A model generated the notes under the pieces. That model was not told the DNA's origin. It worked only from the letters and a program-made list of their open reading frames with translations, and searched no databases. Below are positions 1 to 64,000 of a stretch of 64,000 nt of DNA, piece after piece. The translations under genes and the position numbers were made by a program. Source of the stretch: Planctomycetaceae bacterium (GTDB taxonomy: Bacteria > Planctomycetota > Planctomycetia > Pirellulales > Pirellulaceae). The first letter of the stretch is position 1, and each line of letters opens with the position of its first letter. Location of the stretch: the NCBI GenBank assembly GCA_007694185.1, contig RECD01000100.1, positions 1-64,000 of the forward strand. The letters are read 5' to 3'.

Positions 1-322
1 AAGGGCGAGTTCCTCGCAAAAGGTTCCGGACACTTTTTTACCGCTCATTGCTAAGTTAACAGATGTGACAACCCCGCCGAACCGATGGTTCTGCAAAATC
101 GGATTAGGCAGCCCGTTCTTCCCAAGCGGCCTTTTGTGAACTTGGAAACTCGGCGACACTGGCTAGCCTATGAGGTGGTGGCCGGGTCGAGTCTCGCCGG
201 AGCGAGGCGGATCGACCGGCACCCGCGAACGGGGCCGTCGGGCAGCGAGACCGTTGACACGACAGCCTTTTTCCTCTCCCCCCTGCCGATCCGCTACTGC
301 GCCCCCGGGCGTGATTCCTGCC
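1..322. other. Upstream region without a supported gene
   Basis: This is the leader of the beta-propeller gene that starts at 323. Open frames cross it on both strands, but none has a recognisable protein or ribosome binding site. I see no convincing promoter, tRNA or repeat. The end of a gene lying to the left could be just outside the window. Confidence 0.5.
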
Positions 323-2038
323 ATGGCTCGATGTAAATCCATTTTGGCTCACAATACCCCTTGGGCCCTGATCACGTTGGCAACGGTGCTGGGGGCGATG
401 GCCTCGGCCGCCATGTCCGGTTGCGGAGCCGTTGCGGCAGATGAGGCCCAGGTCATGTCGGCGTCTTGGCCTCAATGGGGAGGAAGTTCGCGGCGCAACA
501 ATCATCCCGTCGGGGTCACTCTGCCGGAATCGTGGAAGCCGGGTCGGTTCGATCGGCGGACTGGTCAGTGGGACCGCGAAACGTCTGAAAACGTTCGCTG
601 GGTTGCCCAACTGGGCAGTCAAACGTACGGAAATCCGGTTATTTCCGGCGGCAAGGTTTTCGTCGGGACCAACAACGGGGGCGGCTACCTCGAACGCTTC
701 CCGGCCGAACTCGATCTCGGCTGCCTCCTCTGTTTCGACCTGGCGAGTGGCGATTTCTTGTGGCAACACAGCAGCGAGAAGCTCGCTTCGGGACGCGTTC
801 ATGACTGGCCGTTGCAAGGCATCTGCAGCACGCCGCTGGTCGAGGAAAATCGGTTGTGGTTCGTCACCAGTCGGGGAGAAGTGCGGTGCCTGGATACGGA
901 GGGTTTTCGAGACGGCCGTGACGACGGCTTGGCCGACCCTCCGGAAATCGCTGCGGACCCACGCGAGGCTGACGTGATCTGGGTTTACGACATGATGTCG
1001 GAACTCGGTGTCAGCCCGCGTAACATGTCGGCCAGCAGCGTGACCGTGTTCAACGATCTGCTGTTCGTGAACACCGGCAACGGCACCGGCGAGTCGGGAA
1101 CCGAGCTGCCGGCCCCCGAGGCCCCGAGTTTTCTCTGTTTGGATAAGCGGACAGGCGAGCTGGTTTGGGCTGACAATTCGCCCGGCGAGAACGTCCTTCA
1201 CGGGCAATGGTCGAGCCCCGCGGCGGCGGTTTTGGGCGGCGTCCCCCAGGTCATCTTCGCCGGAGGCGACGGCTACCTTTACGGTTTTCGGGCCGACCGA
1301 GGGGAAGCGGGCAAACCGGAACTGCTCTGGAAGTTCGATTGCAACCCGAAGGCGTCGAAATGGACTTTGGCCGGGGATGGCGATCGCAATTACTTGATCG
1401 GCACGCCGGTGATCTACGACAACCGGGTCTACGTCGCCGTCGGGCAGGATCCCGAACTGGGCGAAGGGGAAGGCTGCTTGTGGTGCGTCGACCCGACTCG
1501 CCGCGGCGATGTCTCGCCCGAGTTGGCAGTCCGCGTGGTTGACGGCGTTCCGACGCCAATCCCCCATCGCAGCCCTCGCGCGATCGATCCGGATGCCGGC
1601 GAAGCAGCGATTCCGAATCCGAACTCCGCGGCGATCTGGCATTACCGCTCTGCCGATTTGGATGGAGACGGCTCGATCGCTTTTGAAGAAACGATGCACC
1701 GTACGCTCGGCAGCGTGGCGATCGCCGATGACCTGCTCTATGTGATCGACTTGGCCGGTATCCTGCACTGCCTTGACGCCCGCGGGGAAAACGGGCAGGC
1801 TAAGCCTCACTACACGTACGACTTGCTGGCCCAGAGCTGGGGGAGTCCGCTGATTGCCGATGGCCGCGTTTTCGTGCCGGACGAAGACGGTGACATCACC
1901 ATCTTTCGGCTCGGGGCAGAGCATTCGGAGCCGATCGACGAGATCAACATGGGGGGCAGCCTCTACACGACGCCTTCGGCAGCCGGCAACACGTTATTTA
2001 TCAGTACCCGTGACAAGCTGTTCGCGATCGGAAAATGA
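323..2038 (+). CDS. Exported PQQ-like beta-propeller protein with an EF-hand loop
   Basis: The protein has 571 residues and WD-like repeats of the PQQ/pyrrolo-quinoline type (LCFDLASGDFLWQ, LCLDKRTGELVW, LHCLDARG), as in planctomycete outer-wall proteins of the PQQ_2 family. The start at 323 gives a clean signal peptide ending near SGCG, which could be a lipobox; the open frame extends upstream to 170, but that part is arginine-rich and not signal-like. Around residues 445-456 there is a perfect EF-hand calcium loop (DLDGDGSIAFEE) inserted in the propeller. The stop overlaps the start of the next gene by 4 bases, so the two are probably translated together. The ligand or enzyme activity is unknown, and no catalytic residues are evident. 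Family assignment is firm; function is not. Confidence 0.85.
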   Translation: MARCKSILAHNTPWALITLATVLGAMASAAMSGCGAVAADEAQVMSASWPQWGGSSRRNNHPVGVTLPESWKPGRFDRRTGQWDRETSENVRWVAQLGSQTYGNPVISGGKVFVGTNNGGGYLERFPAELDLGCLLCFDLASGDFLWQHSSEKLASGRVHDWPLQGICSTPLVEENRLWFVTSRGEVRCLDTEGFRDGRDDGLADPPEIAADPREADVIWVYDMMSELGVSPRNMSASSVTVFNDLLFVNTGNGTGESGTELPAPEAPSFLCLDKRTGELVWADNSPGENVLHGQWSSPAAAVLGGVPQVIFAGGDGYLYGFRADRGEAGKPELLWKFDCNPKASKWTLAGDGDRNYLIGTPVIYDNRVYVAVGQDPELGEGEGCLWCVDPTRRGDVSPELAVRVVDGVPTPIPHRSPRAIDPDAGEAAIPNPNSAAIWHYRSADLDGDGSIAFEETMHRTLGSVAIADDLLYVIDLAGILHCLDARGENGQAKPHYTYDLLAQSWGSPLIADGRVFVPDEDGDITIFRLGAEHSEPIDEINMGGSLYTTPSAAGNTLFISTRDKLFAIGK

Positions 2039-2430
2039 CCAAAACGGTAATCGACTGCGGAAATTGTGGTCCCGACTACAACGCGATCCGCAAGTTAGTC
2101 CAATCCCGCTTTGACGCCGTCGTTCTGCAAACGGATGCGTTGGAAGACACTTTGGCGCTGCTCGGGCAGCGTCCGGTCGACCTGGTTACGGTCAATCGAA
2201 AGCTCGATCGGGACTATTCCGACGGGCTGGATGTGATCCGTGGTATCAAGGCCGATCCCCGTTGGGCGCACCTGCCCGTGATGCTGATCACGAATTACGA
2301 AGAGCATCAGGCTGAGGCGATTGCCGCGGGTGCCGTTCACGGTTTTGGTAAGTTGCAGCTTTCTGATCCGGCGACCGCGTGCCTGCTGGAACCCTACCTG
2401 GGGGCTCCCAAGTCGGTCCCGTCACGCTAG
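2035..2430 (+). CDS. Degenerate response-regulator receiver-like protein
   Basis: This 131-residue protein has the CheY-like pattern of alternating strands and helices. The helix after the active-site loop (GLDVIRGIKADP), the threonine strand (PVMLITN, T86) and the lysine strand (GFGKLQL, K106) can all be aligned. The position normally held by the phosphoacceptor aspartate at the end of strand 3 (VDLVTVN) is asparagine 54, so aspartyl phosphorylation is unlikely. The ATG overlaps the TGA of the upstream propeller gene (ATGA), implying coupled translation. There is no output domain. It may work as a stand-alone protein-interaction module. It could also be a very diverged receiver of another fold, but the three aligned motifs make that less likely. 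Confidence 0.7.
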   Translation: MTKTVIDCGNCGPDYNAIRKLVQSRFDAVVLQTDALEDTLALLGQRPVDLVTVNRKLDRDYSDGLDVIRGIKADPRWAHLPVMLITNYEEHQAEAIAAGAVHGFGKLQLSDPATACLLEPYLGAPKSVPSR

Positions 2431-2502
2431 ACATTAGCTGGCGTGACCATCTCACCGTCCGTTTTCGAAACCGGCTTCGCCCATTATCGGAGTTCCGTTA
2501 GC

Positions 2503-3096
2503 ATGGTCCGTACCCAATCGACGATGTTGCCGCTTGGCACGGTGGCTCCTGACTTTTCGCTCGTCGACACCGATGGCACGACCATCGCGCGTTCCGATTT
2601 CGTCGGTAGGCGAGGTTTGCTGGTCATTTTCCTGTGCAACCACTGTCCGTACGTGAAGCACGTTGCCGACGGGTTGAAAAGGTTGGCCGACGATTACCTT
2701 TCCCGCGACATCGCGGTGGTCGGGATCAGTAGCAACGACGTGACCGCCCATCCGGACGATTCCCCCGAGATGATGAGGGCCGAAAAGGAGGCTCGCGGCT
2801 ACGCGTTCCCGTATCTTTTCGATCCGACTCAAGAGGTTGCCCAAGCTTACCGCGCGGCATGCACGCCGGATTTCTATCTCTTCGATGGCGACCATCGACT
2901 CGTCTACCGCGGCCAGATGGACGACAGCCGTCCCGGCAACGACAAGCCGGTGACCGGAGCGGACCTGCGGGCGGCTCTCGATCAGTTGCTGGCAGGTGGC
3001 CCGCCGTTGGAACGGCAAGTCGCCAGCTTGGGCTGCAACATCAAGTGGATCCCGGGGGCCGAGCCGGCCTACTTCAACGCGTCCGGAACCGGCTGA
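2503..3096 (+). CDS. Thioredoxin-family redoxin (AhpC/TSA-like)
   Basis: The 197-residue product has the redoxin opening (APDFSLVDTDG), the FVGRRGLLVIFLCNHCPY strand and active site with a CNHC pair, and the TPDFYLFDGDHRLVYRGQMDD segment carrying the cis-proline typical of the fold. It matches the planctomycete thioredoxin-family proteins with a C-x-x-C-P-Y centre. A GTG-started extension to 2443 is open, but the ATG at 2503 starts just before the domain and is preferred. It follows the receiver-like gene by 72 bases on the same strand. It lacks a signal peptide, so it probably acts in the cytoplasm as a thiol reductase or peroxidase. The substrate cannot be read from the sequence. Confidence 0.8.
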   Translation: MVRTQSTMLPLGTVAPDFSLVDTDGTTIARSDFVGRRGLLVIFLCNHCPYVKHVADGLKRLADDYLSRDIAVVGISSNDVTAHPDDSPEMMRAEKEARGYAFPYLFDPTQEVAQAYRAACTPDFYLFDGDHRLVYRGQMDDSRPGNDKPVTGADLRAALDQLLAGGPPLERQVASLGCNIKWIPGAEPAYFNASGTG

Positions 3097-3147
3097 AGTG
3101 GTGCCGTGAGCCGTTTCCCGAATGGTTCAACGGCCGTACCGAATGAC

Positions 3148-4767
3148 TCAGTCGCCCGTGTTGTCCAGGGCGGGGATCGGAAAGTCGGTCGAAGGGGTCC
3201 GGCAGGACATCATCAACGCTTCCAGGCTCGCCACCAACTCCGGGTGCTGATCGGCCAGGTCGGTCGTTTCTGCCGGGTCTTTGGCGAGGTCGAACAGTTC
3301 TGTCACCGCCGGTTGCTGCGGGTCTCTGGGACGCGGCTTCAAGCCGCGACGGATCGCCTTCCAGTCGCCGACCCGAATCGATTGCTGGCCGCCGTAACCG
3401 GCGAATTCTCGATAGAGAAATTTTCGCGGAGGCTGGGGCTTGCCGAGCAGTTCGTCGGCCATGCTGATGCCGTCGATGTCCGTGGGGATCGCTTCTGCAG
3501 CCCCCACGAGTTCCAGCAGGGTGGGCATCCAATCCTCGAATCCCGACACTCGGTGACTGACCGTTCCGGCGGCGATCCGGCCGGGCCAACGAACGATTGC
3601 CGGGACGCGAACCCCACCCTCGTACAGCGTTCCCTTGCCGTCCCGCAAGCCGCCGTGGGAGTTGAAGAACAGGCTGTCCGTCCCCGCCAAGCCTTCGTGG
3701 GTTCCGTGTAGCGGTCCGTTGTCACTGGTGAAGATGAAGATCGTATCGCGTTCCAAACCGAGTTCTCGAACCAGCTCCATCGTCCTACCGATCTCGCGGT
3801 CCATCCGGGTGATCATTGCCGCATAGGCGGCGCGGGGGCGGAAGTGGGGGATGTAGCCCTTGCCGCCTGGGTAGGGCGGGTCGTCGAACTGGCCGTCGTA
3901 TTCCGCGAGTGAGTCGTCGGGAACCTGCAGGGCGACATGCGGAACCGTTGTCGGCCAATAGAGAAAAAAGGGACGATCGGCCGATTCGCGGATGAATTTC
4001 AAAGCGGCGTCGGCGATCCGATCTGCTGAATAGGCATCACCTTGAAAACGCCGATAGCTGGCCGGGTCGGCCGGGTCTTCGTCTTCGCGAAACCGGTCGT
4101 GTGCCGGGAAGGCGGCGTTCGGCAACCGCAGCACCCGATCGTCATCCCACAGGTAGACCGGATAGAAGTTGTGTGCGACGGCCTGGCAGTTGTAGCCGAA
4201 CCAGCGATCGAAACCTTGACGCAGCGGTGCGCCGGTGGTGTGGGGACCGCCCAATCCCCATTTGCCGAAACCGCCACTGCGGAAGCCCAGCGGGCCCAGC
4301 AGTTCCGCGATGGTCAACTCGCCGTCTGGGATGGGGAATTGGCCTTCATCGGCGGGAATTCCGTCGACAAACTTTTGGGAGCTGATCGACCGATTGTCGC
4401 GGACGGTCGCATGACCGGGATGCTTCCCGCTCATCAGCACATTGCGGGACGGCGCGCAGACGGCGTTGCCCGCGTAATGCTGTGTGAACCGCATTCCCTG
4501 TGCTGCTATCCGATCGAGATGGGGCGTGCGAATGACCTGCTGGCCGTAGCACCCCAAATCGCCATATCCCAGGTCGTCGGCCAAAATGAAGATCACATTA
4601 GGCGGCCTGGTCGTCTCGGCCGTCCACCCGGTCGCGACTGTCGACAAGAGCAGACAATGCACCAGCAACAAGGTCTCCCACCGCGGGCCGCTTCGATAAA
4701 CCCTGCCGTTGTGTTGCCCTGTGCGACCGAGATGCCGCGAGCGTTTGTGGGGAGCGTTCGTGGTCAT
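3148..4767 (-). CDS. Exported sulfatase (arylsulfatase A-like)
   Basis: This is a 539-residue sulfatase. The first metal site is NVIFILADDLGYGD (around residues 57-70) and the sulfatase signature CAPSR is at 104-108, whose cysteine is converted to formylglycine by a maturation enzyme. A further metal and substrate motif is GFGKWGLGG, and the second metal site is FTSDNGP. A hydrophobic stretch at about residues 31-50 (LLLVHCLLLSTVATGWTA) serves as signal peptide behind an unusually long basic N-terminus. Such enzymes remove sulfate esters from algal polysaccharides and are abundant in planctomycetes. It is convergent with the redoxin gene. The specific substrate is unknown. Confidence 0.93.
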   Translation of the reverse strand: MTTNAPHKRSRHLGRTGQHNGRVYRSGPRWETLLLVHCLLLSTVATGWTAETTRPPNVIFILADDLGYGDLGCYGQQVIRTPHLDRIAAQGMRFTQHYAGNAVCAPSRNVLMSGKHPGHATVRDNRSISSQKFVDGIPADEGQFPIPDGELTIAELLGPLGFRSGGFGKWGLGGPHTTGAPLRQGFDRWFGYNCQAVAHNFYPVYLWDDDRVLRLPNAAFPAHDRFREDEDPADPASYRRFQGDAYSADRIADAALKFIRESADRPFFLYWPTTVPHVALQVPDDSLAEYDGQFDDPPYPGGKGYIPHFRPRAAYAAMITRMDREIGRTMELVRELGLERDTIFIFTSDNGPLHGTHEGLAGTDSLFFNSHGGLRDGKGTLYEGGVRVPAIVRWPGRIAAGTVSHRVSGFEDWMPTLLELVGAAEAIPTDIDGISMADELLGKPQPPRKFLYREFAGYGGQQSIRVGDWKAIRRGLKPRPRDPQQPAVTELFDLAKDPAETTDLADQHPELVASLEALMMSCRTPSTDFPIPALDNTGD

Positions 4768-5051
4768 GGCGGGCCGTCGGGTGGGAAGGAACGGATGACT
4801 GGCGAAAAGAATCCGCGAACTTCGTACCGCTGCAAGGCCCCGTCCCCGGCACCAGCGAACTAAACGAAATCGATCGAGACATCGCCCGATCCAAAAAAAC
4901 CGGCAGGTCGCGCGCGCGGGTCAACCGGCTGTTGATGATTTAACTGCGACCGCGAATCGGGTTCATGAACTCTCGCTCCGAAACAACCCAGTCGGGCATC
5001 CCGAGAATTGCGAACCTAGCCCTCGATCGGGGCCGACAGGCGGATTGTCGA

Positions 5052-5210
5052 TCAAGCCGGCGGCGGCGGTGGCGGTGGCGGTGTCACCTGATTGACTGCT
5101 TCATCGGGTACGTCTGTATTTGCCTCCGGCGCGGAGGCCCCGCCGCAACCGATGGTCAGCCCGCCGAACGCGGTCAGCATCAGTGCGAGGAAAAGTGAAA
5201 GTCGCTTCAA
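5052..5210 (-). CDS. Small lipoprotein with terminal poly-proline tail
   Basis: This 52-residue protein starts at a TTG (complement of 5208-5210), 9 bases after GGAG on the minus strand. It has a lysine-arginine start, a hydrophobic core (LSLFLALMLTAFGGLTIG) and a lipobox ending at C23-G-G. A short acidic linker follows, then eight consecutive prolines and a final alanine. It lies 87 bases downstream of a DUF1559 gene on the same strand, the usual planctomycete arrangement of a prepilin-like protein followed by a tiny lipoprotein. The proline run is encoded by a CCG/CCA trinucleotide repeat. Function is unknown. The lipobox and ribosome binding site argue that it is real. Confidence 0.65.
   Translation of the reverse strand: MKRLSLFLALMLTAFGGLTIGCGGASAPEANTDVPDEAVNQVTPPPPPPPPA
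5058..5081 (-). repeat. CCG/CCA trinucleotide repeat coding for eight prolines
   Basis: Eight successive proline codons (CCG or CCA) sit directly before the last sense codon and stop of the small lipoprotein gene. On the plus strand this reads as a GGC/GGT run. Confidence 0.9.
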
Positions 5211-5218
5211 GGCTAGGT

Positions 5219-5222
5219 TCTC
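5219..5222 (-). promoter_or_regulatory. Ribosome binding site GGAG deciding a TTG start
   Basis: GGAG lies on the minus strand with a spacer of about 9 bases before the TTG at 5210. It supports a TTG start for the lipoprotein instead of the longer frame that begins inside the upstream spacer. Confidence 0.55.
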
Positions 5223-5297
5223 CAAAATGGATTCACGTGGCGTCCGCGACCGGCGCGAGCACCACAACGGGCAGGAACAGTCGAAACAAGCAGAGCA

Positions 5298-6281
5298 TCA
5301 CTGATTGAAGGCTTCGTGGAGCCGGCCATCTCGTACGCCGGATGAGAACAAGAAAAAATTCCTGTCCACTGAGCCTGAAACCGCACGGACCGATCCGTCG
5401 AACAGGGTGAACTGGACCACACCGGGGTGCTGGGACCCGTACTGGTACCAGCCCGGCCGGGTCAACTTCGGTGGCAAACGCCAAGCGGAAGGCATCGGCC
5501 CCATTCCCATCCAGACGAACCCGAACAGCATTTCGTCTCCGTCAAAACCACCGAGCACCTCGCCAAAAGCGAACGTGTTGCTGGTCCCGTCGAGGACATC
5601 CGAAAAGTTGCGTTTGGAGCGGGGCCAGAAGGTGCCGATGTACTGTGCCCAACCGGCGTTGTTGTGAGCTTCGCCGATACCACCGGCTGACGCCGCGTAA
5701 TTCGTTCGCCCCAATTGTGGCATGTTGGAGCCAAAGTACCCCCCCGTGACTTCGGTGCCGATCGTGTAGGTGTAGGCGAACGTCCAGGTGTTGTTGTAGG
5801 GATTCGCTGAGGGGCACTCGTAAGCAGGCAGTTTGGTCTGAGCCGCTGCCCAAGCCGGGGCATTCAGGAACCAGTTTTCGACTCGCCCGGAGATTCCTGA
5901 GTAGGTCACCCCAGGAAAACGATCGACGCCGATCTCCAGTTCCGACTTCATCTGGTCGTAGAGCGCAGTCTGCTCCAGGTAGGGCAGCAGATATGCCAAC
6001 GTGCCGACGTACTGGTGATTGGCGGTGCTGCCGGCAGGCGGATTGGGGACCGGACCGAGAATGCCTGGGGGAAATCGACGGTGGGAATCATGGAAATTAT
6101 GCAGGGCCAAGCCGATCTGCTTCATGTTGTTCGAACATTGCATCCGCCGAGCCGCTTCGCGAGCCGCTTGCACGGCCGGCAACAGCAGTCCGACCATGAT
6201 GCCGATGATCGCGATCACGACCAGCAATTCCACCAACGTGAACCCTTGCGACGATCGTGGTTTCCGAGTGAATGTGTTCAT
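5298..6281 (-). CDS. DUF1559 prepilin-like secreted protein
   Basis: The protein has 327 residues. Its N-terminus is a type IV pilin/pseudopilin methylation signal ([15 protein letters not shown]) with the cleavage-site glycine and glutamate +5. It continues with the DUF1559 hallmark [15 protein letters not shown] and an [12 protein letters not shown] stretch, and ends with the typical [18 protein letters not shown] motif. The ATG at 6281 is preceded by AAAGGTGG. Many paralogues occur in each planctomycete genome; they are thought to be exported by a pseudopilin route, and their role is not established. The small poly-proline lipoprotein gene follows. Confidence 0.92.
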
Positions 6282-6623
6282 CAGAACCACCTTTGCGAAT
6301 GTAAAAAAAGAAAACGACTCCAAGAAAACAAAAACTGTCCAAACTCTCAATCCGTTAAAAACCGGAGTGTAACCTTAAAAAAGTATGGTTTTTTCAAGAA
6401 AATTGAAAAATAACGGTCGATTCATCTTGAAAAATTTCGGGGTGCGGCCTAGTTAGCCAGCTCTGGATTAGGGTGCCTGCCCGAATTCGGGCATCTCGGC
6501 TTCGCGTCGTCCGCGCGGAAGTGGTAGCCGATTGAGTTCGGCGAAAACGCAAGACGCCGGCCCCGGACACCTTCTCGATTGAAATGATTTTGCGGATTTT
6601 GCTGGTTGTCCCGACCAGCGATC
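6282..6623. other. Intergenic region with an AT-rich leader and a palindrome
   Basis: About 340 bases lie between the DUF1559 gene and the upstream sulfatase, both on the minus strand. The part nearest the DUF1559 start (about 6296-6430) is markedly AT-rich in a GC-rich genome and probably contains the promoter. One minus-strand candidate is TTCTTG, 17 bases, TAAGGT, but it is weak. A 16-base perfect palindrome is at 6478-6493. No gene is seen. Confidence 0.5.
6478..6493. repeat. Perfect 16-base palindrome
   Basis: The sequence TGCCCGAATTCGGGCA reads the same on both strands. It lies between a sulfatase stop and a DUF1559 promoter region. No T-run follows on either strand, so it is not an intrinsic terminator. 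It could be an operator. Confidence 0.5.
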
Positions 6624-8243
6624 TCAACGGATCTCGACGGTAACCGTGTTCATCTGAGGAACGCCCGGCGTGCTCCGGCCGTCATCGATGATTTCCTGTA
6701 AGTGCTTGAGCAACTTCTGGGCCAATTCCGGCTCCTGTTCGATTCGGTTGTTTTGTTCGCCGAGATCCTCGCCGAGGTGGTAGAGCTGATAGCCGGACAG
6801 TTCCCTGGCTTCCAGGCTGCCGGGACGCGGTTGGCTCCAGCCGCCCGAATCGGGGCAGAGGAGCAGTTTCCAGTCGCCGAGTCGGATGGCGAAGGAGCCG
6901 TTGATGGAATGGGACACCAGCGACGGCCGGGGGAGGGATGGCACCGAGTCGGCCCGTAGCGCGCCGAAAAAGCTGAAGCTGTCCTCGGCGGTGCCGGCGG
7001 CAAACTCGTCATGTCCTACCCGATCGCTACCGGCGACCGCTTCGGCTGCGGTGGCGAACAGGTCGGTCAGGCAGATCAACTGGTCCGAGACCAAGCCGGG
7101 GGTGGCATGTCCCGGATAGCGGACGATCAGCGGGATTCGGTGTCCCCCTTCAAACAGGTCTGCTTTGTGCCCGCGGAGCGGCCCGCTGGGGAGATGGCCG
7201 TGTCGGGACAAGGTGTCGAAATCGGCTTGCGGGGAGCAGCCATTGTCGCTGGTAAAGACGAACATCGTCTGGTCGGTCAAGCCATGACGGTCGACCGCCG
7301 CCAGGATTTCGCCGACCGCCCAATCGGTCTCGATCACGAAGTCGGCATAGGGGTTGATCCCACTTTGTCCGATGAATCGCTCGGTCGGCAGGATCGGCGT
7401 GTGCGGGGATGCCAACGGGACGTAAAGCAAGAACGGTTGTGGGGAGCCGTCACCGTCGCTCGCGGCGACCCGGCTGTCGATGTATTCGACCGATTTTTTG
7501 GCCAGCATCGGCAGCACATCGGCCGCGTCAAAACCGGGTGCGGTCGGGCCCTGGCGAGTTCGCCCGGGTTCTCGACCGAGCATCATCGGAAAGTCGCGGT
7601 CTTCGCTCGGAAACTCGGTGACGCGGTCGTTTTCGATGTATGCGTAGGGGACCATGTCGAGCGACGCGCTGATGCCGAAAAAATGGTCGAATCCGACGCT
7701 GTTCGGCCCTGATTCGATCGGCGCCGCGTAGTCGACGGCGAATACCTGATCACGGGACTCGATCCCGAGCTCCGTCACTCGGCCCCCCGGTTTGACCTGC
7801 CAATCCATCCCCAAGTGCCACTTGCCGATGCAGGCGGTGTGATACCCCTGTCGCCGCAACCATTCTGCCATCGTGATCCGATCGGGCTCGATCAGCCTCG
7901 GGCTGAGTCCACCCAAGACGCCCCGTTGCAGCCGACTTCGCCAGTTGTACCGACCGGTCAGCAAGCCATAGCGGGTCGGCGTGCAGACGGAGGAACTGGA
8001 GTGCGCGTCGGTGAATCGGACCCCATCGGCAGCCAGCCGGTCGAGATTCGGGGTGGCGATTTTCCCCCCGAAACAGCTCAGGTCGGCATATCCCAAGTCA
8101 TCGGCCAAGATCACGACCAGGTTGGGAGGCGTCGCGTGGGCGGCCGGACAGTGGCTGATCACCTGGGTCGCGATCCAGGCCGAGACAAACAGAGCCGACG
8201 AGGACTGGCGGGCTAGCGATGCCAGAATTTGGAAAGGCGGCAT
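6624..8243 (-). CDS. Exported sulfatase
   Basis: The 539-residue enzyme has a signal-type N-terminus ending near AHA, the first metal site LVVILADDLGYADLSCFGG, and the CTPTR signature at 87-91 (formylglycine site, C-x-P-x-R type). It also has the IGKWHLG substrate/metal motif and FTSDNGC. The order and length agree with arylsulfatase-A/GALNS-like enzymes. It probably acts in the periplasm on a sulfated glycan. The neighbours give no substrate clue. It is the second of three sulfatases in the window, and its sequence is clearly different from the one at 3148. Confidence 0.93.
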   Translation of the reverse strand: MPPFQILASLARQSSSALFVSAWIATQVISHCPAAHATPPNLVVILADDLGYADLSCFGGKIATPNLDRLAADGVRFTDAHSSSSVCTPTRYGLLTGRYNWRSRLQRGVLGGLSPRLIEPDRITMAEWLRRQGYHTACIGKWHLGMDWQVKPGGRVTELGIESRDQVFAVDYAAPIESGPNSVGFDHFFGISASLDMVPYAYIENDRVTEFPSEDRDFPMMLGREPGRTRQGPTAPGFDAADVLPMLAKKSVEYIDSRVAASDGDGSPQPFLLYVPLASPHTPILPTERFIGQSGINPYADFVIETDWAVGEILAAVDRHGLTDQTMFVFTSDNGCSPQADFDTLSRHGHLPSGPLRGHKADLFEGGHRIPLIVRYPGHATPGLVSDQLICLTDLFATAAEAVAGSDRVGHDEFAAGTAEDSFSFFGALRADSVPSLPRPSLVSHSINGSFAIRLGDWKLLLCPDSGGWSQPRPGSLEARELSGYQLYHLGEDLGEQNNRIEQEPELAQKLLKHLQEIIDDGRSTPGVPQMNTVTVEIR

Positions 8244-8595
8244 GGTGTGGGGTTTCCGAATGAAAAACGAAGTGAGGAGGAGAAAGTGGGGTCGGGCGAG
8301 GGGTTGGGTCAGTCTGCCGGTCGCTCAGGGCAGAAACAGTCCTTTGCCGGAGCGAGTAGAACCCGTTTCAGGCGACCGCGGGTTAGGGGTCCATTGTAAG
8401 CTTTCCATGGCGTTTCCATGCCGTTTTCCCGTCCTTGAAGTTGCACCGCTCGTAGGAATGAAGCAAACTTGTTCGGATGGGTTACCGGATTGGGCTGTTC
8501 CGCGAGCCCGTTGATTTGTCAAATGGGGAGCCGATCACTGATTGAACACCCGCTCCATTAATCCGAACCGTAGGCGTCGTCGCGCGATCTCACCC
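8244..8595. other. Divergent intergenic region
   Basis: This 352-base region separates the sulfatase (minus) from accD (plus). It contains a pair of adjacent 11-base repeats at 8402-8423. A TTG at 8542, 11 bases after GGGAG, could extend accD by 18 codons. No other gene is seen. Confidence 0.5.
8402..8423. repeat. Two adjacent 11-base near-identical repeats
   Basis: TTTCCATGGCG is followed at once by TTTCCATGCCG, with one mismatch. It lies about 120-190 bases upstream of accD. Confidence 0.6.
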
Positions 8596-9549
8596 ATGGT
8601 TTCCGCCCAATCGAATCCCAACCCCCCGTCTCCTACCGGGCCGGAGTCCGCGTTGGCGGCGGCTGGTGAAGTCGCCCCGATCACGCCGGGAACCGCGTCC
8701 TCGGTCGCGGACGGCCGACTGGACGAACCCCCGGCCAGCCCCGTTCAGAAGAAACGGGGGGTACCCGAGGGGTTGTGGATCAAATGCCCAGGCTGCTCCG
8801 AGACGGTCTACCGGAAGGAAGTGGCGGGGCGTCTGAACGTCTGTCCCAAGTGCGATTATCACTTTTACGTCTCGGCGACAGATCGGGTCGCCCAGGTTCT
8901 CGACGACGGGACCTTCGAGCCGATGTACGAGGAGCTGCGTCCGACGGACCCGCTAAATTTTGCTGATCGTCGCCCCTACTCGGAACGTCTGATCGCGGAG
9001 CAGCGGAGGACCGGACTGACCGACGCGGTCCTGACCGGGATCGGCATGATTCGTGCCCGCCGGGTGGCGTTTGCGGTTACCGACTCGGCGTTCATCATGG
9101 GCAGCATGGGCTCGGTGGTTGGCGAACGCTTGGCGCGTTTGGTCGAGCATGCCACTCAGCAGTGCTTGCCGTTGATCATCATCAGCGGCAGCGGTGGCGG
9201 GGCTCGCATGCACGAGGGGATCCTGTCGCTGATGCAGATGGCCAAGGTGTCCGCCGCTCTGGCTCGCTACCACGGTTCCGGCGGACTCTACATCAGCGTC
9301 TTGACCAACCCGACGATGGGCGGGGTGGCCGCCAGCTTCGCTTCGCTGGGCGATTTGGTCTTTGCGGAGCCCAAGGCCTTGATCGGCTTTGCCGGGCCGC
9401 GAACGATCAAGGCGACGATCGGGATCGAACTGCCGGAGGACTTTCAGACCAGCGAGTTCTTACTGAAGCACGGATACATCGACCGGATCGTCACCCGGCC
9501 GAACCTGAAGAGCGAGATCGCTCGCGCGATCGATTACTGCGGCAAGTGA
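8596..9549 (+). CDS. accD: Acetyl-CoA carboxylase carboxyltransferase subunit beta
   Basis: The product carries the four-cysteine zinc ribbon of AccD ([15 protein letters not shown], then [13 protein letters not shown]), followed by the carboxyltransferase core with [17 protein letters not shown] and [14 protein letters not shown]. Together with AccA it transfers the carboxyl group from biotin to acetyl-CoA, giving malonyl-CoA for fatty acid synthesis. The ATG at 8596 gives 317 residues with a proline-rich, disordered N-terminus of about 60 residues; a TTG at 8542 with a plausible ribosome binding site is the alternative. The kinase gene starts 2 bases after the stop. accA is not in the window. 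Confidence 0.95.
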
Positions 9550-9551
9550 CG

Positions 9552-10544
9552 ATGAGCCTGATCGATTCCCTCAAATCGCTGTTTGCCACATCTGGGGCTA
9601 CGAAAAAAAAAGCGGAGACGACTGGAAACGCGGCAGGTGTGCCAGCGGAATCGACGCCGGCGGCGGAAACCCCAGTGGTCCGCGCCCGTGGTGGGATGCT
9701 GCGTGGCAAGGTCAACATCGAAGCCCGTTTTGAGCGGCTGCGTTCGAGCGTCAGCGGCACGATGAGCCGTTTTTACGTCGCCCGGGATCGGGAAACGGGC
9801 GAGATCGTCGGCGTCAAGTTGTGTGATTCGGAGAAGGTCGATTTTTTCGAGGCCCGGTTCAAGGGGTTGCGAAAGCCCAGCGAGGGCGAGATCGCGTTGG
9901 GGATGAGGCACCCGCTGATCGCAGAGACCTTTGAAGTCGGGGTTTCCACCAAGAACGAGCCGTTCTTGGTCATGGAATACATCGACGGTCCGACCCTGCA
10001 GAAGGTGATCGGCGACCGCAACGAAGAGTTGATCGCTGCCGGTCGGCTGAACATCATCCGCAACATGGCGGAGGCGATCCATTACGTCCACGAGCGAGGC
10101 TACATTCATCGCGACGTCTGCCCGCGCAACTTCATTTGCCTGCCTGACTATTCCGGCGTGAAGCTGATCGACTTTGGGCTCACCGTCCCTGCGACCCCCC
10201 CGTTCATGGTCGCCGGCAACCGCACCGGAACGCCGCTCTACATGTCGCCGGAGATCGTTCGCCGACGGCCGACCGACAAACGGGTCGACATCTTTTCGTT
10301 CGGGGTGAGTTGTTACAGCCTTTGCGCGTTCGAGTTCCCTTGGCAAGCCGCGATCACGAACGGTCGAGCGGCGCTCAGCCATGATTCGGTGCCGCCCAAG
10401 GAATTGCTCGAATACCGAGCGGATCTCGATCCGCGTTTGGCTCGGGCGATCATGCAAGCGATGCACCCGAACGTCAACGAACGCACCCCATCGCTCGACC
10501 AGTTTTTGAGGCAGATCCAGTCCGTCACTTCTGCGACCGTCTGA
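9552..10544 (+). CDS. Atypical serine/threonine protein kinase behind accD
   Basis: The 330-residue protein has an alanine-rich N-terminal tail and then a kinase domain. ATP lysine is K89 (VGVKL), the catalytic loop is HRDVCPRN at 186-193, DFG is 207-209 and the SPE substitute for APE is 232-234. The catalytic aspartate and magnesium asparagine are kept, but the lysine two residues after the aspartate in serine/threonine kinases is C190. The glycine-rich loop is reduced to a single glycine (SVSGTMSRFYVA). There is no transmembrane segment, PASTA or other sensor domain. The ATG at 9552 is chosen because the frame upstream only overlaps accD out of frame. Tight spacing suggests translational coupling with accD. 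Activity may be reduced or unusual. Confidence 0.85.
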   Translation: MSLIDSLKSLFATSGATKKKAETTGNAAGVPAESTPAAETPVVRARGGMLRGKVNIEARFERLRSSVSGTMSRFYVARDRETGEIVGVKLCDSEKVDFFEARFKGLRKPSEGEIALGMRHPLIAETFEVGVSTKNEPFLVMEYIDGPTLQKVIGDRNEELIAAGRLNIIRNMAEAIHYVHERGYIHRDVCPRNFICLPDYSGVKLIDFGLTVPATPPFMVAGNRTGTPLYMSPEIVRRRPTDKRVDIFSFGVSCYSLCAFEFPWQAAITNGRAALSHDSVPPKELLEYRADLDPRLARAIMQAMHPNVNERTPSLDQFLRQIQSVTSATV

Positions 10545-10628
10545 GTCGGTCGGCCGCGGCCACTCCCACACCCTCCCGACGGTCTGTCCGTCGATAGTAC
10601 CGCCACCAACCCGGAGTCATCGTCGCCG

Positions 10629-11405
10629 ATGGACACGATCAAATCACGGCTAGAGGCCGGCAAGCAGGTGAACGTACTCTCCATCGGCGCGATCCCTGCT
10701 CCGAAGTTGGTCGAGTTGGTCGCGTTGATCGGCGGGTACCATGGGATCTGGATCGACGAGGAGCACGCGGCGGTCTCGCTGGAGCAGATCGAGTCACTGA
10801 CGCTCGCCTGCCGATCCGTGGGGCTCGACTCTTACGTCCGCTTGGCCCCGGTTCATTACGCCGCGGTGATGCGGCCGATGGAAGCCGGCGCGGGCGGGAT
10901 CATGGCGGCCCAAATCCGCGGCGTCGATGAGGCCCGGCAGATCGTCCGCTGGGCCAAGTTCCCGCCGTTGGGGGAACGGGGATTGAATGCCAGCAACTTC
11001 GAGGGCCAGTACGCGACGCGGCCCTTGGCTGCTCACGTCGAGGCTTGCAATCGCGACCGTTGGCTAGCGATGCAGATCGAAACGCTGGAGGCGCTTCAAC
11101 AGGTTGACGAGATTGCCGCCGTCGCGGGGGTCGACCATTTGTTCGTCGGCCCGGCCGACCTCAGTTTGGCGTTGGGTGTTCCCGGCGAGTTCCTGCATGC
11201 CCGCTGCCTTGACGCCCTTCGTCGAGTGAGCCATGCGGTCGAAGCCAACGGCAAGTCGTGGGGGATTCTGGTTCGAGGTCGTGAGCATGCGGAGGTTTGC
11301 CGAGAATTGGGGTGTCGCCTCTTCGCCTACGGCAATGACCTGAGTGTCATCCTCGGAGGCCTGCGGGGGCTCCGCAGCACCTACGACGGCTTTTTCGAAA
11401 CCTGA
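10629..11405 (+). CDS. HpcH/HpaI-family aldolase
   Basis: This 258-residue TIM-barrel protein is of the class II pyruvate-dependent aldolase family. Visible marks are IWIDEEHAA (metal and base region), the SYVRLAP strand arginine, GAGGIMAAQIRGVDEARQIV, the PPLGERGLN loop and GVDHLFVGPADLSLALGVPG. Relatives cleave 2-keto-3-deoxy or 4-hydroxy-2-oxo acids such as 2,4-dihydroxyhept-2-ene-1,7-dioate; the exact substrate cannot be told. It follows the kinase gene by 84 bases on the same strand and is convergent with the next gene, with 13 bases between the stops. It is cytoplasmic, without a signal peptide. Confidence 0.88.
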   Translation: MDTIKSRLEAGKQVNVLSIGAIPAPKLVELVALIGGYHGIWIDEEHAAVSLEQIESLTLACRSVGLDSYVRLAPVHYAAVMRPMEAGAGGIMAAQIRGVDEARQIVRWAKFPPLGERGLNASNFEGQYATRPLAAHVEACNRDRWLAMQIETLEALQQVDEIAAVAGVDHLFVGPADLSLALGVPGEFLHARCLDALRRVSHAVEANGKSWGILVRGREHAEVCRELGCRLFAYGNDLSVILGGLRGLRSTYDGFFET

Positions 11406-11418
11406 TGTCGGCCCTCGC

Positions 11419-12393
11419 TCAGGCCACCAGGCCTGCGAGGAACTCGCGAGCATTTCGGGCATTGGCAGTGACGGTCGCGAGGTCGCCGGGGGCGAGCGTT
11501 TCGACGACGAGCGGACCGCCGCGGAAACCGCCCGCTTGCAACCGGCTCATCAATTCCGCGAATCGGACCTGACCGGAGCCCGGGTTGATCGAAACCTCCT
11601 GAGGTGGTCGAAAATCTTTGACACACATCCCGGTGACCAACCCGGCAACGCTGGCGACGTCGTCCAACGGATCGAGTTTCCCTTCGGAGTAGTAGAAGAT
11701 ATTTCCGGGGTCGTACCACATCCGGAATGCGGGGTGATCGACGCGACGAATGATTTCACGACACTGAGGCCCGGTCGCGTTCAGCCCGCCGTGTGGCTTG
11801 ATCACCAGTTCCACGTTGTTTTCCGCCGCCAGATCGCAGACGGTCCGGATCGCCTCGAAGTAGCGATCGAAGATCGCCGCTTCGCCGGTCCCGCCCAACA
11901 CCACCGAGGTGCATCCCGCCCGTCGGCAGTTGTCGATCAATTGGCGGAGGGCCGCGGTCCCTTCGGCGACCGACTGACGCACGGGAGGGCCGCCGTAATA
12001 CGTTGCGGAAACCGCCAGCCCGTGATCGGCCGCTTGCTTGCCGATCGCTTCGGCTTGGGCAGCGGTGGCATCCGCCAAGGTCACGCTCGCCGTCGGCAGC
12101 TTCACCGTCATCAGGCCGACCGATCCGTACCCGGCCGCGGCGATCGCGTTCAGCGTCTCCGCGTACGTGAACTCGGAAAAGGGGCGGGTGAAGCAACCGA
12201 TCTTCCAAGGTGATTCAGCGGGCGCCGGTTTCGGCTGGGCCGCCGCATCCGGTTCGTCCGCGAACGTCATGTCGCCACCTAACCAAGCGGGTGTCACGAA
12301 GCCTGTCATTGCCATGCCGGCGAGCGCTCCGCCGGAGGTCAATCTCCGCAGGAATTGACGCCGATTCGAGTTGTTTTTTTCAACGGGGGGCAT
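11419..12393 (-). CDS. Tat-exported sugar phosphate isomerase/epimerase-like protein
   Basis: The 324-residue protein has a twin-arginine signal (NRRQFLRRL followed by a glycine- and alanine-rich hydrophobic stretch), then a xylose-isomerase-like TIM barrel (AP_endonuc_2 type). Recognisable barrel segments are IGCFTRPFSEFTYAETLNAIAAAGYGSVG, the ELVIKPHGG strand and MWYDPGNIFYY with metal-ligand-type residues. Planctomycetes hold many such Tat-exported proteins near sulfatases and sugar-processing genes. Whether it is an active isomerase is unknown. It is the last gene of a minus-strand run behind a DinB-like gene and apgM. Confidence 0.85.
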   Translation of the reverse strand: MPPVEKNNSNRRQFLRRLTSGGALAGMAMTGFVTPAWLGGDMTFADEPDAAAQPKPAPAESPWKIGCFTRPFSEFTYAETLNAIAAAGYGSVGLMTVKLPTASVTLADATAAQAEAIGKQAADHGLAVSATYYGGPPVRQSVAEGTAALRQLIDNCRRAGCTSVVLGGTGEAAIFDRYFEAIRTVCDLAAENNVELVIKPHGGLNATGPQCREIIRRVDHPAFRMWYDPGNIFYYSEGKLDPLDDVASVAGLVTGMCVKDFRPPQEVSINPGSGQVRFAELMSRLQAGGFRGGPLVVETLAPGDLATVTANARNAREFLAGLVA

Positions 12394-12486
12394 GATCGGG
12401 CTCGTGGGAAAGGGGTGGGGGTGTCAGGAGTCGAGAAGATAACCGAACGGGCCGAGGGGGCGATCGGGCAGCGGGTTCCGGTCCGT

Positions 12487-13032
12487 TCAGTCGTCGATTG
12501 TCGAGGTTGCGGCGATCCGCCGCGTCACGATGGCCAAGTGGTGTTGGAGGTGGGCTGCGGCCAACCAGGCTAAGGCTCGAACCGTCATCTGCTGGGCATC
12601 CACTGTACCGCAACGATCCCAACAGGTAGGACGGAGTCGCCTCAGCAAGCGCAGGTTAGCCTGTCTCAGCAGATCGATTTCCTCGACCAGATGATCAAAA
12701 TTCCCGAGGCCGTAGCGGCTATCGGCGTAAGCGTTCTCGTCCCAGCCCGGCAGTGCGGTGGCATCACCCGCGGCAATTCGGAGGATACGGTAACCGAACA
12801 CACGCTCACCTTCCGCCAAATGCGAGAGGACTTGCCGGATCGTCCAGAGGTATGGCGGGTGGACGATGTCCACTTGGTCGGTGCTGATCGTCAAAGCGAG
12901 TTGCCGCAGTTCCTCCCGCTGGTCCTGCAGGACGGTCAACGCATCCTCGCCTGGAACGCTCAGCAGGAACTCTCGCAGACGCTCCGAACTCGTATCGGTA
13001 GGTTCGCAGCGGCGTGAAGGGGAACGGGGCAT
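12487..13032 (-). CDS. DinB-superfamily protein
   Basis: The 181-residue protein shows the four-helix DinB/YfiT layout. Helix 2 carries a histidine in WTIRQVLSHLAEGERVFGYRI, and the C-terminal helix carries the HLQHH cluster, giving the histidines that usually bind a divalent metal. Proteins of this fold include thiol S-transferases and DNA-damage-inducible proteins of unknown activity. The open frame reaches 13218 and would overlap apgM; the ATG at 13032 avoids this and starts close to the domain. It is placed 50 bases after apgM on the same strand and may be cotranscribed with it. Confidence 0.8.
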   Translation of the reverse strand: MPRSPSRRCEPTDTSSERLREFLLSVPGEDALTVLQDQREELRQLALTISTDQVDIVHPPYLWTIRQVLSHLAEGERVFGYRILRIAAGDATALPGWDENAYADSRYGLGNFDHLVEEIDLLRQANLRLLRRLRPTCWDRCGTVDAQQMTVRALAWLAAAHLQHHLAIVTRRIAATSTIDD

Positions 13033-13082
13033 GGGAGCGTCGGCGACCGATGGGTGGGGGTGAGAGAACGAGGTCGGGCAGG

Positions 13083-14288
13083 TCAGGCGCCAAACTTGCC
13101 CATCCGGCCGGCGTTGCTCAACGCCAGTAGCATCAGGTACTTGGCTTCGAATTGCCCCAGGCCGCCGGTGATGCAAGTCGACTCGTTGAACGCGACGTGC
13201 GGGTCGGGCCGACAGCAATCGCTGGCCAGCAGGGTCGGGACGGGATGCCAGGAGTGGGCCTTCAGGTAGCTCGGGGTGCTGTGATCGCCGGTGACGATCA
13301 GCACGGTTGGCGACAGTTTCTCGATCCGCGGCAGGATCGCATCGAGTTCCTCGATCCGCTTGACCTTCTCCTCAAAGTTCCCGTCTTCTCCCGTGCTGTC
13401 CGAGTACTTGTAATGCATGAAAAAAAAGTCGTAATCCTGCCAAGCCTGGTCCAGAACATCGACCTGTTCCTCGAGGGTGGTCGCTTGACCGATGACCTTC
13501 ATGCCGACGAGTTGGGCCAGCCCTTTGTACATCGGGTAGACCGCGATCGCGGCGGCTCGCAGGCCGTACACGTCCTCGTAGCTGGGCATGTTCGGCTTGG
13601 CGGCGAAGCCTCGCATCGTGTGAAAATTGGCCTGCGGTTGACCCTTCAGGATTTCTCCGGCTTGGCGGAGGAACTCGCGTGCCACCTCTGCCGTTTTGCG
13701 ACTTTCCTCATCTCGAGCGACCGGTTCCAGCGGGGGAACGCCGACGGCCTGGGGGTCGGTGTCGTTGACCTCGCCACCTAAGCCCGGTCCGCGGAAGACG
13801 ACCACGAAGCGGTGCTCTTTAACGGGCTCGACGAAGATCTCGACGCCCGGAATCTGGATCTGCCGCAGGCTGATGGCGATCGGCGCGCTCTCCTCGGAAC
13901 TGATCCGGCCGGCACGGCGGTCGGAGATGTTGCCATCCGGGCCGAGCGTGCAGAAGTTGCAGCGGATGGCGACGTCACCTGCCTGCAACGCGAATCCGAT
14001 CCCGGTCGCCTCCAAGGCGCCACGACCGATCTGGTAACGCAGGGGATCGTAACCGAAGAGGCCGAGGTGGCCGGGGCCGCTACCCGGTGCGATGCCCGGC
14101 TTGACCGGGATGCTGGCCCCCTGGACGGCGCCGGCGGCGATCCGATCCAAGTTCGGCGTGTTCGCCGTTTCCAATTCGGTTTTTCCGCCGGGGGTCATCG
14201 GCAAGCCACCCAAGCCGTCCGCGACCAGCATCACAATTTTGGAATCGTTCTTGGCGATCAAGTCGCGAGTCAACGAATGCATGTCCAT
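13083..14288 (-). CDS. apgM: Cofactor-independent phosphoglycerate mutase, archaeal type
   Basis: The 401-residue enzyme belongs to the alkaline-phosphatase superfamily. It opens with KIVMLVADGLGGLP (metal aspartate), has ANTPNLDRIAAGA, and contains the GIAPGSGPGHLGLFGYDP loop with the phospho-accepting serine region, the MHYKYSDSTGEDGN segment, and VTGDHSTPSYLKAHSWHPVP near the end. This is the ApgM/aPGAM pattern rather than the longer bacterial GpmI. It interconverts 3- and 2-phosphoglycerate in glycolysis and gluconeogenesis. It is divergent from pgi, another glycolytic gene, with about 260 bases between the starts. Assignment is confident. Confidence 0.93.
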   Translation of the reverse strand: MDMHSLTRDLIAKNDSKIVMLVADGLGGLPMTPGGKTELETANTPNLDRIAAGAVQGASIPVKPGIAPGSGPGHLGLFGYDPLRYQIGRGALEATGIGFALQAGDVAIRCNFCTLGPDGNISDRRAGRISSEESAPIAISLRQIQIPGVEIFVEPVKEHRFVVVFRGPGLGGEVNDTDPQAVGVPPLEPVARDEESRKTAEVAREFLRQAGEILKGQPQANFHTMRGFAAKPNMPSYEDVYGLRAAAIAVYPMYKGLAQLVGMKVIGQATTLEEQVDVLDQAWQDYDFFFMHYKYSDSTGEDGNFEEKVKRIEELDAILPRIEKLSPTVLIVTGDHSTPSYLKAHSWHPVPTLLASDCCRPDPHVAFNESTCITGGLGQFEAKYLMLLALSNAGRMGKFGA

Positions 14289-14550
14289 GGTGGAGGAACT
14301 CGGTGAATGACGGGTGGGGCCGCGGTCGGCAGGCTATGGGAGCGGAATTCTGTACCCATGGTTTAACAAATCGTGGCCGGAGCACAACTCGGCCGCACCC
14401 GACCGGTCCCGCCCCGCCCGCGACGCGTCCCACCCCGGCTCACCCGCTTCGATTCGGGACCCCGATCGGATAGGGTATGCGGCCTGTCCGACGGCGGCCG
14501 GTTTGGCCGAGAAAGCAACTTTCCGCGGCGATCTTGCTTGGCAAGCCTTG

Positions 14551-15975
14551 ATGAGCCTAATCCGATTCGATCCCGCAGGTGCCCTTCGCCCCGATAGCGG
14601 GATCACGTCAGCCGAGCTCGCCGCACTCTACCCGCAATTGGATCGACTCCGCCGGAAGCTTCTTGCCGGCGATTCGGCCGCTTCGGCTGACGCTGATGCT
14701 AACGGGCCGACGGGACGGCTTGCGCCGGTCGATCGGTTTTATGGTTTGCCAGATGAGTTGCTGGCCCGATATCGCGAGCTCCGCGAAGGCTCCGAGTTGG
14801 GCCAAATTTTTCAAGTTGCCAATACGATCGTCCATCAGCTTGATGCGGTCGTCGTGCTGGGTGCCGGCGGATGGTCGGCGGGCGCTCGGGCGATGCTGGA
14901 GGCCTGCTGCGATCCGTATCACAACGAACTGAGCCGGGCGTCTCGAGGCAGTCGGCCGCGAATGTATTTCGCGGGGGATGACCTCGGCAACGACGCGATC
15001 CAGGCGTTGCTTGGTAGGTTGTCGGCGGGCGGTTACGGCGTTTTGCCACCCGACAAACGGTATGCGATCACGGTGATCAGCCCGCATGGCGACAACGTGG
15101 AAACTGCCATCGCCTTCCGTCAGTTGTTGTCTCACCTGCGAGATTCCTTGGGGGGCGAGTCGGACAAGTGGTTGCCAAAATTGGTCCTTCCCGTGACCGG
15201 CGGCAGTGGCAAGTTGCGTGACATGGCGACCGCGATCGGTTGCGAAACCGTTTTTGACATCCCGGACGGGTTGCACGGGCCTTACTCGATCTTCTCACCG
15301 GCAGGGTTGTTGCCCGCCGCACTGCTGGGGCTGGATTGCATGCGGTTGCTCGAGGGAGCGGCCACGATGAACCGGCACTTCGAATCGGCCTCGCCGGAGA
15401 ACAACGTGGTGCTGCAAGTCTTGGCATTCAACCACCTGCTGGCTCGGAAACGCGGCAGGTCGATTCGGGTGCTCGCAGTCTGGTGCAAGGAATTGGAGTC
15501 GGTCGGTCGATGGTATGACCGGTTGCTTGCTGAATCCTTCGGCGACTTCGGGTTGGGGGGCGCGTCACGGACGAGGGGCCACATGCGAGAGCTGCCAGGT
15601 CGGCACCCATGGTACCAGCCAAGGGGTGACGACAAGGTTGTCAACAGCCTGATCGTTGAACAGCCTCGTACCGACCCGCTCTCGGTCGGTCGAGGCCGCT
15701 GGAACCAAGATGGCCTGGATGACTTAGCGGACCTGGACTTGACGGACATCCTGGCGGCCGCCATCAAGGGGGGCCACGAAGCGTTGTGGGCCGATGGTCA
15801 TCCCACGACCGCCCTCCTGTTGCCGACGATCGATACTCATGTGCTGGGTCAGCTGTTCCAGCTATGGATGATCGCGACGGTGATGGAGGCTCGACTGTTG
15901 GGAATGGATCCGCATGACCGGTCGGGCCTGGAACAGTACGAGACCAACCTGAGCCATCATCTGAGGCGTTCCTGA
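14551..15975 (+). CDS. pgi: Glucose-6-phosphate isomerase
   Basis: The 474-residue product shows the SIS-fold PGI pattern: VVVLGAGGWSAGARAMLEAC corresponds to the G-GGS-LG phosphate-binding region, and VTGGSGKLRDMATAIG follows. GPYSIFSPAGLLPAALLGLD matches the family segment around G-R-(F/W)-S-x-x-S-x-G-x-x-P. The remainder includes the ENNVVLQVLAFNHLL helix and the QLFQLWMIATVMEARLLGMDP end typical of PGI. It is shorter than the proteobacterial enzyme (about 550) and close to Gram-positive ones. The start at 14551 is the first ATG near the domain; the frame is open to 14314, but that part is arginine/proline-rich. trpA follows 6 bases after the stop. Confidence 0.9.
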   Translation: MSLIRFDPAGALRPDSGITSAELAALYPQLDRLRRKLLAGDSAASADADANGPTGRLAPVDRFYGLPDELLARYRELREGSELGQIFQVANTIVHQLDAVVVLGAGGWSAGARAMLEACCDPYHNELSRASRGSRPRMYFAGDDLGNDAIQALLGRLSAGGYGVLPPDKRYAITVISPHGDNVETAIAFRQLLSHLRDSLGGESDKWLPKLVLPVTGGSGKLRDMATAIGCETVFDIPDGLHGPYSIFSPAGLLPAALLGLDCMRLLEGAATMNRHFESASPENNVVLQVLAFNHLLARKRGRSIRVLAVWCKELESVGRWYDRLLAESFGDFGLGGASRTRGHMRELPGRHPWYQPRGDDKVVNSLIVEQPRTDPLSVGRGRWNQDGLDDLADLDLTDILAAAIKGGHEALWADGHPTTALLLPTIDTHVLGQLFQLWMIATVMEARLLGMDPHDRSGLEQYETNLSHHLRRS

Positions 15976-15981
15976 ATCATC

Positions 15982-16782
15982 ATGTCCGAACTCGATCAAC
16001 TCTTCGCGGCGCACCGGGCGGCTGGCCGGAAAGCCTTCCTGCCGTTTGTGACCGCTGGCGATCCCGACCTGGATACGACCGCCGAGGTCTTGCGGGCCCT
16101 GGCCCGGTGTGGCGCCAGTGTTGCGGAAGTCGGCGTGCCCTACAGCGACCCGATCGCCGACGGACCGGTGATCCAAGCTTCTTACCAACGGGCGTTGGAC
16201 AGCGGGTTTCGCCTGCCGCAGGTCTTCGACCTGGCCAATTCGCTGCGTGGCCAATTCGCCATGCCACTGATCACGATGACCAGCTACAGCATCATTCATC
16301 GCACCGGCATGAATCGCTACGTCGAGTTGGCTCAGGCGGCAGGGTATTGCGGTACGATCGTCCCGGACTTGTTGGTCGAGGAGGCGCAGCCGCTGGCCGA
16401 CGTTTGTCGGGCCGCTGACTTCAGTCTGATCCAACTGGTCACGCCGACGACGCCCCGGGAGCGGCAGATTCGGATCGCCGAGTTGTCGAGCGGATTCCTC
16501 TATTTCGTTTCGGTCACCGGGATCACGGGGGAGCGGCACCAGATGCCACCGGGGTTGCTCGAAAACGTCGCCTGGCTGCGGGAGCAGACCCCGTTGCCGG
16601 TATGCGTCGGTTTCGGAATCAGCACCCCCGAAACGGCGCGAACGTTGGGCCGGATCGCGGACGGCGTGATCGTCGGTTCGGCTTTGGTCCGTCGGATCGC
16701 CGAAGCCGAGTCGCGAGCGGCTGCGGTGGAAAGTGTCACCCGATTCGCCAGCGATCTGATTGCCGCGTTGGCAGAGAAGTGA
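15982..16782 (+). CDS. trpA: Tryptophan synthase alpha chain
   Basis: The 266-residue TIM barrel carries the diagnostic segment VAEVGVPYSDPIADGPVIQ, holding the catalytic glutamate and aspartate. It also has the FLPFVTAGDP strand, GTIVPDLLVEEA and the phosphate-binding end VGFGISTPETA followed by GVIVGSALV. It cleaves indole-3-glycerol phosphate to indole, which passes to TrpB. trpB is not next to it here, so trpA stands apart from a trp operon. The start lies 6 bases after the pgi stop, which suggests cotranscription with a glycolytic gene. Confidence 0.95.
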   Translation: MSELDQLFAAHRAAGRKAFLPFVTAGDPDLDTTAEVLRALARCGASVAEVGVPYSDPIADGPVIQASYQRALDSGFRLPQVFDLANSLRGQFAMPLITMTSYSIIHRTGMNRYVELAQAAGYCGTIVPDLLVEEAQPLADVCRAADFSLIQLVTPTTPRERQIRIAELSSGFLYFVSVTGITGERHQMPPGLLENVAWLREQTPLPVCVGFGISTPETARTLGRIADGVIVGSALVRRIAEAESRAAAVESVTRFASDLIAALAEK

Positions 16783-16812
16783 TCGTTTCCTCGACCTGAA
16801 CGGCTATGGGAC

Positions 16813-16817
16813 GGAGG
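16813..16817 (+). promoter_or_regulatory. Ribosome binding site GGAGG
   Basis: GGAGG is 6 bases before the ATG at 16824. It favours that start over the ATG at 16806, which precedes it and would place the ribosome binding site inside the gene. Confidence 0.7.
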
Positions 16818-16823
16818 TTGCAA

Positions 16824-18482
16824 ATGAATCGTTTGCGTCAAGCTGCGGTCTCCTTGGCCCGCTCGTTCTCGTTCGTCGGCTTGGTTTTTGCGGGGTTTTT
16901 CTTCGCGGCTTCGGTCACCCCTTCGCTGCTTCCCAGGCCGTTCATTTTCCAGGGTCTGCTTTCCGGTTTCGCCATCGCGGTCGGTTACGGGATCGGCGTC
17001 GGTTTGCTGCATGTTTACGAGTTCTTGGAGATCCCGCCGCCTGCGACGCGATGGCAACCGGGTCTGCGTTGGACCGCCGGCATCGCGGTCGTGGTGGTCT
17101 TCCTGTATTTCCTGAGGCAGATGACCTATTGGCAAAACTCGCAGCGGGAACTGATGGAGATGCCGCCGGTCGAGAGCGTCTATCCGACATCGACGGCCGT
17201 GGTTGCGCTCGTGTTCGGCGGTTCGTTGGTGCTCTGCGCGCGAGGCATCGCGTATCTCCGGCGGCTGGTGGCCCGGCAGTTGAAGCGGGTCGTCCCCAGG
17301 CGAGTCGCCCATGGGCTCAGCGTCACCTTCGTCGGCTTGATGCTGTTTTTTATCGGCAACGGGGTGATCGCTCGCGGCTTGCTGACGGTGGCAGATGCCT
17401 TTTTTCAGCAGGCAGATGGGTTGGTGGATGAAGGGGTGGCTCAGCCAGTTGAGCCGCTCCGTTGCGGCAGCCCGAATTCGCTGGTCGATTGGAACTCGAT
17501 CGGGCGGCGTGGAAAAGACTTTTTGGTGGAGGGGCCCACGGGGGAGGAACTGGAGAAGTTTTCGGGCCGGGAATCGCGGCAGCCGATTCGGGTTTACGTC
17601 GGCATGCGTTCGGCCGATACCCGACAGGATCAGGCGAGGCTGGCCGTCGACGAACTGATCCGTGTCGGCGGTTTCGAACGGTCGGTGTTGGTGGTCGCGA
17701 CCCCCACAGGGACCGGGTGGCTCGATCCCGGAGCGGTCGACACGGTCGAATATCTGCATGGTGGCGATACGGCCATCGTCAGCATTCAGTACTCGTACCT
17801 GCCGAGTTGGATTACCATTCTGGTCGACCCCAAGCGGTCGATCGAATCGGCCGCCTACCTGTTCGAGGCCGTTCATGAACATTGGAAAACGTTGCCGCCG
17901 GAAAGCCGCCCGAAGCTCTACCTGCACGGTTTGAGCCTAGGATCACTCGGTTCTGAGGTGTCCGCCCCTTGGTATGCCATCTTGGAAGCCCCGCCTCACG
18001 GGGCGGTGTGGAGCGGCCCGCCTTTCCCGAGCAGCCATTGGGCCTACGTCACCCGCACTCGCAATCACGATTCGCCTGCCTGGTTGCCCCGCTATCGTGA
18101 CGGTTCGATCGTCCGTTTCACGGCTCAGCAAAACACGCTCGATGAGGCGCCACGCTGGGGGCCGATGCGGACGGTTTATATCCAGTACGCCAGCGACCCG
18201 ATGGTCTTTTTCTCACCGTCGCTGATGTACAAGCGACCGGAGTGGCTGACCGGCAAACGCGGCCCGGATGTCTCTTCCCATTTGGAATGGTATCCGGTGG
18301 TGACTTTTCTCAAGGTTGCCTTCGACTTGCCGATGGCGATCGCGGTACCCAATGGCTACGGTCACAACTACGCGGCGAGAAACTACATCGACGCTTGGGT
18401 CGCGGTGACGCAGCCCAGCGGTTGGACTGCGGAGGACACGGAGCGGTTCTTGGAATCATGGACACCGGCCTCCGGTCCGTGA
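16824..18482 (+). CDS. Membrane-anchored alpha/beta hydrolase (Abhydrolase_9 type)
   Basis: The protein has 552 residues. The N-terminal third contains about four hydrophobic segments (SFVGLVFAGFFFAASVTPSL, LLSGFAIAVGYGIGVGLL, IAVVVVFLYFL, LMLFFIGNGVIARGLL) and matches the family's N-terminal membrane domain, including the SVTPSLLPRPFIFQG signature. The C-terminal part is the hydrolase domain: IRVYVGMRSADTRQDQARLA, TPTGTGWLDPGAVDTVEYLHGG, and a nucleophile elbow GLSLGS. Related proteins usually have G-E-S-L-G-S at this elbow. The substrate is unknown; the fold suggests an esterase or lipase facing the membrane. GGAGG supports the start. It follows trpA by 41 bases. Confidence 0.85.
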   Translation: MNRLRQAAVSLARSFSFVGLVFAGFFFAASVTPSLLPRPFIFQGLLSGFAIAVGYGIGVGLLHVYEFLEIPPPATRWQPGLRWTAGIAVVVVFLYFLRQMTYWQNSQRELMEMPPVESVYPTSTAVVALVFGGSLVLCARGIAYLRRLVARQLKRVVPRRVAHGLSVTFVGLMLFFIGNGVIARGLLTVADAFFQQADGLVDEGVAQPVEPLRCGSPNSLVDWNSIGRRGKDFLVEGPTGEELEKFSGRESRQPIRVYVGMRSADTRQDQARLAVDELIRVGGFERSVLVVATPTGTGWLDPGAVDTVEYLHGGDTAIVSIQYSYLPSWITILVDPKRSIESAAYLFEAVHEHWKTLPPESRPKLYLHGLSLGSLGSEVSAPWYAILEAPPHGAVWSGPPFPSSHWAYVTRTRNHDSPAWLPRYRDGSIVRFTAQQNTLDEAPRWGPMRTVYIQYASDPMVFFSPSLMYKRPEWLTGKRGPDVSSHLEWYPVVTFLKVAFDLPMAIAVPNGYGHNYAARNYIDAWVAVTQPSGWTAEDTERFLESWTPASGP

Positions 18483-18724
18483 TTTGTTCGCGCCGAATGG
18501 CCTGCGAGATGACTCGTCGGGAAAGGAAGCACCGCCGAGGCGACGTTTGGCGAGCGTTGTCGAGTTGTTCGATTGGGTAGCCTGTGCGGATTTCGCTGGT
18601 GGCAGTGGCGTATCGGTCCGCTCCGCGCCGATTCAACCGATAGGGCTGGCCGACAAGGCTGGTCTCTTTCACTGTCGGGTCCCGATACTCCCTTGCCGCA
18701 AGCACCGGACTTCAACAGGCACCG

Positions 18725-19633
18725 ATGGGCTTACCGCGAACGCTGCCGACCCTGCTAACGCTCGTGCTCTGCTCGATGGCCGTGTTGGGGTGCGGGACGA
18801 CTCGGTTGACCGATACCACCCGCAGCGCGTCGGAAGAGATGCTGTTGTCCCATTCGATCGATCGTTCGGTCGGCAAACTGGGGTTGGAGGTGTTGGCCGG
18901 GCAAGCGGTTTATCTCGACGTCAGTCATCTTGGGGATGTTCAATATCGGGGTTACTTGACGGGGGCCCTTCGGCAGCACCTGTTGGCCAACGGGGCACGC
19001 CTGGTCAGCGATCCGGAACAGGCCGGGGTGGTCGTCGAAGCTCGTGCGGGGTCGGTCGCCACGGCCCGGCATGATTCCTTGGTCGGTGTTCCGCAGACCA
19101 CGATTCCCACTCCGTTGCTAGGCGTTCCGTTCACCGTTCCCGAGTTGGCGATCGTCAAGAAGGCGACGCATATCGGGGTGACAAAGGTCGGCGTATTCGC
19201 CTACCGGACCGACAACGGCGCTGGGATCTGGCAGTCCGGTATGCACCAGAGTCAGAGCGTGAGCCACAGTCGCTGGTTCATGGGTGTCGGGCCGTTCTTG
19301 ACCGGCGACATCGTTCTCGACGGTTACCCACAACCGGGTGACGAATTCGGCGGCACTCGCTCGGTCGCGTCCCAGCCCAGCCCATTGGAATGTGAAAGCT
19401 GGATCGGTGCAGCGAGTTTTGACGGCTTGTTGGTCGCCCCCTCGGTGGAGCCTGCGGAACAGGAATTCAGCCAGGAAGTGTTCGGCGAATCTTCGGAACC
19501 GGGCGAAGAGGCCGCCGCCGCAGGGCGCTCCGATTGGCAATCGCTCCCGCCGCCCGTCGTGACGGGGACTCGTCCGATCCCGCTGGCGCGACCCCCAATC
19601 CCCAGCTCGCCGCCGCCCGCCGCCGACCGATGA
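18725..19633 (+). CDS. Lipoprotein of a planctomycete family (DUF6655-like)
   Basis: The 302-residue protein has a lipoprotein signal (LTLVLCSMAVLGCGTTRLTDT) with cysteine at about residue 23. The following TTRLTDTTRSASEEMLLSHSIDRSVG is the opening I associate with the DUF6655 family; this is recall, not a search. The middle has regular beta-rich segments (VYLDVSHLGDVQYRGYLTGAL, AGVVVEARAGSVATARHD), and the last 90 residues are proline- and glutamate-rich and probably disordered. It lies 242 bases downstream of the hydrolase gene, enough for its own promoter, and upstream of a DUF1559 gene. Function is unknown. Confidence 0.7.
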   Translation: MGLPRTLPTLLTLVLCSMAVLGCGTTRLTDTTRSASEEMLLSHSIDRSVGKLGLEVLAGQAVYLDVSHLGDVQYRGYLTGALRQHLLANGARLVSDPEQAGVVVEARAGSVATARHDSLVGVPQTTIPTPLLGVPFTVPELAIVKKATHIGVTKVGVFAYRTDNGAGIWQSGMHQSQSVSHSRWFMGVGPFLTGDIVLDGYPQPGDEFGGTRSVASQPSPLECESWIGAASFDGLLVAPSVEPAEQEFSQEVFGESSEPGEEAAAAGRSDWQSLPPPVVTGTRPIPLARPPIPSSPPPAADR

Positions 19634-20012
19634 GTCGCTGAGCAATCCGGCATGCGGACCAGAAACGCTGCTCGCAAAATCGGCATCGGGCGTTTCTTAC
19701 CAACCCAGGCGCGGCGTCTCTACCGCCGTTCGTTCCCGAGCGATCGTCCCGTTGCTGGTGTTTCCGTTCCCGTCAGCGGTCGCTAAGTCCCCGGTCGCTC
19801 CGTTAGGGGAAACCGCACCGGATTCGACATTTGCCTGCGGGGTCTTGGCACTGGGTTTGCTCCACCTGAAGCGGTGCGGAGCAACTCGCCCTGTCGCTGA
19901 TCGTGAACGCTGGTGTTGGGGCGGCGCGAACGGTGGGAGTCGTCACGGCCGGCCGGGGCGGCGAGTTTCATGCTTCGTGCTGCCTTTTTTCATAACTTGC
20001 AGGACTGATTCT
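19634..20012. other. Leader region of the second DUF1559 gene
   Basis: This region of 379 bases contains a strong stem-loop at 19857-19884 and an AGGA ribosome binding site 9 bases before the ATG at 20013. The DUF1559 frame is open upstream to 19752, but its residues there have no pilin-like character. No other gene is visible. Confidence 0.5.
19857..19884 (+). other. Stem-loop in the DUF1559 leader
   Basis: The arms TTGCTCC and GGAGCAA pair perfectly over 7 bases. An inner ACC/GGT pair closes a six-base loop, leaving a two-base bulge. No T-run follows, so it is not a standard terminator. It lies about 130 bases before the start codon. Confidence 0.5.
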
Positions 20013-21041
20013 ATGAAACGTCACAATGGGTTTCGAAAACCCGGCTTCACCTTGGTCGAGTTGTTGGTTGTGATCGCGATCATCGGGGTGATGGTCGGTT
20101 TGCTGCTGCCGGCGGTCCAGTCGGCTCGGGAAGCCGCGCGGAGGATGAGTTGTCAGAACAATTTGAAGCAGCTCGGTCTGGCTCTGCACAATTACGAGAG
20201 CACGTTCAAGCGATTTCCGGCCGGCCGTCTGAGTTTGGGGACGTTGGTCGGGAATGGCGCCGGCAACTTCCGGCCGGACCCTCAAACCAAGAACGTCCAT
20301 GGCCTCGTTTCGCTATTGCTGTTCATGGAACAGCAACCGCTTTACGACCGTTTTAATTTCAGCGGGGCGTTCGGGAATTATCGTGCCGGCGCGGCGTCTC
20401 CGTTGGCTACTCCCGATGCCATCGCGAGCGGCAACGCCGCTTTATCTGTGACCCCTGTGCAGGCATTCCTTTGTCCTTCGGACGGCGGTCAGGCGGACAT
20501 CAACCCGTCGACGCATTATAGCCCGGATTTGGGGGCGGGCGGTATCCGCGCCCACAAGACGGGGTACGACTTCGTCATGACCCATACCACTTTGGGGACC
20601 TACAACCTCCACAACGGCACGTCGACGAACACCCGTTACATCTTTGGTGAGAACAGTTACACGAAGATGGCCAGCATCACGGACGGGACCAGCAACACGT
20701 TGGCGATGGGTGAAATGACGCTCGAATTATTCAACGGGGTGACTTCGGCTTGGTCCTATGCCGGCTGGGTTTCGGTCGGGATCGATCCGGTCGGATCATG
20801 GAACCTGACTTTCCCCGCTCGCGGATTGAATATCTGGAACTACAACAATCACACCAGTCCGCTCAACAACAAGCGCGGTCGCCGGGCGTCTTGGTACAAC
20901 TCCGCCAGCTTGCATCCTGGCGGGGTTCAATTCGTCCTGGCGGATAGCTCTGTGCGGTTCATTTCGGAGTCGATCGACATCCCGAGTTTGACCAACTTGT
21001 GTCGCATGTCGGACGGGGAAGTGATCGTCGGCGAGTTTTAG
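20013..21041 (+). CDS. DUF1559 prepilin-like secreted protein
   Basis: The 342-residue protein begins with basic residues and the pseudopilin signal [15 protein letters not shown], followed by [20 protein letters not shown] and NNLKQLGLALHNY. The C-terminus has the family's SLHPGGVQFVLADSSVRFISESID motif. A central CPSDGG-type segment (FLCPSDGG) is also usual. It is closely similar in the first 60 residues to the DUF1559 protein at 5298-6281 and diverges afterwards, as these paralogues do. A small lipoprotein gene follows at 21134 in the usual order. It is probably processed by a prepilin peptidase; its role is unknown. Confidence 0.92.
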   Translation: MKRHNGFRKPGFTLVELLVVIAIIGVMVGLLLPAVQSAREAARRMSCQNNLKQLGLALHNYESTFKRFPAGRLSLGTLVGNGAGNFRPDPQTKNVHGLVSLLLFMEQQPLYDRFNFSGAFGNYRAGAASPLATPDAIASGNAALSVTPVQAFLCPSDGGQADINPSTHYSPDLGAGGIRAHKTGYDFVMTHTTLGTYNLHNGTSTNTRYIFGENSYTKMASITDGTSNTLAMGEMTLELFNGVTSAWSYAGWVSVGIDPVGSWNLTFPARGLNIWNYNNHTSPLNNKRGRRASWYNSASLHPGGVQFVLADSSVRFISESIDIPSLTNLCRMSDGEVIVGEF

Positions 21042-21121
21042 TCGTGGCCGGTTTTTATGGCTCAGCAGGTTGCCCGGGAGTTCTTTTCTTGGGCGTCTGC
21101 TGCGAGAAAGTGGATCAAGAT

Positions 21122-21127
21122 AAGGAG
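21122..21127 (+). promoter_or_regulatory. Ribosome binding site AAGGAG deciding a GTG start
   Basis: AAGGAG is 6 bases before the GTG at 21134. It selects this start over the earlier in-frame ATG at 20999, which lies inside the DUF1559 gene and does not give a signal peptide. Confidence 0.7.
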
Positions 21128-21133
21128 CTTCCA

Positions 21134-21586
21134 GTGGTTACGCGTATTGCCGGGTTGGTTTGTGGCACGTTGTTGTCGGTGATCGTCGGTTGTGGCGGTG
21201 ACGGCGTAACCCGGGTCGGAATCGAAGGGGAATTGCTTGCCCAAAATGGCCCCGTTCGGAACGCCACGGTTCAGTTGATCCCGCAGGCGGGTACCGAGGG
21301 CGAGGGGGCGATCGGGCTGGCGGATGAAGGTGGCAAGTTCACCGTGATCAGTTCCAGAAATCGCGATGCGGGTTTGCCGCCAGGCCGTTATCGCGTGCGG
21401 GTCAGCCAACTGATCGACGGTGACGGATCGGTATTGTCGGCTGAAGCGACACAAGCGGAGTACCCTTTTTCCCGTGAGGGCGTGCCGCCCCCCTACTCTT
21501 CACCCGATTCACCTCTGGAGATCTCGGTTCCCGAGCAGGGCGGCAAGGTGATCATCGAACTGCCGGTCCAGACGCTCGGCAAATGA
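21134..21586 (+). CDS. Small lipoprotein with a beta-sandwich (carboxypeptidase regulatory-like) domain
   Basis: The 150-residue protein has a short signal (VTRIAGLVCGTLLSVIVGC) with lipobox cysteine at about residue 19. The mature part reads VGIEGELLAQNGPVRNATVQLIPQ, then a GKFTVISS strand and an LPPGRYRVRVSQL strand. This is the pattern of transthyretin-like or carboxypeptidase-regulatory-like domains that commonly follow DUF1559 genes in planctomycetes. Two final beta-strands end in KVIIELPVQ. It is probably an outer-membrane or periplasmic lipoprotein that works with the DUF1559 protein, which is an inference from gene order. Confidence 0.8.
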   Translation: MVTRIAGLVCGTLLSVIVGCGGDGVTRVGIEGELLAQNGPVRNATVQLIPQAGTEGEGAIGLADEGGKFTVISSRNRDAGLPPGRYRVRVSQLIDGDGSVLSAEATQAEYPFSREGVPPPYSSPDSPLEISVPEQGGKVIIELPVQTLGK

Positions 21587-21654
21587 CGCCTTAACGCCGT
21601 CCGGAGACGGCGAGTGGCGAGGGTGAAATCGTTCGGTGGGTGGCGGGTAAATCG

Positions 21655-22170
21655 ATGAGTCGAGAGCGAGTGTTGGCGATGGTTGCTGAACGAGGTCGGC
21701 TGCGAAGTGGTTGGGGGTGTTTGCTCGTCGCGACCGCCGGATGGTTGGTGAGTGGCGGTTGTCAGCCGTCGGATCCGGCCACGGTGCCTGTCATTCGGGC
21801 GACCACTGCGGGGCCGGCCGAGCCGGGTGCGATCGAGCTGTCTGAGCCCCGCGCTCATTTCGGGCCGGACGACGTGCTTCAATTCGAAGTGAAGTATCGT
21901 TTCACCAGCGGGGGGCCGACGAACTTTTATTGTGCCGAGGTGCAATTTCCAGGATCTGAAAGTTTTGGGGTCAAGTACATGGAGGGTTGGGAACTCAAGC
22001 CCGAAGGGACCCTTCGTGACGGTTTGATTCTGCAGTCGCCCGACGTCGAAGATTTCGAGATCCGGGTGACCGAGGCGTTCTTGCCTCAAGATGGTTACAA
22101 GCCGATCTCGAATGTGGTTCGCGGTAAGGTGGAACCGAGATCCTTCCCGGTCGCTGCGGAAGCTGACTGA
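21655..22170 (+). CDS. Hypothetical lipoprotein
   Basis: The protein starts at ATG 21655 (171 residues) or at GTG 21640. A basic N-terminus of about 20 residues leads to a hydrophobic run (WGCLLVATAGWLVSGGC) ending in a lipobox-like GGC. The mature part is beta-rich (DDVLQFEVKYRFTSG, FYCAEVQFPG) and resembles an immunoglobulin-like or pili-assembly-type sandwich, but I do not recognise a family. It lies 68 bases after the small lipoprotein gene and may share its transcript. No function is proposed. Confidence 0.65.
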   Translation: MSRERVLAMVAERGRLRSGWGCLLVATAGWLVSGGCQPSDPATVPVIRATTAGPAEPGAIELSEPRAHFGPDDVLQFEVKYRFTSGGPTNFYCAEVQFPGSESFGVKYMEGWELKPEGTLRDGLILQSPDVEDFEIRVTEAFLPQDGYKPISNVVRGKVEPRSFPVAAEAD

Positions 22171-22388
22171 CCTGCCCTTGCTTTGGGCCCTTGCTGCGGC
22201 CCGGCCCGCATTGCGAGCGGAAGTCAGTTGGGCAGCTGCCGTGGCCCGGAGGCTGTGTCGCCGGTCAGCGGACTCCATTGCGGAGGAGTCGGCTGGGGCC
22301 CCGTTTTGGTGGCAGTACCTGGGTGATAGGATGCGACGCCGTTTACCATGTGGTGAACTTCGCCCTGACCGCAGGATCCCGTCCGCTC

Positions 22389-23489
22389 ATGTCGCAACTA
22401 CCGCCTTTTGCCATCCTCTGCTGCCAAAACGGCGTGGAATCCGCCGTCAAAGCCGAGGTTGCTGACCAAGGTTGGCGTCTGGCGTTCAGTCGGCGAGGTT
22501 TCGTTTCGCTCAAGCATGCCGGCGTCGCCACCGAGTTGCCCAGCGGAGTTTTTGTCCGCACGGCCGCTTGGTCCTACGGCTTGATCGAAGGGGCTGAGGC
22601 GTCCGCCAACGTCGACGCCCTCGTTCGTCGGTTGGCCGAAGCGGCTCCGAATGAGGCTTGGGATCGGTTGCACGTTTGGCCACGTGACCGTTTGACGGTT
22701 GGCAAATTCGGATTCGAACCCGGGGTCGATGAGATGTCGCGACTGGTCGGGGAGTGCGTCGCGCCGGTGTTGCATTCGCGGGGGTTGCTCCGTCAGTCGG
22801 GGTTCAACATCATGGCGGCTGCTGGTGAACGGGTCCTCGATTTGATTCTGATCGAACCGTCGCGATGGGCGATCGGTTGGCATTCGATCCCCCCGACCGG
22901 AAGCGGGGAGCGATCGGGCTCTGATCCGCCAGGGCCCTTCTTGCCGGCGACCTGGCCGGGCGGCGTGCAGCCGATCGCGCCGACGGTGCCGGTCGTATCC
23001 CGGGCTTATTTTAAGGCGGCCGAAGCGATCGCCTGGAGCGGTTTGGAACTGCGGGCCGGTGATTTGGCAATTGAGGTGGGGGCATCCCCCGGCGGTGCCT
23101 GCGGCCGCTTGTTGGAACTGGGGATGCGGGTGATCGGCATCGACCCGGCGGACATCGATCCGGAAATCATGGAACATCCGCGATTTCGCCATATTCGGGC
23201 GCGGGCCGGTGATCTGCCGCGCCAGGAGTACAGTGGCGCCCGTTGGTTGCTCGTCGATTCCAACGTTCGGCCTGACCAGACATTGACGACGGTCGAGCAC
23301 ATCGTGACCCACCGCAGGTCGACGATTCGCGGGCTGCTGCTGACCCTCAAGTTGGGCGGCATCGCCCATGCGGATCGGATCCCCGGATGGGTTCGCCGGG
23401 TCCGCGATTGGGGCGCGACGGACGTGAAGGTTCGGCAATTGGCCCGCGGCAAGATGGAAGTTTGTCTCGCCGCGGCCCTCCCGCGTTAG
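22389..23489 (+). CDS. RlmM-like 23S rRNA ribose 2'-O-methyltransferase
   Basis: The 366-residue protein starts with a THUMP-like N-terminal region ([33 protein letters not shown]). It ends with an FtsJ-type SAM methyltransferase domain: [41 protein letters not shown] and LKLGGIAHA. This is the arrangement of RlmM (YgdE), which methylates C2498 of 23S rRNA. The catalytic lysine of the FtsJ K-D-K-E set can be matched to the LLLTLKLGG lysine, with the other members less certain. The ATG at 22389 begins at the domain. The last four bases overlap the end of cysNC on the other strand. Confidence 0.78.
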
Positions 23490-25429
23490 CGGATGTAGCC
23501 CTTTTCGGACAACATGCGAAGGATCGCATCCCCGCAGGAGTCGATCGAATCCTGGGACGCGTCGATCACCAGATCGGGTTCGGGAGGCACTTCGTAGGGC
23601 GCGGTCACGCCGGGGAAATGCGGCAATTCGCCGGCATCCGCCCGAGCGTATTGGCCTTTCGTGTCGCGCCCACGGCAAACCTCGAGCGGTGTGGCGACGT
23701 GGACGACCAAAAAGCGTTGTTGTCCGATCGTGTTGCCGACCCGCTGGCGAACGGCATCGTTGGGGGCGACGAAGGAGGCGAGGCAGATCAGTCCGGCGTC
23801 GTTCAGGGAAGCGGCGAGATGGGCCCCGCGACGCAAATTTTCGCTGCGATCTTCGGCGGTATAACCGAGTTCGCTCGACAACCCGCGACGCAGTTGTTCG
23901 CCATCGATCCGGGCCACGGCGCGACCGGCATCGAACAACTTACGTTCGGTCGCGACGGCGATCGCCGTCTTCCCGCTGCCGGTCAAGCCGGTCAGCAGGA
24001 CGGTGACAGGTTTTTGGCCGAAACGGGCTCGGCGTTCGTCCGCGGTGACCAAGGAGGCTTCATCGCTCGTGACCGGTTCGCCGGCCGCGGGGACATCGTC
24101 CCAAATGGCCCGACGGGCCGGATCCGGGGTGTGTTCCAAGATCATGCCGGCACCGACGGTCGCGTTGGACAGTCGGTCGATCACCACGAACGAGCCGGTG
24201 CCGCGATTATTGCGGTAGGGGTCGAAGTGGATCGGCGCATTCAGGCTGACACGGACCCGCCCGATCTCATTCAGTTCCAGGTTGGGTGCTGGTGAGCGAT
24301 GGAGTGTGTTGACGTCGATTCGGTAGGCTAAGGTCTCCACCGTACCCGTCAAGGTTTGGCTGGTGTGTTTGAACAGGTAGGTTTTGCCAGGCACCATCGC
24401 GTCCTGATTCATCCAGACCAGCATCGCGTCGAATGTATCCGCGGAGCGAGGCAGGTTTCCGGACCGGACGATCATGTCGCCGCGACTCGCATCGACTTCG
24501 TCCTGGAGCGTTAGCGTCACCGCCAGCGGGGCGAAGGCTTCGGCGAGATTCCCGTCGAAGGTGACGATGTCTTTGACCCGAGATTTTTGGCGACTCGGGA
24601 GGATCGTCACTTCTTCACCCGGTCGGATCGTCCCGGCGGCGATGGTTCCGCAGAAGCCACGGAAGTCAAGGTTGGGACGATTGACCCACTGGACGGGGAA
24701 CCGGAAGTCACGCAGGTTGCGATCGCTACCGATGTAGACCGATTCCAAGAAGTTCATCAGCGTGGCGCCTCGATACCATGCCATCCGTTGGCTCGGTTCG
24801 ACCACGTTATCGCCATCCAGGGCGCTGATCGGAATGAAGTGCAGATCAGGCAGATCAAGCCGGGCTGCGAATCCGCGATACGACTCACAAATCTGGTTGA
24901 ACCGGGCCTCGCTGAATTCGACCAAGTCCATCTTGTTCACCGCCACCACGACGTGGCGGATGCCCAGCAGCGAAACGATGAAGCTGTGTCGTCGGGTTTG
25001 GGTCAGCACGCCATGGCGGGCGTCAACGAGGATAACGGCCAGATCTGCGGTACTCGCCCCCGTGGCCATGTTGCGGGTGTATTGCTCGTGCCCCGGCGTG
25101 TCCGCGATGATGAACTTGCGTTTCGCGGTGCTGAAGTACCGGTAGGCGACGTCGATCGTGATCCCTTGTTCGCGTTCGGCCTTCAGCCCGTCGGTGACGA
25201 GCGCCGGGTCGAACTTTCCCCCGGTCGTGCCGACCTTGACACTGTCCGCTTCCAGTTGGGCTAATTGGTCCTCGTACAGCATTTTGCTGTCGAACAAGAG
25301 GCGGCCGATCAGAGTGCTTTTGCCGTCATCGACACTGCCGCAGGTGATGAACCGGAGCAGCTGCTTTTGCTCGTGCTGCTTCAGGTAGGCCTCGATATCG
25401 GAGGCGATCAGGTCGGACTGATGAGACAT
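23486..25429 (-). CDS. cysNC: Bifunctional sulfate adenylyltransferase subunit 1 / adenylylsulfate kinase
   Basis: This 647-residue fusion begins with a CysN GTPase: GSVDDGKST at 31-39, DTPGHE at 110-115, NKMD at 165-168, then elongation-factor-like beta-barrels. From about residue 474 it continues as an APS kinase, with Walker A GLTGSGKT at 481-488 and the [20 protein letters not shown] segment. With CysD it makes adenylylsulfate from sulfate and ATP, and the kinase part makes PAPS. The family's conserved serine-proline motif (S-P-F/Y-R) reads V-A-P-N around residues 554-557, so the phosphorylatable serine is missing. cysD lies 96 bases upstream. Confidence 0.94.
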
Positions 25430-25525
25430 CGGCGGATCGTTCGTGGCGGGGAGAGTTGGTCGTGAAAGGCGTGGTTTCGGGTCGGTCGGGCCCGGTCGGG
25501 GCCGGGCAGTCGTGGTGGCGGGGCG

Positions 25526-26503
25526 TTAGAAGTAGCCGCGACGTTTTTTCTCTTCCATCCCCGCACCCCCTTCGTCGCGATCGATGATCCGACCCTGACG
25601 CTCGCTCGTCTTCGCCAACAGCATTTCTTGAATGACCTGCGGCAACGTGGTCGCGTCGGACTCGACCGCGCCACTGAGTGGGTAGCAGCCAAGAGTCCGG
25701 AAGCGGACATTCAGCAATTCTTCTGTTTCGCCGGGCAACAGTGGCATCCGGTCGTCATCCCGCATCAACAACACGCCTTCGCGACGGATCACGGGACGTT
25801 TTTCAGCCAGGTAGAGCGGGACGATCGGGATCCGTTCCAGATGGATGTATTGCCAGACATCCAGTTCCGTCCAGTTGCTCATCGGGAACACCCGGATCGA
25901 TTCACCCTTGTTGACCCTGCCGTTGTACAGGTTCCAAAGTTCTGGGCGTTGGTTCTTCGGGTCCCAGCGATGTTTCGCGTCACGGAAGCTGAACACACGC
26001 TCTTTCGCGCGGCTCTTTTCCTCGTCTCGGCGGGCGCCGCCGAAGGCGGCGTCAAAGCCGTATTGATCGAGCGCCTGTTTCAACGCGTCGGTTTTCATGA
26101 TCTCGGTGTGGCGTTCGCTATCTTCCCACGGCTTGATCCCGAGTTTCAGGCCGGCCTGATTCGTATGGACGAGCAGTTCGAGACCGAGTTCCTTGCGGAC
26201 GTAATTCTCCCGAAACGCGATCATTTCGCGAAACTTCCAGGTGGTGTCGACGTGCAGCAGAGGGAACGGCGGTTTGGCCGGATAGAATGCCTTCAGGGCC
26301 AGCTGCACGAGGACCGCCGAGTCCTTGCCGATCGAGTACAGCATCACCGGCTTGCGGAACTCCGACACGACCTCGCGGATGATGTGGATGCTCTCGGCTT
26401 CCAATTGCCGCAGGTGGGTGAGGCTGTAATCGCCGATCTCCCCAGTCGATTCGGTGTCGGAGTGGGGGGGCGTGTCGGAAGAGGGGCTTCCAGGTCGGGC
26501 CAT
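25526..26503 (-). CDS. cysD: Sulfate adenylyltransferase subunit 2
   Basis: This 325-residue PP-loop ATPase has [39 protein letters not shown], the [21 protein letters not shown] motif, [25 protein letters not shown] and the C-terminal RYF-type RRGYF end. The order and length are those of CysD. It adenylates sulfate, driven by the GTPase CysN. The first 25 residues are a polar, proline-rich extension before the domain. Order is cysD then cysNC on the minus strand. Sulfate activation beside many sulfatases fits a marine life style on sulfated glycans, which is an inference. Confidence 0.95.
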
Positions 26504-26727
26504 CGGTGGTGGATCGTTGAAAGGGTATGATCGGGGCGCTGCTTATCAGGACGGGCGTCAACGGATCGGAGTAGCCGGTCGAAAGTTTACCTGGCCGGGC
26601 CACGGACCTGCCAGGGGCCGATCGCACCGGGACGCTTGCAACCGGGCCTGCGGGCACCGTCGTCGGCCTCGTCACCGCGGGCGAGTTGCCCGTCGTTTCC
26701 AACGTATTTCAGGGATCCGGTTCGGTC

Positions 26728-27444
26728 ATGTCGCAGCCTCCCGAAGTGGTCTTCAGCGTCACGGGCTTGAGCAAGGATTACCCGCTCGGGGACCTGGTCG
26801 TGCGGGCGTTGCGAGGCGTCGATCTGGAGATTCGGGCGGGTGAGTTCGTCGTGATTTTGGGCCCCAGCGGCAGCGGCAAATCGACCTTGCTGAATCTGCT
26901 CGGCGGCCTGGACGTCCCGACTGCGGGCACGATCCGTCATCGCGATCAAGATTTGACGACGGCGACGCCCCGGCAGTTGACCTGGTACAGGCGACGCTGG
27001 GTCGGTTTTGTCTTTCAGTTTTACAACCTGATCCCCAGCTTGACCGCCGGGGAGAACGTTTCCTTGGTAACGGAATTGAGCCCCGATTCGATGTCGGCGG
27101 TGGAGGCGTTGCGGTTGGTCGATTTGGCCGATCGGATCGACAGTTTTCCCTCCCAGCTATCGGGCGGTCAGCAACAACGGGTAGCGATCGCGCGGGCGAT
27201 CGCTAAGCGGCCGGAGGTGCTGTTGTGCGATGAGCCGACCGGTGCCCTCGACGTGGGGACGGGGATCGGGGTGTTGGGGGCGATCGAGGGCGTCAATCGT
27301 CAGTTCGGCACGACCACGGTCGTGATCACTCACAACGTCGCGATCGGCGGCTTGGCGGACCGGGTACTGACCATGCGAGACGGGCGAATCGTCGAGGACG
27401 TTCGCCCCCCCCGCCGTCTTTCGGTTCGGGAGCTAACCTGGTGA
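26728..27444 (+). CDS. ABC transporter ATP-binding protein (MacB/LolD type)
   Basis: The 238-residue ATPase has Walker [10 protein letters not shown], a Q-loop in [13 protein letters not shown], signature LSGGQQQR, Walker [13 protein letters not shown] and the H-loop histidine in VVITHN. Length and sequence match the LolD/MacB/YbbA group that pairs with FtsX-type permeases. The ATG at 26728 is used; a TTG at 26686 would add 14 unrelated residues. The next gene begins with GTG overlapping its stop (GTGA), so ATPase and permease are coupled. It probably powers extrusion or release of a substrate from the outer face of the membrane. Confidence 0.93.
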
Positions 27445-29900
27445 ATCGGGGACCGGCCTGGTGGCATGGCGGATTGTCGACGCGGACGTTGGATCGCAAG
27501 CTCTATCGTGAAATGCGCGATTCTGCGCTGCCCTGCTTGGCGATCGCCGCGGTGATCGCGGCCGGGGTGGCCGTGTTCGTGATGGCGCTGAGCACCTTGG
27601 CTTTTCTCAACGAGTCGCGTGACGCCTACTACGAACGCAACCGCTTCGCTGATGTCTTCGCCTCGCTCCGTCGGGCGCCGCAGGATTTGGTCGCCGAGAT
27701 CGAGCGGATTCCCGGGGTGGCCGTGGCGGAGAGCCGGGTGGTCGGCGAGGTCACGCTGGAGGTGCCTGGGCTCGCGGAACCCGCGACCGGGAGGATGATT
27801 TCCCTGTCGGAGGATCGTCACCAGGTCGCCTCAAGGCCCGGAAGCGGCGGCCTCCCGCCGGGCGGGCTGAACCGGGTTCACTTGGTTCGTGGCCGTTGGC
27901 CCGATCGGGACGCCGCCGACGAGGTCATCGCGGGGCTGGCCTTCGTCGTGGCCAACAACTTGGATTTGGGGAGTGAATTGCGAGGGGTGATTCATGGTCG
28001 GCAGCAGCGGTTGCGGATCGTCGGGGTGGGGCTGTCACCGGAGTACGTCTTTCAAATCCGGAGTGGCGATTTTCTGCCGGATGACCGACGCTTCGGCGTG
28101 TTCTGGGCCCCGCGTCGGCAACTCGAAGCGGCCTTCGATTTGCAAAGCGCCTTCAATGACATCTCGCTCCGCTTGGTAGGCGGTACGCAGGTAAGGCCGG
28201 TGATCGCGAGCTTGGACCGGCTGCTTCGTCCCTACGGGGGCATCGGGGCGTACGGTCGTGAGGATCAACTGTCAGCTCGCTTTCTCGACGACGAGATTCG
28301 ACAATTGCGGGCGACCGGGCTGATCGTTCCGCTGATTTTTCTCGCCGTTGCCGCCTTTCTGTTGCATTTGGTCTTGGCCCGTCGGATCGACTTGCAGCGG
28401 GAGGCGATCGCGACGCTGAAGGCCTTCGGCTACAGCGGTTTCGAGATCTCGCGACATTTCCTCAAATTCGCCCTGGTGGTCTCGATCGTCGGCGCGGCGG
28501 TGGGTGGGGTGGGGGGCAGTTGGTTGGCCGCAGAACTTTGTCAGTTGTACTCCGGGTTTTTCCGGTTTCCGTCCTTCGACTTTCGCCCTTACCCGCAGGT
28601 GATCGGTGCGGCCGTCTTCATCAGTTTGGCGGCCGCCTCTGCCGGGGCCATTTTTGCGGTCCGGCGGGTGGTTCGCTTGCAACCTGCCGAGGCGATGCGC
28701 CCCGCGGTGCCGCCCCGCTACCATCGTGGCTTGGTCGACCTGCTGTGGGGCTGGCTGCGGTTACCGACACCCGCCGTGATGGTGCTCCGCCGTTTGGTCC
28801 GCCGTCCTTTGGCTACTGGGTTCTCTGCGGTAGGCATCGGCTCGGCGACGGCGGTGCTGATGGTCAGCGGGTTCGCGGTGGCGGCGGTCGAGGAGATGAT
28901 CGATATGCAGTTCGCTGTCACACAGCGGCAGGACTTGCGGATCACCTTCCGCGAAACGTCGGCGTCCCCATCGATTCAGGAATTGAGAAATCTTGAGGGC
29001 GTGTTGCGGGTCGAATCGTTTCGCGCGATCCCGGTGCGGTTGCTCCACGGCCACCGTGAGCGTCGGGTCAGCATCCTCGGGTTGGAGGAGGAGACGGCGC
29101 TGGGTGGTCGACCGGAATTGTTCCGATTGGTCGATACGGATGGTCAGTCGATCTCGTTGCCCCCCGGCGGTTTGGTGCTGTCTGACAAGTTGGCAGAGTT
29201 GTTGGACGTCCGCCCGGGGCAAGCGGTGTGGGTCGAGGTGTTGATCGATCGCCGCCAGCGGTTTCGGGTCCCGGTGGTCGGGCTCGCCAAGGAATACGTT
29301 GGCACAAACGCTTACGCGCAGCGGGCCACCCTGCACCGCTGGTTACAGGAGGGGCGTCGGGCAGACGGCGCCTTTCTGGCGATCGACTCGGAACGCGAAT
29401 CGGCGCTGTACGACGCGCTGCGGGAGTACCCGATGGTGTTGGCGGTAAGCAGTCGCTCGGCGGCGTTGGAAGCCATCCGGGGCACGGTCCGGGAGAATCA
29501 GGCCAAGATGCAGGGGTTTCAAGCGTTCTTCGCCGGGATCATCGCGTTGGGAGTGGTGTACAACATGGCCCGGTTGACGCTTGCCGAACAGCGACGTGAA
29601 TTAGCGACGATGCGGGTGATCGGGTTTTCTAGGTCGGAGGTTTCTGCGATCTTCCTGGGGGAAGTGCTGACGGTCACGGCGATCGCTATCCCGTTGGGGT
29701 GGATGATCGGGGCCGGGTTGTGTTTCGGAATGGTCAAGGCGTTTGAGTCGGAATTGTACCGAATCCCCTTCGTGATCGGCCCGCGAAGCCTGATTCTGTC
29801 GGCCTGGGGGACCGGATTGGCCGCCGTAGCCAGCGGGCTGGTGGTCCGGCGGTCGATCGATCGACTCGATCTGATTTCTGCGTTGCAGGATTCACGGTAA
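27441..29900 (+). CDS. ABC transporter permease with two FtsX/MacB domains
   Basis: The 819-residue membrane protein has an N-terminal transmembrane helix ([24 protein letters not shown] preceded by basic residues), then a large extracytoplasmic domain. A first FtsX bundle of three helices lies around residues 295-410 ([20 protein letters not shown]). A second transmembrane/MacB-like domain follows at about 465, and a final FtsX bundle ends with [17 protein letters not shown] and [18 protein letters not shown]. This duplicated architecture of about 800 residues is usual for permeases paired with a single LolD-like ATPase. It starts at GTG 27441. The transported molecule is unknown. Confidence 0.9.
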
Positions 29901-29960
29901 AACGCCCGGCAGCACGCGAGCCGTTCAGCATGGTGATGTCATGGTGGTGAGGATCAGAGG

Positions 29961-31163
29961 ATGAGTCGATGGCTGTGGCGAATCGTCGGAGGGGCCGCGG
30001 TCCTGACGCTGGTGATGGCGAGCGGTTGGTGGTTGCGTCCCGCCGCGGTGGCGGTCGACTGGGCGGTCGTCGATCGGGGGCCGTTGACGGTCACCGTTCG
30101 CGAGGAGGGGCTGACGCGGATTCGCGAACGTTACGAGGTGTCGACACCGTTGGCTGGTCGGTTGATGCGGATCACCCTCAGCGTCGGTGATCGGGTCGAG
30201 GCGGAACAGACGGTCCTGGCCCGGATGGAGCCGAACTTACCGTCGCTGCTCGATCCCCGAGCGATCGCGGCGGCGGAGGCACGCGTTCGGGCGGCAGAAC
30301 GCCGACAGCAGGTCGCACAACTGCTTTGGGATTCCGCCAGCATCGAGGCCGAGCACGCCGAATCCGAGCGGGCTCGGTTGTATCAGTTGAAATTGCAGGA
30401 GGCGGTCGCTGATTCAGAAATGGATCGGGCGGAATTGGAATCGCGGCTAAAAGCGGATGCCCTGCGGGCCGCGCAGTACGGTATTGAGATCGCTCAATAC
30501 GAACTGGAACTTGAAAAGTCGGCGTTGTTGTTGACGAAGTCCGACTTGACGGGAGAAGCGGAAGCGATGGAGTTGGTGATCCGGTCTCCGATCGACGGTC
30601 GCGTGCTGCGGTTGCACCGGGAGGACTCGGCGGTCCTCCAGGCCGGTACGGTGTTGATGGAGATCGGCGATCCGGGAGACCTGGAGGTCGCTGTCGACGT
30701 CCTGTCGCGAGACGCGGTTCGGATCCGCTCCGGCGCAGAGGTGCGGATCGATCGCTGGGGCGGTGACCAACCGCTCGCGGGGCGGGTTCGCTACGTCGAG
30801 CCGTCGGGATTTACGAAGGTCTCGGCGATGGGAGTTGAGGAGCAGCGGGTCTATGTTGTCATCGATCTGGAAGGCCCCCCGGAGCAACGCGAGTCGCTCG
30901 GGGATCAATTTCGAGTCGAAGCCGAGATCACCGTCTGGCATGCGGATTCGGTCGTCCGACTGCCTACCGCCGCCCTGTTCCGGAGTGACCGCGATTGGGC
31001 GACGTTTGTCGTAATCGGCGATGTGGCCGAGCTCCGGCTGCTGGAGATCGGCCAGTTGAACGAATCCTTCGCCGAGGTGCTGGCGGGAATCGAAGTCGGC
31101 GATCGGGTGATCGCCTACCCCAGCGATCGGGTGACGACCGGGGTTCGGGTCGCACCTCGTTAG
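29961..31163 (+). CDS. HlyD/MacA-family periplasmic adaptor
   Basis: The 400-residue protein has one N-terminal membrane anchor (VLTLVMASGWWLRPAAV). A biotinyl-lipoyl-like half follows (RYEVSTPLAGRLMRITLSVGDRVEAEQTVLARM), then a long alpha-helical hairpin rich in Ala, Glu and Arg (about residues 85-195), the second lipoyl half (VIRSPIDGRVLRLHREDSAVLQAGTVLMEIGD), and a beta-barrel/membrane-proximal end. It completes an ABC-type tripartite exporter with the two preceding genes; the start is 60 bases after the permease stop and has AGAGG before it. No TolC-like outer-membrane gene lies nearby. A terminator follows at 31185. Confidence 0.92.
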   Translation: MSRWLWRIVGGAAVLTLVMASGWWLRPAAVAVDWAVVDRGPLTVTVREEGLTRIRERYEVSTPLAGRLMRITLSVGDRVEAEQTVLARMEPNLPSLLDPRAIAAAEARVRAAERRQQVAQLLWDSASIEAEHAESERARLYQLKLQEAVADSEMDRAELESRLKADALRAAQYGIEIAQYELELEKSALLLTKSDLTGEAEAMELVIRSPIDGRVLRLHREDSAVLQAGTVLMEIGDPGDLEVAVDVLSRDAVRIRSGAEVRIDRWGGDQPLAGRVRYVEPSGFTKVSAMGVEEQRVYVVIDLEGPPEQRESLGDQFRVEAEITVWHADSVVRLPTAALFRSDRDWATFVVIGDVAELRLLEIGQLNESFAEVLAGIEVGDRVIAYPSDRVTTGVRVAPR

Positions 31164-31184
31164 TGGCAAGCCGGTGTCGCACCG

Positions 31185-31211
31185 GGTGTGGCGACGCCAC
31201 CACCTATTTTT
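31185..31211 (+). terminator. Intrinsic terminator after the exporter genes
   Basis: A GC-rich hairpin (GGTGTGGC, three-base loop, GCCACCACC, with one bulged base) is followed two bases later by five T. It lies in the short gap between the HlyD-like gene and the convergent flhB. Confidence 0.5.
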
Positions 31212-31215
31212 CCTT

Positions 31216-32016
31216 CTAAATGGGATCGCCTCGCAGCACCGATGGGGAGCCGCCGCCTGCGGGCCGCGCCGGTTCGCGGAGTGCCTTTCGCCGCTGACGC
31301 AGTTGGGGGTCGCCTTGCGATTCCCTCAGTTCCTCTCGCAACTCCTGATCGGTCATCTTCAGGTCCTCCTCATGACGCCAGCGCTGGAAGCCGTAGTCGA
31401 ACGCACCGAGCAGAAGCAGGACGAGTGCGATACGGAGCGCGATGTCGGACAGGTTTTCGAACAACGCCGGGACAAGGCTCGGAAGCGGTTCGGACCCGAG
31501 GGACAGCCAGGCCTGGCCGTCAGCCCGGAGCGTCAGCCAGGCCACCCCCAGGATGGCCGCAATCTTACCGATCCCGAAAACGATCCGTAGCCAACTGCGA
31601 GGAGACACGAGCCGTCGGAAGCCGGCCAATGGGTCGATTCGGCTCCACTGCGGCGTGACGGCGGGTACGGCCAGCAGTGGCCCGGTTTGGGCGACATGGA
31701 CGAGGATCGCCGCGAACAGCAAGACGAGCAACAACGGCAACACGGCCATCGTCGCGATCGCCGCCACGCCGACCAATCGCTGGACCGCATCTTCGACGCT
31801 CCAGGAGGGATCCAGCCCACGTGCGAAGGCATCGGACCACAGCGAAGTGAGGCGATGGCAGAGCGGTCCGCCCAGGTACCGAATGGCCAAGAGGGCGACG
31901 ATCAGCGATCCGGAGGATGCGAGATCATGGCTCTTGGGGACTTGGCCACGTTCCCGCGAGAGTTGACGTTTGCGCTCGCTGGCCGGATGTTTACGCTCTT
32001 CGCCGTTGGTGGACAT
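31216..32016 (-). CDS. flhB: FlhB-like flagellar export protein lacking the NPTH domain
   Basis: The 266-residue protein has the FlhB N-terminus (ERKRQLSRERGQVPKSHDL), four hydrophobic segments (SLIVALLAIRYLGG; VGVAAIATMAVLPLLLVLLFAAIL; IVFGIGKIAAILGVAWL; ALRIALVLLLLGAFDYGF) and the cytoplasmic linker helix DYGFQRWRHEEDLKMTDQELREE...GDP. In full-length FlhB/YscU (about 350-380 residues) this linker leads into the autocleaving domain with NPTH. Here the frame ends about 29 residues after GDP (near residue 237) with an unrelated proline-rich tail. No NPTH-encoding frame is found between the stop and the convergent adaptor gene. Length, domain edge and stop are seen directly. Whether it is natural or a deletion is not known. 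Confidence 0.88.
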   Translation of the reverse strand: MSTNGEERKHPASERKRQLSRERGQVPKSHDLASSGSLIVALLAIRYLGGPLCHRLTSLWSDAFARGLDPSWSVEDAVQRLVGVAAIATMAVLPLLLVLLFAAILVHVAQTGPLLAVPAVTPQWSRIDPLAGFRRLVSPRSWLRIVFGIGKIAAILGVAWLTLRADGQAWLSLGSEPLPSLVPALFENLSDIALRIALVLLLLGAFDYGFQRWRHEEDLKMTDQELREELRESQGDPQLRQRRKALREPARPAGGGSPSVLRGDPI

Positions 32017-32022
32017 GTGATC

Positions 32023-32127
32023 CTAGCCCGATTCGTTCATTTTTTTCTGGAGGCGACCGGTCGAGACGCCCTCGGTTTCGCGAGAGAGTTTCGGCATGGT
32101 CAGCCAATTTTCCATTCGGTCGTCCAT
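32023..32127 (-). CDS. Small ORF (34 codons) between fliR and flhB
   Basis: An ATG-started frame of 34 residues plus stop begins 7 bases after the fliR stop and ends 6 bases before the flhB ATG, so it fills the gap almost exactly. The peptide starts MDDRMENWLTMPKLS and is hydrophilic, with a basic end (GRLQKKMNESG). It has no membrane segment. Third codon positions are mostly G or C, like the neighbours. Its own ribosome binding site is weak; AGGA near its stop serves flhB. I know no family for it. It could be an accessory flagellar peptide, or chance. Confidence 0.4.
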   Translation of the reverse strand: MDDRMENWLTMPKLSRETEGVSTGRLQKKMNESG

Positions 32128-32134
32128 GAGCCCG

Positions 32135-32923
32135 CTAGTCGGGTCCGAACCAAACCTGGGACAGGCCGTCGACGGCGCCTTGCAGTTCTTCGCGGAACAG
32201 GTAGCCGGCGGAGCCGATCGTCAGGGTGGTCACAGCCAGCAAAGCGAGCACGTTCAGGCTCATCCCGACCGCCAACACGTTGAGTTGGGGCAAGGTGCGA
32301 CTGACCAACCCGGTCACGATGTTGCTGAGCAGCAGTGCCAGCAAAACCGGCGCGGCGACACGAATCCCGGCGGCCACGGAGTTCGTCCACTGGCCGATCA
32401 ACAGGTCGAGCATCGGCTCCTGCACGCGAACTTCGCCCGGCGGCATGGCGACGAAACTGTCGATCATGGCGGCGAGCACGAGGCGATGACCGCCGATCGC
32501 GAGAAAGATCGCGACGATCAGCAAGCCGATCCAGCGGGACAATGTCGGCAGCGATTCACCGGTGTTCGGATCGACCGCCACTGCCAGTTGCAGGCCGCCG
32601 GCACCGGACGTCAGTTCTCCTGCGGATTGCAAACCGAGCATGACGATCCGGACGGTCGAGCCGATCAACCAGCCGACGATCGCTTCCCGGGTTAGCAGCA
32701 GCACCAGTTCGATGGGATGGAGTCGCGCGGCATCGGAGGACTCGCCGAACCCGGCGACGGTCGGCAGGATTAGCAGCGTGATCAGTAATGAAAGGGTGGC
32801 CCGGATGCGATAGGGGACGCCGTTTCCGATCGCCGGCATGGCGATCAGGGCGGCCGAAATCCTGGTCAGTACCAACAGGACGAGCAGCGGGTGCTGTTCG
32901 GACAGGTTCAGCAAATCGTTCAT
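32135..32923 (-). CDS. fliR: Flagellar export gate protein FliR
   Basis: The 262-residue membrane protein has repeated hydrophobic segments and FliR marks: LLVLLVLTRISAALIAMPAIGNGVPYRIR at the start, TREAIVGWLIGSTVRIVMLGLQSAGELTSG in the middle (the E-x-x-x-G pattern conserved in FliR/SpaR), and AAPVLLALLLSNIVTGLVSRTLPQLNVLAVGMSLN. It forms the export gate with FliP and FliQ. ATG 32923 lies 5 bases after the fliQ stop; the longer frame would overlap fliQ. Operon order is fliP, fliQ, fliR, small ORF, flhB. Confidence 0.93.
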   Translation of the reverse strand: MNDLLNLSEQHPLLVLLVLTRISAALIAMPAIGNGVPYRIRATLSLLITLLILPTVAGFGESSDAARLHPIELVLLLTREAIVGWLIGSTVRIVMLGLQSAGELTSGAGGLQLAVAVDPNTGESLPTLSRWIGLLIVAIFLAIGGHRLVLAAMIDSFVAMPPGEVRVQEPMLDLLIGQWTNSVAAGIRVAAPVLLALLLSNIVTGLVSRTLPQLNVLAVGMSLNVLALLAVTTLTIGSAGYLFREELQGAVDGLSQVWFGPD

Positions 32924-32928
32924 CGGAT

Positions 32929-33192
32929 TCAGGGCATGGCGGCCGAGACGAAGATCTGCTGGGCGAACTCGACGAGTCGCCCCATCAGCCATGGCAGGCA
33001 CGCGATCGTCACCGCGGACATGGCGACCAATTTCGGCACGAACGATACGGTTTGGTCTTGAACTTGGGTGAGGGCTTGGAGCAGCCCGACGATCAGGCCG
33101 ACGGCCATGCCGACCAACAGGATGGGGGCGGCCAACAGCAAGGCTGCCAGCAAGCTTTGGCGACAGAGATCGACAGCGGTGTTGGCGTCCAT
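32929..33192 (-). CDS. fliQ: Flagellar export gate protein FliQ
   Basis: The 87-residue protein has two hydrophobic helices and the FliQ pattern: AVDLCRQSLLAALLLAAPILLVGMAVGLIVGLLQALTQVQDQTVSFVPKLVA, where Q-x-Q-(D/E)-x-T and the P-K motif are conserved. Length (86-90) is exactly that of the family. It is a component of the FliPQR gate in the basal body. It lies 71 bases after fliP and 5 bases before fliR. Confidence 0.95.
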   Translation of the reverse strand: MDANTAVDLCRQSLLAALLLAAPILLVGMAVGLIVGLLQALTQVQDQTVSFVPKLVAMSAVTIACLPWLMGRLVEFAQQIFVSAAMP

Positions 33193-33263
33193 GGTTGGTC
33201 TCGTCGGGTAACTGAACGAAAGCTCGGTTTACGGGGCGGTGGCGAGGGCAAGTTGGTCGGCGG

Positions 33264-34214
33264 CTAGCCGATCGTTCCGAAGGAGTCCATCAGCATCTGG
33301 ACGACCAATCGCCAGCCGTCGACCAGCACAAACAGTAGCAATTTCAAAGGCAGCGAAATCACGGCCGGTGGCAACATCAGCATGCCCATCGAGATCGTCA
33401 CGCTGGCGACGACGAGATCGACGATCAGGAACGGTAGGTAGATCTGGAACCCCATCAAAAACGCGGTTTTGAGTTCGCTGATCAGGAACGCCGGCAGCAA
33501 AACCCGTAACGGGACTTCCTCAAACGTTTCGGGGGACGGGCCTTCGGGACGTAGGTAGCCGAAGAACAAATGGACGTCATCGTGATTCCCGGCGATGTCG
33601 ATCTGATGTGACATGAACTCCCGGATCGGAACCACTCCCGCCTCGACCGCGTCTTCCCAGGACATGTCGATCGCAGGGTCGATGTAGGGTTCGATCGCCG
33701 CTTGATGCACGCGGGTCCAGACCGGGGCCATCACGAACAGCGTCATGAAGAGGGCCAAACTGGTCGTCACCTGCGCCGGCGGCAGCGATTGCAACCCGAT
33801 GGCCTGCCGCAGCAATCCCAACACGATGACGATCCGGACGTAGCACGTCGTCATCAACAAGATGGCCGGCGCGAGGCTGAGTACGGTCAGGGCCAGCATC
33901 ACCTTGAGGCTGCCATCCAGACCTTCCGGCCGGGTCCAACTGTCGGGGTCGGTCCAATCGTCCGAACCGCTCGGCTCGTTCGTATTGGCGGTGGACTTCA
34001 GCAGTTCGCCGACCGAAACGAGCACGGCGGGGGGCGGTCGGGTGACGATTTCCGGTGCCGGCTCTTCGTCCGCTCGGGGCGGCGTCGCATGGCCGTGCGC
34101 CGTGGTGACGGGGAGCAGGAGTGCCGCCAGCAGCGGCACGATGCCCCACAACGTCGCGCTGCCGATCGATCGGAAGCGGTCAGCGATTGGCTGAGTGGTT
34201 GACGGTCGGCGCAT
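33264..34214 (-). CDS. fliP: Flagellar export gate protein FliP
   Basis: The 316-residue protein has a signal peptide (about 45 residues, ending near TAHGHA), then an extra linker of about 60 residues rich in Pro, Thr and Asp. The FliP core follows: TVLSLAPAILLMTTCYVRIVIVLGLLRQAIGLQSLPPAQV, LALFMTLFVMAPVW, AFLISELKTAFLMGFQIYLPFLIVDLVVASV and the PLKLLLFVLVDGWRLVV end. These are the two FliP signatures. FliP is usually about 245 residues; the extra is the N-terminal linker. ATG 34214 is chosen to fit the signal. It is first in the minus-strand flagellar run and divergent from the acyltransferase gene. Confidence 0.94.
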   Translation of the reverse strand: MRRPSTTQPIADRFRSIGSATLWGIVPLLAALLLPVTTAHGHATPPRADEEPAPEIVTRPPPAVLVSVGELLKSTANTNEPSGSDDWTDPDSWTRPEGLDGSLKVMLALTVLSLAPAILLMTTCYVRIVIVLGLLRQAIGLQSLPPAQVTTSLALFMTLFVMAPVWTRVHQAAIEPYIDPAIDMSWEDAVEAGVVPIREFMSHQIDIAGNHDDVHLFFGYLRPEGPSPETFEEVPLRVLLPAFLISELKTAFLMGFQIYLPFLIVDLVVASVTISMGMLMLPPAVISLPLKLLLFVLVDGWRLVVQMLMDSFGTIG

Positions 34215-34552
34215 GGCGCGAATCACGATCGTGCTCTCGACGAAGGAACCGGGGCGACGGAGGCGTCGAGTGGTCGAATCCCCTCCGCCCGGTTTCCGCA
34301 GGAGCTTAGGGAATTGGCGAGCGGCGACGAAAGGTCGATCTCGAACTTGCCCCAAGCGGCCCGGCTCGGGCGAGTTCGAGCGATAGCCGGCAGACCAGAC
34401 GGACGAGAGAAGCGAAGGGCGATCTCCGTTGACGCCCGGTCTGGGGTCTCCCTATGGTCGGCCAGGATTGGCCGGTCGGCGTCGCGTCTGAGCATGAATC
34501 GCAACCGAGGGGCTGACGACGGTGAAACGGTTCCGACGCGCAGGAAGGAAAA
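34215..34552. other. Divergent control region of the flagellar locus
   Basis: This 338-base region separates fliP (minus) from the acyltransferase gene (plus). It must contain promoters for both directions, but I see no clear sigma-28 or sigma-54 site. AGGAAGGAAAA before 34553 is the ribosome binding site of the acyltransferase gene. Confidence 0.45.
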
Positions 34553-35596
34553 ATGAAGCAGGGTTGTCACAGGATCTCGAACTGGCTGCGGACCCAGTTT
34601 CGAAAGGGTCCGCTCCAGCGTTTGCGGCACCGGTTCGAGCATGTGGCGCTGCGCGGTATGGCGTGGGCGATCCCGCGGTTGTCTCGGGCCAGGGTGCTGC
34701 GGCTCGCCGATCGGATCGGTTCGATCGCCCTGCGTCTGGATCGCGACGGACGTCAACGTGGCCTGCAAAACCTCGAAGCGGCCGTCCGTCACGGAGGGCT
34801 GGATTTGCGTGGACGCCATCCCGATGAAGTGATGCGGGACTGCTATCAAAACTTTGCCCGGGGAATTCTCGACCTTTTTTGGTTCTCCCGATTGACGCCT
34901 GAGACCATGGGAGATTGGGTCGAGATCGAAGATGAAGCCCGGCTGCGGGGATTGTTGGAGACAGACCAGGGGGCGATCTTTTTGACCCCGCATTACGGGA
35001 TCTTCGAGTGGTGCAGCTTGGTGATGGGTTTTCGTGGGCTGCGGTTGAACATCGTCGCCCAAGACTTCGCGAACCCGTCGTTGACCGACCTGTTCCGACG
35101 GGCGCGGGAGCACAGCGGGCACCGAATCCTGTCACGACAGGGGGCGATGTTGAAATTGCTAAGGGAGGTCAAGCGGGGCGGGTTCGTTGCCATGTTGCCG
35201 GATCTGAACATCCGGCCGCAGGGGGTGGCGAGCGAGGTGAACATGTTCGGTCTGCCCACCTACCTGACTTCGGTCCACACCGAGATCGCCCAGCGGTGCC
35301 AGACGCCGATGTTCGTCGCCGTCTGCGAACCGCTGGCGGATGGACGGGCCAAATTGCGGGTATTGGACGTGATTCGGGTCCGACCCGATGCCGACCGCGA
35401 AACGGTGGTCCAGACGACCCAGGCGGTCTGGGATCACTTCGAAGAGGCGATCCGTCAACGCCCCGAACTTTGGCTCTGGATGTATCGCCACTGGAAGTAT
35501 GGGCCGAGCGAAACGCCGAGCGATCGGGCGACGGATCGGGCGACACCCGCCGGGGTAACTCGGCCGGCCGCCGAGCCCTTGCGAGCGGCCGGTTGA
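34553..35596 (+). CDS. LpxL/HtrB-like lysophospholipid acyltransferase
   Basis: The 347-residue protein matches the lipid A acyltransferase family. It shows TDQGAIFLTPHYGIFEWCSLVMG, with the catalytic H-x(4)-(D/E) as HYGIFE, then REHSGHRILSRQGAMLKLLREVKRGGFVAMLPDLN with the family's glycine/aspartate block, and the terminal PELWLWMYRHWKY, where W-x-(Y/H)-x-R-(F/W) is typical. It would transfer an acyl chain to a lipid A precursor or another lysolipid at the inner membrane. It has no obvious link to flagella but sits between the two arms of the flagellar locus. The start has a strong AGGAAGG ribosome binding site. Confidence 0.85.
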   Translation: MKQGCHRISNWLRTQFRKGPLQRLRHRFEHVALRGMAWAIPRLSRARVLRLADRIGSIALRLDRDGRQRGLQNLEAAVRHGGLDLRGRHPDEVMRDCYQNFARGILDLFWFSRLTPETMGDWVEIEDEARLRGLLETDQGAIFLTPHYGIFEWCSLVMGFRGLRLNIVAQDFANPSLTDLFRRAREHSGHRILSRQGAMLKLLREVKRGGFVAMLPDLNIRPQGVASEVNMFGLPTYLTSVHTEIAQRCQTPMFVAVCEPLADGRAKLRVLDVIRVRPDADRETVVQTTQAVWDHFEEAIRQRPELWLWMYRHWKYGPSETPSDRATDRATPAGVTRPAAEPLRAAG

Positions 35597-35815
35597 CGAA
35601 TGCCTTCCCGGTCCCGGCAATGCCGCTAGGTCGGATCGGCTCGGTGGTCGGGGCAGCTTGGAGCGACTTTTTTCGGCATGATTTCCAGAGATCCTGCGGC
35701 CGGCGCTCCGCCCCGGCTCCTCCCGGATCGACCTGGATTCGGGGTGCCGCGGTGGCCTAGGATTCGGCCGGACACCGAAATCGATCGTCGATCACTTGTA
35801 TGGTTGGAACTTCCG

Positions 35816-37894
35816 ATGATGGGATGGTTGTTGAGGCATCGGGATCTCGTCTTGCCGCTCGGGATTGTCGTCTGTTTGGGCGTGATCTTGGTCCCCCTGC
35901 CCCCCTGGCTGATCGACCTGTTGCTGGCAGGCAACATCGCGCTCGGGATCCTGGTCTTGCTGACGACGCTGTGGGTGGCGAAGCCGCTGGACTTCAGCAT
36001 TTTTCCGTCGCTACTCCTGGCCACGACCCTGGCTCGGCTTGGGCTCAACGTCGCGACGACACGGCTGATCCTGACCGGTGCCCAATCGGGGGGGGCAGAA
36101 GCCGCCGGCGGGATGATTCGCGGTTTCGGCGAGTTCGTCGCGGGGGACCGAGTCGAAGTCGGGTTGGTCCTGTTCGGGATCATCGTGTTGATCCAATTCA
36201 TCGTCATCACGAAGGGCGCGACGCGGATCAGCGAGGTCGCTGCCCGCTTTGCCCTGGACGGGATGCCGGGTAAGCAAATGGCGATCGATGCCGAGTTCAA
36301 CGCGGGCTTGATCGATGAGGGTGAAGCCCGCCGCCGCCGTCAAGAACTCTCGGACCAAGCCGACTTTTATGGGGCGATGGATGGGGCAGGCAAGTTCGTG
36401 CGGGGCGATGCCATCGCCGGGATCGCGATCATGGCGATCAACATTCTCGGCGGATTGTGGATCGGCATCGTGCGGATCGGGATGTCGCCTGGCGAGGCGG
36501 TTGACCTGTTTACCAAACTGACCATCGGTGACGGTTTGGTCAGCCAAGTGCCGGCGTTGTTGATCTCCTTGGCCGCCGGGCTGTTGGTAACCCGCGGCGC
36601 CGCCAGCAGCGACCTGCCTCGCGAGTTCCTGACGCAGTTGTTCAGCAGTCCGCGGGCGTTGATGGTCGCCGGCGGCTTCATGATCTTGATGATCGTAACC
36701 CGCCTTCCGGCCCTGCCGATGGCGACGTTGGGATTCGGCTGTGTGGGGTTGGCTGCGGTGATGACCCGGCAATCGGTCCGCGATCAAGCCGCGGCGGCCA
36801 AGTCCGAGATCGACGCGCTTTCCAATCCGCCGTCGGCTGTCAAACGGGTCGAAGACTACCTGGCGGTTGACCCGATGGAATTGGCGATCGGACTGGGATT
36901 GTTGGATCTTGCCGATCCGAGTCGAGGTGGCGATTTGATGGAGCGAATCGCGTCTGTTCGAAACTCGATCGCGTCCGACATCGGCATCGTGCTACCCAAA
37001 GTTCGTGTGCGGGACGATGTCTCGCTGGGGGATCAGGAATACGAGATTCGCATCGCCGGCAACCCGGTGGCGAGGTCGAGCGTCCGTCCTGCTTGTTGGC
37101 TGGCGATCGACAACGGTTCGACCACCGGCCTGATTGCCGGGGAGCCGACTCGAGAACCGGTCGACGGCAGGGCCGCGGTTTGGGTGCAACCGAGCCATCA
37201 TGACCAAGCGGGAATTTACGGCTACGAGACGCTCTCGCCCGGGGCCGTCATCGTTCGACATCTCCGCGAGATCGTGCGAAGGCACGCGGAAGAGCTGTTG
37301 ACGCGGGATGCGACGAAGCAGCTGATCGACGAACTGCGTCGGGTGTCGCCGACGGTCGTTGACGAATTGATTCCGGATGTGCTGAAGCTGTCCGAGGTTC
37401 AACTGGTTTTGCAGTGGTTGCTCCGGGAGGATGTGCCGATTCGGCAACTGGGCGTGATCTTGGAGACGCTCGGCGACCGGGCGGTGAAGTCGGCGGAGCC
37501 GTACGCCTTGGTAGAGGCCGTGCGGCAACGGTTGGCTCGCACCATCAGCGGCAGGTATCGCGATTCGCAGGGGATCTTGCATGTCGTTACGATCGACCCG
37601 GGCTTGGAGGAACGGCTCGCTTCCGAGGTCGAACCGGGGGAGCGAGGTCTTTCCGTGAGGCCGGCACCCGGAGTTCGGGAACAGGCTTGCGAAGGGATCG
37701 AAAAAAGCGTTAAGGAACTGATCGGTCGCGGGCATCCGCCCGTGTTGTTGGTTTCCCCGCGGGTGCGTCCCGCGGTCCGGCAGTTGACTGCCCCCCGGAT
37801 GCCCGGGGTCGTGGTCCTGTCGTTCGATGAGGTGACGGCGGACACGCCGATCGAGTCGCACGCGGTAGTGAACGAATCCGAAGCGACCATTTAG
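35816..37894 (+). CDS. flhA: Flagellar export gate protein FlhA
   Basis: The 692-residue protein has about eight N-terminal membrane helices followed by a soluble C-terminal domain. It contains the FHIPEP signature around GMPGKQMAIDAEFNAGLID and the conserved DFYGAMDGAGKFVRGDAIAGI loop, both decisive for FlhA/YscV. The soluble part has VRNSIASDIGIVLPKVRVRDD, ending in PVLLVSPRVRPAVRQL. ATG 35816 (or the adjacent ATG 35819) matches the family start; the open frame to 35678 is arginine/proline-rich and lacks the pattern. It acts as the cytoplasmic docking platform and proton-driven export motor. flhF follows 67 bases later. Confidence 0.96.
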   Translation: MMGWLLRHRDLVLPLGIVVCLGVILVPLPPWLIDLLLAGNIALGILVLLTTLWVAKPLDFSIFPSLLLATTLARLGLNVATTRLILTGAQSGGAEAAGGMIRGFGEFVAGDRVEVGLVLFGIIVLIQFIVITKGATRISEVAARFALDGMPGKQMAIDAEFNAGLIDEGEARRRRQELSDQADFYGAMDGAGKFVRGDAIAGIAIMAINILGGLWIGIVRIGMSPGEAVDLFTKLTIGDGLVSQVPALLISLAAGLLVTRGAASSDLPREFLTQLFSSPRALMVAGGFMILMIVTRLPALPMATLGFGCVGLAAVMTRQSVRDQAAAAKSEIDALSNPPSAVKRVEDYLAVDPMELAIGLGLLDLADPSRGGDLMERIASVRNSIASDIGIVLPKVRVRDDVSLGDQEYEIRIAGNPVARSSVRPACWLAIDNGSTTGLIAGEPTREPVDGRAAVWVQPSHHDQAGIYGYETLSPGAVIVRHLREIVRRHAEELLTRDATKQLIDELRRVSPTVVDELIPDVLKLSEVQLVLQWLLREDVPIRQLGVILETLGDRAVKSAEPYALVEAVRQRLARTISGRYRDSQGILHVVTIDPGLEERLASEVEPGERGLSVRPAPGVREQACEGIEKSVKELIGRGHPPVLLVSPRVRPAVRQLTAPRMPGVVVLSFDEVTADTPIESHAVVNESEATI

Positions 37895-37961
37895 AAGCAA
37901 ACGATCTTTTTTCAACCACCGTCCTCCCGATTATCATCCCCCGGCCATCACCGATCGAAAC

Positions 37962-39029
37962 ATGCAGATCCAAACATTCCGCGCCGCTAGCTTGCAGGAA
38001 GCGTTGGACGACATCCGCCGAGAATTGGGGGATGACGCTTCGGTTTTGCACACACGTCAGGTCCGAGAGGGCTGGATGGGTTGGCTGGGCAGAACATCGG
38101 TCGAAGTGACGGCCGGGATCCGAGCGGAGGCGACGCCGACCGGGCCGCGGCCCGAGAATCGGGCGACAGATCGACTCTCGACACGTTTCGGGTATCCGTT
38201 GGAGTTGCAAGACCTGCGAGACCTGTTGACCCTAGCGGGTGTCGAGGGCCAACTCGCGAACCGTTGGATCGAGGAGACTTACTCGCTCGGTTCCACGCTG
38301 TCCAACGGGGTCGAACCGGGCCAATGGATCGACGGATTGCGACAGACGGTCGCCCGCGGGATCCGCATCGCCGGTCCGATCCAATGCCCCCCTGGCGAAC
38401 GCCGTGTCGTGGCGTTGGTCGGCCCTACCGGGGTTGGGAAGACGACGACGATCGCCAAGTTGGCCGCGGGGTTCCGTTTCGAATCACGCCGGAACGTCGC
38501 GTTGCTGACGGTCGATACCTTTCGGATCGCGGCGGTCGATCAGTTGCAGGCCTACGCAGATGTGATGGGCTTGCCGATGGAGGTGGTTCAGGACCCCGGA
38601 GAGATGCGTGGTGCCCTGGAACGGTTGAGTGCCGCCGATTTGGTGTTGGTCGACACGGTCGGCCGCAGCCCTCGGAGCGAATCTCGGATCCAACAGTTGA
38701 AGCAAATGTTGGATTCCGCGGGGCCCAACGAGACCCATTTGGTACTCAGTGCTACCAGCAGTCGCGAGACGATCCTCGGCATTTTGGAGGGGTTCGCGGC
38801 GGTCCGGCCGACCGCCACGATCCTGACCAAGTTGGACGAGACGCCGCAATTGGCGGGTGTGCTGGGGGCCTTGGCCGGCCGGGAGTTGGCGATCAGTTAT
38901 TTGACGACCGGGCAACAGGTGCCGGACGACATCGAGCCGGCGGATCGGGAAACGTTGGTGAGCAACCTGCTCTTCAACCCTGTCTTGGCGGTGCCGCTGA
39001 GCGTTTCGGTCCGTCGTCAGGCAGCTTGA
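37962..39029 (+). CDS. flhF: Flagellar SRP-like GTPase FlhF
   Basis: The 355-residue protein starts with MQIQTFRAASLQEALDDIRRELGDDASVLHTR, the FlhF opening. After a divergent N-domain it carries the SRP GTPase core: G1 GPTGVGKTT at 154-162, G2 DTFRIAAVDQLQAYA, G3 DTVGRSPRS (where SRP GTPases usually have DTAGR), G4 TKLDE, and ISYLTTGQQVPDDIEPA. FlhF controls where and how many flagella form. The partner FleN/YlxH, often next to flhF, is not found between flhF and fliA. Confidence 0.94.
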   Translation: MQIQTFRAASLQEALDDIRRELGDDASVLHTRQVREGWMGWLGRTSVEVTAGIRAEATPTGPRPENRATDRLSTRFGYPLELQDLRDLLTLAGVEGQLANRWIEETYSLGSTLSNGVEPGQWIDGLRQTVARGIRIAGPIQCPPGERRVVALVGPTGVGKTTTIAKLAAGFRFESRRNVALLTVDTFRIAAVDQLQAYADVMGLPMEVVQDPGEMRGALERLSAADLVLVDTVGRSPRSESRIQQLKQMLDSAGPNETHLVLSATSSRETILGILEGFAAVRPTATILTKLDETPQLAGVLGALAGRELAISYLTTGQQVPDDIEPADRETLVSNLLFNPVLAVPLSVSVRRQAA

Positions 39030-39086
39030 GCGGATGTGGTAGTCCCCTGCCGGTAGGTTGGGGGGAATTTTCCGTGAAAAAAAGCT

Positions 39087-39114
39087 TAATTCCCAGCCCT
39101 TCCCAGGCCGATAC
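39087..39114 (+). promoter_or_regulatory. Sigma-28-like promoter upstream of fliA
   Basis: The -10 element GCCGATAC at 39107-39114 differs in one base from the sigma-28 consensus GCCGATAA. TAAT at 39087-39090 is at nearly the right distance for the TAAA -35 element, one base longer than ideal. The expected start point is near 39122, about 105 bases before the fliA ATG. Promoter logic is inferred; no transcript data are available. Confidence 0.4.
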
Positions 39115-39176
39115 GAATCAAGCCGCAGCACGGACCTGATCGGATCTCCCGGCGAGTTCGGTCAGTGAATCAAAAA

Positions 39177-39195
39177 GAAGCCCAAGATGGGCTTC
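39177..39195 (+). other. Perfect hairpin in the fliA leader
   Basis: GAAGCCC, loop AAGAT, GGGCTTC. The stem is 7 perfect pairs. On the plus strand no T-run follows. On the minus strand it is followed by TTTTTG, as an intrinsic terminator would be. Confidence 0.55.
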
Positions 39196-39218
39196 GAATC
39201 GGAAAAGCGTTTGATCAC

Positions 39219-39223
39219 GGAGG
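39219..39223 (+). promoter_or_regulatory. Ribosome binding site GGAGG of fliA
   Basis: GGAGG is 5 bases before the ATG at 39229. It favours this start over the in-frame ATG at 39187, which sits inside the hairpin. Confidence 0.75.
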
Positions 39224-39228
39224 ATTGG

Positions 39229-40026
39229 ATGGCAACGACAGTTATGCCCGACGAAGAGATTCAACAAGTTTGGGCCACTTATCGCGAGCTGCCCAAGGAT
39301 TCGCCCGATCGGGAGTCGTTGCGCAATCGGTTGGTCGAACGTTACATGCCCTTGGTTCGGTACAACGGCGAAAAGATCTGGCAGCGGTTGCCCGACGGCG
39401 TCGAGTTGGACGACCTGGTCAGCGCCGGCATCTTTGGCCTGCTCGACGCGATCGACGCGTTCGATCTCGAGCGGGGAGTGAAGTTCGAAACCTATTGCGT
39501 TCCCCGTATCCGGGGCGCGATGCTGGACGAACTCCGCACGATGGACTGGGTGCCGCGCCTGGTACGGAGCAAGGCGAGCAAGCTGAATGAAGCCAAGAAG
39601 CAGCTGGAGACGAAGTTCGGCCGGGCGCCGACCGATCAGGAACTCTCTGCTCACATGGAGATCCCGCTGGCGGAGCTCGAGAAGATGCAGCAGGAGGCCA
39701 ACGCGGTCGGGTTGGTTTCGCTGAATAAGAAATGGTACGAGACCGACAGTTACAAGGACGTCCGAGAAATCGATGTCCTCGAAGACAAGAAGGGTGAGGA
39801 CCCGACTCGGCGGGTCCAAAAGACCGACCTGATGCGGATGGTCACCAAGGGTCTGAATCGCAACGAGCGATTGATCATTATCCTTTATTATTATGAAGAG
39901 CTGACCATGAAGGAGATCGGCGCTACGCTCGATCTGTCCGAATCACGGGTTAGCCAGATGCACAGCGCGATCGTCAGCCGCCTGCAGGAGCAGTTGGGCC
40001 GGCGCCGGGCCGAGTTCGGTGCCTGA
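39229..40026 (+). CDS. fliA: Sigma factor of the FliA/WhiG (sigma-28) type
   Basis: The 265-residue protein has sigma-70 regions 2 to 4 without region 1: LVERYMPLVRYNGEKIWQRLPDG and the region 2.2-2.4 block VELDDLVSAGIFGLLDAIDAFDLERGVKFETYCVPRIRGAMLDELRTMDWVPR. Region 3 follows, and then the region 4 helix-turn-helix LTMKEIGATLDLSESRVSQMHSAIVSRL. The DWVPR and SESRVSQMHS phrases are typical of FliA. It would direct RNA polymerase to late flagellar and chemotaxis genes. GGAGG supports the start. It follows flhF by 199 bases, with a sigma-28-like promoter of its own between them. Confidence 0.95.
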   Translation: MATTVMPDEEIQQVWATYRELPKDSPDRESLRNRLVERYMPLVRYNGEKIWQRLPDGVELDDLVSAGIFGLLDAIDAFDLERGVKFETYCVPRIRGAMLDELRTMDWVPRLVRSKASKLNEAKKQLETKFGRAPTDQELSAHMEIPLAELEKMQQEANAVGLVSLNKKWYETDSYKDVREIDVLEDKKGEDPTRRVQKTDLMRMVTKGLNRNERLIIILYYYEELTMKEIGATLDLSESRVSQMHSAIVSRLQEQLGRRRAEFGA

Positions 40027-40100
40027 TCCGGCGGGCACCGTCCCGTCGAGCGACGATCGGTCAGTTTGGAAATGTGTCCCCAACGGCATAGAATTCCAGG

Positions 40101-40859
40101 ATGCTGATCTTGATCGACGGGTACAACGTGATCGCGCCGACCGCGCCACCGCGGCGGGCAGACCCGACCGGGTGGCTGAGAGCCGAACGGCGACTGCTGA
40201 TCGATCGGCTGCTCGCCCATTTGGATGATCGGTTGGTCCGGGAAACGTGTGTCGTGTTCGACGCACGTCCCGGAGCGGTCGGTCGCGGCGATTCGCGTCA
40301 GTCCTATCAGGGCCTCGAAGTTCGGTTTGCGGTCGATCACGACGAAGCGGACGATCTGATCGAGGAACTGATCGCGGGTCACCCGGCCGCCAAAAGGCTG
40401 ACGGTCGTGACGTCAGACCGGCGATTACGCTCGGCGGCCCGTCGCGCCGGTGCGCGTTCTTTCGATTCGCAGCGATGGCTCGACTCGCTGCTCGACGATC
40501 GCCTGCTGCTGGCCATCCCTTGGCCTTCCCCCGCGAACGGAGACCGCCGCGATCGGCAACCGGACCTGTCGGCGGGGCAGCGCGAGGTCGAAACCCCGAT
40601 CGTCGTCGACGAGTGGCTGAAACATTTCGGGCTGTTGCCTCCGACCGCGGCTGACGCTCCGAAGAATCTCGAGCCCGCTCGCGAGGGCCGACCACAGCGG
40701 ACACGCGAAAGCCCAAAGCGGGCACCCGAAAACCGCCGGCGGACTCCCGAAGGTGTCGAGCCTTCCGACGCGAGACCCTCCGGGTTGAGGGAACTGGGCG
40801 ATGAAGAAAGTCCTTTTCCTCCCGGCTACGGAGAAGACCTGCTGGCAGATAACGACTGA
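40101..40859 (+). CDS. NYN-domain (YacP-like) ribonuclease
   Basis: The 252-residue protein begins with the PIN-like NYN domain: MLILIDGYNVI carries the first catalytic aspartate, VVFDA another, DHDEADDLIEELI the third acidic cluster, and VVTSDRRLRSAARRAGA the final aspartate. This is the YacP/NYN_YacP arrangement of endoribonucleases. From about residue 175 the protein is a hydrophilic Arg/Pro/Glu-rich tail with no domain, ending PPGYGEDLLAD. It may process RNA. It is placed 75 bases after fliA on the same strand; a link to flagellar genes is not implied. Confidence 0.82.
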   Translation: MLILIDGYNVIAPTAPPRRADPTGWLRAERRLLIDRLLAHLDDRLVRETCVVFDARPGAVGRGDSRQSYQGLEVRFAVDHDEADDLIEELIAGHPAAKRLTVVTSDRRLRSAARRAGARSFDSQRWLDSLLDDRLLLAIPWPSPANGDRRDRQPDLSAGQREVETPIVVDEWLKHFGLLPPTAADAPKNLEPAREGRPQRTRESPKRAPENRRRTPEGVEPSDARPSGLRELGDEESPFPPGYGEDLLADND

Positions 40860-41173
40860 ACTTCGGGCGTCCTGGGAGTGGACGGTTGCCTGATGTCCTG
40901 CCGGCGATCGGACCTGATTCGATCCGATGATCGGCTGGTCGCGAGCCGATTCGCGTCAGAGAACTGACTGGCACGCTCAGCAGATCTGGCGGACGCCGGG
41001 CGGATGGCTATACCCGGTTCGGGCGACACCGCCTAAACTTGGCGGCTGAGGCGTGCGCGTCGGGCCGAATCCGATTGGGCCTCCCCGGGGGTCTGCGGGC
41101 GATCCGGGGGCTTTCGGCGATCCGTCGCCTGCCGCCTTTTGTTCCGATCCCTGGTTCCGAATTCTGGTCCGAC
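40860..41173. other. Leader region of the glycyl-tRNA synthetase gene
   Basis: This region of 314 bases contains a six-pair stem (ATCGGA...TCCGAT) and a small CCCG/CGGG hairpin near 41017. The glyS frame is open upstream to 41039. I see no tRNA, T-box or clear promoter. Confidence 0.4.
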
Positions 41174-42787
41174 ATGGCATTGATGGAAGATATCGTTTCG
41201 CTCTGCAAACGCCGGGGCTTTTTGTTTCAATCGAGTGAAATCTACGGAGGTTTGCAGGGGTTTTGGGACTACGGCCCCCTGGGCGTCGAACTGAAGCGGA
41301 ACCTAAAGGAAGCATGGTGGCTGGACATGGTTCGCGGCCATAATGAGCTGCGAGTTCCTGCGGGGGCCCCGGCGACCTACGAAATGGTCGGGCTCGATTC
41401 CACCATCATCATGCACCCGCAGATCTGGAAATGCAGCGGCCACTTCGACATGTTTCATGACTACATGGTCGATTGTCGGGAGAGCAAAAAGCGGTACCGG
41501 CACGACCAGGTACGGGGACGTTGGGTCGAATTTCGAGATGCGAAGATCTTCGTCACGACCTTGGCCGAGGCGGAGCAAGAGCAGGAGGAGGTCCAACGGC
41601 GGGCGTTGAAGTTTTTCAAATTGCGTCCCAAGGACGCAGATTCGTTGGCTTTCGACGGCCCCAGCACCACGCTGGATCGGGTCGACGAGTTCGAACGGGT
41701 TCTCGGCCCCGACGCCAAGGAACTCGGAACGCTGACGCCCCCGCGTGAGTTCAACCTGATGTTCAAAACGACGCTCGGGGCGTTAGGGGGCGAAAGCGAT
41801 TATGCCTTTTTGCGTCCGGAAACCGCGCAGGGGATCTTTGTCAATTTCAAGAACGTGCTCGACAGCACGCGGGTCGGGTTGCCGTTCGGCATCGCCCAGA
41901 TCGGCAAGAGTTTTCGGAACGAGATCACCCCGCGTAATTTCACTTTCCGGTCGCGCGAGTTCGAACAGATGGAGATCGAGTTCTTTTGCCATCCGGGGGA
42001 CTCTCAGGAATGGTACCGATATTGGCGGGACCGCCGATTGGCTTGGTACACGTCGCTGGGGTTGGCCGAGGGCGCGTTGCAAATGCGTGAGCACGATGTG
42101 GCAGAATTGGCGCATTACAGCGTCGGAACCGCCGACATCGAGTACGCGTTCCCGTTTTTGGCTGAAGGGGAATACGGAGAGCTAGAAGGGGTCGCGCACC
42201 GCGGCGATTTTGACCTCCGCAGCCATATGGAGGGGAAACTCGATCCGACGACTGATCCGATGGTGGTCGAGCGGGATGAGCACGGCAAGCCTCGGCATCG
42301 CGGCAGTGGTCGCGATTTGACCTACCGCGACGACCTGACAGGCGAACGCTTCGTTCCCCACGTGATCGAGCCCTCGGCGGGGGCTGACCGCGCGGCCTTG
42401 GCGTTCCTTTGTGATGCCTACGACGTCGACGAGGCCCCCGACGAAAATGGCCAACTGAAGAAGCGGGTGGTGATGCGATTCCATCCCCGCTTGGCGCCCG
42501 TCAAAGCGGCGATCTTTCCGCTCGTCAAAAAGGACGGGATGCCGGAATTGGCCGGTGAAATCTACGGGGAACTGAAACGCAAAATGGCGGTCGATTACGA
42601 CGAGAAGGGTGCGGTCGGACGACGGTATCGCCGTCAGGACGAGGCGGGTACTCCGTATTGCATCACCGTCGATGGCGAGTCGCTTAAGGATCGTACGGTC
42701 ACCCTGCGAGATCGGGACACGCTGCAGCAAGACCGCATCAAGATCGACGAATTGGGGGCTGAGTTGGAACGTCGGATCGGTTGCTGA
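41174..42787 (+). CDS. glyQS: Glycyl-tRNA synthetase, homodimer type
   Basis: The 537-residue class II enzyme has the alpha2-type marks: IVSLCKRRGFLFQSSEIYGGLQGFWDYGPLGVELK, then motif 1 region PATYEMVGLDSTIIMHPQIWKCSGH, motif 2 FRNEITPRNFTFRSREFEQMEIEFF, and the EGVAHRGDFDLRSHM motif. The C-terminal anticodon-binding domain has APVKAAIFPLVKK, followed by YRRQDEAGTPYCITVDGESL. Absence of a separate beta subunit fits the homodimeric form. It attaches glycine to tRNA-Gly. The upstream in-frame part (from 41039) is arginine-rich and not homologous, so ATG 41174 is preferred. Confidence 0.96.
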   Translation: MALMEDIVSLCKRRGFLFQSSEIYGGLQGFWDYGPLGVELKRNLKEAWWLDMVRGHNELRVPAGAPATYEMVGLDSTIIMHPQIWKCSGHFDMFHDYMVDCRESKKRYRHDQVRGRWVEFRDAKIFVTTLAEAEQEQEEVQRRALKFFKLRPKDADSLAFDGPSTTLDRVDEFERVLGPDAKELGTLTPPREFNLMFKTTLGALGGESDYAFLRPETAQGIFVNFKNVLDSTRVGLPFGIAQIGKSFRNEITPRNFTFRSREFEQMEIEFFCHPGDSQEWYRYWRDRRLAWYTSLGLAEGALQMREHDVAELAHYSVGTADIEYAFPFLAEGEYGELEGVAHRGDFDLRSHMEGKLDPTTDPMVVERDEHGKPRHRGSGRDLTYRDDLTGERFVPHVIEPSAGADRAALAFLCDAYDVDEAPDENGQLKKRVVMRFHPRLAPVKAAIFPLVKKDGMPELAGEIYGELKRKMAVDYDEKGAVGRRYRRQDEAGTPYCITVDGESLKDRTVTLRDRDTLQQDRIKIDELGAELERRIGC

Positions 42788-42904
42788 ACCCTGCTGCGGA
42801 GTGCCCCGCCTACCTTCGGCCTTGGTCGCTTCCGGTCGGAAGGCTGTTCCGCCGCAAGCTGTTGCCCTTCATTTGACCCGCGTTCCTATCGGAGTCCGTT
42901 TGGT

Positions 42905-43321
42905 ATGTCTGTCGAAATCACGGCCATTTACTCTGGCAGCCTGCGTTGCTCGGCCACCCACGGGCCCAGTGGGTCAGTCGTCGTCACCGATGCCCCGGCG
43001 GACAACGGCGGGAGCGGGGCGGAATTTTCGCCGACCGATTTGGTCGCCACCGCGCTGGGAACGTGTGTGCTGACGACCATGGGGTTGGTGGCCCAGCGGC
43101 ACGACATCGACTTGTCCGGAATGCGGGTGAAGGTGATCAAAGAAATGGCGCAGCGTCCGGTCCGACGGATCGCGTCGTTGCGGACAGAGATTTGGGTATC
43201 AGCCGCGGCCGTCCCCGAGCAGTCGGACCGCGACCGGTTGGAAGCGGCTGCGGGGAAGTGCCCTGTCCACGCCAGCCTGCATCCCGAAATCGATGCGCCA
43301 CTGGTCTTCCACTACGAATGA
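42905..43321 (+). CDS. OsmC-family peroxide reductase
   Basis: The 138-residue protein shows the OsmC/Ohr fold: EFSPTDLVATALGTCVLTTMGLVAQRH contains the first active cysteine (GTC), and AAGKCPVHASL the second. These two cysteines reduce hydroperoxides. The sequence PADNGGSGAEFSPTDLV corresponds to the family's substrate loop. It has no signal peptide and is cytoplasmic. It lies between glyQS and the beta-helix gene. Whether the substrate is an organic peroxide or another thiol-reactive species cannot be read from the sequence. Confidence 0.9.
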   Translation: MSVEITAIYSGSLRCSATHGPSGSVVVTDAPADNGGSGAEFSPTDLVATALGTCVLTTMGLVAQRHDIDLSGMRVKVIKEMAQRPVRRIASLRTEIWVSAAAVPEQSDRDRLEAAAGKCPVHASLHPEIDAPLVFHYE

Positions 43322-43398
43322 ATCTCGCGGCTGTGGCTCGGCCGGATTATGCTCGCCTCTGCCCGCCCCATCCCCGCCTTCCCATGACGGAATAAGCC

Positions 43399-44919
43399 AT
43401 GACAACCCGCTCGAACCCCCGTCGCTTGCCTTCCTGTTTGGTCCTAGTCGGCCTGGCGTTGGCATGGGCGGTTTCCCCCGCGTCGGCCCAGCCGCCGGTT
43501 GCCGCGGCGTCGGAGGCTTCCGGGGACGAAGTGACGGCGGGTGGCTTGGCGGCAGGTGATTGCCGACGTTTTGGTGCCGTGGGTGACGGATTGGCCGATG
43601 ACTCGGACGCGATTCAGCGGGCCGTCGATTCTGGGGTCGGGCGAATCGAGTTTTCCAAGGGGGTCTATCGGATCACCCGCCCGATCGTCGTCGATTTGCA
43701 GCGGGTCGGCTACGTCGCGTTGTCTGCGGCCGGCGTGGCGCGGATCGAAATGGCTGCGGCCGGACCCGCGATCCGAATCGTGGGAACCCATTTCGCGTCT
43801 GCCGACCCCGAGAAGTTTTCCGACGAAGTTTGGCAGCGCCAGCGGATGCCGTTGGTCGATGGCCTAGCGATCGTCGGCAAGCATCCCGAGGCCTCCGGCA
43901 TTGAGGCCAGTGGCACGATGCAGTTGACGTTATCGCGGTTGCACCTGCGCGATTTGCTTCATGGGGTCCGGTTGGCTGACAACAACCGCAACGTGATTTT
44001 GTCGGAATGCCACATCTACCAGAACCGTGGCGTCGGTGTTTTTTATGATCAGGTCAACCTGCATCAGTCCAACATCGTCAATTGCCACATCAGCTACAAC
44101 GGCGGCGGCGGGATCGTCTCCGTGGGCGGGAACGTTCGCAATATCCAGATCGCCGGTTGTGATTTGGAAAGCAACATGAGTCCGCAGGGGGACGCGACCG
44201 CCAACGTGCTGATCGATTGCCGCGGCAGCCGTTACGGAACGGCCGAGGTCGCGATCACGGGCTGCACGATCCAGCACAACAACCCTTCGCCCGATTCGGC
44301 CAACATCCGGATCATCGGCAACAGCGACCCGACCGAGCGATTGCCTCGGGTCCGCGAGGGAAATGTGACGATCGTCGGCAACGTGCTGAGTGACGTGCAG
44401 GTCAATCTGCACCTGCGGGAATGTCGTGGCGTGGCGATCACCGGCAACACCTTTTGGCAAGGCTATCGCCACAACCTGTTGGTCGAATCCTGTTCCGCGG
44501 TCGTGATGGCCGGCAACAATCTCGACCGCAACCCGCGGTACGACTACGGCAACACCGCCGACGCGAACAATTCGGTCGTCTTCCGAGATTGCGAAGACAG
44601 CACCATCAGCGGCTTGCACGTGACCAACGTGTGGCGGAACCCGGCGGGGGTGCTGGTCGAAGGTTGTCGCCGGATCAACCTCACCGATTGCACGATCTTG
44701 GACTGTGACGGCGTCGGGCTGTGGCTGAAAGACGTTTCCCACAGTCGCGTTTCGGGCTGCCTGATCCGAGACGACCGGCCCGCCGTCGGAGACGAGCGGC
44801 GTTCCGTGGCGATTCGGGTCACCGGCGGGGAAGCGTTGATGATCACCAACAACCTGCTGGATACCGAAGTGGATGCCGCCGACGACACGGCGCACCTGGA
44901 CGGGAATCTGGTCCGTTGA
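43399..44919 (+). CDS. Exported right-handed parallel beta-helix protein
   Basis: The 506-residue protein has a signal peptide (LPSCLVLVGLALAWAVSPASA) and the pectate-lyase-superfamily N-cap RRFGAVGDGLADDSDAIQRAVDSGVGRIEFSKGVYRI. It continues with many coil repeats such as VILSECHIYQNRGVGVFYDQ, NIVNCHISYNGGGGI, VTIVGNVLSDVQVNLHLRECRGVAITGNTFW and INLTDCTILDCDGVGLWL. This is the PbH1 fold found in polysaccharide lyases and glycosidases. No catalytic residues can be assigned with confidence. It likely binds or cleaves a polysaccharide outside the cytoplasm. The hrpA start lies 52 bases downstream. Confidence 0.88.
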   Translation: MTTRSNPRRLPSCLVLVGLALAWAVSPASAQPPVAAASEASGDEVTAGGLAAGDCRRFGAVGDGLADDSDAIQRAVDSGVGRIEFSKGVYRITRPIVVDLQRVGYVALSAAGVARIEMAAAGPAIRIVGTHFASADPEKFSDEVWQRQRMPLVDGLAIVGKHPEASGIEASGTMQLTLSRLHLRDLLHGVRLADNNRNVILSECHIYQNRGVGVFYDQVNLHQSNIVNCHISYNGGGGIVSVGGNVRNIQIAGCDLESNMSPQGDATANVLIDCRGSRYGTAEVAITGCTIQHNNPSPDSANIRIIGNSDPTERLPRVREGNVTIVGNVLSDVQVNLHLRECRGVAITGNTFWQGYRHNLLVESCSAVVMAGNNLDRNPRYDYGNTADANNSVVFRDCEDSTISGLHVTNVWRNPAGVLVEGCRRINLTDCTILDCDGVGLWLKDVSHSRVSGCLIRDDRPAVGDERRSVAIRVTGGEALMITNNLLDTEVDAADDTAHLDGNLVR

Positions 44920-44971
44920 ACGTCGTGACCGAGATGATCGGCTGGGGTTTGCCGCGATTCGGACCGTCATC

Positions 44972-47900
44972 GTGAACCCCTCAGGATCTCGTACCGTGCC
45001 GCCAGGCCAACGCATCGTATCGATTCCCGCGCTCGAATATCCCGACGACCTGCCGATCGTGGCCCAACGCGAGACGCTCGTGCGGATGATTTCCGAACAT
45101 CGCGTGCTGGTCGTTTGTGGCGAGACCGGCAGTGGCAAGAGTACCCAGTTACCCAAATTTTGTCTCGAAGCGGGACTGGGGCGAGCCGGGATGATCGGAC
45201 ATACCCAACCGCGGCGATTGGCGGCGCGAAGCATCGCGGCGCGGTTGGCGGAGGAACTCGATACCGTTGGCGATTCCCGCGTGGCCTACAAGATTCGCTT
45301 CGGCGATCAGACGTCCGATCAGACGTTGGTCAAGCTGATGACGGACGGCATCTTGCTGGCCGAAACCCAGTCGGATCGGGACCTGCGGGCTTATGACGCG
45401 ATCATCATCGACGAGGCGCACGAGCGTTCGCTGAACATCGATTTTTTGCTCGGTTATCTTCGCAGGCTGATCGATCGCCGACCGGAGTTGCGGGTGATCG
45501 TCACCTCGGCGACGATCGACGCGGGGCGCTTCGCCGCCCATTTCGCGGACGCCGGTCGCCCGGCGCCGATCGTCACCGTGGAGGGACGCGGGTTTCCGGT
45601 GGAACTCCGTTATCTGCCGTGGACGGACGTCGCGACGGCGGAGGACGATTACGACGATTGTGATTTGCCACGGCACGTGATCGCGGGGATCGATCAACTC
45701 GTTCGCGTCGGGTCGGGCGACATTTTGGTTTTCTTGCCGACCGAGCGAGACATCCGAGAGGTTTCCCACCGGGCTGCCGGTCACTTCAAACGCTTGGGAC
45801 TCGACGGTCGCGTTGATCTGTTGCCGCTTTACGCGCGGCTGCCCCAAGCGGAGCAGCAGCGGATTTTTCATCCCACGGGCCAACTGCGGCGCATCGTTTT
45901 TGCGACCAACGTCGCCGAGTCCTCTTTGACCGTTCCGGGGATTCGCTACGTGGTCGATTCGGGGACTGCTCGAATCAGCCGCTACAGCCCCCGCAGTCGG
46001 GTGCAACGGTTGCCGATCGAGGCGGTCAGTCGGGCGAGTTGTGACCAGCGGGCCGGCCGCTGCGGACGGGTGGCGCCGGGCATCTGCGTGCGGCTCTACT
46101 CCGAGTCCGATTATGAGTCGCGGGATCCGTTCACGACCCCCGAACTGCGGCGGACGAACTTGGCCGCTGTCATCCTGCAAACGCTCTGCCTAAAACTCGG
46201 TGACATCCACGAGTTCCCCTTCATCGATCCGCCTCGGCCCGATGCGATTCGTCAGGGCTACCGGACGCTGAGAGAGCTGGGGGCGGTCGATGAGTTCGAT
46301 CGGCTGACCGAACTCGGCCGTCGGCTGGGGCGGTTGCCTGTCGACCCACGCGTGGGTCGCATGATTTTGGCGGGAGATGAGTTCGGCGTGTTGCCGGAGG
46401 TCTTGGTGATCGCCGCGGCGCTGGAGATCCAGGATCCCCGCGAGCGGCCGCCGGATCGCCGGGAGGCGGCGGACCAAGCACAGGCCAAGTTTCTCCATCC
46501 CCGCAGCGATTTCCTCAGTTACCTGAAGTTGTGGCGGTTCTACCACCAGCAGCGGGACGCGGTCAGCCGCAGCCGTTTGGACCGAGTTTGCCGGGCCAAC
46601 TTCCTGTCCCCTCAGCGGATGCGGGAGTGGGGAGACGTTTATCGACAATTGCGCGAATTAGCCGGCGGGATCGGGACGGAAGGTCGCCGTTCGGCGAAGG
46701 GCCGTTCGATCGGGCAGGTCCGATTTAGCGAGGATGAGGATCAGGTGATCGACGCGGGCCGTTACGCGACCCTGCATCAGGCGCTGTTGACCGGCCTGCT
46801 GACCGGCGTCGCGATGGCGGGGGACCAGCGGGAGTACACCGGTGCGGGAGGTTTGAAGTTGCAGTTGTGGCCGGGGAGCGGGGTGTTCGCCGCCAAGCCG
46901 AAGTGGATTGTCGCCGGGGAATTGGTCGAAACGTCCCGGTTATTCGCCAGGACGGTGGCGGCCGTTCAGCCCGAATGGATCGAACCGTTGGCCGGCCATT
47001 TGGTGAAACGGAACTACAGCGATCCGCACTGGAGTTCCAAAGCGGGGGCGGCGATGTGCTACGAGCAGGTCAGCCTGTTCGGGCTGCCGATCGTCAGTCG
47101 ACGCCGCCTGCCGCTTGCGCCGATCGACCCGGGAACGGCCCGCGAACTGCTGATCGAGGAAGGCTTGGTCGGCGACGAATTGCCGACCACCGCCCGTTCG
47201 GTCCGCTTCAATCGCCAATTGGCGGGCTGGATCGGTGATTTGGCGGCCAAGACTCGCCGTCGCGATTTGGTCATCGATCCGCTGACCGTGCGCGACTTCT
47301 ATGCGACCCGGTTGCCCGAATTCGTCTGCGACCGCGTCCGATTGGAAAAGTACGATCGGGACTGGCCGCCCCCCGCTTGGACTCGGACGTTGAAGGATCC
47401 GGGTGATGTAGCGGCCTGGTTGGAGTCCCCGCCGCCTGTCGATCCGCAGATCGACTCGGCGGCCGAGCCTGACTTTCCGTGTCCGTTCATGCGCCCCGAG
47501 GAACTGGTTCCCGAAGCCTGCAAGTCGCTGCCGCCGGCCGAATTTCCGGATGAACTGGTCATCGGCGAAACCCGCTTGCCGCTCGATTATCGGTTCGAAC
47601 CGGGTGACGAGGAGGACGGTATCCGTGTCACCGTTCACCGTTCGGCGCTCGCTCAAATCAGCGACGACCGTTTGGGTTGGTTGGTGCCGGGACTGTTGGA
47701 TGCGAAGTTACTGGCGATGATCAAGTCGCTTCCCAAGCGACTTCGTCGGAACCTTGTTCCCGCCGCCGACGTCGTCAACAAGGTGGTGGCGGAATTGTCG
47801 GACCGCCAAGGCCAAGTCCCTTTCATGGCGACGGTCTGTGAGGTGCTGTCACGCGAAGCTCAGACGCGGATCACGCCCGAGGACTTTGCTCGAGACAAAT

Positions 47901-48916
47901 TACCCGCCCATTTCGAGTTCCTCGTTCGGGTGGTCGACGATGAGGGCCGCACGATCACGCAAACTCGCGGCGTGGAGCAAGCGCGGGCGGAAGCCGGGAT
48001 CGAGGCGGTGGAGGAACCGGAAACGCCGGTCGAGGAGGCGGCGGATTGGCAGCGGTCAGGGTTGACCGATTTCGAGCCGGAAGTGCTTCCCGAACAGGTG
48101 GTCCGGGTTCGTGGTGGCGTTCGGGTTGCTCAATTCCCCGCGTTTTGCGACGAGGCGACTTCGGTGCAAACCCGCCTGTTCGCGGATCGGGCGATGGCGG
48201 AGCGGCAGCATCGACGAGGTCTGGTCCGCCTCTTCGCGTTGACGCAGCAGAAGGAATTGCGATCGCAGGTCCGGCACCTACCGGGTTGGGATCTGGCAAA
48301 GATGAAACTGGCTCCCGTGCTGCCTGTCGCGACGATCGAACAGGCGTTCATCGATCTGCTCGCCCGACGGGCATTCGTGGAAGGCACGGGCGAGATCAGG
48401 ACACGCGAGGCGTTTAAGGAATTGGTGGCACAGCGGAGCCGCCGGATCGCCGAGGCGGCGTGTGAAATCGGACCCTGGTTGCCCGCCTTCGCGGAAGCCT
48501 TTCATCAGGCGAGGCGGCAATGGGAAGGATTGCCGTCCCAAGATCGCTCGGGAATCGTCGAGGATGTCCGACTTCAGGTGGAAGGTTTGACGCGCGCGGG
48601 CTTCCTGTCGGGCACGCCCTGGGAGTGGCTGCGTCACTACCCGCGGTACTTCCAGGCGATCGCTTATCGGTTGGAAAAGTATCGCGCCGGTGGCGTGTCC
48701 CGAGATACCGAATCGATGCGGGTCGTCCAAGACTTGTGGTGTCGCTGGTTGGCCAAACGGCCAGCGGACGAGCTTGCGGCGGACGAGTTGGCCGAGCACG
48801 AGTATCGCTGGTTGATGGAGGAGTTGCGGGTCAGCCTGTTCGCGCAGCCGCTGGGGACGAGCGTCAAGGTATCGCCGCAGCGCTGCGAGAAATTGCTTCA
48901 GTCCACCGCCGGCTGA
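44972..48916 (+). CDS. hrpA: ATP-dependent RNA helicase HrpA
   Basis: The 1,314-residue DEAH-box helicase has Walker A GETGSGKST, the GHTQPRRLAARSIAARLAEEL motif Ia, DEAH in IIIDEAHERSLNIDFLLGYL, SAT, the second RecA domain with FATNVAESSLTVPGIRYVVDSG and QRAGRCGRVAPG (motif VI), a helicase-associated domain and OB-fold, and a long C-terminal DUF3418 region, as in E. coli HrpA (about 1,300 residues). HrpA acts on mRNA and stalled ribosomes. A GTG at 44972 is chosen: it starts just upstream of the conserved region, whereas the ATG at 44873 would overlap the beta-helix gene by 47 bases. The start remains uncertain. Confidence 0.93.
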   Translation: MNPSGSRTVPPGQRIVSIPALEYPDDLPIVAQRETLVRMISEHRVLVVCGETGSGKSTQLPKFCLEAGLGRAGMIGHTQPRRLAARSIAARLAEELDTVGDSRVAYKIRFGDQTSDQTLVKLMTDGILLAETQSDRDLRAYDAIIIDEAHERSLNIDFLLGYLRRLIDRRPELRVIVTSATIDAGRFAAHFADAGRPAPIVTVEGRGFPVELRYLPWTDVATAEDDYDDCDLPRHVIAGIDQLVRVGSGDILVFLPTERDIREVSHRAAGHFKRLGLDGRVDLLPLYARLPQAEQQRIFHPTGQLRRIVFATNVAESSLTVPGIRYVVDSGTARISRYSPRSRVQRLPIEAVSRASCDQRAGRCGRVAPGICVRLYSESDYESRDPFTTPELRRTNLAAVILQTLCLKLGDIHEFPFIDPPRPDAIRQGYRTLRELGAVDEFDRLTELGRRLGRLPVDPRVGRMILAGDEFGVLPEVLVIAAALEIQDPRERPPDRREAADQAQAKFLHPRSDFLSYLKLWRFYHQQRDAVSRSRLDRVCRANFLSPQRMREWGDVYRQLRELAGGIGTEGRRSAKGRSIGQVRFSEDEDQVIDAGRYATLHQALLTGLLTGVAMAGDQREYTGAGGLKLQLWPGSGVFAAKPKWIVAGELVETSRLFARTVAAVQPEWIEPLAGHLVKRNYSDPHWSSKAGAAMCYEQVSLFGLPIVSRRRLPLAPIDPGTARELLIEEGLVGDELPTTARSVRFNRQLAGWIGDLAAKTRRRDLVIDPLTVRDFYATRLPEFVCDRVRLEKYDRDWPPPAWTRTLKDPGDVAAWLESPPPVDPQIDSAAEPDFPCPFMRPEELVPEACKSLPPAEFPDELVIGETRLPLDYRFEPGDEEDGIRVTVHRSALAQISDDRLGWLVPGLLDAKLLAMIKSLPKRLRRNLVPAADVVNKVVAELSDRQGQVPFMATVCEVLSREAQTRITPEDFARDKLPAHFEFLVRVVDDEGRTITQTRGVEQARAEAGIEAVEEPETPVEEAADWQRSGLTDFEPEVLPEQVVRVRGGVRVAQFPAFCDEATSVQTRLFADRAMAERQHRRGLVRLFALTQQKELRSQVRHLPGWDLAKMKLAPVLPVATIEQAFIDLLARRAFVEGTGEIRTREAFKELVAQRSRRIAEAACEIGPWLPAFAEAFHQARRQWEGLPSQDRSGIVEDVRLQVEGLTRAGFLSGTPWEWLRHYPRYFQAIAYRLEKYRAGGVSRDTESMRVVQDLWCRWLAKRPADELAADELAEHEYRWLMEELRVSLFAQPLGTSVKVSPQRCEKLLQSTAG

Positions 48917-49015
48917 TTCCGGCGTTTTCCGCTCCCCCCGATCACGATCGTCGGCTCATTCGGTCGGTACGTAGGATTCCCGCGCGTCGGATAGCCCGCT
49001 CGTGGTCGGTGGGAT

Positions 49016-50959
49016 TCACCGCTCCGCGGTCGCCAGCGTCTTCAGCCGATCCAGCAGCCGTGGCACGTAGGAAGCGTAGCGATTGTGAGGTGTCGGTCCG
49101 GTGCTGGGCAATTGGGCCAGCGCCGGAGCGAGGTCGGGTAGCCGATCCTCCAGAGTTTCCAGGGCTGCCAACGCGGTCATCGAGGTGAAGACATCATGCT
49201 TCGACCAGTCGGCTAGGACGAGTAACGTTTCGATGGCGGCGGCCTGTTCCGCCTCCGTGCCGAAACGGGCCAGACTCTCCGCGGCGACGACGCGGACGGA
49301 GGGTGATGGGTCCCGCAGCAATTCCAGCCAACGCCGGCCGCGGGGTGCGACGGCGGGTTCCCCTCGCATCAACACGCCGAGCGTGCCCCAATAGCGCAGG
49401 ACGGGATGATCAGATCGCGTGTACTCGTCCAGCTGTCCCAGCGTCGCGGGGGTGCTGACGTCGATGGACGAGGCGATTTCAGCGGCTGCTAAGACCGCCT
49501 CGAGCGGGTAGCGGTCGGGGGCTTGTCCCAATTCCCAAGGCGCCTGGTTACCCGCCATGCGGAATCGTTCGCCTTCGGGGATGAAGCCGATGTCTCGAAT
49601 TCGCAGGGTGTGATCGCGGAGCGCGGCCCGCAGTGTTTGCAACGTCGCTTGATGCCCCGGCGATTTGGCCAAATTGGTCACTTCATCCGGATCGCTCTGC
49701 AGGTCGTACAGCTCCTCGGGATCTTTCGGAACTTGCCAGAACCGGGATTGGGCGGCGTTCAATCGGCCTTGATCAAAAAGCTCTCGCCAATGCCGTGTTG
49801 TCGGCGTCTCCATCTGATAGGTCACGTGTTGGCCTTGCGAGAGGTGGGGCATGTAATTTCGCAAGTAGACGTAACGTCCGTCCGAGACACTCCGGACCAA
49901 GTCAACCCGCTCGTCCATCCGGCCTCGGAAGCCGAACAGGTATTCAGGGCCCTGTTCAGCATGGGCCCCGAGAAAAGCGTGCCCCTGCATCCAGTCGGGG
50001 GGCCGCACCCCGATCAGACTGAGCATCGTCGGGGCGAAATCGACAAAGCCGATCGGACGTTCGGAAGTGCCGCCGGGCACGTAATCGGCCGGCCTCAGGT
50101 GGGCAAAGGACTCGGGGATGTACACGATCAACGGGACTCGCAAGCCCGAGTCGGACGGCCAACGCTTGAACCTCGGCATGCCCGAGCCATGATCGCCCCA
50201 ATAAAAGACGATCGTCGAATCCGCCAACCCGGCCTCTTCCAGTTCTTGCAACCGCTGGCCCGCGATCGCGTCGGCGGCGGAGACGGTGTCGTAGTAGATC
50301 GCCCAATCCCGTCGCGAGATCGGCGAATCGGGATGGTAGACGGGGACCCGCATGGCGGCTGGATCGTGGTTCGGCTCCCCGCGAAAGTTGCGGATCGCAC
50401 TTTCGTGGCTGACCGTCGAATTGAATACGGCGAAGAAGGGTTGGTCGGCGCCGCGATTCTTGTAATGGGCCGTCCGCGAAGATTCGTCCCACAGGTCTCG
50501 GGGGGCCGCCAGGTTGTAATCTTCCTTGCTGTTGTTCGTGCAATAATAGCCGGCTTGACGCATTCGCTGAGGGAACATCATGGTGCCGGGCGGCATCGCG
50601 ACATGGCTGCGCATGTCTTCGGCACCCAGGCTCGGCGGGTACATGCCGGAAATGATCGTCGTCCTAGCCGGGGCACAGACCGGCGCGTTGGACCAGACGT
50701 GCCGGTAGATCAGCCCCCGGGCCGCTAAACCGTCGACTTTCGGGGTATCCGCGAGCGGATCGCCATAGCACCCCATTTCCTGGCCGTGATCCTCGCTCGA
50801 GATCCACAGGATGTTCGGCTGCCTGTTGGGAACAGTAGGTTGGCCGCGAACCGAAGTGAGCTCCGGCCCGGTAACCAAGGCGAACCAGGCGAGCAGAACG
50901 GGCAGGGAGAGCCGAGCGAGCGGTTGGGCCCAGCGATGTCGAACGAGGAGAATGGTCAT
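49016..50959 (-). CDS. Exported sulfatase with C-terminal HEAT-like repeats
   Basis: The 647-residue protein has a signal peptide (LSLPVLLAWFALVTGPELTSVRG). The sulfatase domain follows: NILWISSEDHGQEMGCYGDP, the formylglycine signature CAPAR at 95-99, and FYWGDHGSGM as the second metal site. The first metal site reads S-S-E-D instead of A-D-D, so a glutamate replaces one aspartate. From about residue 500 the protein is helical and repetitive (HPVLRYWGTLGVLM, SPSVRVVAAESLARFG, SMTALAALETLEDRL), like HEAT repeats. It is the third sulfatase of the window. It lies 37 bases after the isomerase-like gene on the same strand. Confidence 0.9.
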   Translation of the reverse strand: MTILLVRHRWAQPLARLSLPVLLAWFALVTGPELTSVRGQPTVPNRQPNILWISSEDHGQEMGCYGDPLADTPKVDGLAARGLIYRHVWSNAPVCAPARTTIISGMYPPSLGAEDMRSHVAMPPGTMMFPQRMRQAGYYCTNNSKEDYNLAAPRDLWDESSRTAHYKNRGADQPFFAVFNSTVSHESAIRNFRGEPNHDPAAMRVPVYHPDSPISRRDWAIYYDTVSAADAIAGQRLQELEEAGLADSTIVFYWGDHGSGMPRFKRWPSDSGLRVPLIVYIPESFAHLRPADYVPGGTSERPIGFVDFAPTMLSLIGVRPPDWMQGHAFLGAHAEQGPEYLFGFRGRMDERVDLVRSVSDGRYVYLRNYMPHLSQGQHVTYQMETPTTRHWRELFDQGRLNAAQSRFWQVPKDPEELYDLQSDPDEVTNLAKSPGHQATLQTLRAALRDHTLRIRDIGFIPEGERFRMAGNQAPWELGQAPDRYPLEAVLAAAEIASSIDVSTPATLGQLDEYTRSDHPVLRYWGTLGVLMRGEPAVAPRGRRWLELLRDPSPSVRVVAAESLARFGTEAEQAAAIETLLVLADWSKHDVFTSMTALAALETLEDRLPDLAPALAQLPSTGPTPHNRYASYVPRLLDRLKTLATAER

Positions 50960-50996
50960 GTCTTGGCGAGAAGTTGAAGTAGGGTGGGGTGTTGGG

Positions 50997-51896
50997 TCAA
51001 ACTTTGCTCAGTTGTTCCCAGATCAAACGGTTTTCCTGCATGGCGGCGGGAATGTCCGCAGGAATCGCCCCTTCCTCGATCAGCGTCCAACCCGTGAACC
51101 CGGGCGCGTCACAGACCTTCAGGCGGTCGAACAGGGCTTGCCAGGGGTAATTCGCTTTGCGCAAATCGTGGATGTGGACGGTGCCCATCCGGTCTTTGAC
51201 CAAGTCGTAATTGTGATCGAAGCCTTCGCCCTGCAAGTCTTGAGGATTGCAGTTCCAGCAGACGACATTCCCCGGGTGGTCGGCGACATCCATGATCGTC
51301 TTGATGTTCGGTAGCTCGGCGGTGCCTTGGCCATGAACTTCCAAACGGATTTGGACCCCGTAGTCGGCCCCGTACGCGGCGACCTCGTTGAGTGCCTTGC
51401 CGATCTGATGGAGCGTCTTCTCGATCGGCACGCCACGCGGCAACCCGTTCGGACGAACCTTGACTCCGCTCGCCCCGACGTCGTGGCAAAGGTGGATGAA
51501 TTCCTTCGTTTCGGCGACATTTTTTCGAACCACCGCGGGGTCGGCCGCGTGGTATTCACAGGCACTTCCCAGGCCCATCAGTTCGACATCACTATCGGCG
51601 AACCGTTTGCGAACCTCTTCGCGTTCGGCGGGGCTGAGTGAAATCTCAACCCCATGGCGGTGGGTGCTCCGCAGTTCCACGCCGGTAAACTGGGCCAGCG
51701 AACAGTTTCGGATCAACTCCTCGATGTCCCAATCCTTGCCCCAATTGTAGGTCACCAGGCCCAGCTTCAGCGGGGTCGGTGCGGCCGGCTGGGCCGCAAA
51801 CCCGTCACGTGTCAGGGTGGCGGCAGCAATGCCGGTGGCGAGGCCGGTGAGCATCACGCGGCGGGAGACGTGTCGATCGCGACTGGGTAGTGGCAT
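50997..51896 (-). CDS. Tat-exported sugar phosphate isomerase/epimerase-like protein
   Basis: The 299-residue protein has a twin-arginine signal (SRRVMLTGLATGIAAATL) and a TIM-barrel domain: KLGLVTYNWGKDWDIEELIRNCSLAQFTGVELRSTHRHGVE, ELMGLGSACEYHAAD, ASGVKVRPNGLPRG, VQIRLEVHGQGTAE with the metal-ligand glutamate and histidine, and MGTVHIHDLRK. It is paralogous to the protein at 11419-12393. It is transcribed first, and the sulfatase with HEAT-like repeats follows, suggesting a joint role in sulfated sugar turnover. That role is inferred from neighbourhood only. Confidence 0.86.
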   Translation of the reverse strand: MPLPSRDRHVSRRVMLTGLATGIAAATLTRDGFAAQPAAPTPLKLGLVTYNWGKDWDIEELIRNCSLAQFTGVELRSTHRHGVEISLSPAEREEVRKRFADSDVELMGLGSACEYHAADPAVVRKNVAETKEFIHLCHDVGASGVKVRPNGLPRGVPIEKTLHQIGKALNEVAAYGADYGVQIRLEVHGQGTAELPNIKTIMDVADHPGNVVCWNCNPQDLQGEGFDHNYDLVKDRMGTVHIHDLRKANYPWQALFDRLKVCDAPGFTGWTLIEEGAIPADIPAAMQENRLIWEQLSKV

Positions 51897-52276
51897 GGCG
51901 AGATTCCGGAAAAGCGAAGGTTGGGGTGAGTCCCGAAAGGCGAATCGGCGGCCCCGTGAGGAGCGTGCCGTGCCGACGGGGCGTGTGAATCGACCGAGGT
52001 TGAACGGGCAGGTCGGGGGATTGTCCGATCCGTGTAGCGGCCGGGCACCTCCCGGCGGATGGGACGCCCGCGGACCGTCAGTTTAACCGATCCGTCGGCC
52101 GGATGATTCGGGATGCCACCCGAGTCGAACAGGCCAGTCGTTCGTCGGATTTGCTGGGCTGGCCAGCGGTGCCTCCCTTCCGGCATTGGTCGATCAAGCG
52201 TTAATCGTTATCGTTGAAGAAACCGCCCTTCGTGTCGGCGGTATCCCTTGGCAAATGAGAAACAGGACCGATCGCG
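51897..52276. other. Divergent region between the isomerase-like gene and thrS
   Basis: This region of 380 bases has a CCGGG-CACCT-CCCGG hairpin near 52040. The last 90 bases before thrS are less GC-rich and may carry its promoter. No tRNA and no T-box are seen. CAGGA 10 bases before the ATG at 52277 may serve as the ribosome binding site. Confidence 0.45.
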
Positions 52277-54511
52277 ATGTCGAACGTTTTACCGCTGGCC
52301 GATGCCCCCGTTCGAGTCCGTTTACCGGACGGAACGATTCACGCTCATCCGGCCGAGACGACCCCGCTGGCGATCGCGGCCGGAATCAGCCAGGGCTTGG
52401 CGCGGGCGGTGGTCGCGGCCGAGGTCGCGGGGAAGGTGGTCGATGCCAACCGGTCGTTGGGCGAGTTGGCAGCGGACGGTGGCTCGGCAGTTGGTGAGGA
52501 GCCGTTGTCGTTGAAGCTGTTGACCAGTCGTGACCGGGAGGCGTTGGACGTGTTGCGGCACTCCGCGGCTCACGTCATGGCCCGCGCCGTCATGCGGCTG
52601 TATGCGGGCGTGTCGCTCGCCTTCGGGCCGACCACCTCGGGCGGTTTCTACTACGACTTCGATTTGGCCGAGAAGATCAGCGAAGACGATTTTCCGCGGA
52701 TCGAGGCGGAGATGAAGAAGATCATCAAGGAAAAGGAGCCGTTCGAACGGGTCGTTTTGCCACGGGATGAGGCACGGCAATTGTGCCAGGACCTGCGGCA
52801 GGACCTCAAGGTCGAACACATCGACACGGGATTAGCCGATCAGGGTACGGTCAGCATTTACCGCCAAGGCGAATTCGTCGACCTCTGCCGGGGCCCGCAC
52901 ATCCCCGATGCCGGCCGGATCAAGGCCGTCAAATTGTTGAGTGTCGCGGGTGCTTACTGGAAGGGGGACGCATCGGGACGCCAATTGCAGCGTCTCTACG
53001 GGACGGCTTTTTTCGACAAAGCCGAGCTCGACGCCTACCTGGAGCAGATCGAGGAGGCCAAGCGCCGGGACCACCGGGTGCTCGGAAAAAAGCATGGCCT
53101 GTTTGCGATCCATCCAGAGGTCGGCCAGGGGCTTTGCCTGTGGTTGCCAAAGGGGGCTCGAGTCCGGGTCACCTTGGAAGATTTTCTCCGCAAGGAGTTG
53201 CTGGGGCGAGGTTACGATCCGGTTTATAGCCCCCATCTGGGGCGGGTCGAGTTGTACGAGACGAGCGGGCACTTCCCCTATTACCGAGACAGCCAATTTC
53301 CGCCGCTCTTCGGCAGCGAAGCCGGCGGGCTGCTCGACGCCTGGAGCCGCCGTTTGGAGCTCGGGACGTTGACCCGCGACGAAGAAGACAAATTGATGGC
53401 CGCCGCTGAGGTGCTGGGTGTGCTGCTGCCCGGCTATCAGCCGTCGGCCTCGGCGGAAGCCCGGCGGGCGGTGTTGCACGACTGGCAGGCGGCTCATGAA
53501 CGCTACCTCGTCAAGCCGATGAACTGCCCCCACCACTGCCATATCTTCAAAGCCCAACCGAGATCCTATCGGCAGTTGCCGCTGCGGCTGTTCGAGTTCG
53601 GTACCGTTTACCGGCACGAGCAGACCGGGGAGTTGAACGGCATGCTTCGCGTCCGCGGTTTGACCCAGGACGACGCACACATTTTCTGTACCGCGGATCA
53701 GGTGGAGCAGGAGTTTCGGGCGACGATCGAATTGACCAAGTTCGTCCTCGAGTCGGTCGGGCTGAGCGACTATCGAGTGCAATTGAGTCTCCGTGACCGG
53801 GACAGCGACAAGTACGTGGGCAGCGAATCGAATTGGGACCGGGCCGAAGGTGCGCTCCGCGGCGTGCTTCGCGATAGTGGGCTGGAATTCAATGAGCAGC
53901 CGGGCGAGGCCGCTTTTTATGGACCCAAGGCGGACTTCATGGTCCGTGACTGCATCGGTCGATCCTGGCAATTGGGGACGGTGCAGCTCGATTACAACCT
54001 GCCGGAAAGGTTTCGGCTGGAGTACAAGGGGATGGACAATGAAGCCCATCGGCCGGTCATGATCCATCGAGCCCCGTTCGGATCGCTGGAACGTTTCACC
54101 GGCATGCTGATCGAGCATTTCGCCGGCGCCTTCCCGATGTGGTTGTCGCCCGAACAGATTCGGGTCCTGCCGCTGTCCGACAAGTCGCTCGACTACGCGA
54201 TGGCGGTCGGGAGGCAATTGGAAGAGGCCGGCTTGAAAGCCACGGTCGATTCCCGCGACGGCAAGGTGCAGGCCAAAATTCGTGATGCCCAGCTCGATCT
54301 GGTCAACTACATGGCGGTCGTTGGCCCGAAGGAGGCCGAGGCCGGTACGATCGCGCTGCGTGATCGGATCGACGGCGATCTGGGCACGATGCCGGTCGCC
54401 GCGGCGATTGCCAAGTTGCAGGCGGAGATCGCCAATCGCGAAGTCCGTCAAGCCGTCAAAAATCAGTTGGCCCAAACCGAAGAGGACGACGTAGAAAAGA
54501 ACATTTACTGA
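52277..54511 (+). CDS. thrS: Threonyl-tRNA synthetase
   Basis: The 744-residue enzyme has a TGS domain ([19 protein letters not shown]), the [15 protein letters not shown] editing-domain zinc motif with [11 protein letters not shown], and a class II core with motif 1, [14 protein letters not shown], motif 2 [14 protein letters not shown]-like [35 protein letters not shown], motif 3 [19 protein letters not shown], and the anticodon-binding end. About 65 residues (around 344-410) are inserted between the [11 protein letters not shown] helix and the [10 protein letters not shown] strand, which makes it longer than the usual 640. It attaches threonine to tRNA-Thr. Confidence 0.96.
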
Positions 54512-54532
54512 GCTAGTGAGCTAGTGAGTCAG
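54509..54532 (+). repeat. Three 8-base repeats across the thrS stop codon
   Basis: TGAGCTAG, TGAGCTAG, TGAGTCAG run head to tail beginning at the thrS stop. Each unit carries one or two stop codons, so the downstream side is closed in more than one frame. Confidence 0.7.
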
Positions 54533-54571
54533 CGTTTTCCGCGTTTTCGTCATCATTCGACACCCTCGCCC

Positions 54572-54577
54572 GGGGAG
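54572..54577 (+). promoter_or_regulatory. Ribosome binding site GGGGAG
   Basis: GGGGAG is 8 bases before the GTG at 54586. It supports a GTG start for the oligopeptide-binding protein. Confidence 0.65.
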
Positions 54578-54585
54578 CCTCCGCC

Positions 54586-56550
54586 GTGTCACCTGAAGCC
54601 CGCAAGGCCTTTTTGTCGATCGCTTTCGTCGCGGTGCTCGGCGCCCTGGGCTGGGCGTCGTTTTTCGAATCGCTGCCACCGGCGGAGTTCAGCCTGCAGT
54701 CCGGCTCCGATGCGAAAACGCTCGATCCGGCACGGGCGACCGGCAGCGTCGAAGGTCGAATCCTGTTCGAGCTGTTCGAGGGTCTGCTACGGATGATGCC
54801 CGAGGGCGATCCGGACCCGGTTACCGGGTTGCAGGGGATGACTCCCCAACCCGGCATGGCGGAGTCGTTCGAGGTGAGCGGTGACAATAAACGCTACACC
54901 TTCCGGCTCCGAGAAGGGGTGCGTTGGAGCGATGGGACGCCGGTCACCAGCCAGGATTTCGCTTGGTCCTGGCAACGGGTGCTGCACCCGGCCACCGCTT
55001 CGGAATACGCCTTCCATCTTCATTCGGTGCCGTTCGCGCGAGCGTACAACGAGGGAACGGTCGAGATCGGGGATCGGGTCGAAGTCGAGTTGTGGGATCG
55101 GCCGGGCGATGTCCCGGGTGGGCCCGGCAGTTATCAGAATTACCCGCGGGGCACGGTCCTGTACGGAACCTTGCGAGAAATTCGTAAACCGCCCGAACCG
55201 ACGGATCGGCAGCGGAAAACCAACCCGGGAATCGAGGGGGAATGGGCCGAAGCCTTCGTCTATGTCGTCGACATCGCTCAACTCGGTGAGGACGGCCAAG
55301 TCGATTGGGACGGCGAGACGACTCGTCGATCCTTCAGCGCCGCGCTCCGGACACCGGTGGCCGATCCGGAAACCGAGCGGACGCACGGGGTGTTGGTGGC
55401 GTTTGATCAGTTAGGCGGGCTCGAAACGCCCGATGAGCGGACGTTGATCGTCAATCTGACCGACCCGATTCCCTATTTTCCCAATTTGGTCGCCTTCTAC
55501 ACGCTGTTTCCGGTCCATCGGGGCTGTGTCGAAGAACACGGCAACCCGCTTTGGACCAAGGCCGAGAACATCGTCACCAACGGTCCGTATCGCCTGCAAT
55601 TACGGCGGCTCCGAGATCGTTTGCGATTGGTGAAGAACGAAGACTACTACGACGCCGACCGGGTTGCCCTGAAGACCGTCGACTTCCTTTCGATGGAAGG
55701 CGAAAACACGGCGCTAAACATGTACGAGACCGGGCAATTGCACTGGGTGACCAATCCGCCGGAGACGTTGTTGGAGGACCTCAAGAAACGTGAGGATTTT
55801 TACAACGCGCCGCAGTTGTCCGTCTATTTTTATCGGCTCAACGTCGCCCGTCCGCCGCTGGACAACGTATTGGTCCGGCGGGCGATCGCTAAGGCGATCG
55901 ATCGGGTCGAAATCGTGGAACAGGTCACCAAAACCGGTCAGATCCCGGCCACCACAATCGTCCCGCCGGGGCTGGCCGGTTACCAAAGCGCGGACGGATT
56001 TCACCCGGATGTCACCCAGGCCCGGGCCCTGCTGGCGGAGGCGGGTTTCCCGGGTGGGCGAGGGATCCCGCGGCTCACGATCCTGTACAACACCAGCGAG
56101 GGGCACCGTTCGATCGCCGAGGTGATTCAACAACAGCTTCAAAACAACCTCAACATTTCCATCGAACTGCAGAACATGGAATGGGGCAGTTTTCTCGACA
56201 AGGTGCATCAGACCGATTACCAGATCGCGCGGGCCGGCTGGATCGCAGACTATCCCGATCCGAACACCTTTCTCGACATGTGGATGACCGGGAATCCGCA
56301 GAACAACACGAATTGGTCCAATGCCGAATATGACGAATTGGTTCGAGGGGCGGCCAGTGAAACCGATCCGGCGGCACGACTGCAGCGGTTGCGAAAGGCC
56401 GAACAGATCTGGGTGGATGAGGTCCCTGCGGTGCCGATCTACTTCTACAGTTCCGTCAATCTCGTCAAGCCGAACGTGATCGGGTTCTTCCCCTCCGCTC
56501 AAGACCTGCACCCCCTTCAGTTGTTACGCTTTCGCGACGAAGAACCGTAG
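54586..56550 (+). CDS. Oligopeptide ABC transporter substrate-binding protein (OppA-like)
   Basis: The 654-residue protein has a single N-terminal membrane segment (FLSIAFVAVLGALGWASFF) without a lipobox, then the SBP_bac_5 pattern: GSDAKTLDPARATGSVEGRILFELFEGLL, YTFRLREGVRWSDGTPVTSQDFAWSWQRVLHPATASEYAF, NGPYRL, LKTVDFLSMEGENTALNMYETGQLHWV, PLDNVLVRRAIAKAIDR, and the end IWVDEVPAVPIYFYSSVNLVKP. An insert of about 110 residues (around 160-270) is not in ordinary OppA. No permease or ATPase gene is adjacent, so it is an orphan binding protein. It starts at GTG, 75 bases after thrS. Confidence 0.88.
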   Translation: MSPEARKAFLSIAFVAVLGALGWASFFESLPPAEFSLQSGSDAKTLDPARATGSVEGRILFELFEGLLRMMPEGDPDPVTGLQGMTPQPGMAESFEVSGDNKRYTFRLREGVRWSDGTPVTSQDFAWSWQRVLHPATASEYAFHLHSVPFARAYNEGTVEIGDRVEVELWDRPGDVPGGPGSYQNYPRGTVLYGTLREIRKPPEPTDRQRKTNPGIEGEWAEAFVYVVDIAQLGEDGQVDWDGETTRRSFSAALRTPVADPETERTHGVLVAFDQLGGLETPDERTLIVNLTDPIPYFPNLVAFYTLFPVHRGCVEEHGNPLWTKAENIVTNGPYRLQLRRLRDRLRLVKNEDYYDADRVALKTVDFLSMEGENTALNMYETGQLHWVTNPPETLLEDLKKREDFYNAPQLSVYFYRLNVARPPLDNVLVRRAIAKAIDRVEIVEQVTKTGQIPATTIVPPGLAGYQSADGFHPDVTQARALLAEAGFPGGRGIPRLTILYNTSEGHRSIAEVIQQQLQNNLNISIELQNMEWGSFLDKVHQTDYQIARAGWIADYPDPNTFLDMWMTGNPQNNTNWSNAEYDELVRGAASETDPAARLQRLRKAEQIWVDEVPAVPIYFYSSVNLVKPNVIGFFPSAQDLHPLQLLRFRDEEP

Positions 56551-56847
56551 GTGACTCGGTTTCGCTGTGCCGCCTCGCTCGCCACGCCTCGACGGTTTCC
56601 TGCGAGTGGCCCCACCGACTCTCGATTGGCGGGCTGGAGCCTGTGGAGGCTACGAGGGCGGTGTCGGTGTACAGGGGCTGGAAAGACGGCTTACAATGAA
56701 GGGTCGATGTTGCCCTCGACGTCCTGCCCCCGGACGTTTCGGGCGGTCGGCGGCAGCGGCGGGCGAAAGCCCCAGGTCCGCACAGCGTATGCGGCTGTCG
56801 CCCAGTCTCTCTGTCCCCAAAAAAACTCATGCAGGAGCCTCCTCAAC

Positions 56848-58320
56848 ATGTCCACGACCCTTGCCGGACCCGCTCGGTCGATCCGCATCGAGCAGACTCA
56901 ATGCTTCATCGATGGCCGCTGGGAGGATGCCGCGAGCGGCAAGACCTTCGCCACTTACAATCCGGCCACCGAGGAGGAGATTGCACAAGTCGCGGAAGGC
57001 GACGCGGCGGACATCGATCGGGCGGCCAAGGCGGCCCGTCAAGCGTTCGACTCGGGGCCGTGGTCGCGGATGGATGCACGCGATCGTGGACGTTTGCTGT
57101 ATCGATTGGCGGATGAGATCGAGCGGCAGGCCGACGATTTGGCCGCCCTTGAAACGCTCGACAACGGCAAGCCGATCAGCGAGAGTCGTCGCGGCGATTT
57201 GCCGCTCGTCATCGATTGTCTTCGTTACTACGCCGGGTTCGCCGACAAGATTCAAGGCAGCACGATCCCGATTCGTGGCAATTTCCTTTGCTATACCCGA
57301 CGTGAACCGATCGGGGTGGCGGGCCAGATCATCCCCTGGAACTTCCCGATGCTGATGACAGCCTGGAAGTGGGGGCCGGCGTTGGCCGCGGGCTGCACGA
57401 TCGTGATGAAGCCGGCGGAACAGACGCCATTGACCTGCTTGCGGATGGCCGCCATTGCCCAGGAGGTCGGTTTTCCGGCCGGCGTCATCAACGTCGTCCC
57501 CGGCTTCGGCCCGACGGCGGGCGCCGCGACGGTCAAGCATCCCTTGATCGACAAGATCGCCTTCACCGGCGAACACACGACCGCGCAGATCATCACCCGC
57601 GATTCGGCCGCGACTTTGAAGCGGTTGACGTTCGAGTTGGGCGGAAAGAGTCCCAATGTGGTGATGGCCGACGCCGATCTGGATGCGGCGGCTCAAGGGG
57701 CCTACATCGGCTTGTACCTGAACCAGGGCCAATGTTGTTGTGCGGGCAGTCGGCTGTTCGTCGAGTCGAGCGTGCGAGATCGGTTCATGGAAAAGCTGAC
57801 CGCCTTGGCTTCGGCGCGACGGGTCGGTGATCCCTTCGACTCCGAAACGGAACAGGGGCCGCAGATCGACCAGACCCAGTTCGACAAGATCCTGTCGTAC
57901 ATCGGGAAGGGCCAGAGCGAAGGGGCCAGATTGCTGACCGGCGGTTGCCGTGTCGGTGACCGGGGTTATTTCATCGCGCCGACGATCTTCGACGAGGTCA
58001 CTGACGACATGTCGATCGCTCGGGAAGAGATCTTCGGACCTGTGTTGAGCGTGTTGACGTTCGACGACAAGGAGGAATTGATCCGTCGTGCGAACGACAC
58101 GTTCTACGGTTTGGCAGCGGCGATCTGGACACGCGACATTTCGACGGCCCATCAGTTCGCGGCTCGGGTCCGGGCCGGCACCGTGTGGGTGAATTGCTAC
58201 GACGCCTTCGACGCGGCAGCCCCCTTCGGCGGGTTCAAGATGAGTGGCCATGGTCGAGAGCTTGGTGAGGAGGGTCTGCGGGCTTATACCGAGAACAAGA
58301 CCGTCACCGTCGCGCTCTGA
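56848..58320 (+). CDS. NAD-dependent aldehyde dehydrogenase
   Basis: The 490-residue enzyme has the ALDH marks: [21 protein letters not shown] with N165, K188, [10 protein letters not shown] with E263 as the general base, NQGQCCCAG with catalytic cysteine C297, and [10 protein letters not shown] near the end. The NAD-binding loop that usually reads F-T-G-S-T-E-V-G is FTGEHTT at 239-245. It oxidises an aldehyde to an acid; the closest visible type is the betaine/retinal/ALDH2-like group, but substrate is not decided. The ATG at 56848 follows AGGAG by 10 bases, and the open frame upstream has no ALDH pattern. Confidence 0.92.
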
Positions 58321-58361
58321 CCCCCTCCCTGCCCCGCTGGCGGCGGACCAGCCTGACCTGC

Positions 58362-58403
58362 TAATCGAGGGCCCGTAATCGCGGGCTCATAGTTGCGGGC
58401 CAA
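58362..58403 (+). repeat. Three imperfect 14-base tandem repeats
   Basis: The units TAATCGAGGGCCCG, TAATCGCGGGCTCA and TAGTTGCGGGCCAA lie head to tail, 41 bases after the ALDH stop. The outer bases GGCCCGTAA and TTGCGGGCC (58370-58401) can also pair as a nine-base stem with one G-T pair. Confidence 0.65.
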
Positions 58404-58495
58404 AAAGGGTGATCGTACCGAGGGAGTTGGCTGTGAGGCACTCCCGCGATTTTCGTTGACTGATTGTTTTCCCCGACTTTTTCTGAGAGCGGATC

Positions 58496-59860
58496 ATGAC
58501 CGAACGGCATGCAGTCGACCGTCAGCCGGCACCCGATCGGCGTGTTTTCCGAGCGATCTCACGGCGGACTTGGCTAATCGCAAACTCCACGATGGTTTGG
58601 GGAGCTACCACCGGTTCGTTGTCGTTAGCGCCTGGCGTCTTCGGACGGTCGCCTGCGGTTGGGAATGATCCTGCCGCCACGGCCGCGAGCGGCTGGTGGA
58701 CCTGGCGTGGTCCGCTGGGGAGCAACGTCGCGGCGGCGGCCGAGTTTGCGAGCGGGGCGATCTCGCCGGAGCGGATCGTTTGGCGGGCCGCGGTTCCCGG
58801 ACGGGGTCACAGTTCGCCGATCGTGACCGATGCGGCCGTTTACTTGACTACCGCAGACACCGTAGCGGGCACACAGTCGGTGCTTGCTTGGGATCGCTCC
58901 AGCGGTTCGCCGTTGTGGCACGAGGTGGTGCATCAGGGCGGCTTGCCGAAGGAAAACCATCGGAAGAATACGGAGGCGACCCCGACCGTGGCATTCGATG
59001 GTCGGCGGTTGTTGGTCGCGTTTTACAATTCCGACGCGATTTGGGTCACGGCCCACGGACTCGACGGCAAGCGGTTGTGGCAACGGTCGGTCGGTCGGTA
59101 CACGCCGACACGATACAAGTACGGCTATGCGGCCTCACCGACCATCTACGGTGACCTGGCGATCGTCAGCGGGGAGTCGGATGGCCCGGCTTTCTTGGCG
59201 GCGATTTCGGTCGAAACCGGCGAGACGGTTTGGCGGAGTGCACGGCCGGAGTTGACTAGTTTTTCGTCGCCGATCGTGGCTCGGGTTGCCGGGCGGGATC
59301 AAGTGTTGCTCAGCGGCGCGTTGAAGATCACCAGTCACGATCCGTCCACGGGTGACTTGTTGTGGGAAGCTCCCGGGCCGGCGATGGCGACCTGTGGGAC
59401 GGTCGTCTGGGACGATCGAAACGTCTTCGCCAGCGGCGGGTTTCCGCAATCCGAAACGACCTGTGTTCGGGCCGACGGTTCGGGTGAAGTCGTCTGGAAA
59501 AACAATCAGAAGTGCTATGAGCAGTCGATGCTCTGTGCCGGCGGTCACCTCTATGCGGTTACCGATCAAGGCGTTGCGTATTGTTGGCGAGCTGACGACG
59601 GGACGCTGATGTGGCGAGAACGCTTGGGCGGGAATTACAGCAGTTCGCCGATCTTGGTTGGTGACGTGATTTCCATTTTCAACGAAGCCGGTCAGGCGTT
59701 TTCCTTCAAAGCTACGCCGGATCGATACGAGCGGATCGGCGAGGGCCAATTGGGTAGCGAAGCGTTCGCCAGCCCGGCGGTCGTTGGCGACACGATGTAC
59801 ATGCGGATCGCAGAGCACGAACCGCAAGGGCGGCAAGAGTACTTGCTCGCGCTGCGTTGA
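58496..59860 (+). CDS. Exported PQQ-like beta-propeller protein
   Basis: The 454-residue protein has an N-terminus with RRTWLIANSTMVWGATTG, which looks like a weak Tat-type or signal-anchor sequence. Repeats follow: VLAWDRSSGSPLWHEV, VTAHGLDGKRLWQRS, AAISVETGETVWRS, ITSHDPSTGDLLWEA and AYCWRADDGTLMWRE, which are PQQ_2 beta-propeller blades. The opening of the domain (WWTWRGPLGSN) is the usual one of this planctomycete group. It is shorter than the propeller protein at 323 and has no EF-hand. Function is unknown; it is probably periplasmic. Confidence 0.85.
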   Translation: MTERHAVDRQPAPDRRVFRAISRRTWLIANSTMVWGATTGSLSLAPGVFGRSPAVGNDPAATAASGWWTWRGPLGSNVAAAAEFASGAISPERIVWRAAVPGRGHSSPIVTDAAVYLTTADTVAGTQSVLAWDRSSGSPLWHEVVHQGGLPKENHRKNTEATPTVAFDGRRLLVAFYNSDAIWVTAHGLDGKRLWQRSVGRYTPTRYKYGYAASPTIYGDLAIVSGESDGPAFLAAISVETGETVWRSARPELTSFSSPIVARVAGRDQVLLSGALKITSHDPSTGDLLWEAPGPAMATCGTVVWDDRNVFASGGFPQSETTCVRADGSGEVVWKNNQKCYEQSMLCAGGHLYAVTDQGVAYCWRADDGTLMWRERLGGNYSSSPILVGDVISIFNEAGQAFSFKATPDRYERIGEGQLGSEAFASPAVVGDTMYMRIAEHEPQGRQEYLLALR

Positions 59861-60007
59861 CGCGGCTGCCGAAATTTCGTTGCCCCGTCCGTCAGGCTGC
59901 ACCGGCAACTGGCGTCGAGACCTCGGCGATGTTGCTCGTCGCTTCGTTCGGTCCGCGGGAAGCCTGAACAAGGATCGGTACACCGGCGATGTGGGCGATT
60001 CGAACCG

Positions 60008-61252
60008 TTACCGCAATTGGTCGCCCCGAGCATGTTTGGCGATTGTCTCTTGGAATCGCCTTTTGCCCGCTTCGACCGTGGTTCGGATCTGTTTGGTCGC
60101 TTCCTCGCTTTCCTTGCGGAGCTGGGCGATCGTTTCCAGGGACTCGATTTGGAACTCGCTGATCGAGTCGACCAGCTTTTGGACGCTGGCCGGATCGACG
60201 GTCGAGCCGTAACCCGCCTTGAGGGCCGCCCGTTCGAGTTCCCGTCCTAAAGTGGCGACATCCTCCAATCCCTTGTTCACACCCTCCTTCATCGCCTCGG
60301 TCGCCTGGGTGATCTCGTTCAGGCCATACTGGCTGGTGTAGACGGTCCGTAGGATCGTGAAGACGTGTTCGTTGGTGGTGAAAAAGGTCACCGCACGGCG
60401 GTAGACGCGGGTTTTGACGTCGTTGGTCTGTTTCAGTTTGGCGACCAACGTTTCTCCGACGTCGTAACCGATCTTGAGATTTTCGGAAATGTCCTTCAGC
60501 AGTTGAAACGTTTCGTCTTGTTTTTCGAACTCGTGCCGGGCCTGATCTCGCCGCAGTTCGAGCTGGCTTTTGGTCGCCATGTCCTGGCCCGTGAAAGCGT
60601 CGATCGCCGATTGGGCCTCGGCGAGGGCGGTTCGGGATGCCTCCAGCACCGGTACTTGCAGGTCGTACAGTTCGCCAGCCAGGACTTCGGCTTCTTTGAG
60701 CGCGAAACGGAAGTCGATGTAGGCATCCATGATTTCCTGTTCGCGGCTGAGTGCCACCTTCGTGTCTTTGGAGACGTCGCGATACAGGCTTTCGATTTTG
60801 TCGAATCGGTCGCTGGGGGTGCCGCGACGCATCTTCATCCACAAGTTCTGCATCTTCTCCGTCATACTGAACTTGCCGTCCTCGAGCTGATTGATCAGCG
60901 TCTTGCTGTCCTCTCGGATCGAATCGAACATCTGGCTGATTTCGAGATATCGGTTGCCGACCGAAATGTTCTCGACGTTGTCCCGCACCAGTTGATTGAA
61001 GCTGCTCATGTGCTTCAGCACCTCGGCGATCGCCAGTGTCTTGCCCTCGTCCAGGTGCTTGACGTCTTCCAGCAGGTGAACCAATTCGCTTTCCTGGTTC
61101 GATTTTCCGCTCACCCCGAACCGTTCGAGCGTTGACAACGCACGATCCAGATAATGCCTCATCGTCCGCTCATGACCGGTCTGCGTCGCGGTCGCTGGAG
61201 GCTCGGATTGGGTTTGCAACGTCGGTTGGGCGGATTGGGCTTGTTGGTTCAT
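60008..61252 (-). CDS. Coiled-coil protein, possibly TelA/toxic-anion-resistance-like
   Basis: The 414-residue protein is almost entirely helical and hydrophilic. Its pattern (IREDSKTLINQLEDGKFSM, LMKMRRGTPSDRFDKIESLY, EQEIMDAYIDFRFALKEAEVLAGELYDLQ) is that of long helices. The last third (ITQATEAMKEGVNKGLEDVATLGRELERA...VDSISEFQIESLETIAQLRKESEEATKQI) resembles the C-terminal half of the TelA/KlaA family. That similarity is read by eye and is not firm. There is no signal peptide and no membrane segment. ATG 61252 is chosen because the upstream part is basic and unlike the rest. It is divergent from a small membrane protein gene. Confidence 0.55.
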   Translation of the reverse strand: MNQQAQSAQPTLQTQSEPPATATQTGHERTMRHYLDRALSTLERFGVSGKSNQESELVHLLEDVKHLDEGKTLAIAEVLKHMSSFNQLVRDNVENISVGNRYLEISQMFDSIREDSKTLINQLEDGKFSMTEKMQNLWMKMRRGTPSDRFDKIESLYRDVSKDTKVALSREQEIMDAYIDFRFALKEAEVLAGELYDLQVPVLEASRTALAEAQSAIDAFTGQDMATKSQLELRRDQARHEFEKQDETFQLLKDISENLKIGYDVGETLVAKLKQTNDVKTRVYRRAVTFFTTNEHVFTILRTVYTSQYGLNEITQATEAMKEGVNKGLEDVATLGRELERAALKAGYGSTVDPASVQKLVDSISEFQIESLETIAQLRKESEEATKQIRTTVEAGKRRFQETIAKHARGDQLR

Positions 61253-61318
61253 CACGATTCGGTTGGAATTGAGAAGGTGGAAAATGGGTCGGGGCCCGCG
61301 ACGGTCAGCCAGCCAGGA

Positions 61319-61336
61319 GGCCTTTTGCGAAAGGCC
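61319..61336. other. Perfect hairpin in the divergent region
   Basis: GGCCTTT, loop TGCG, AAAGGCC. Seven pairs with a tetraloop. It is 67 bases before the TelA-like start on the minus strand. No T-run follows in either direction. Confidence 0.6.
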
Positions 61337-61456
61337 CTTCGCTAACGGTCCTGTCAGGGAGCCAAACGGCCGACTCCCCACCGACCGTTACGTCGATGCT
61401 TTAGATTACGGGTGGCTGGGTTAACGGGCAATCGACAGCGGGAAAACATTTTGGTT

Positions 61457-61481
61457 GGCAGGTACCGGGCTTCCGGTTGCC
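61457..61481. other. Bulged hairpin in the divergent region
   Basis: GGCA, three unpaired bases, ACCGG, loop GCTT, CCGGT, TGCC. It is about 85 bases upstream of the small membrane protein gene. Confidence 0.45.
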
Positions 61482-61566
61482 ACAGGCCGCTCGACGGGGC
61501 ATCACGAACCTTAGCCAAGTTCGCTTTCGCTTTTCCATTCTCCATTACGTTCGGGTTGCTTTCGTC

Positions 61567-62052
61567 ATGGCTTCCACCAAGTCTTCGCAGGCGGTTCAGG
61601 CCGATCCGTCGGCGCCCCCCGTTTCGGCAGATCCCGCGCACCGATCGGTCGGCGTGGTTGGTGATCGCCAGCGGGCCGTCCAAGCGGCCGAGCGTTCCGT
61701 CCGTTTGCCCGGTGAAGACCTGTCGCTGAACGAGATGCTGAGGGTGATGGATGTCGCACGCGAGATGCGGCGAAACCGCGTGGTGGCGGAGGAGATGTTT
61801 CGGCGCGACGAGGTGCGGGCAGAGCTCCGAGACAAATTGATGCGATCGGCCCAGATCGCCGGTGACCAGGTGACGGTCGCGGAGATCGACGCGGCGATCG
61901 AGCAATATTTCACGAACCTGCATGCTTACGCAGACCCGCCTGGCGGGTTCCGGCGGCTTGTCGCGCACGCATGGGTTTGGCGAAATCGGATCGCCGCGGC
62001 GGGACTCGCCTTGGCGGCCACGTGGGGCGCACTCTGGATTTTGTTCTCTTAG
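61567..62052 (+). CDS. Small membrane protein (possibly DUF6384-like)
   Basis: The 161-residue protein has a polar N-terminus, then the segment LSLNEMLRVMDVAREMRRNRVVAEEMFRRDEVRAELRDKLMRSA, followed by VTVAEIDAAIEQYF, and one C-terminal membrane helix (IAAAGLALAATWGALWILF). This arrangement reminds me of the DUF6384 family in planctomycetes, which is a recollection and not a search. It is divergent from the TelA-like gene, and its stop is 11 bases before the next start, whose ribosome binding site overlaps that stop. A tail-anchored inner-membrane protein is likely. Function is unknown. Confidence 0.6.
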   Translation: MASTKSSQAVQADPSAPPVSADPAHRSVGVVGDRQRAVQAAERSVRLPGEDLSLNEMLRVMDVAREMRRNRVVAEEMFRRDEVRAELRDKLMRSAQIAGDQVTVAEIDAAIEQYFTNLHAYADPPGGFRRLVAHAWVWRNRIAAAGLALAATWGALWILFS

Positions 62053-62057
62053 GTGAG
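62051..62057 (+). promoter_or_regulatory. Ribosome binding site AGGTGAG over the upstream stop
   Basis: AGGTGAG begins inside the TAG stop of the small membrane protein gene. It is 6 bases before the TTG at 62064 and decides that start. Confidence 0.6.
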
Positions 62058-62063
62058 CGTGGC

Positions 62064-62966
62064 TTGGACCTGTATTACACCGACCACTTTGAGCTGCCGC
62101 TGCCGTCCGGGCATCGGTTTCCGATGGACAAATATCGGCGGTTGCGGCGCCACATCGCCACCAGCGATTCGCACCGGGGCGACCCCTTGCTGGTCCCACC
62201 TGCGGCCACGGATTGCCAGTTGGCGACTTGTCATCATCGGGAGTACATCGAGCGGGTGGCCGCTGGGCATTTGAGCCCTCTGGAAATCCGGCGGATCGGA
62301 TTCCCGTGGTCGCCCCAGATGGTCGAACGCTCGCGACGGAGCAGCGGAGCGACGATCGCGGCCGCACGATCGGCGCTGCGTGACGGGGTCGCGGTCAACT
62401 TGGCTGGGGGAACGCATCACGCGCAGCCCGCTTGTGGGGAGGGATATTGTGTTTTCAACGATGCGGCGGTCGCGCTGCGGGTGCTGCAGTCCGAGGGGCT
62501 GATTCGCCGCGGCTGTGTCATCGACCTGGACGTGCATCAGGGGAACGGCACGGCGGCGATTTTTGCGGACGATCCTTCGGTATTCACCTTTTCGATGCAC
62601 GGGACCAAAAATTTTCCGCTTCGCAAATTTCCCAGCGACCTGGATATCGACTTGAATGACGGCACAGAAGACGAGTTTTACTTGGCGGCACTGGATCGCG
62701 GTTTGGAGCGGGTGTTGGCCGCGGGGCCGTATGATTTAGCGATCTACCTGGCCGGCGCCGACCCGTTTGAAGGGGATCGTTTGGGTCGGTTGAACTTGAC
62801 CTTGGCAGGATTGCGGCGGAGGGATGAGCGGGTATTCCGATGGTGTGCCGCTGCCGGGCTCCCGGTCGCGGTCGCCATGGCGGGCGGCTATTGTCCTGAT
62901 GTCGACCTGATCGTGCAGATCCATGCCACGACGATCGCGATCGCGGCGGGTCAGCGAATCGGGTGA
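62064..62966 (+). CDS. Histone deacetylase-family amidohydrolase
   Basis: The 300-residue protein has the zinc-dependent deacetylase marks: GGTHHAQPACGEGYCVFND with the paired histidines 118-119, the zinc site DLDVHQGNGT with D156 and H158, and the third zinc ligand in AGADPFEGDRLG (D233). Class I HDAC, AcuC and acetylpolyamine amidohydrolase enzymes share these. It removes acetyl or similar groups from lysines, polyamines or other amines; substrate is not decided. It starts at TTG 62064, one turn of translation after the small membrane protein gene. Alternative in-frame starts upstream would overlap that gene. Confidence 0.9.
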   Translation: MDLYYTDHFELPLPSGHRFPMDKYRRLRRHIATSDSHRGDPLLVPPAATDCQLATCHHREYIERVAAGHLSPLEIRRIGFPWSPQMVERSRRSSGATIAAARSALRDGVAVNLAGGTHHAQPACGEGYCVFNDAAVALRVLQSEGLIRRGCVIDLDVHQGNGTAAIFADDPSVFTFSMHGTKNFPLRKFPSDLDIDLNDGTEDEFYLAALDRGLERVLAAGPYDLAIYLAGADPFEGDRLGRLNLTLAGLRRRDERVFRWCAAAGLPVAVAMAGGYCPDVDLIVQIHATTIAIAAGQRIG

Positions 62967-63044
62967 TCTCGCCCTAGCGGCGCTGCCACCTGGTTTTGGC
63001 CACCGGCTGATGCCGGACGAGATTTCAGTTGTGAGGATTTTCGT

Positions 63045-63051
63045 GAGGGGG
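63045..63051 (+). promoter_or_regulatory. Ribosome binding site GAGGGGG deciding a TTG start
   Basis: GAGGGGG lies 7 bases before TTG 63059. An in-frame stop at 63044-63046 excludes any earlier start. Confidence 0.65.
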
Positions 63052-63058
63052 ATTTCTG

Positions 63059-64000
63059 TTGACTTCATGTGACCGGATCATCGGCGAGTTCGACCTGGCG
63101 GTTGTTGGCGGCGGGATCGTCGGCTTGGCTTCCGCGGTTCGCGGATCGGAGGAGTTGCCGGGGGCGCGGCTGGTCGTGCTGGAGGCGGAGTCGGAGGTCG
63201 GGCGGCACCAAAGCGGTCACAACAGCGGCGTTCTCCATTCGGGCGTCTACTACCGACCGGGATCGCTCAAGGCGGTCACCTGTCGGGCCGGCAAGGCGAT
63301 GATGGAAGCGTTTTGTGCGGAACACGGCGTGCCGATCGATATTTGCGGCAAGGTGATCGTCGCGACGACGGCGAAGGAAATGGAATCGCTCGAACGGATC
63401 GAGCTGCGGGCGGCGGCCAATGGTGTCCTTTGCGAACGGATCGATTCCGACCGTCTCCGGATTTTAGAGCCGGCCGTCGCGGGGATCGCGGCTTTGCACG
63501 TGCCGGAAACCGGAATCGTCGATTATTACCAGGTCTGCTTGGCGATGCGGCGATTGATCGAACGAACCGGGGGCCGGGTGATCACCGGGGCCCGAGTCGA
63601 CCGGATCGACGTCACGGACGATGGATTGAGGATCGGGACGTCGGCCGGTGAGGTCCGGTCGTCCTGGATGATCAATTGCACGGGGTTGCAAAGCGATCGC
63701 ATTTTGCGGTTAGCGGGAGGAACCCCGCTCGCTCGGATCGTCCCTTTTCGTGGTGAGTACTACGAGTTGGTGCCCGGCCGTCAGCAGCTTTGTCGCAACC
63801 TGATCTATCCCGTGCCGGACCCCGCCTTTCCGTTCCTCGGGGTGCATTTCACTCGGATGATCGGGGGTGGCGTCGAATGCGGTCCGAACGCCGTGTTGGC
63901 GTTGTCGCGAGAAGGATACCGATGGCGTGATCTGAATCCGATGGACCTGGCGGAAACGCTCGCTTTTGGCGGTTTCCGCAGGTTGGCGCTGAGGCATTGG
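63059..64000 (+). CDS. lhgO: L-2-hydroxyglutarate oxidase, cut by the window end
   Basis: The first 314 codons are present and the frame is open at the window edge, so the gene continues to the right. It has a FAD Rossmann motif (LAVVGGGIVGLASA) and the LhgO phrase GRHQSGHNSGVLHSGVYYRPGSLKAVTCRAGKAMM. Further matches are PETGIVDYYQVCLAMRR, the INCTGLQSDR strand and PFRGEYYEL. LhgO (YgaF) oxidises L-2-hydroxyglutarate to 2-oxoglutarate with FAD. It starts at TTG because an in-frame stop lies just upstream. Full length is about 400 residues, so roughly 85 are missing. Confidence 0.93.
   Translation, partial: MTSCDRIIGEFDLAVVGGGIVGLASAVRGSEELPGARLVVLEAESEVGRHQSGHNSGVLHSGVYYRPGSLKAVTCRAGKAMMEAFCAEHGVPIDICGKVIVATTAKEMESLERIELRAAANGVLCERIDSDRLRILEPAVAGIAALHVPETGIVDYYQVCLAMRRLIERTGGRVITGARVDRIDVTDDGLRIGTSAGEVRSSWMINCTGLQSDRILRLAGGTPLARIVPFRGEYYELVPGRQQLCRNLIYPVPDPAFPFLGVHFTRMIGGGVECGPNAVLALSREGYRWRDLNPMDLAETLAFGGFRRLALRHW

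Follow-up and report, generated by a model that had tools for sequence, protein, structure and literature searches.

A truncated FlhB lacking its autocleaving domain within a conserved export gate of a planctomycete without flagellin, rod or hook genes

The window, a 64,000-nucleotide stretch of one contig from a Planctomycetaceae genome (G000; 99.0% complete, 288 contigs), carries a flhB gene at 31216..32016 on the minus strand. The gene starts with ATG, encodes 266 amino acids and was characterized by the Bac_export_2 profile, an HMM of the FlhB C-domain and phmmer. Residues 6–247 matched positions 1–236 of the 335-position Pfam profile (E 3.5e-56). Furthermore, residues 3–250 aligned with FlhB in two solved structures, the FliPQR-FlhB gate 6S3L (E 2.6e-32) and 8Z5S (E 2.7e-34), indicating that the four-helix membrane domain with its gate loop is present; we regard the fold as settled by this match to solved FlhB. 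The open reading frame stops 29 residues past the conserved GDP of the linker. Both the frame and the profile match thus agree with the earlier note, which had described a preserved membrane part and linker followed by a 29-residue tail. Against TIGR00328 the protein reached 164.7 bits, the cut-off being 349.25. The coding composition of the frame resembles that of the neighbouring frames, and the flhB end is located 31 kb inside a contig of 149.5 kb. As an observation, the truncation is confirmed as real.

The remaining gate genes all lie in the window as well. On the minus strand we found fliR (32135..33001; Bac_export_1, E 1.5e-50), fliQ (32929..33192; Bac_export_3, E 9.6e-27) and fliP (33264..34355; FliP profile, E 7.8e-71). 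For fliR and fliP the longest frames are given, with uncertain starts and with matches beginning at residues 40 and 156, respectively. The plus strand carries flhA (35678..37894), which is full length including its cytoplasmic domain (FHIPEP 2–655 of 657, E 1.2e-232), and, assigned by profile matches, flhF for an SRP54-type GTPase (37962..39029) and fliA of the sigma-28 type (39187..40026; 92% identity to the congener G003). A lipid A acyltransferase-like gene (34553..35596, plus strand) sits between fliP and flhA, as it does in the congeners G002, G003 and G004. Elsewhere in the genome, on contig C157, profiles revealed FliF and FliG fused in one open frame of 827 aa, along with FliH, a FliI that includes the T3SS ATPase C-domain, and a weak FliJ; FliI and FliH exceeded the Pfam cut-offs, while FliJ remained under its own. 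G003 shares this fusion, with a length of 904 aa, and a similar long frame occurs in G056 (frames at L085:7631-10114, L086:9508-12222 and L087:7429-9900 for the three genomes). Among Pirellulales with and without flagella, many loci have a sulfotransferase-family gene beside flhB or flhA (L038, L041, L045, L047, L049, L051-L053, L055, L060, L066, L080, L082, L097, L103). This gene next to flhB and an HATPase-like gene before fliF were considered as markers specific to degraded loci and were rejected; since both also occur in flagellated relatives, they are ancestral neighbours.

To search for the missing C-domain, an HMM trained on the FlhB proteins of 51 intact relatives was run on the window in six frames. 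Apart from what is left of the linker in flhB itself (E 0.037), it found nothing, the next hit lying at E 1.6. Only 52 bp separate the flhB stop from the convergent adaptor gene at 29961-31163. The autocleaving NPTH domain is therefore missing from the protein, no frame between the stop and the adaptor gene encodes it, and no separate FlhX-like piece was found in the window, all as the earlier note had stated. A search of the whole genome at E<=10 gave a single FlhB match, and hence neither a second, full-length flhB nor a free FlhX-like C-domain in trans. The same search picked up an isolated C-domain end of 62 residues in G013 (E 2.8e-11), so that an FlhX-like piece with ordinary similarity would have shown up in G000 too. 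With the C-domain absent both in cis and in trans, we take the product of 31216-32016 to be FlhB by descent and not a switch protein. In the flagellated relatives, the motif itself proved variable: by our own count, 41 of 52 distinct intact flagellar FlhB sequences read NPTE, nine NPTH, one NPTQ and one NSTH (loci L002-L031, L063, L065, L075-L082, L121), so that this flagellated group does not conserve the histidine of NPTH.

Genome-wide, profiles for flagellin, Flg_bb_rod (rod and hook), FliK and FliE gave no match in G000, and the same profiles did match in flagellated relatives and controls. The flagellin, rod, hook, FliE and FliK genes expected of a functional flagellum are thus missing from this genome. 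Among the congeners (G001, G002, G003 and G004), they are likewise absent in G002 and G003 and present in G001 and G004. In consequence, there is no hook-to-filament switch to make. The premise of a flagellum built in this organism is wrong, and the idea that its export must be switched in some other way is not supported. We also tried to follow a FliA regulon through flagellin promoters and abandoned this approach: the motif TAAAG-N17-CGAT occurs in some other Pirellulales but is absent in the clade of the window, and its information content lies hardly above that of shuffles (15.7 against 14.0-14.4 bits). Sigma-28-like TAAAG-N17-CGAT sequences, weak relative to shuffles, were noted upstream of some flagellin genes in relatives (L135, L136, L138, L143, L144). 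Many flagellin N-domains in the data set belong to open frames of great length (600 to >1600 aa), which hints at large flagellins that carry inserts.

Comparison with the congeners indicated how the 3' end of flhB may have been lost. G001 possesses an intact FlhB with a normal C-domain and the motif NPTE. Its flhB is followed by an alanine-racemase-like gene (named from its translation, not from a profile) and then by HlyD, FtsX and ABC genes convergent to flhB. In G000, the gap between flhB and the same HlyD gene is just 52 bp; the latter codes for a HlyD-family adaptor (29961..31163, plus strand), is convergent to flhB and lies outside the system. Because G001 carries this gene downstream of an intact flhB, it marks the edge of the putative deletion. 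DNA similarity to the G001 flhB ends at the linker, placing the putative junction at 31164..31290 (no strand assigned). The simplest account would be a deletion of the roughly 1.4 kb that G000 lacks relative to G001, namely the flhB 3' end and the alanine-racemase-like gene. In G003 the HlyD cassette is absent and cysD/cysN adjoin flhB; the region was thus rearranged more than once, and the deletion in G000 stays an inference. An insertion of the ABC-FtsX-HlyD genes was rejected as the cause of the truncation, as these genes also lie downstream of the intact flhB in the flagellated G001. Within the genus, the cleavage motif forms a graded series: NPTE in G001 and G004 (the FlhB of the latter being cut by a contig end), DPDG in a retained C-domain in G003, and no domain in G000. 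The gate tree joined G000 and G003 as sisters (support 100), with G001/G004 next (support 100). A degraded motif in G003, where the axial proteins are already gone, points to relaxed selection before truncation. Of the earlier suggestion that a deletion had disabled the switch, a deletion at the flhB end is indicated by the comparison with G001, but no working flagellum would have been disabled by it, as G003 combines DPDG with the absence of axial proteins.

We then surveyed 219 genomes of the class with a completeness of at least 90%, taking the counts from the tables by hand. FlhB was classed as intact-type or degraded by a Bac_export_2 cut at E 1e-90, which was set after viewing a set of 60 genomes. 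Flagellin was present in 122 of 125 genomes with an intact-type FlhB, the exceptions being G035, G048 and G053, the last with its motif degraded to NQAE. Conversely, none of the 56 genomes with only degraded or truncated FlhB contained flagellin, a group that may include a fragment, as in G190; two of them (G136, G190) had one rod/hook match each. The other 38 genomes had no FlhB, and flagellin was found in four of these. On the tree, the intact/degraded label changed at least 10 times, seven of these changes being forced by starred branches, although exact numbers are uncertain because several degraded rows (G043, G016b and G019b among the degraded genes) sit on long branches. A single degraded clade was rejected by the AU test (p 1.4e-5), and with it an origin from one ancient non-flagellar clade. 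Only four supported independent pairs were available, all or nearly all of them concordant and none discordant (p 0.125); as related genomes are not independent, the strength of the pattern rests on its recurrence and not on the p-value. Three genomes (G030, G035, G048) have lost flagellin and kept an NPTE FlhB, which suggests that the filament may have been lost first and the switch later. The gate of G000 itself nests among flagellated planctomycete gates beside G001/G004 (support 100) and does not group with NF-T3SS, in a tree built without injectisome sequences.

Despite these losses, we take the gate to be conserved rather than decaying. Residues near-invariant in flagellated relatives are retained in G000 at 41 of 41 positions in FliP, 18 of 18 in FliQ, 18 of 18 in FliR, 97% of 144 in FlhA and 86% of 29 in the membrane part of FlhB. 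Between G000 and G003, pN ranged from 0.05 to 0.28 (lowest for FliA) and pS from 0.41 to 0.71, values that are indicative only, since synonymous sites approach saturation and overlaps are included in some frames. Across the 60 relatives, FlhA occurs in every degraded genome and FliF in nearly all, G009 and G043 being the exceptions. The FlhA proteins of G038 and G043 (C94, C13) gave two partial profile matches with a gap from about 408 to 454, unlike all other genomes. Further reduction concerns the ATPase complex: a convincing FliI (E < 1e-15) was found in 12 of the 56 degraded genomes, including G000, and not in the other 44, and FliHIJ, carried by relatives, is missing from several degraded loci. 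In some relatives the degraded system coexists with a second FlhB, which is of the NPTH type and falls into a deep clade of its own. G012, G016, G031 and G033 each encode two FlhA and two FliF in addition to flagellin and rod genes. In the class survey, the matches listed for each of G183, G196, G217, G224, G229 and G257 comprise a full FlhB and a truncated one; G205 and G237 have two matches each and were left out because the second is absent among the matches listed. Two gate sets per genome were observed as L017/L052, L070/L048, L072/L053 and L073/L054, one set being vertical with a truncated or degraded FlhB and the other deeply separate with an NPTH FlhB. Such pairing looks like a flagellar replacement.

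Gene content, conservation, repeated loss and the second flagellar set of some relatives can be read directly from the genomes. The truncated FlhB is an evolved state and not an error. In the explanation that we consider best, and to which we give about an even chance as a whole, a gate without rod and switch was kept for a non-flagellar task. The ancestor would have been a flagellated cell with an NPTE-type FlhB. The lineage of G000 may then have lost the axial structure (FliE, rod, hook and filament) together with the ruler FliK, leaving the FlhB C-domain, the hook-to-filament export switch, idle, as without hook or filament it has nothing to switch. Decay of the cleavage motif, as in the sister G003, would have been followed in G000 by the deletion of about 1.4 kb that removed the C-domain. 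Selection would have preserved the FlhB membrane domain within the FliPQR-FlhB-FlhA gate, together with FlhF, FliA, the FliF-FliG fusion and FliHIJ. We infer this order of losses, as well as the deletion and any export. The repeated loss in relatives suggests that the bare gate has another job, and it is most likely a membrane machine that still works, in a role other than the flagellar one. The FlhB membrane domain is known to wrap FliPQR, its loop taking part in gating (PMC7064499), and the C-domain is required for the switch to late substrates (PMC7911332). The gate of G000 probably exports a single substrate class and does so with no switch of specificity. Caution about this predicted export is advised by Salmonella, in which a changed FlhB C-domain or linker impairs export (PMC3708937, PMC3640470). 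Most likely, the gate passes one substrate class or, in deeper cases, serves as a scaffold with export lost; with no convincing FliI in 44 of the 56 degraded genomes, those cases may not involve ATPase-driven export.

The main competitor, rather unlikely in our estimate yet the weightiest of the alternatives, is that the FliF-FliG ring and the FliPQR-FlhB-FlhA gate act as a membrane scaffold with a role other than export, for instance in a hat- or nanotube-type envelope structure or as a polar landmark. The missing switch domain and, where reduction goes deeper, the missing ATPase would then reflect lost export. The scarcity of FliI and the disappearance of FliHIJ from several degraded loci while FliF and gate stay would fit this, as would reports from elsewhere of nanotubes and of a hat-shaped structure in the membrane that is linked to fT3SS core proteins (PMC9380563). 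However, G000 retains FliH, FliI, a weak FliJ and the cytoplasmic docking domain of FlhA, and no structure of the hat or nanotube type has been shown for planctomycetes. Less probable still is a functionless relic of a lost flagellum, its leftover genes being on their way out. The absence of axial genes and switch domain, the rearranged locus in G003 and the very long branches of some degraded genes (G043, G016b, G019b) would be expected of such a relic, but all or nearly all near-invariant gate residues persist in G000, pN is far below pS in the indicative comparison with G003, intact frames last in many families, and the degraded system endures beside a second flagellar system.

It is very improbable that the flhB 3' end results from faulty assembly or sequencing. 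The assembly is indeed split into 288 contigs, but the gene ends well inside one of them, many separate genomes likewise contain FlhBs truncated at the C-terminus, and G000, G002 and G003 agree in lacking flagellin, rod/hook, FliK and FliE. Scarcely credible, finally, is the proposal of the earlier note that a working flagellum employs a switch protein in trans. In its favour stand FliA, FlhF and the export engine, all of them retained, but the axial genes, FliK and a separate C-domain are all missing from the genome, which refutes the idea as far as profiles can see.

Beyond G000, we offer with some reserve, and at slightly less than even confidence, a wider reading of the retained-gate explanation: Planctomycetia may have repeatedly turned the flagellum into a non-flagellar machine that can coexist with a separate flagellar system, which would amount to a widespread second function of the gate. 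Such a machine would consist of FliF-FliG, the FliPQR-FlhA gate and a switch-less FlhB, often with no ATPase, and would need neither rod, hook and filament nor a substrate switch. The pattern represents a natural dissection of FlhB, in which the membrane part is kept and the autocleaving switch is gone only where the filament is gone, so that gate role and switch role have been separated in evolution. With the bare gate repeatedly retained under selection, culturable bacteria would also allow experiments on the function of an export gate that has no flagellum. Non-flagellated bacteria with partial sets of flagellar genes are already known (PMC3459982, PMC12199754), and a literature search of incomplete coverage returned no report of such a bare gate or of flagellar remnants in planctomycetes.

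Several known systems resemble the one described here. The hat-shaped inner-membrane structure related to fT3SS and the nanotube platform (PMC9380563) share fT3SS core proteins with no flagellum on top, but were observed in species with an fT3SS and have no demonstrated link to planctomycetes. Buchnera likewise has a reduced flagellar set, proposed for secretion (cited in PMC3459982); its flagellar basal bodies are kept, in contrast to G000 with no rod, hook or FliE. The 'Myxo' T3SS of Myxococcales (Abby and Rocha 2012, PMC3459982) is comparable in its conserved T3SS core without rod, hook, filament or secretin. It is, however, a branch of the non-flagellar T3SS (PMC3459982), whereas the G000 gate nests among planctomycete flagellar gates, and the G000 system retains FliG, FlhF and FliA. 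In the non-flagellated Lysobacter enzymogenes, too, the gate was kept for a new role: according to PMC7277350 and PMC9927559, its fT3SS remnants function in twitching motility and export a heterologous flagellin. This bacterium belongs to another phylum, the accessible text of these papers reports no FlhB truncation, and the planctomycete loss recurs in many lineages. In comparison with flagellar FlhB (TIGR00328/Bac_export_2; 6S3L; PMC7064499), the G000 protein has neither C-domain nor cleavage site and belongs to a genome without a flagellum, but its whole membrane domain and the start of its linker align with flagellar FlhB end to end.
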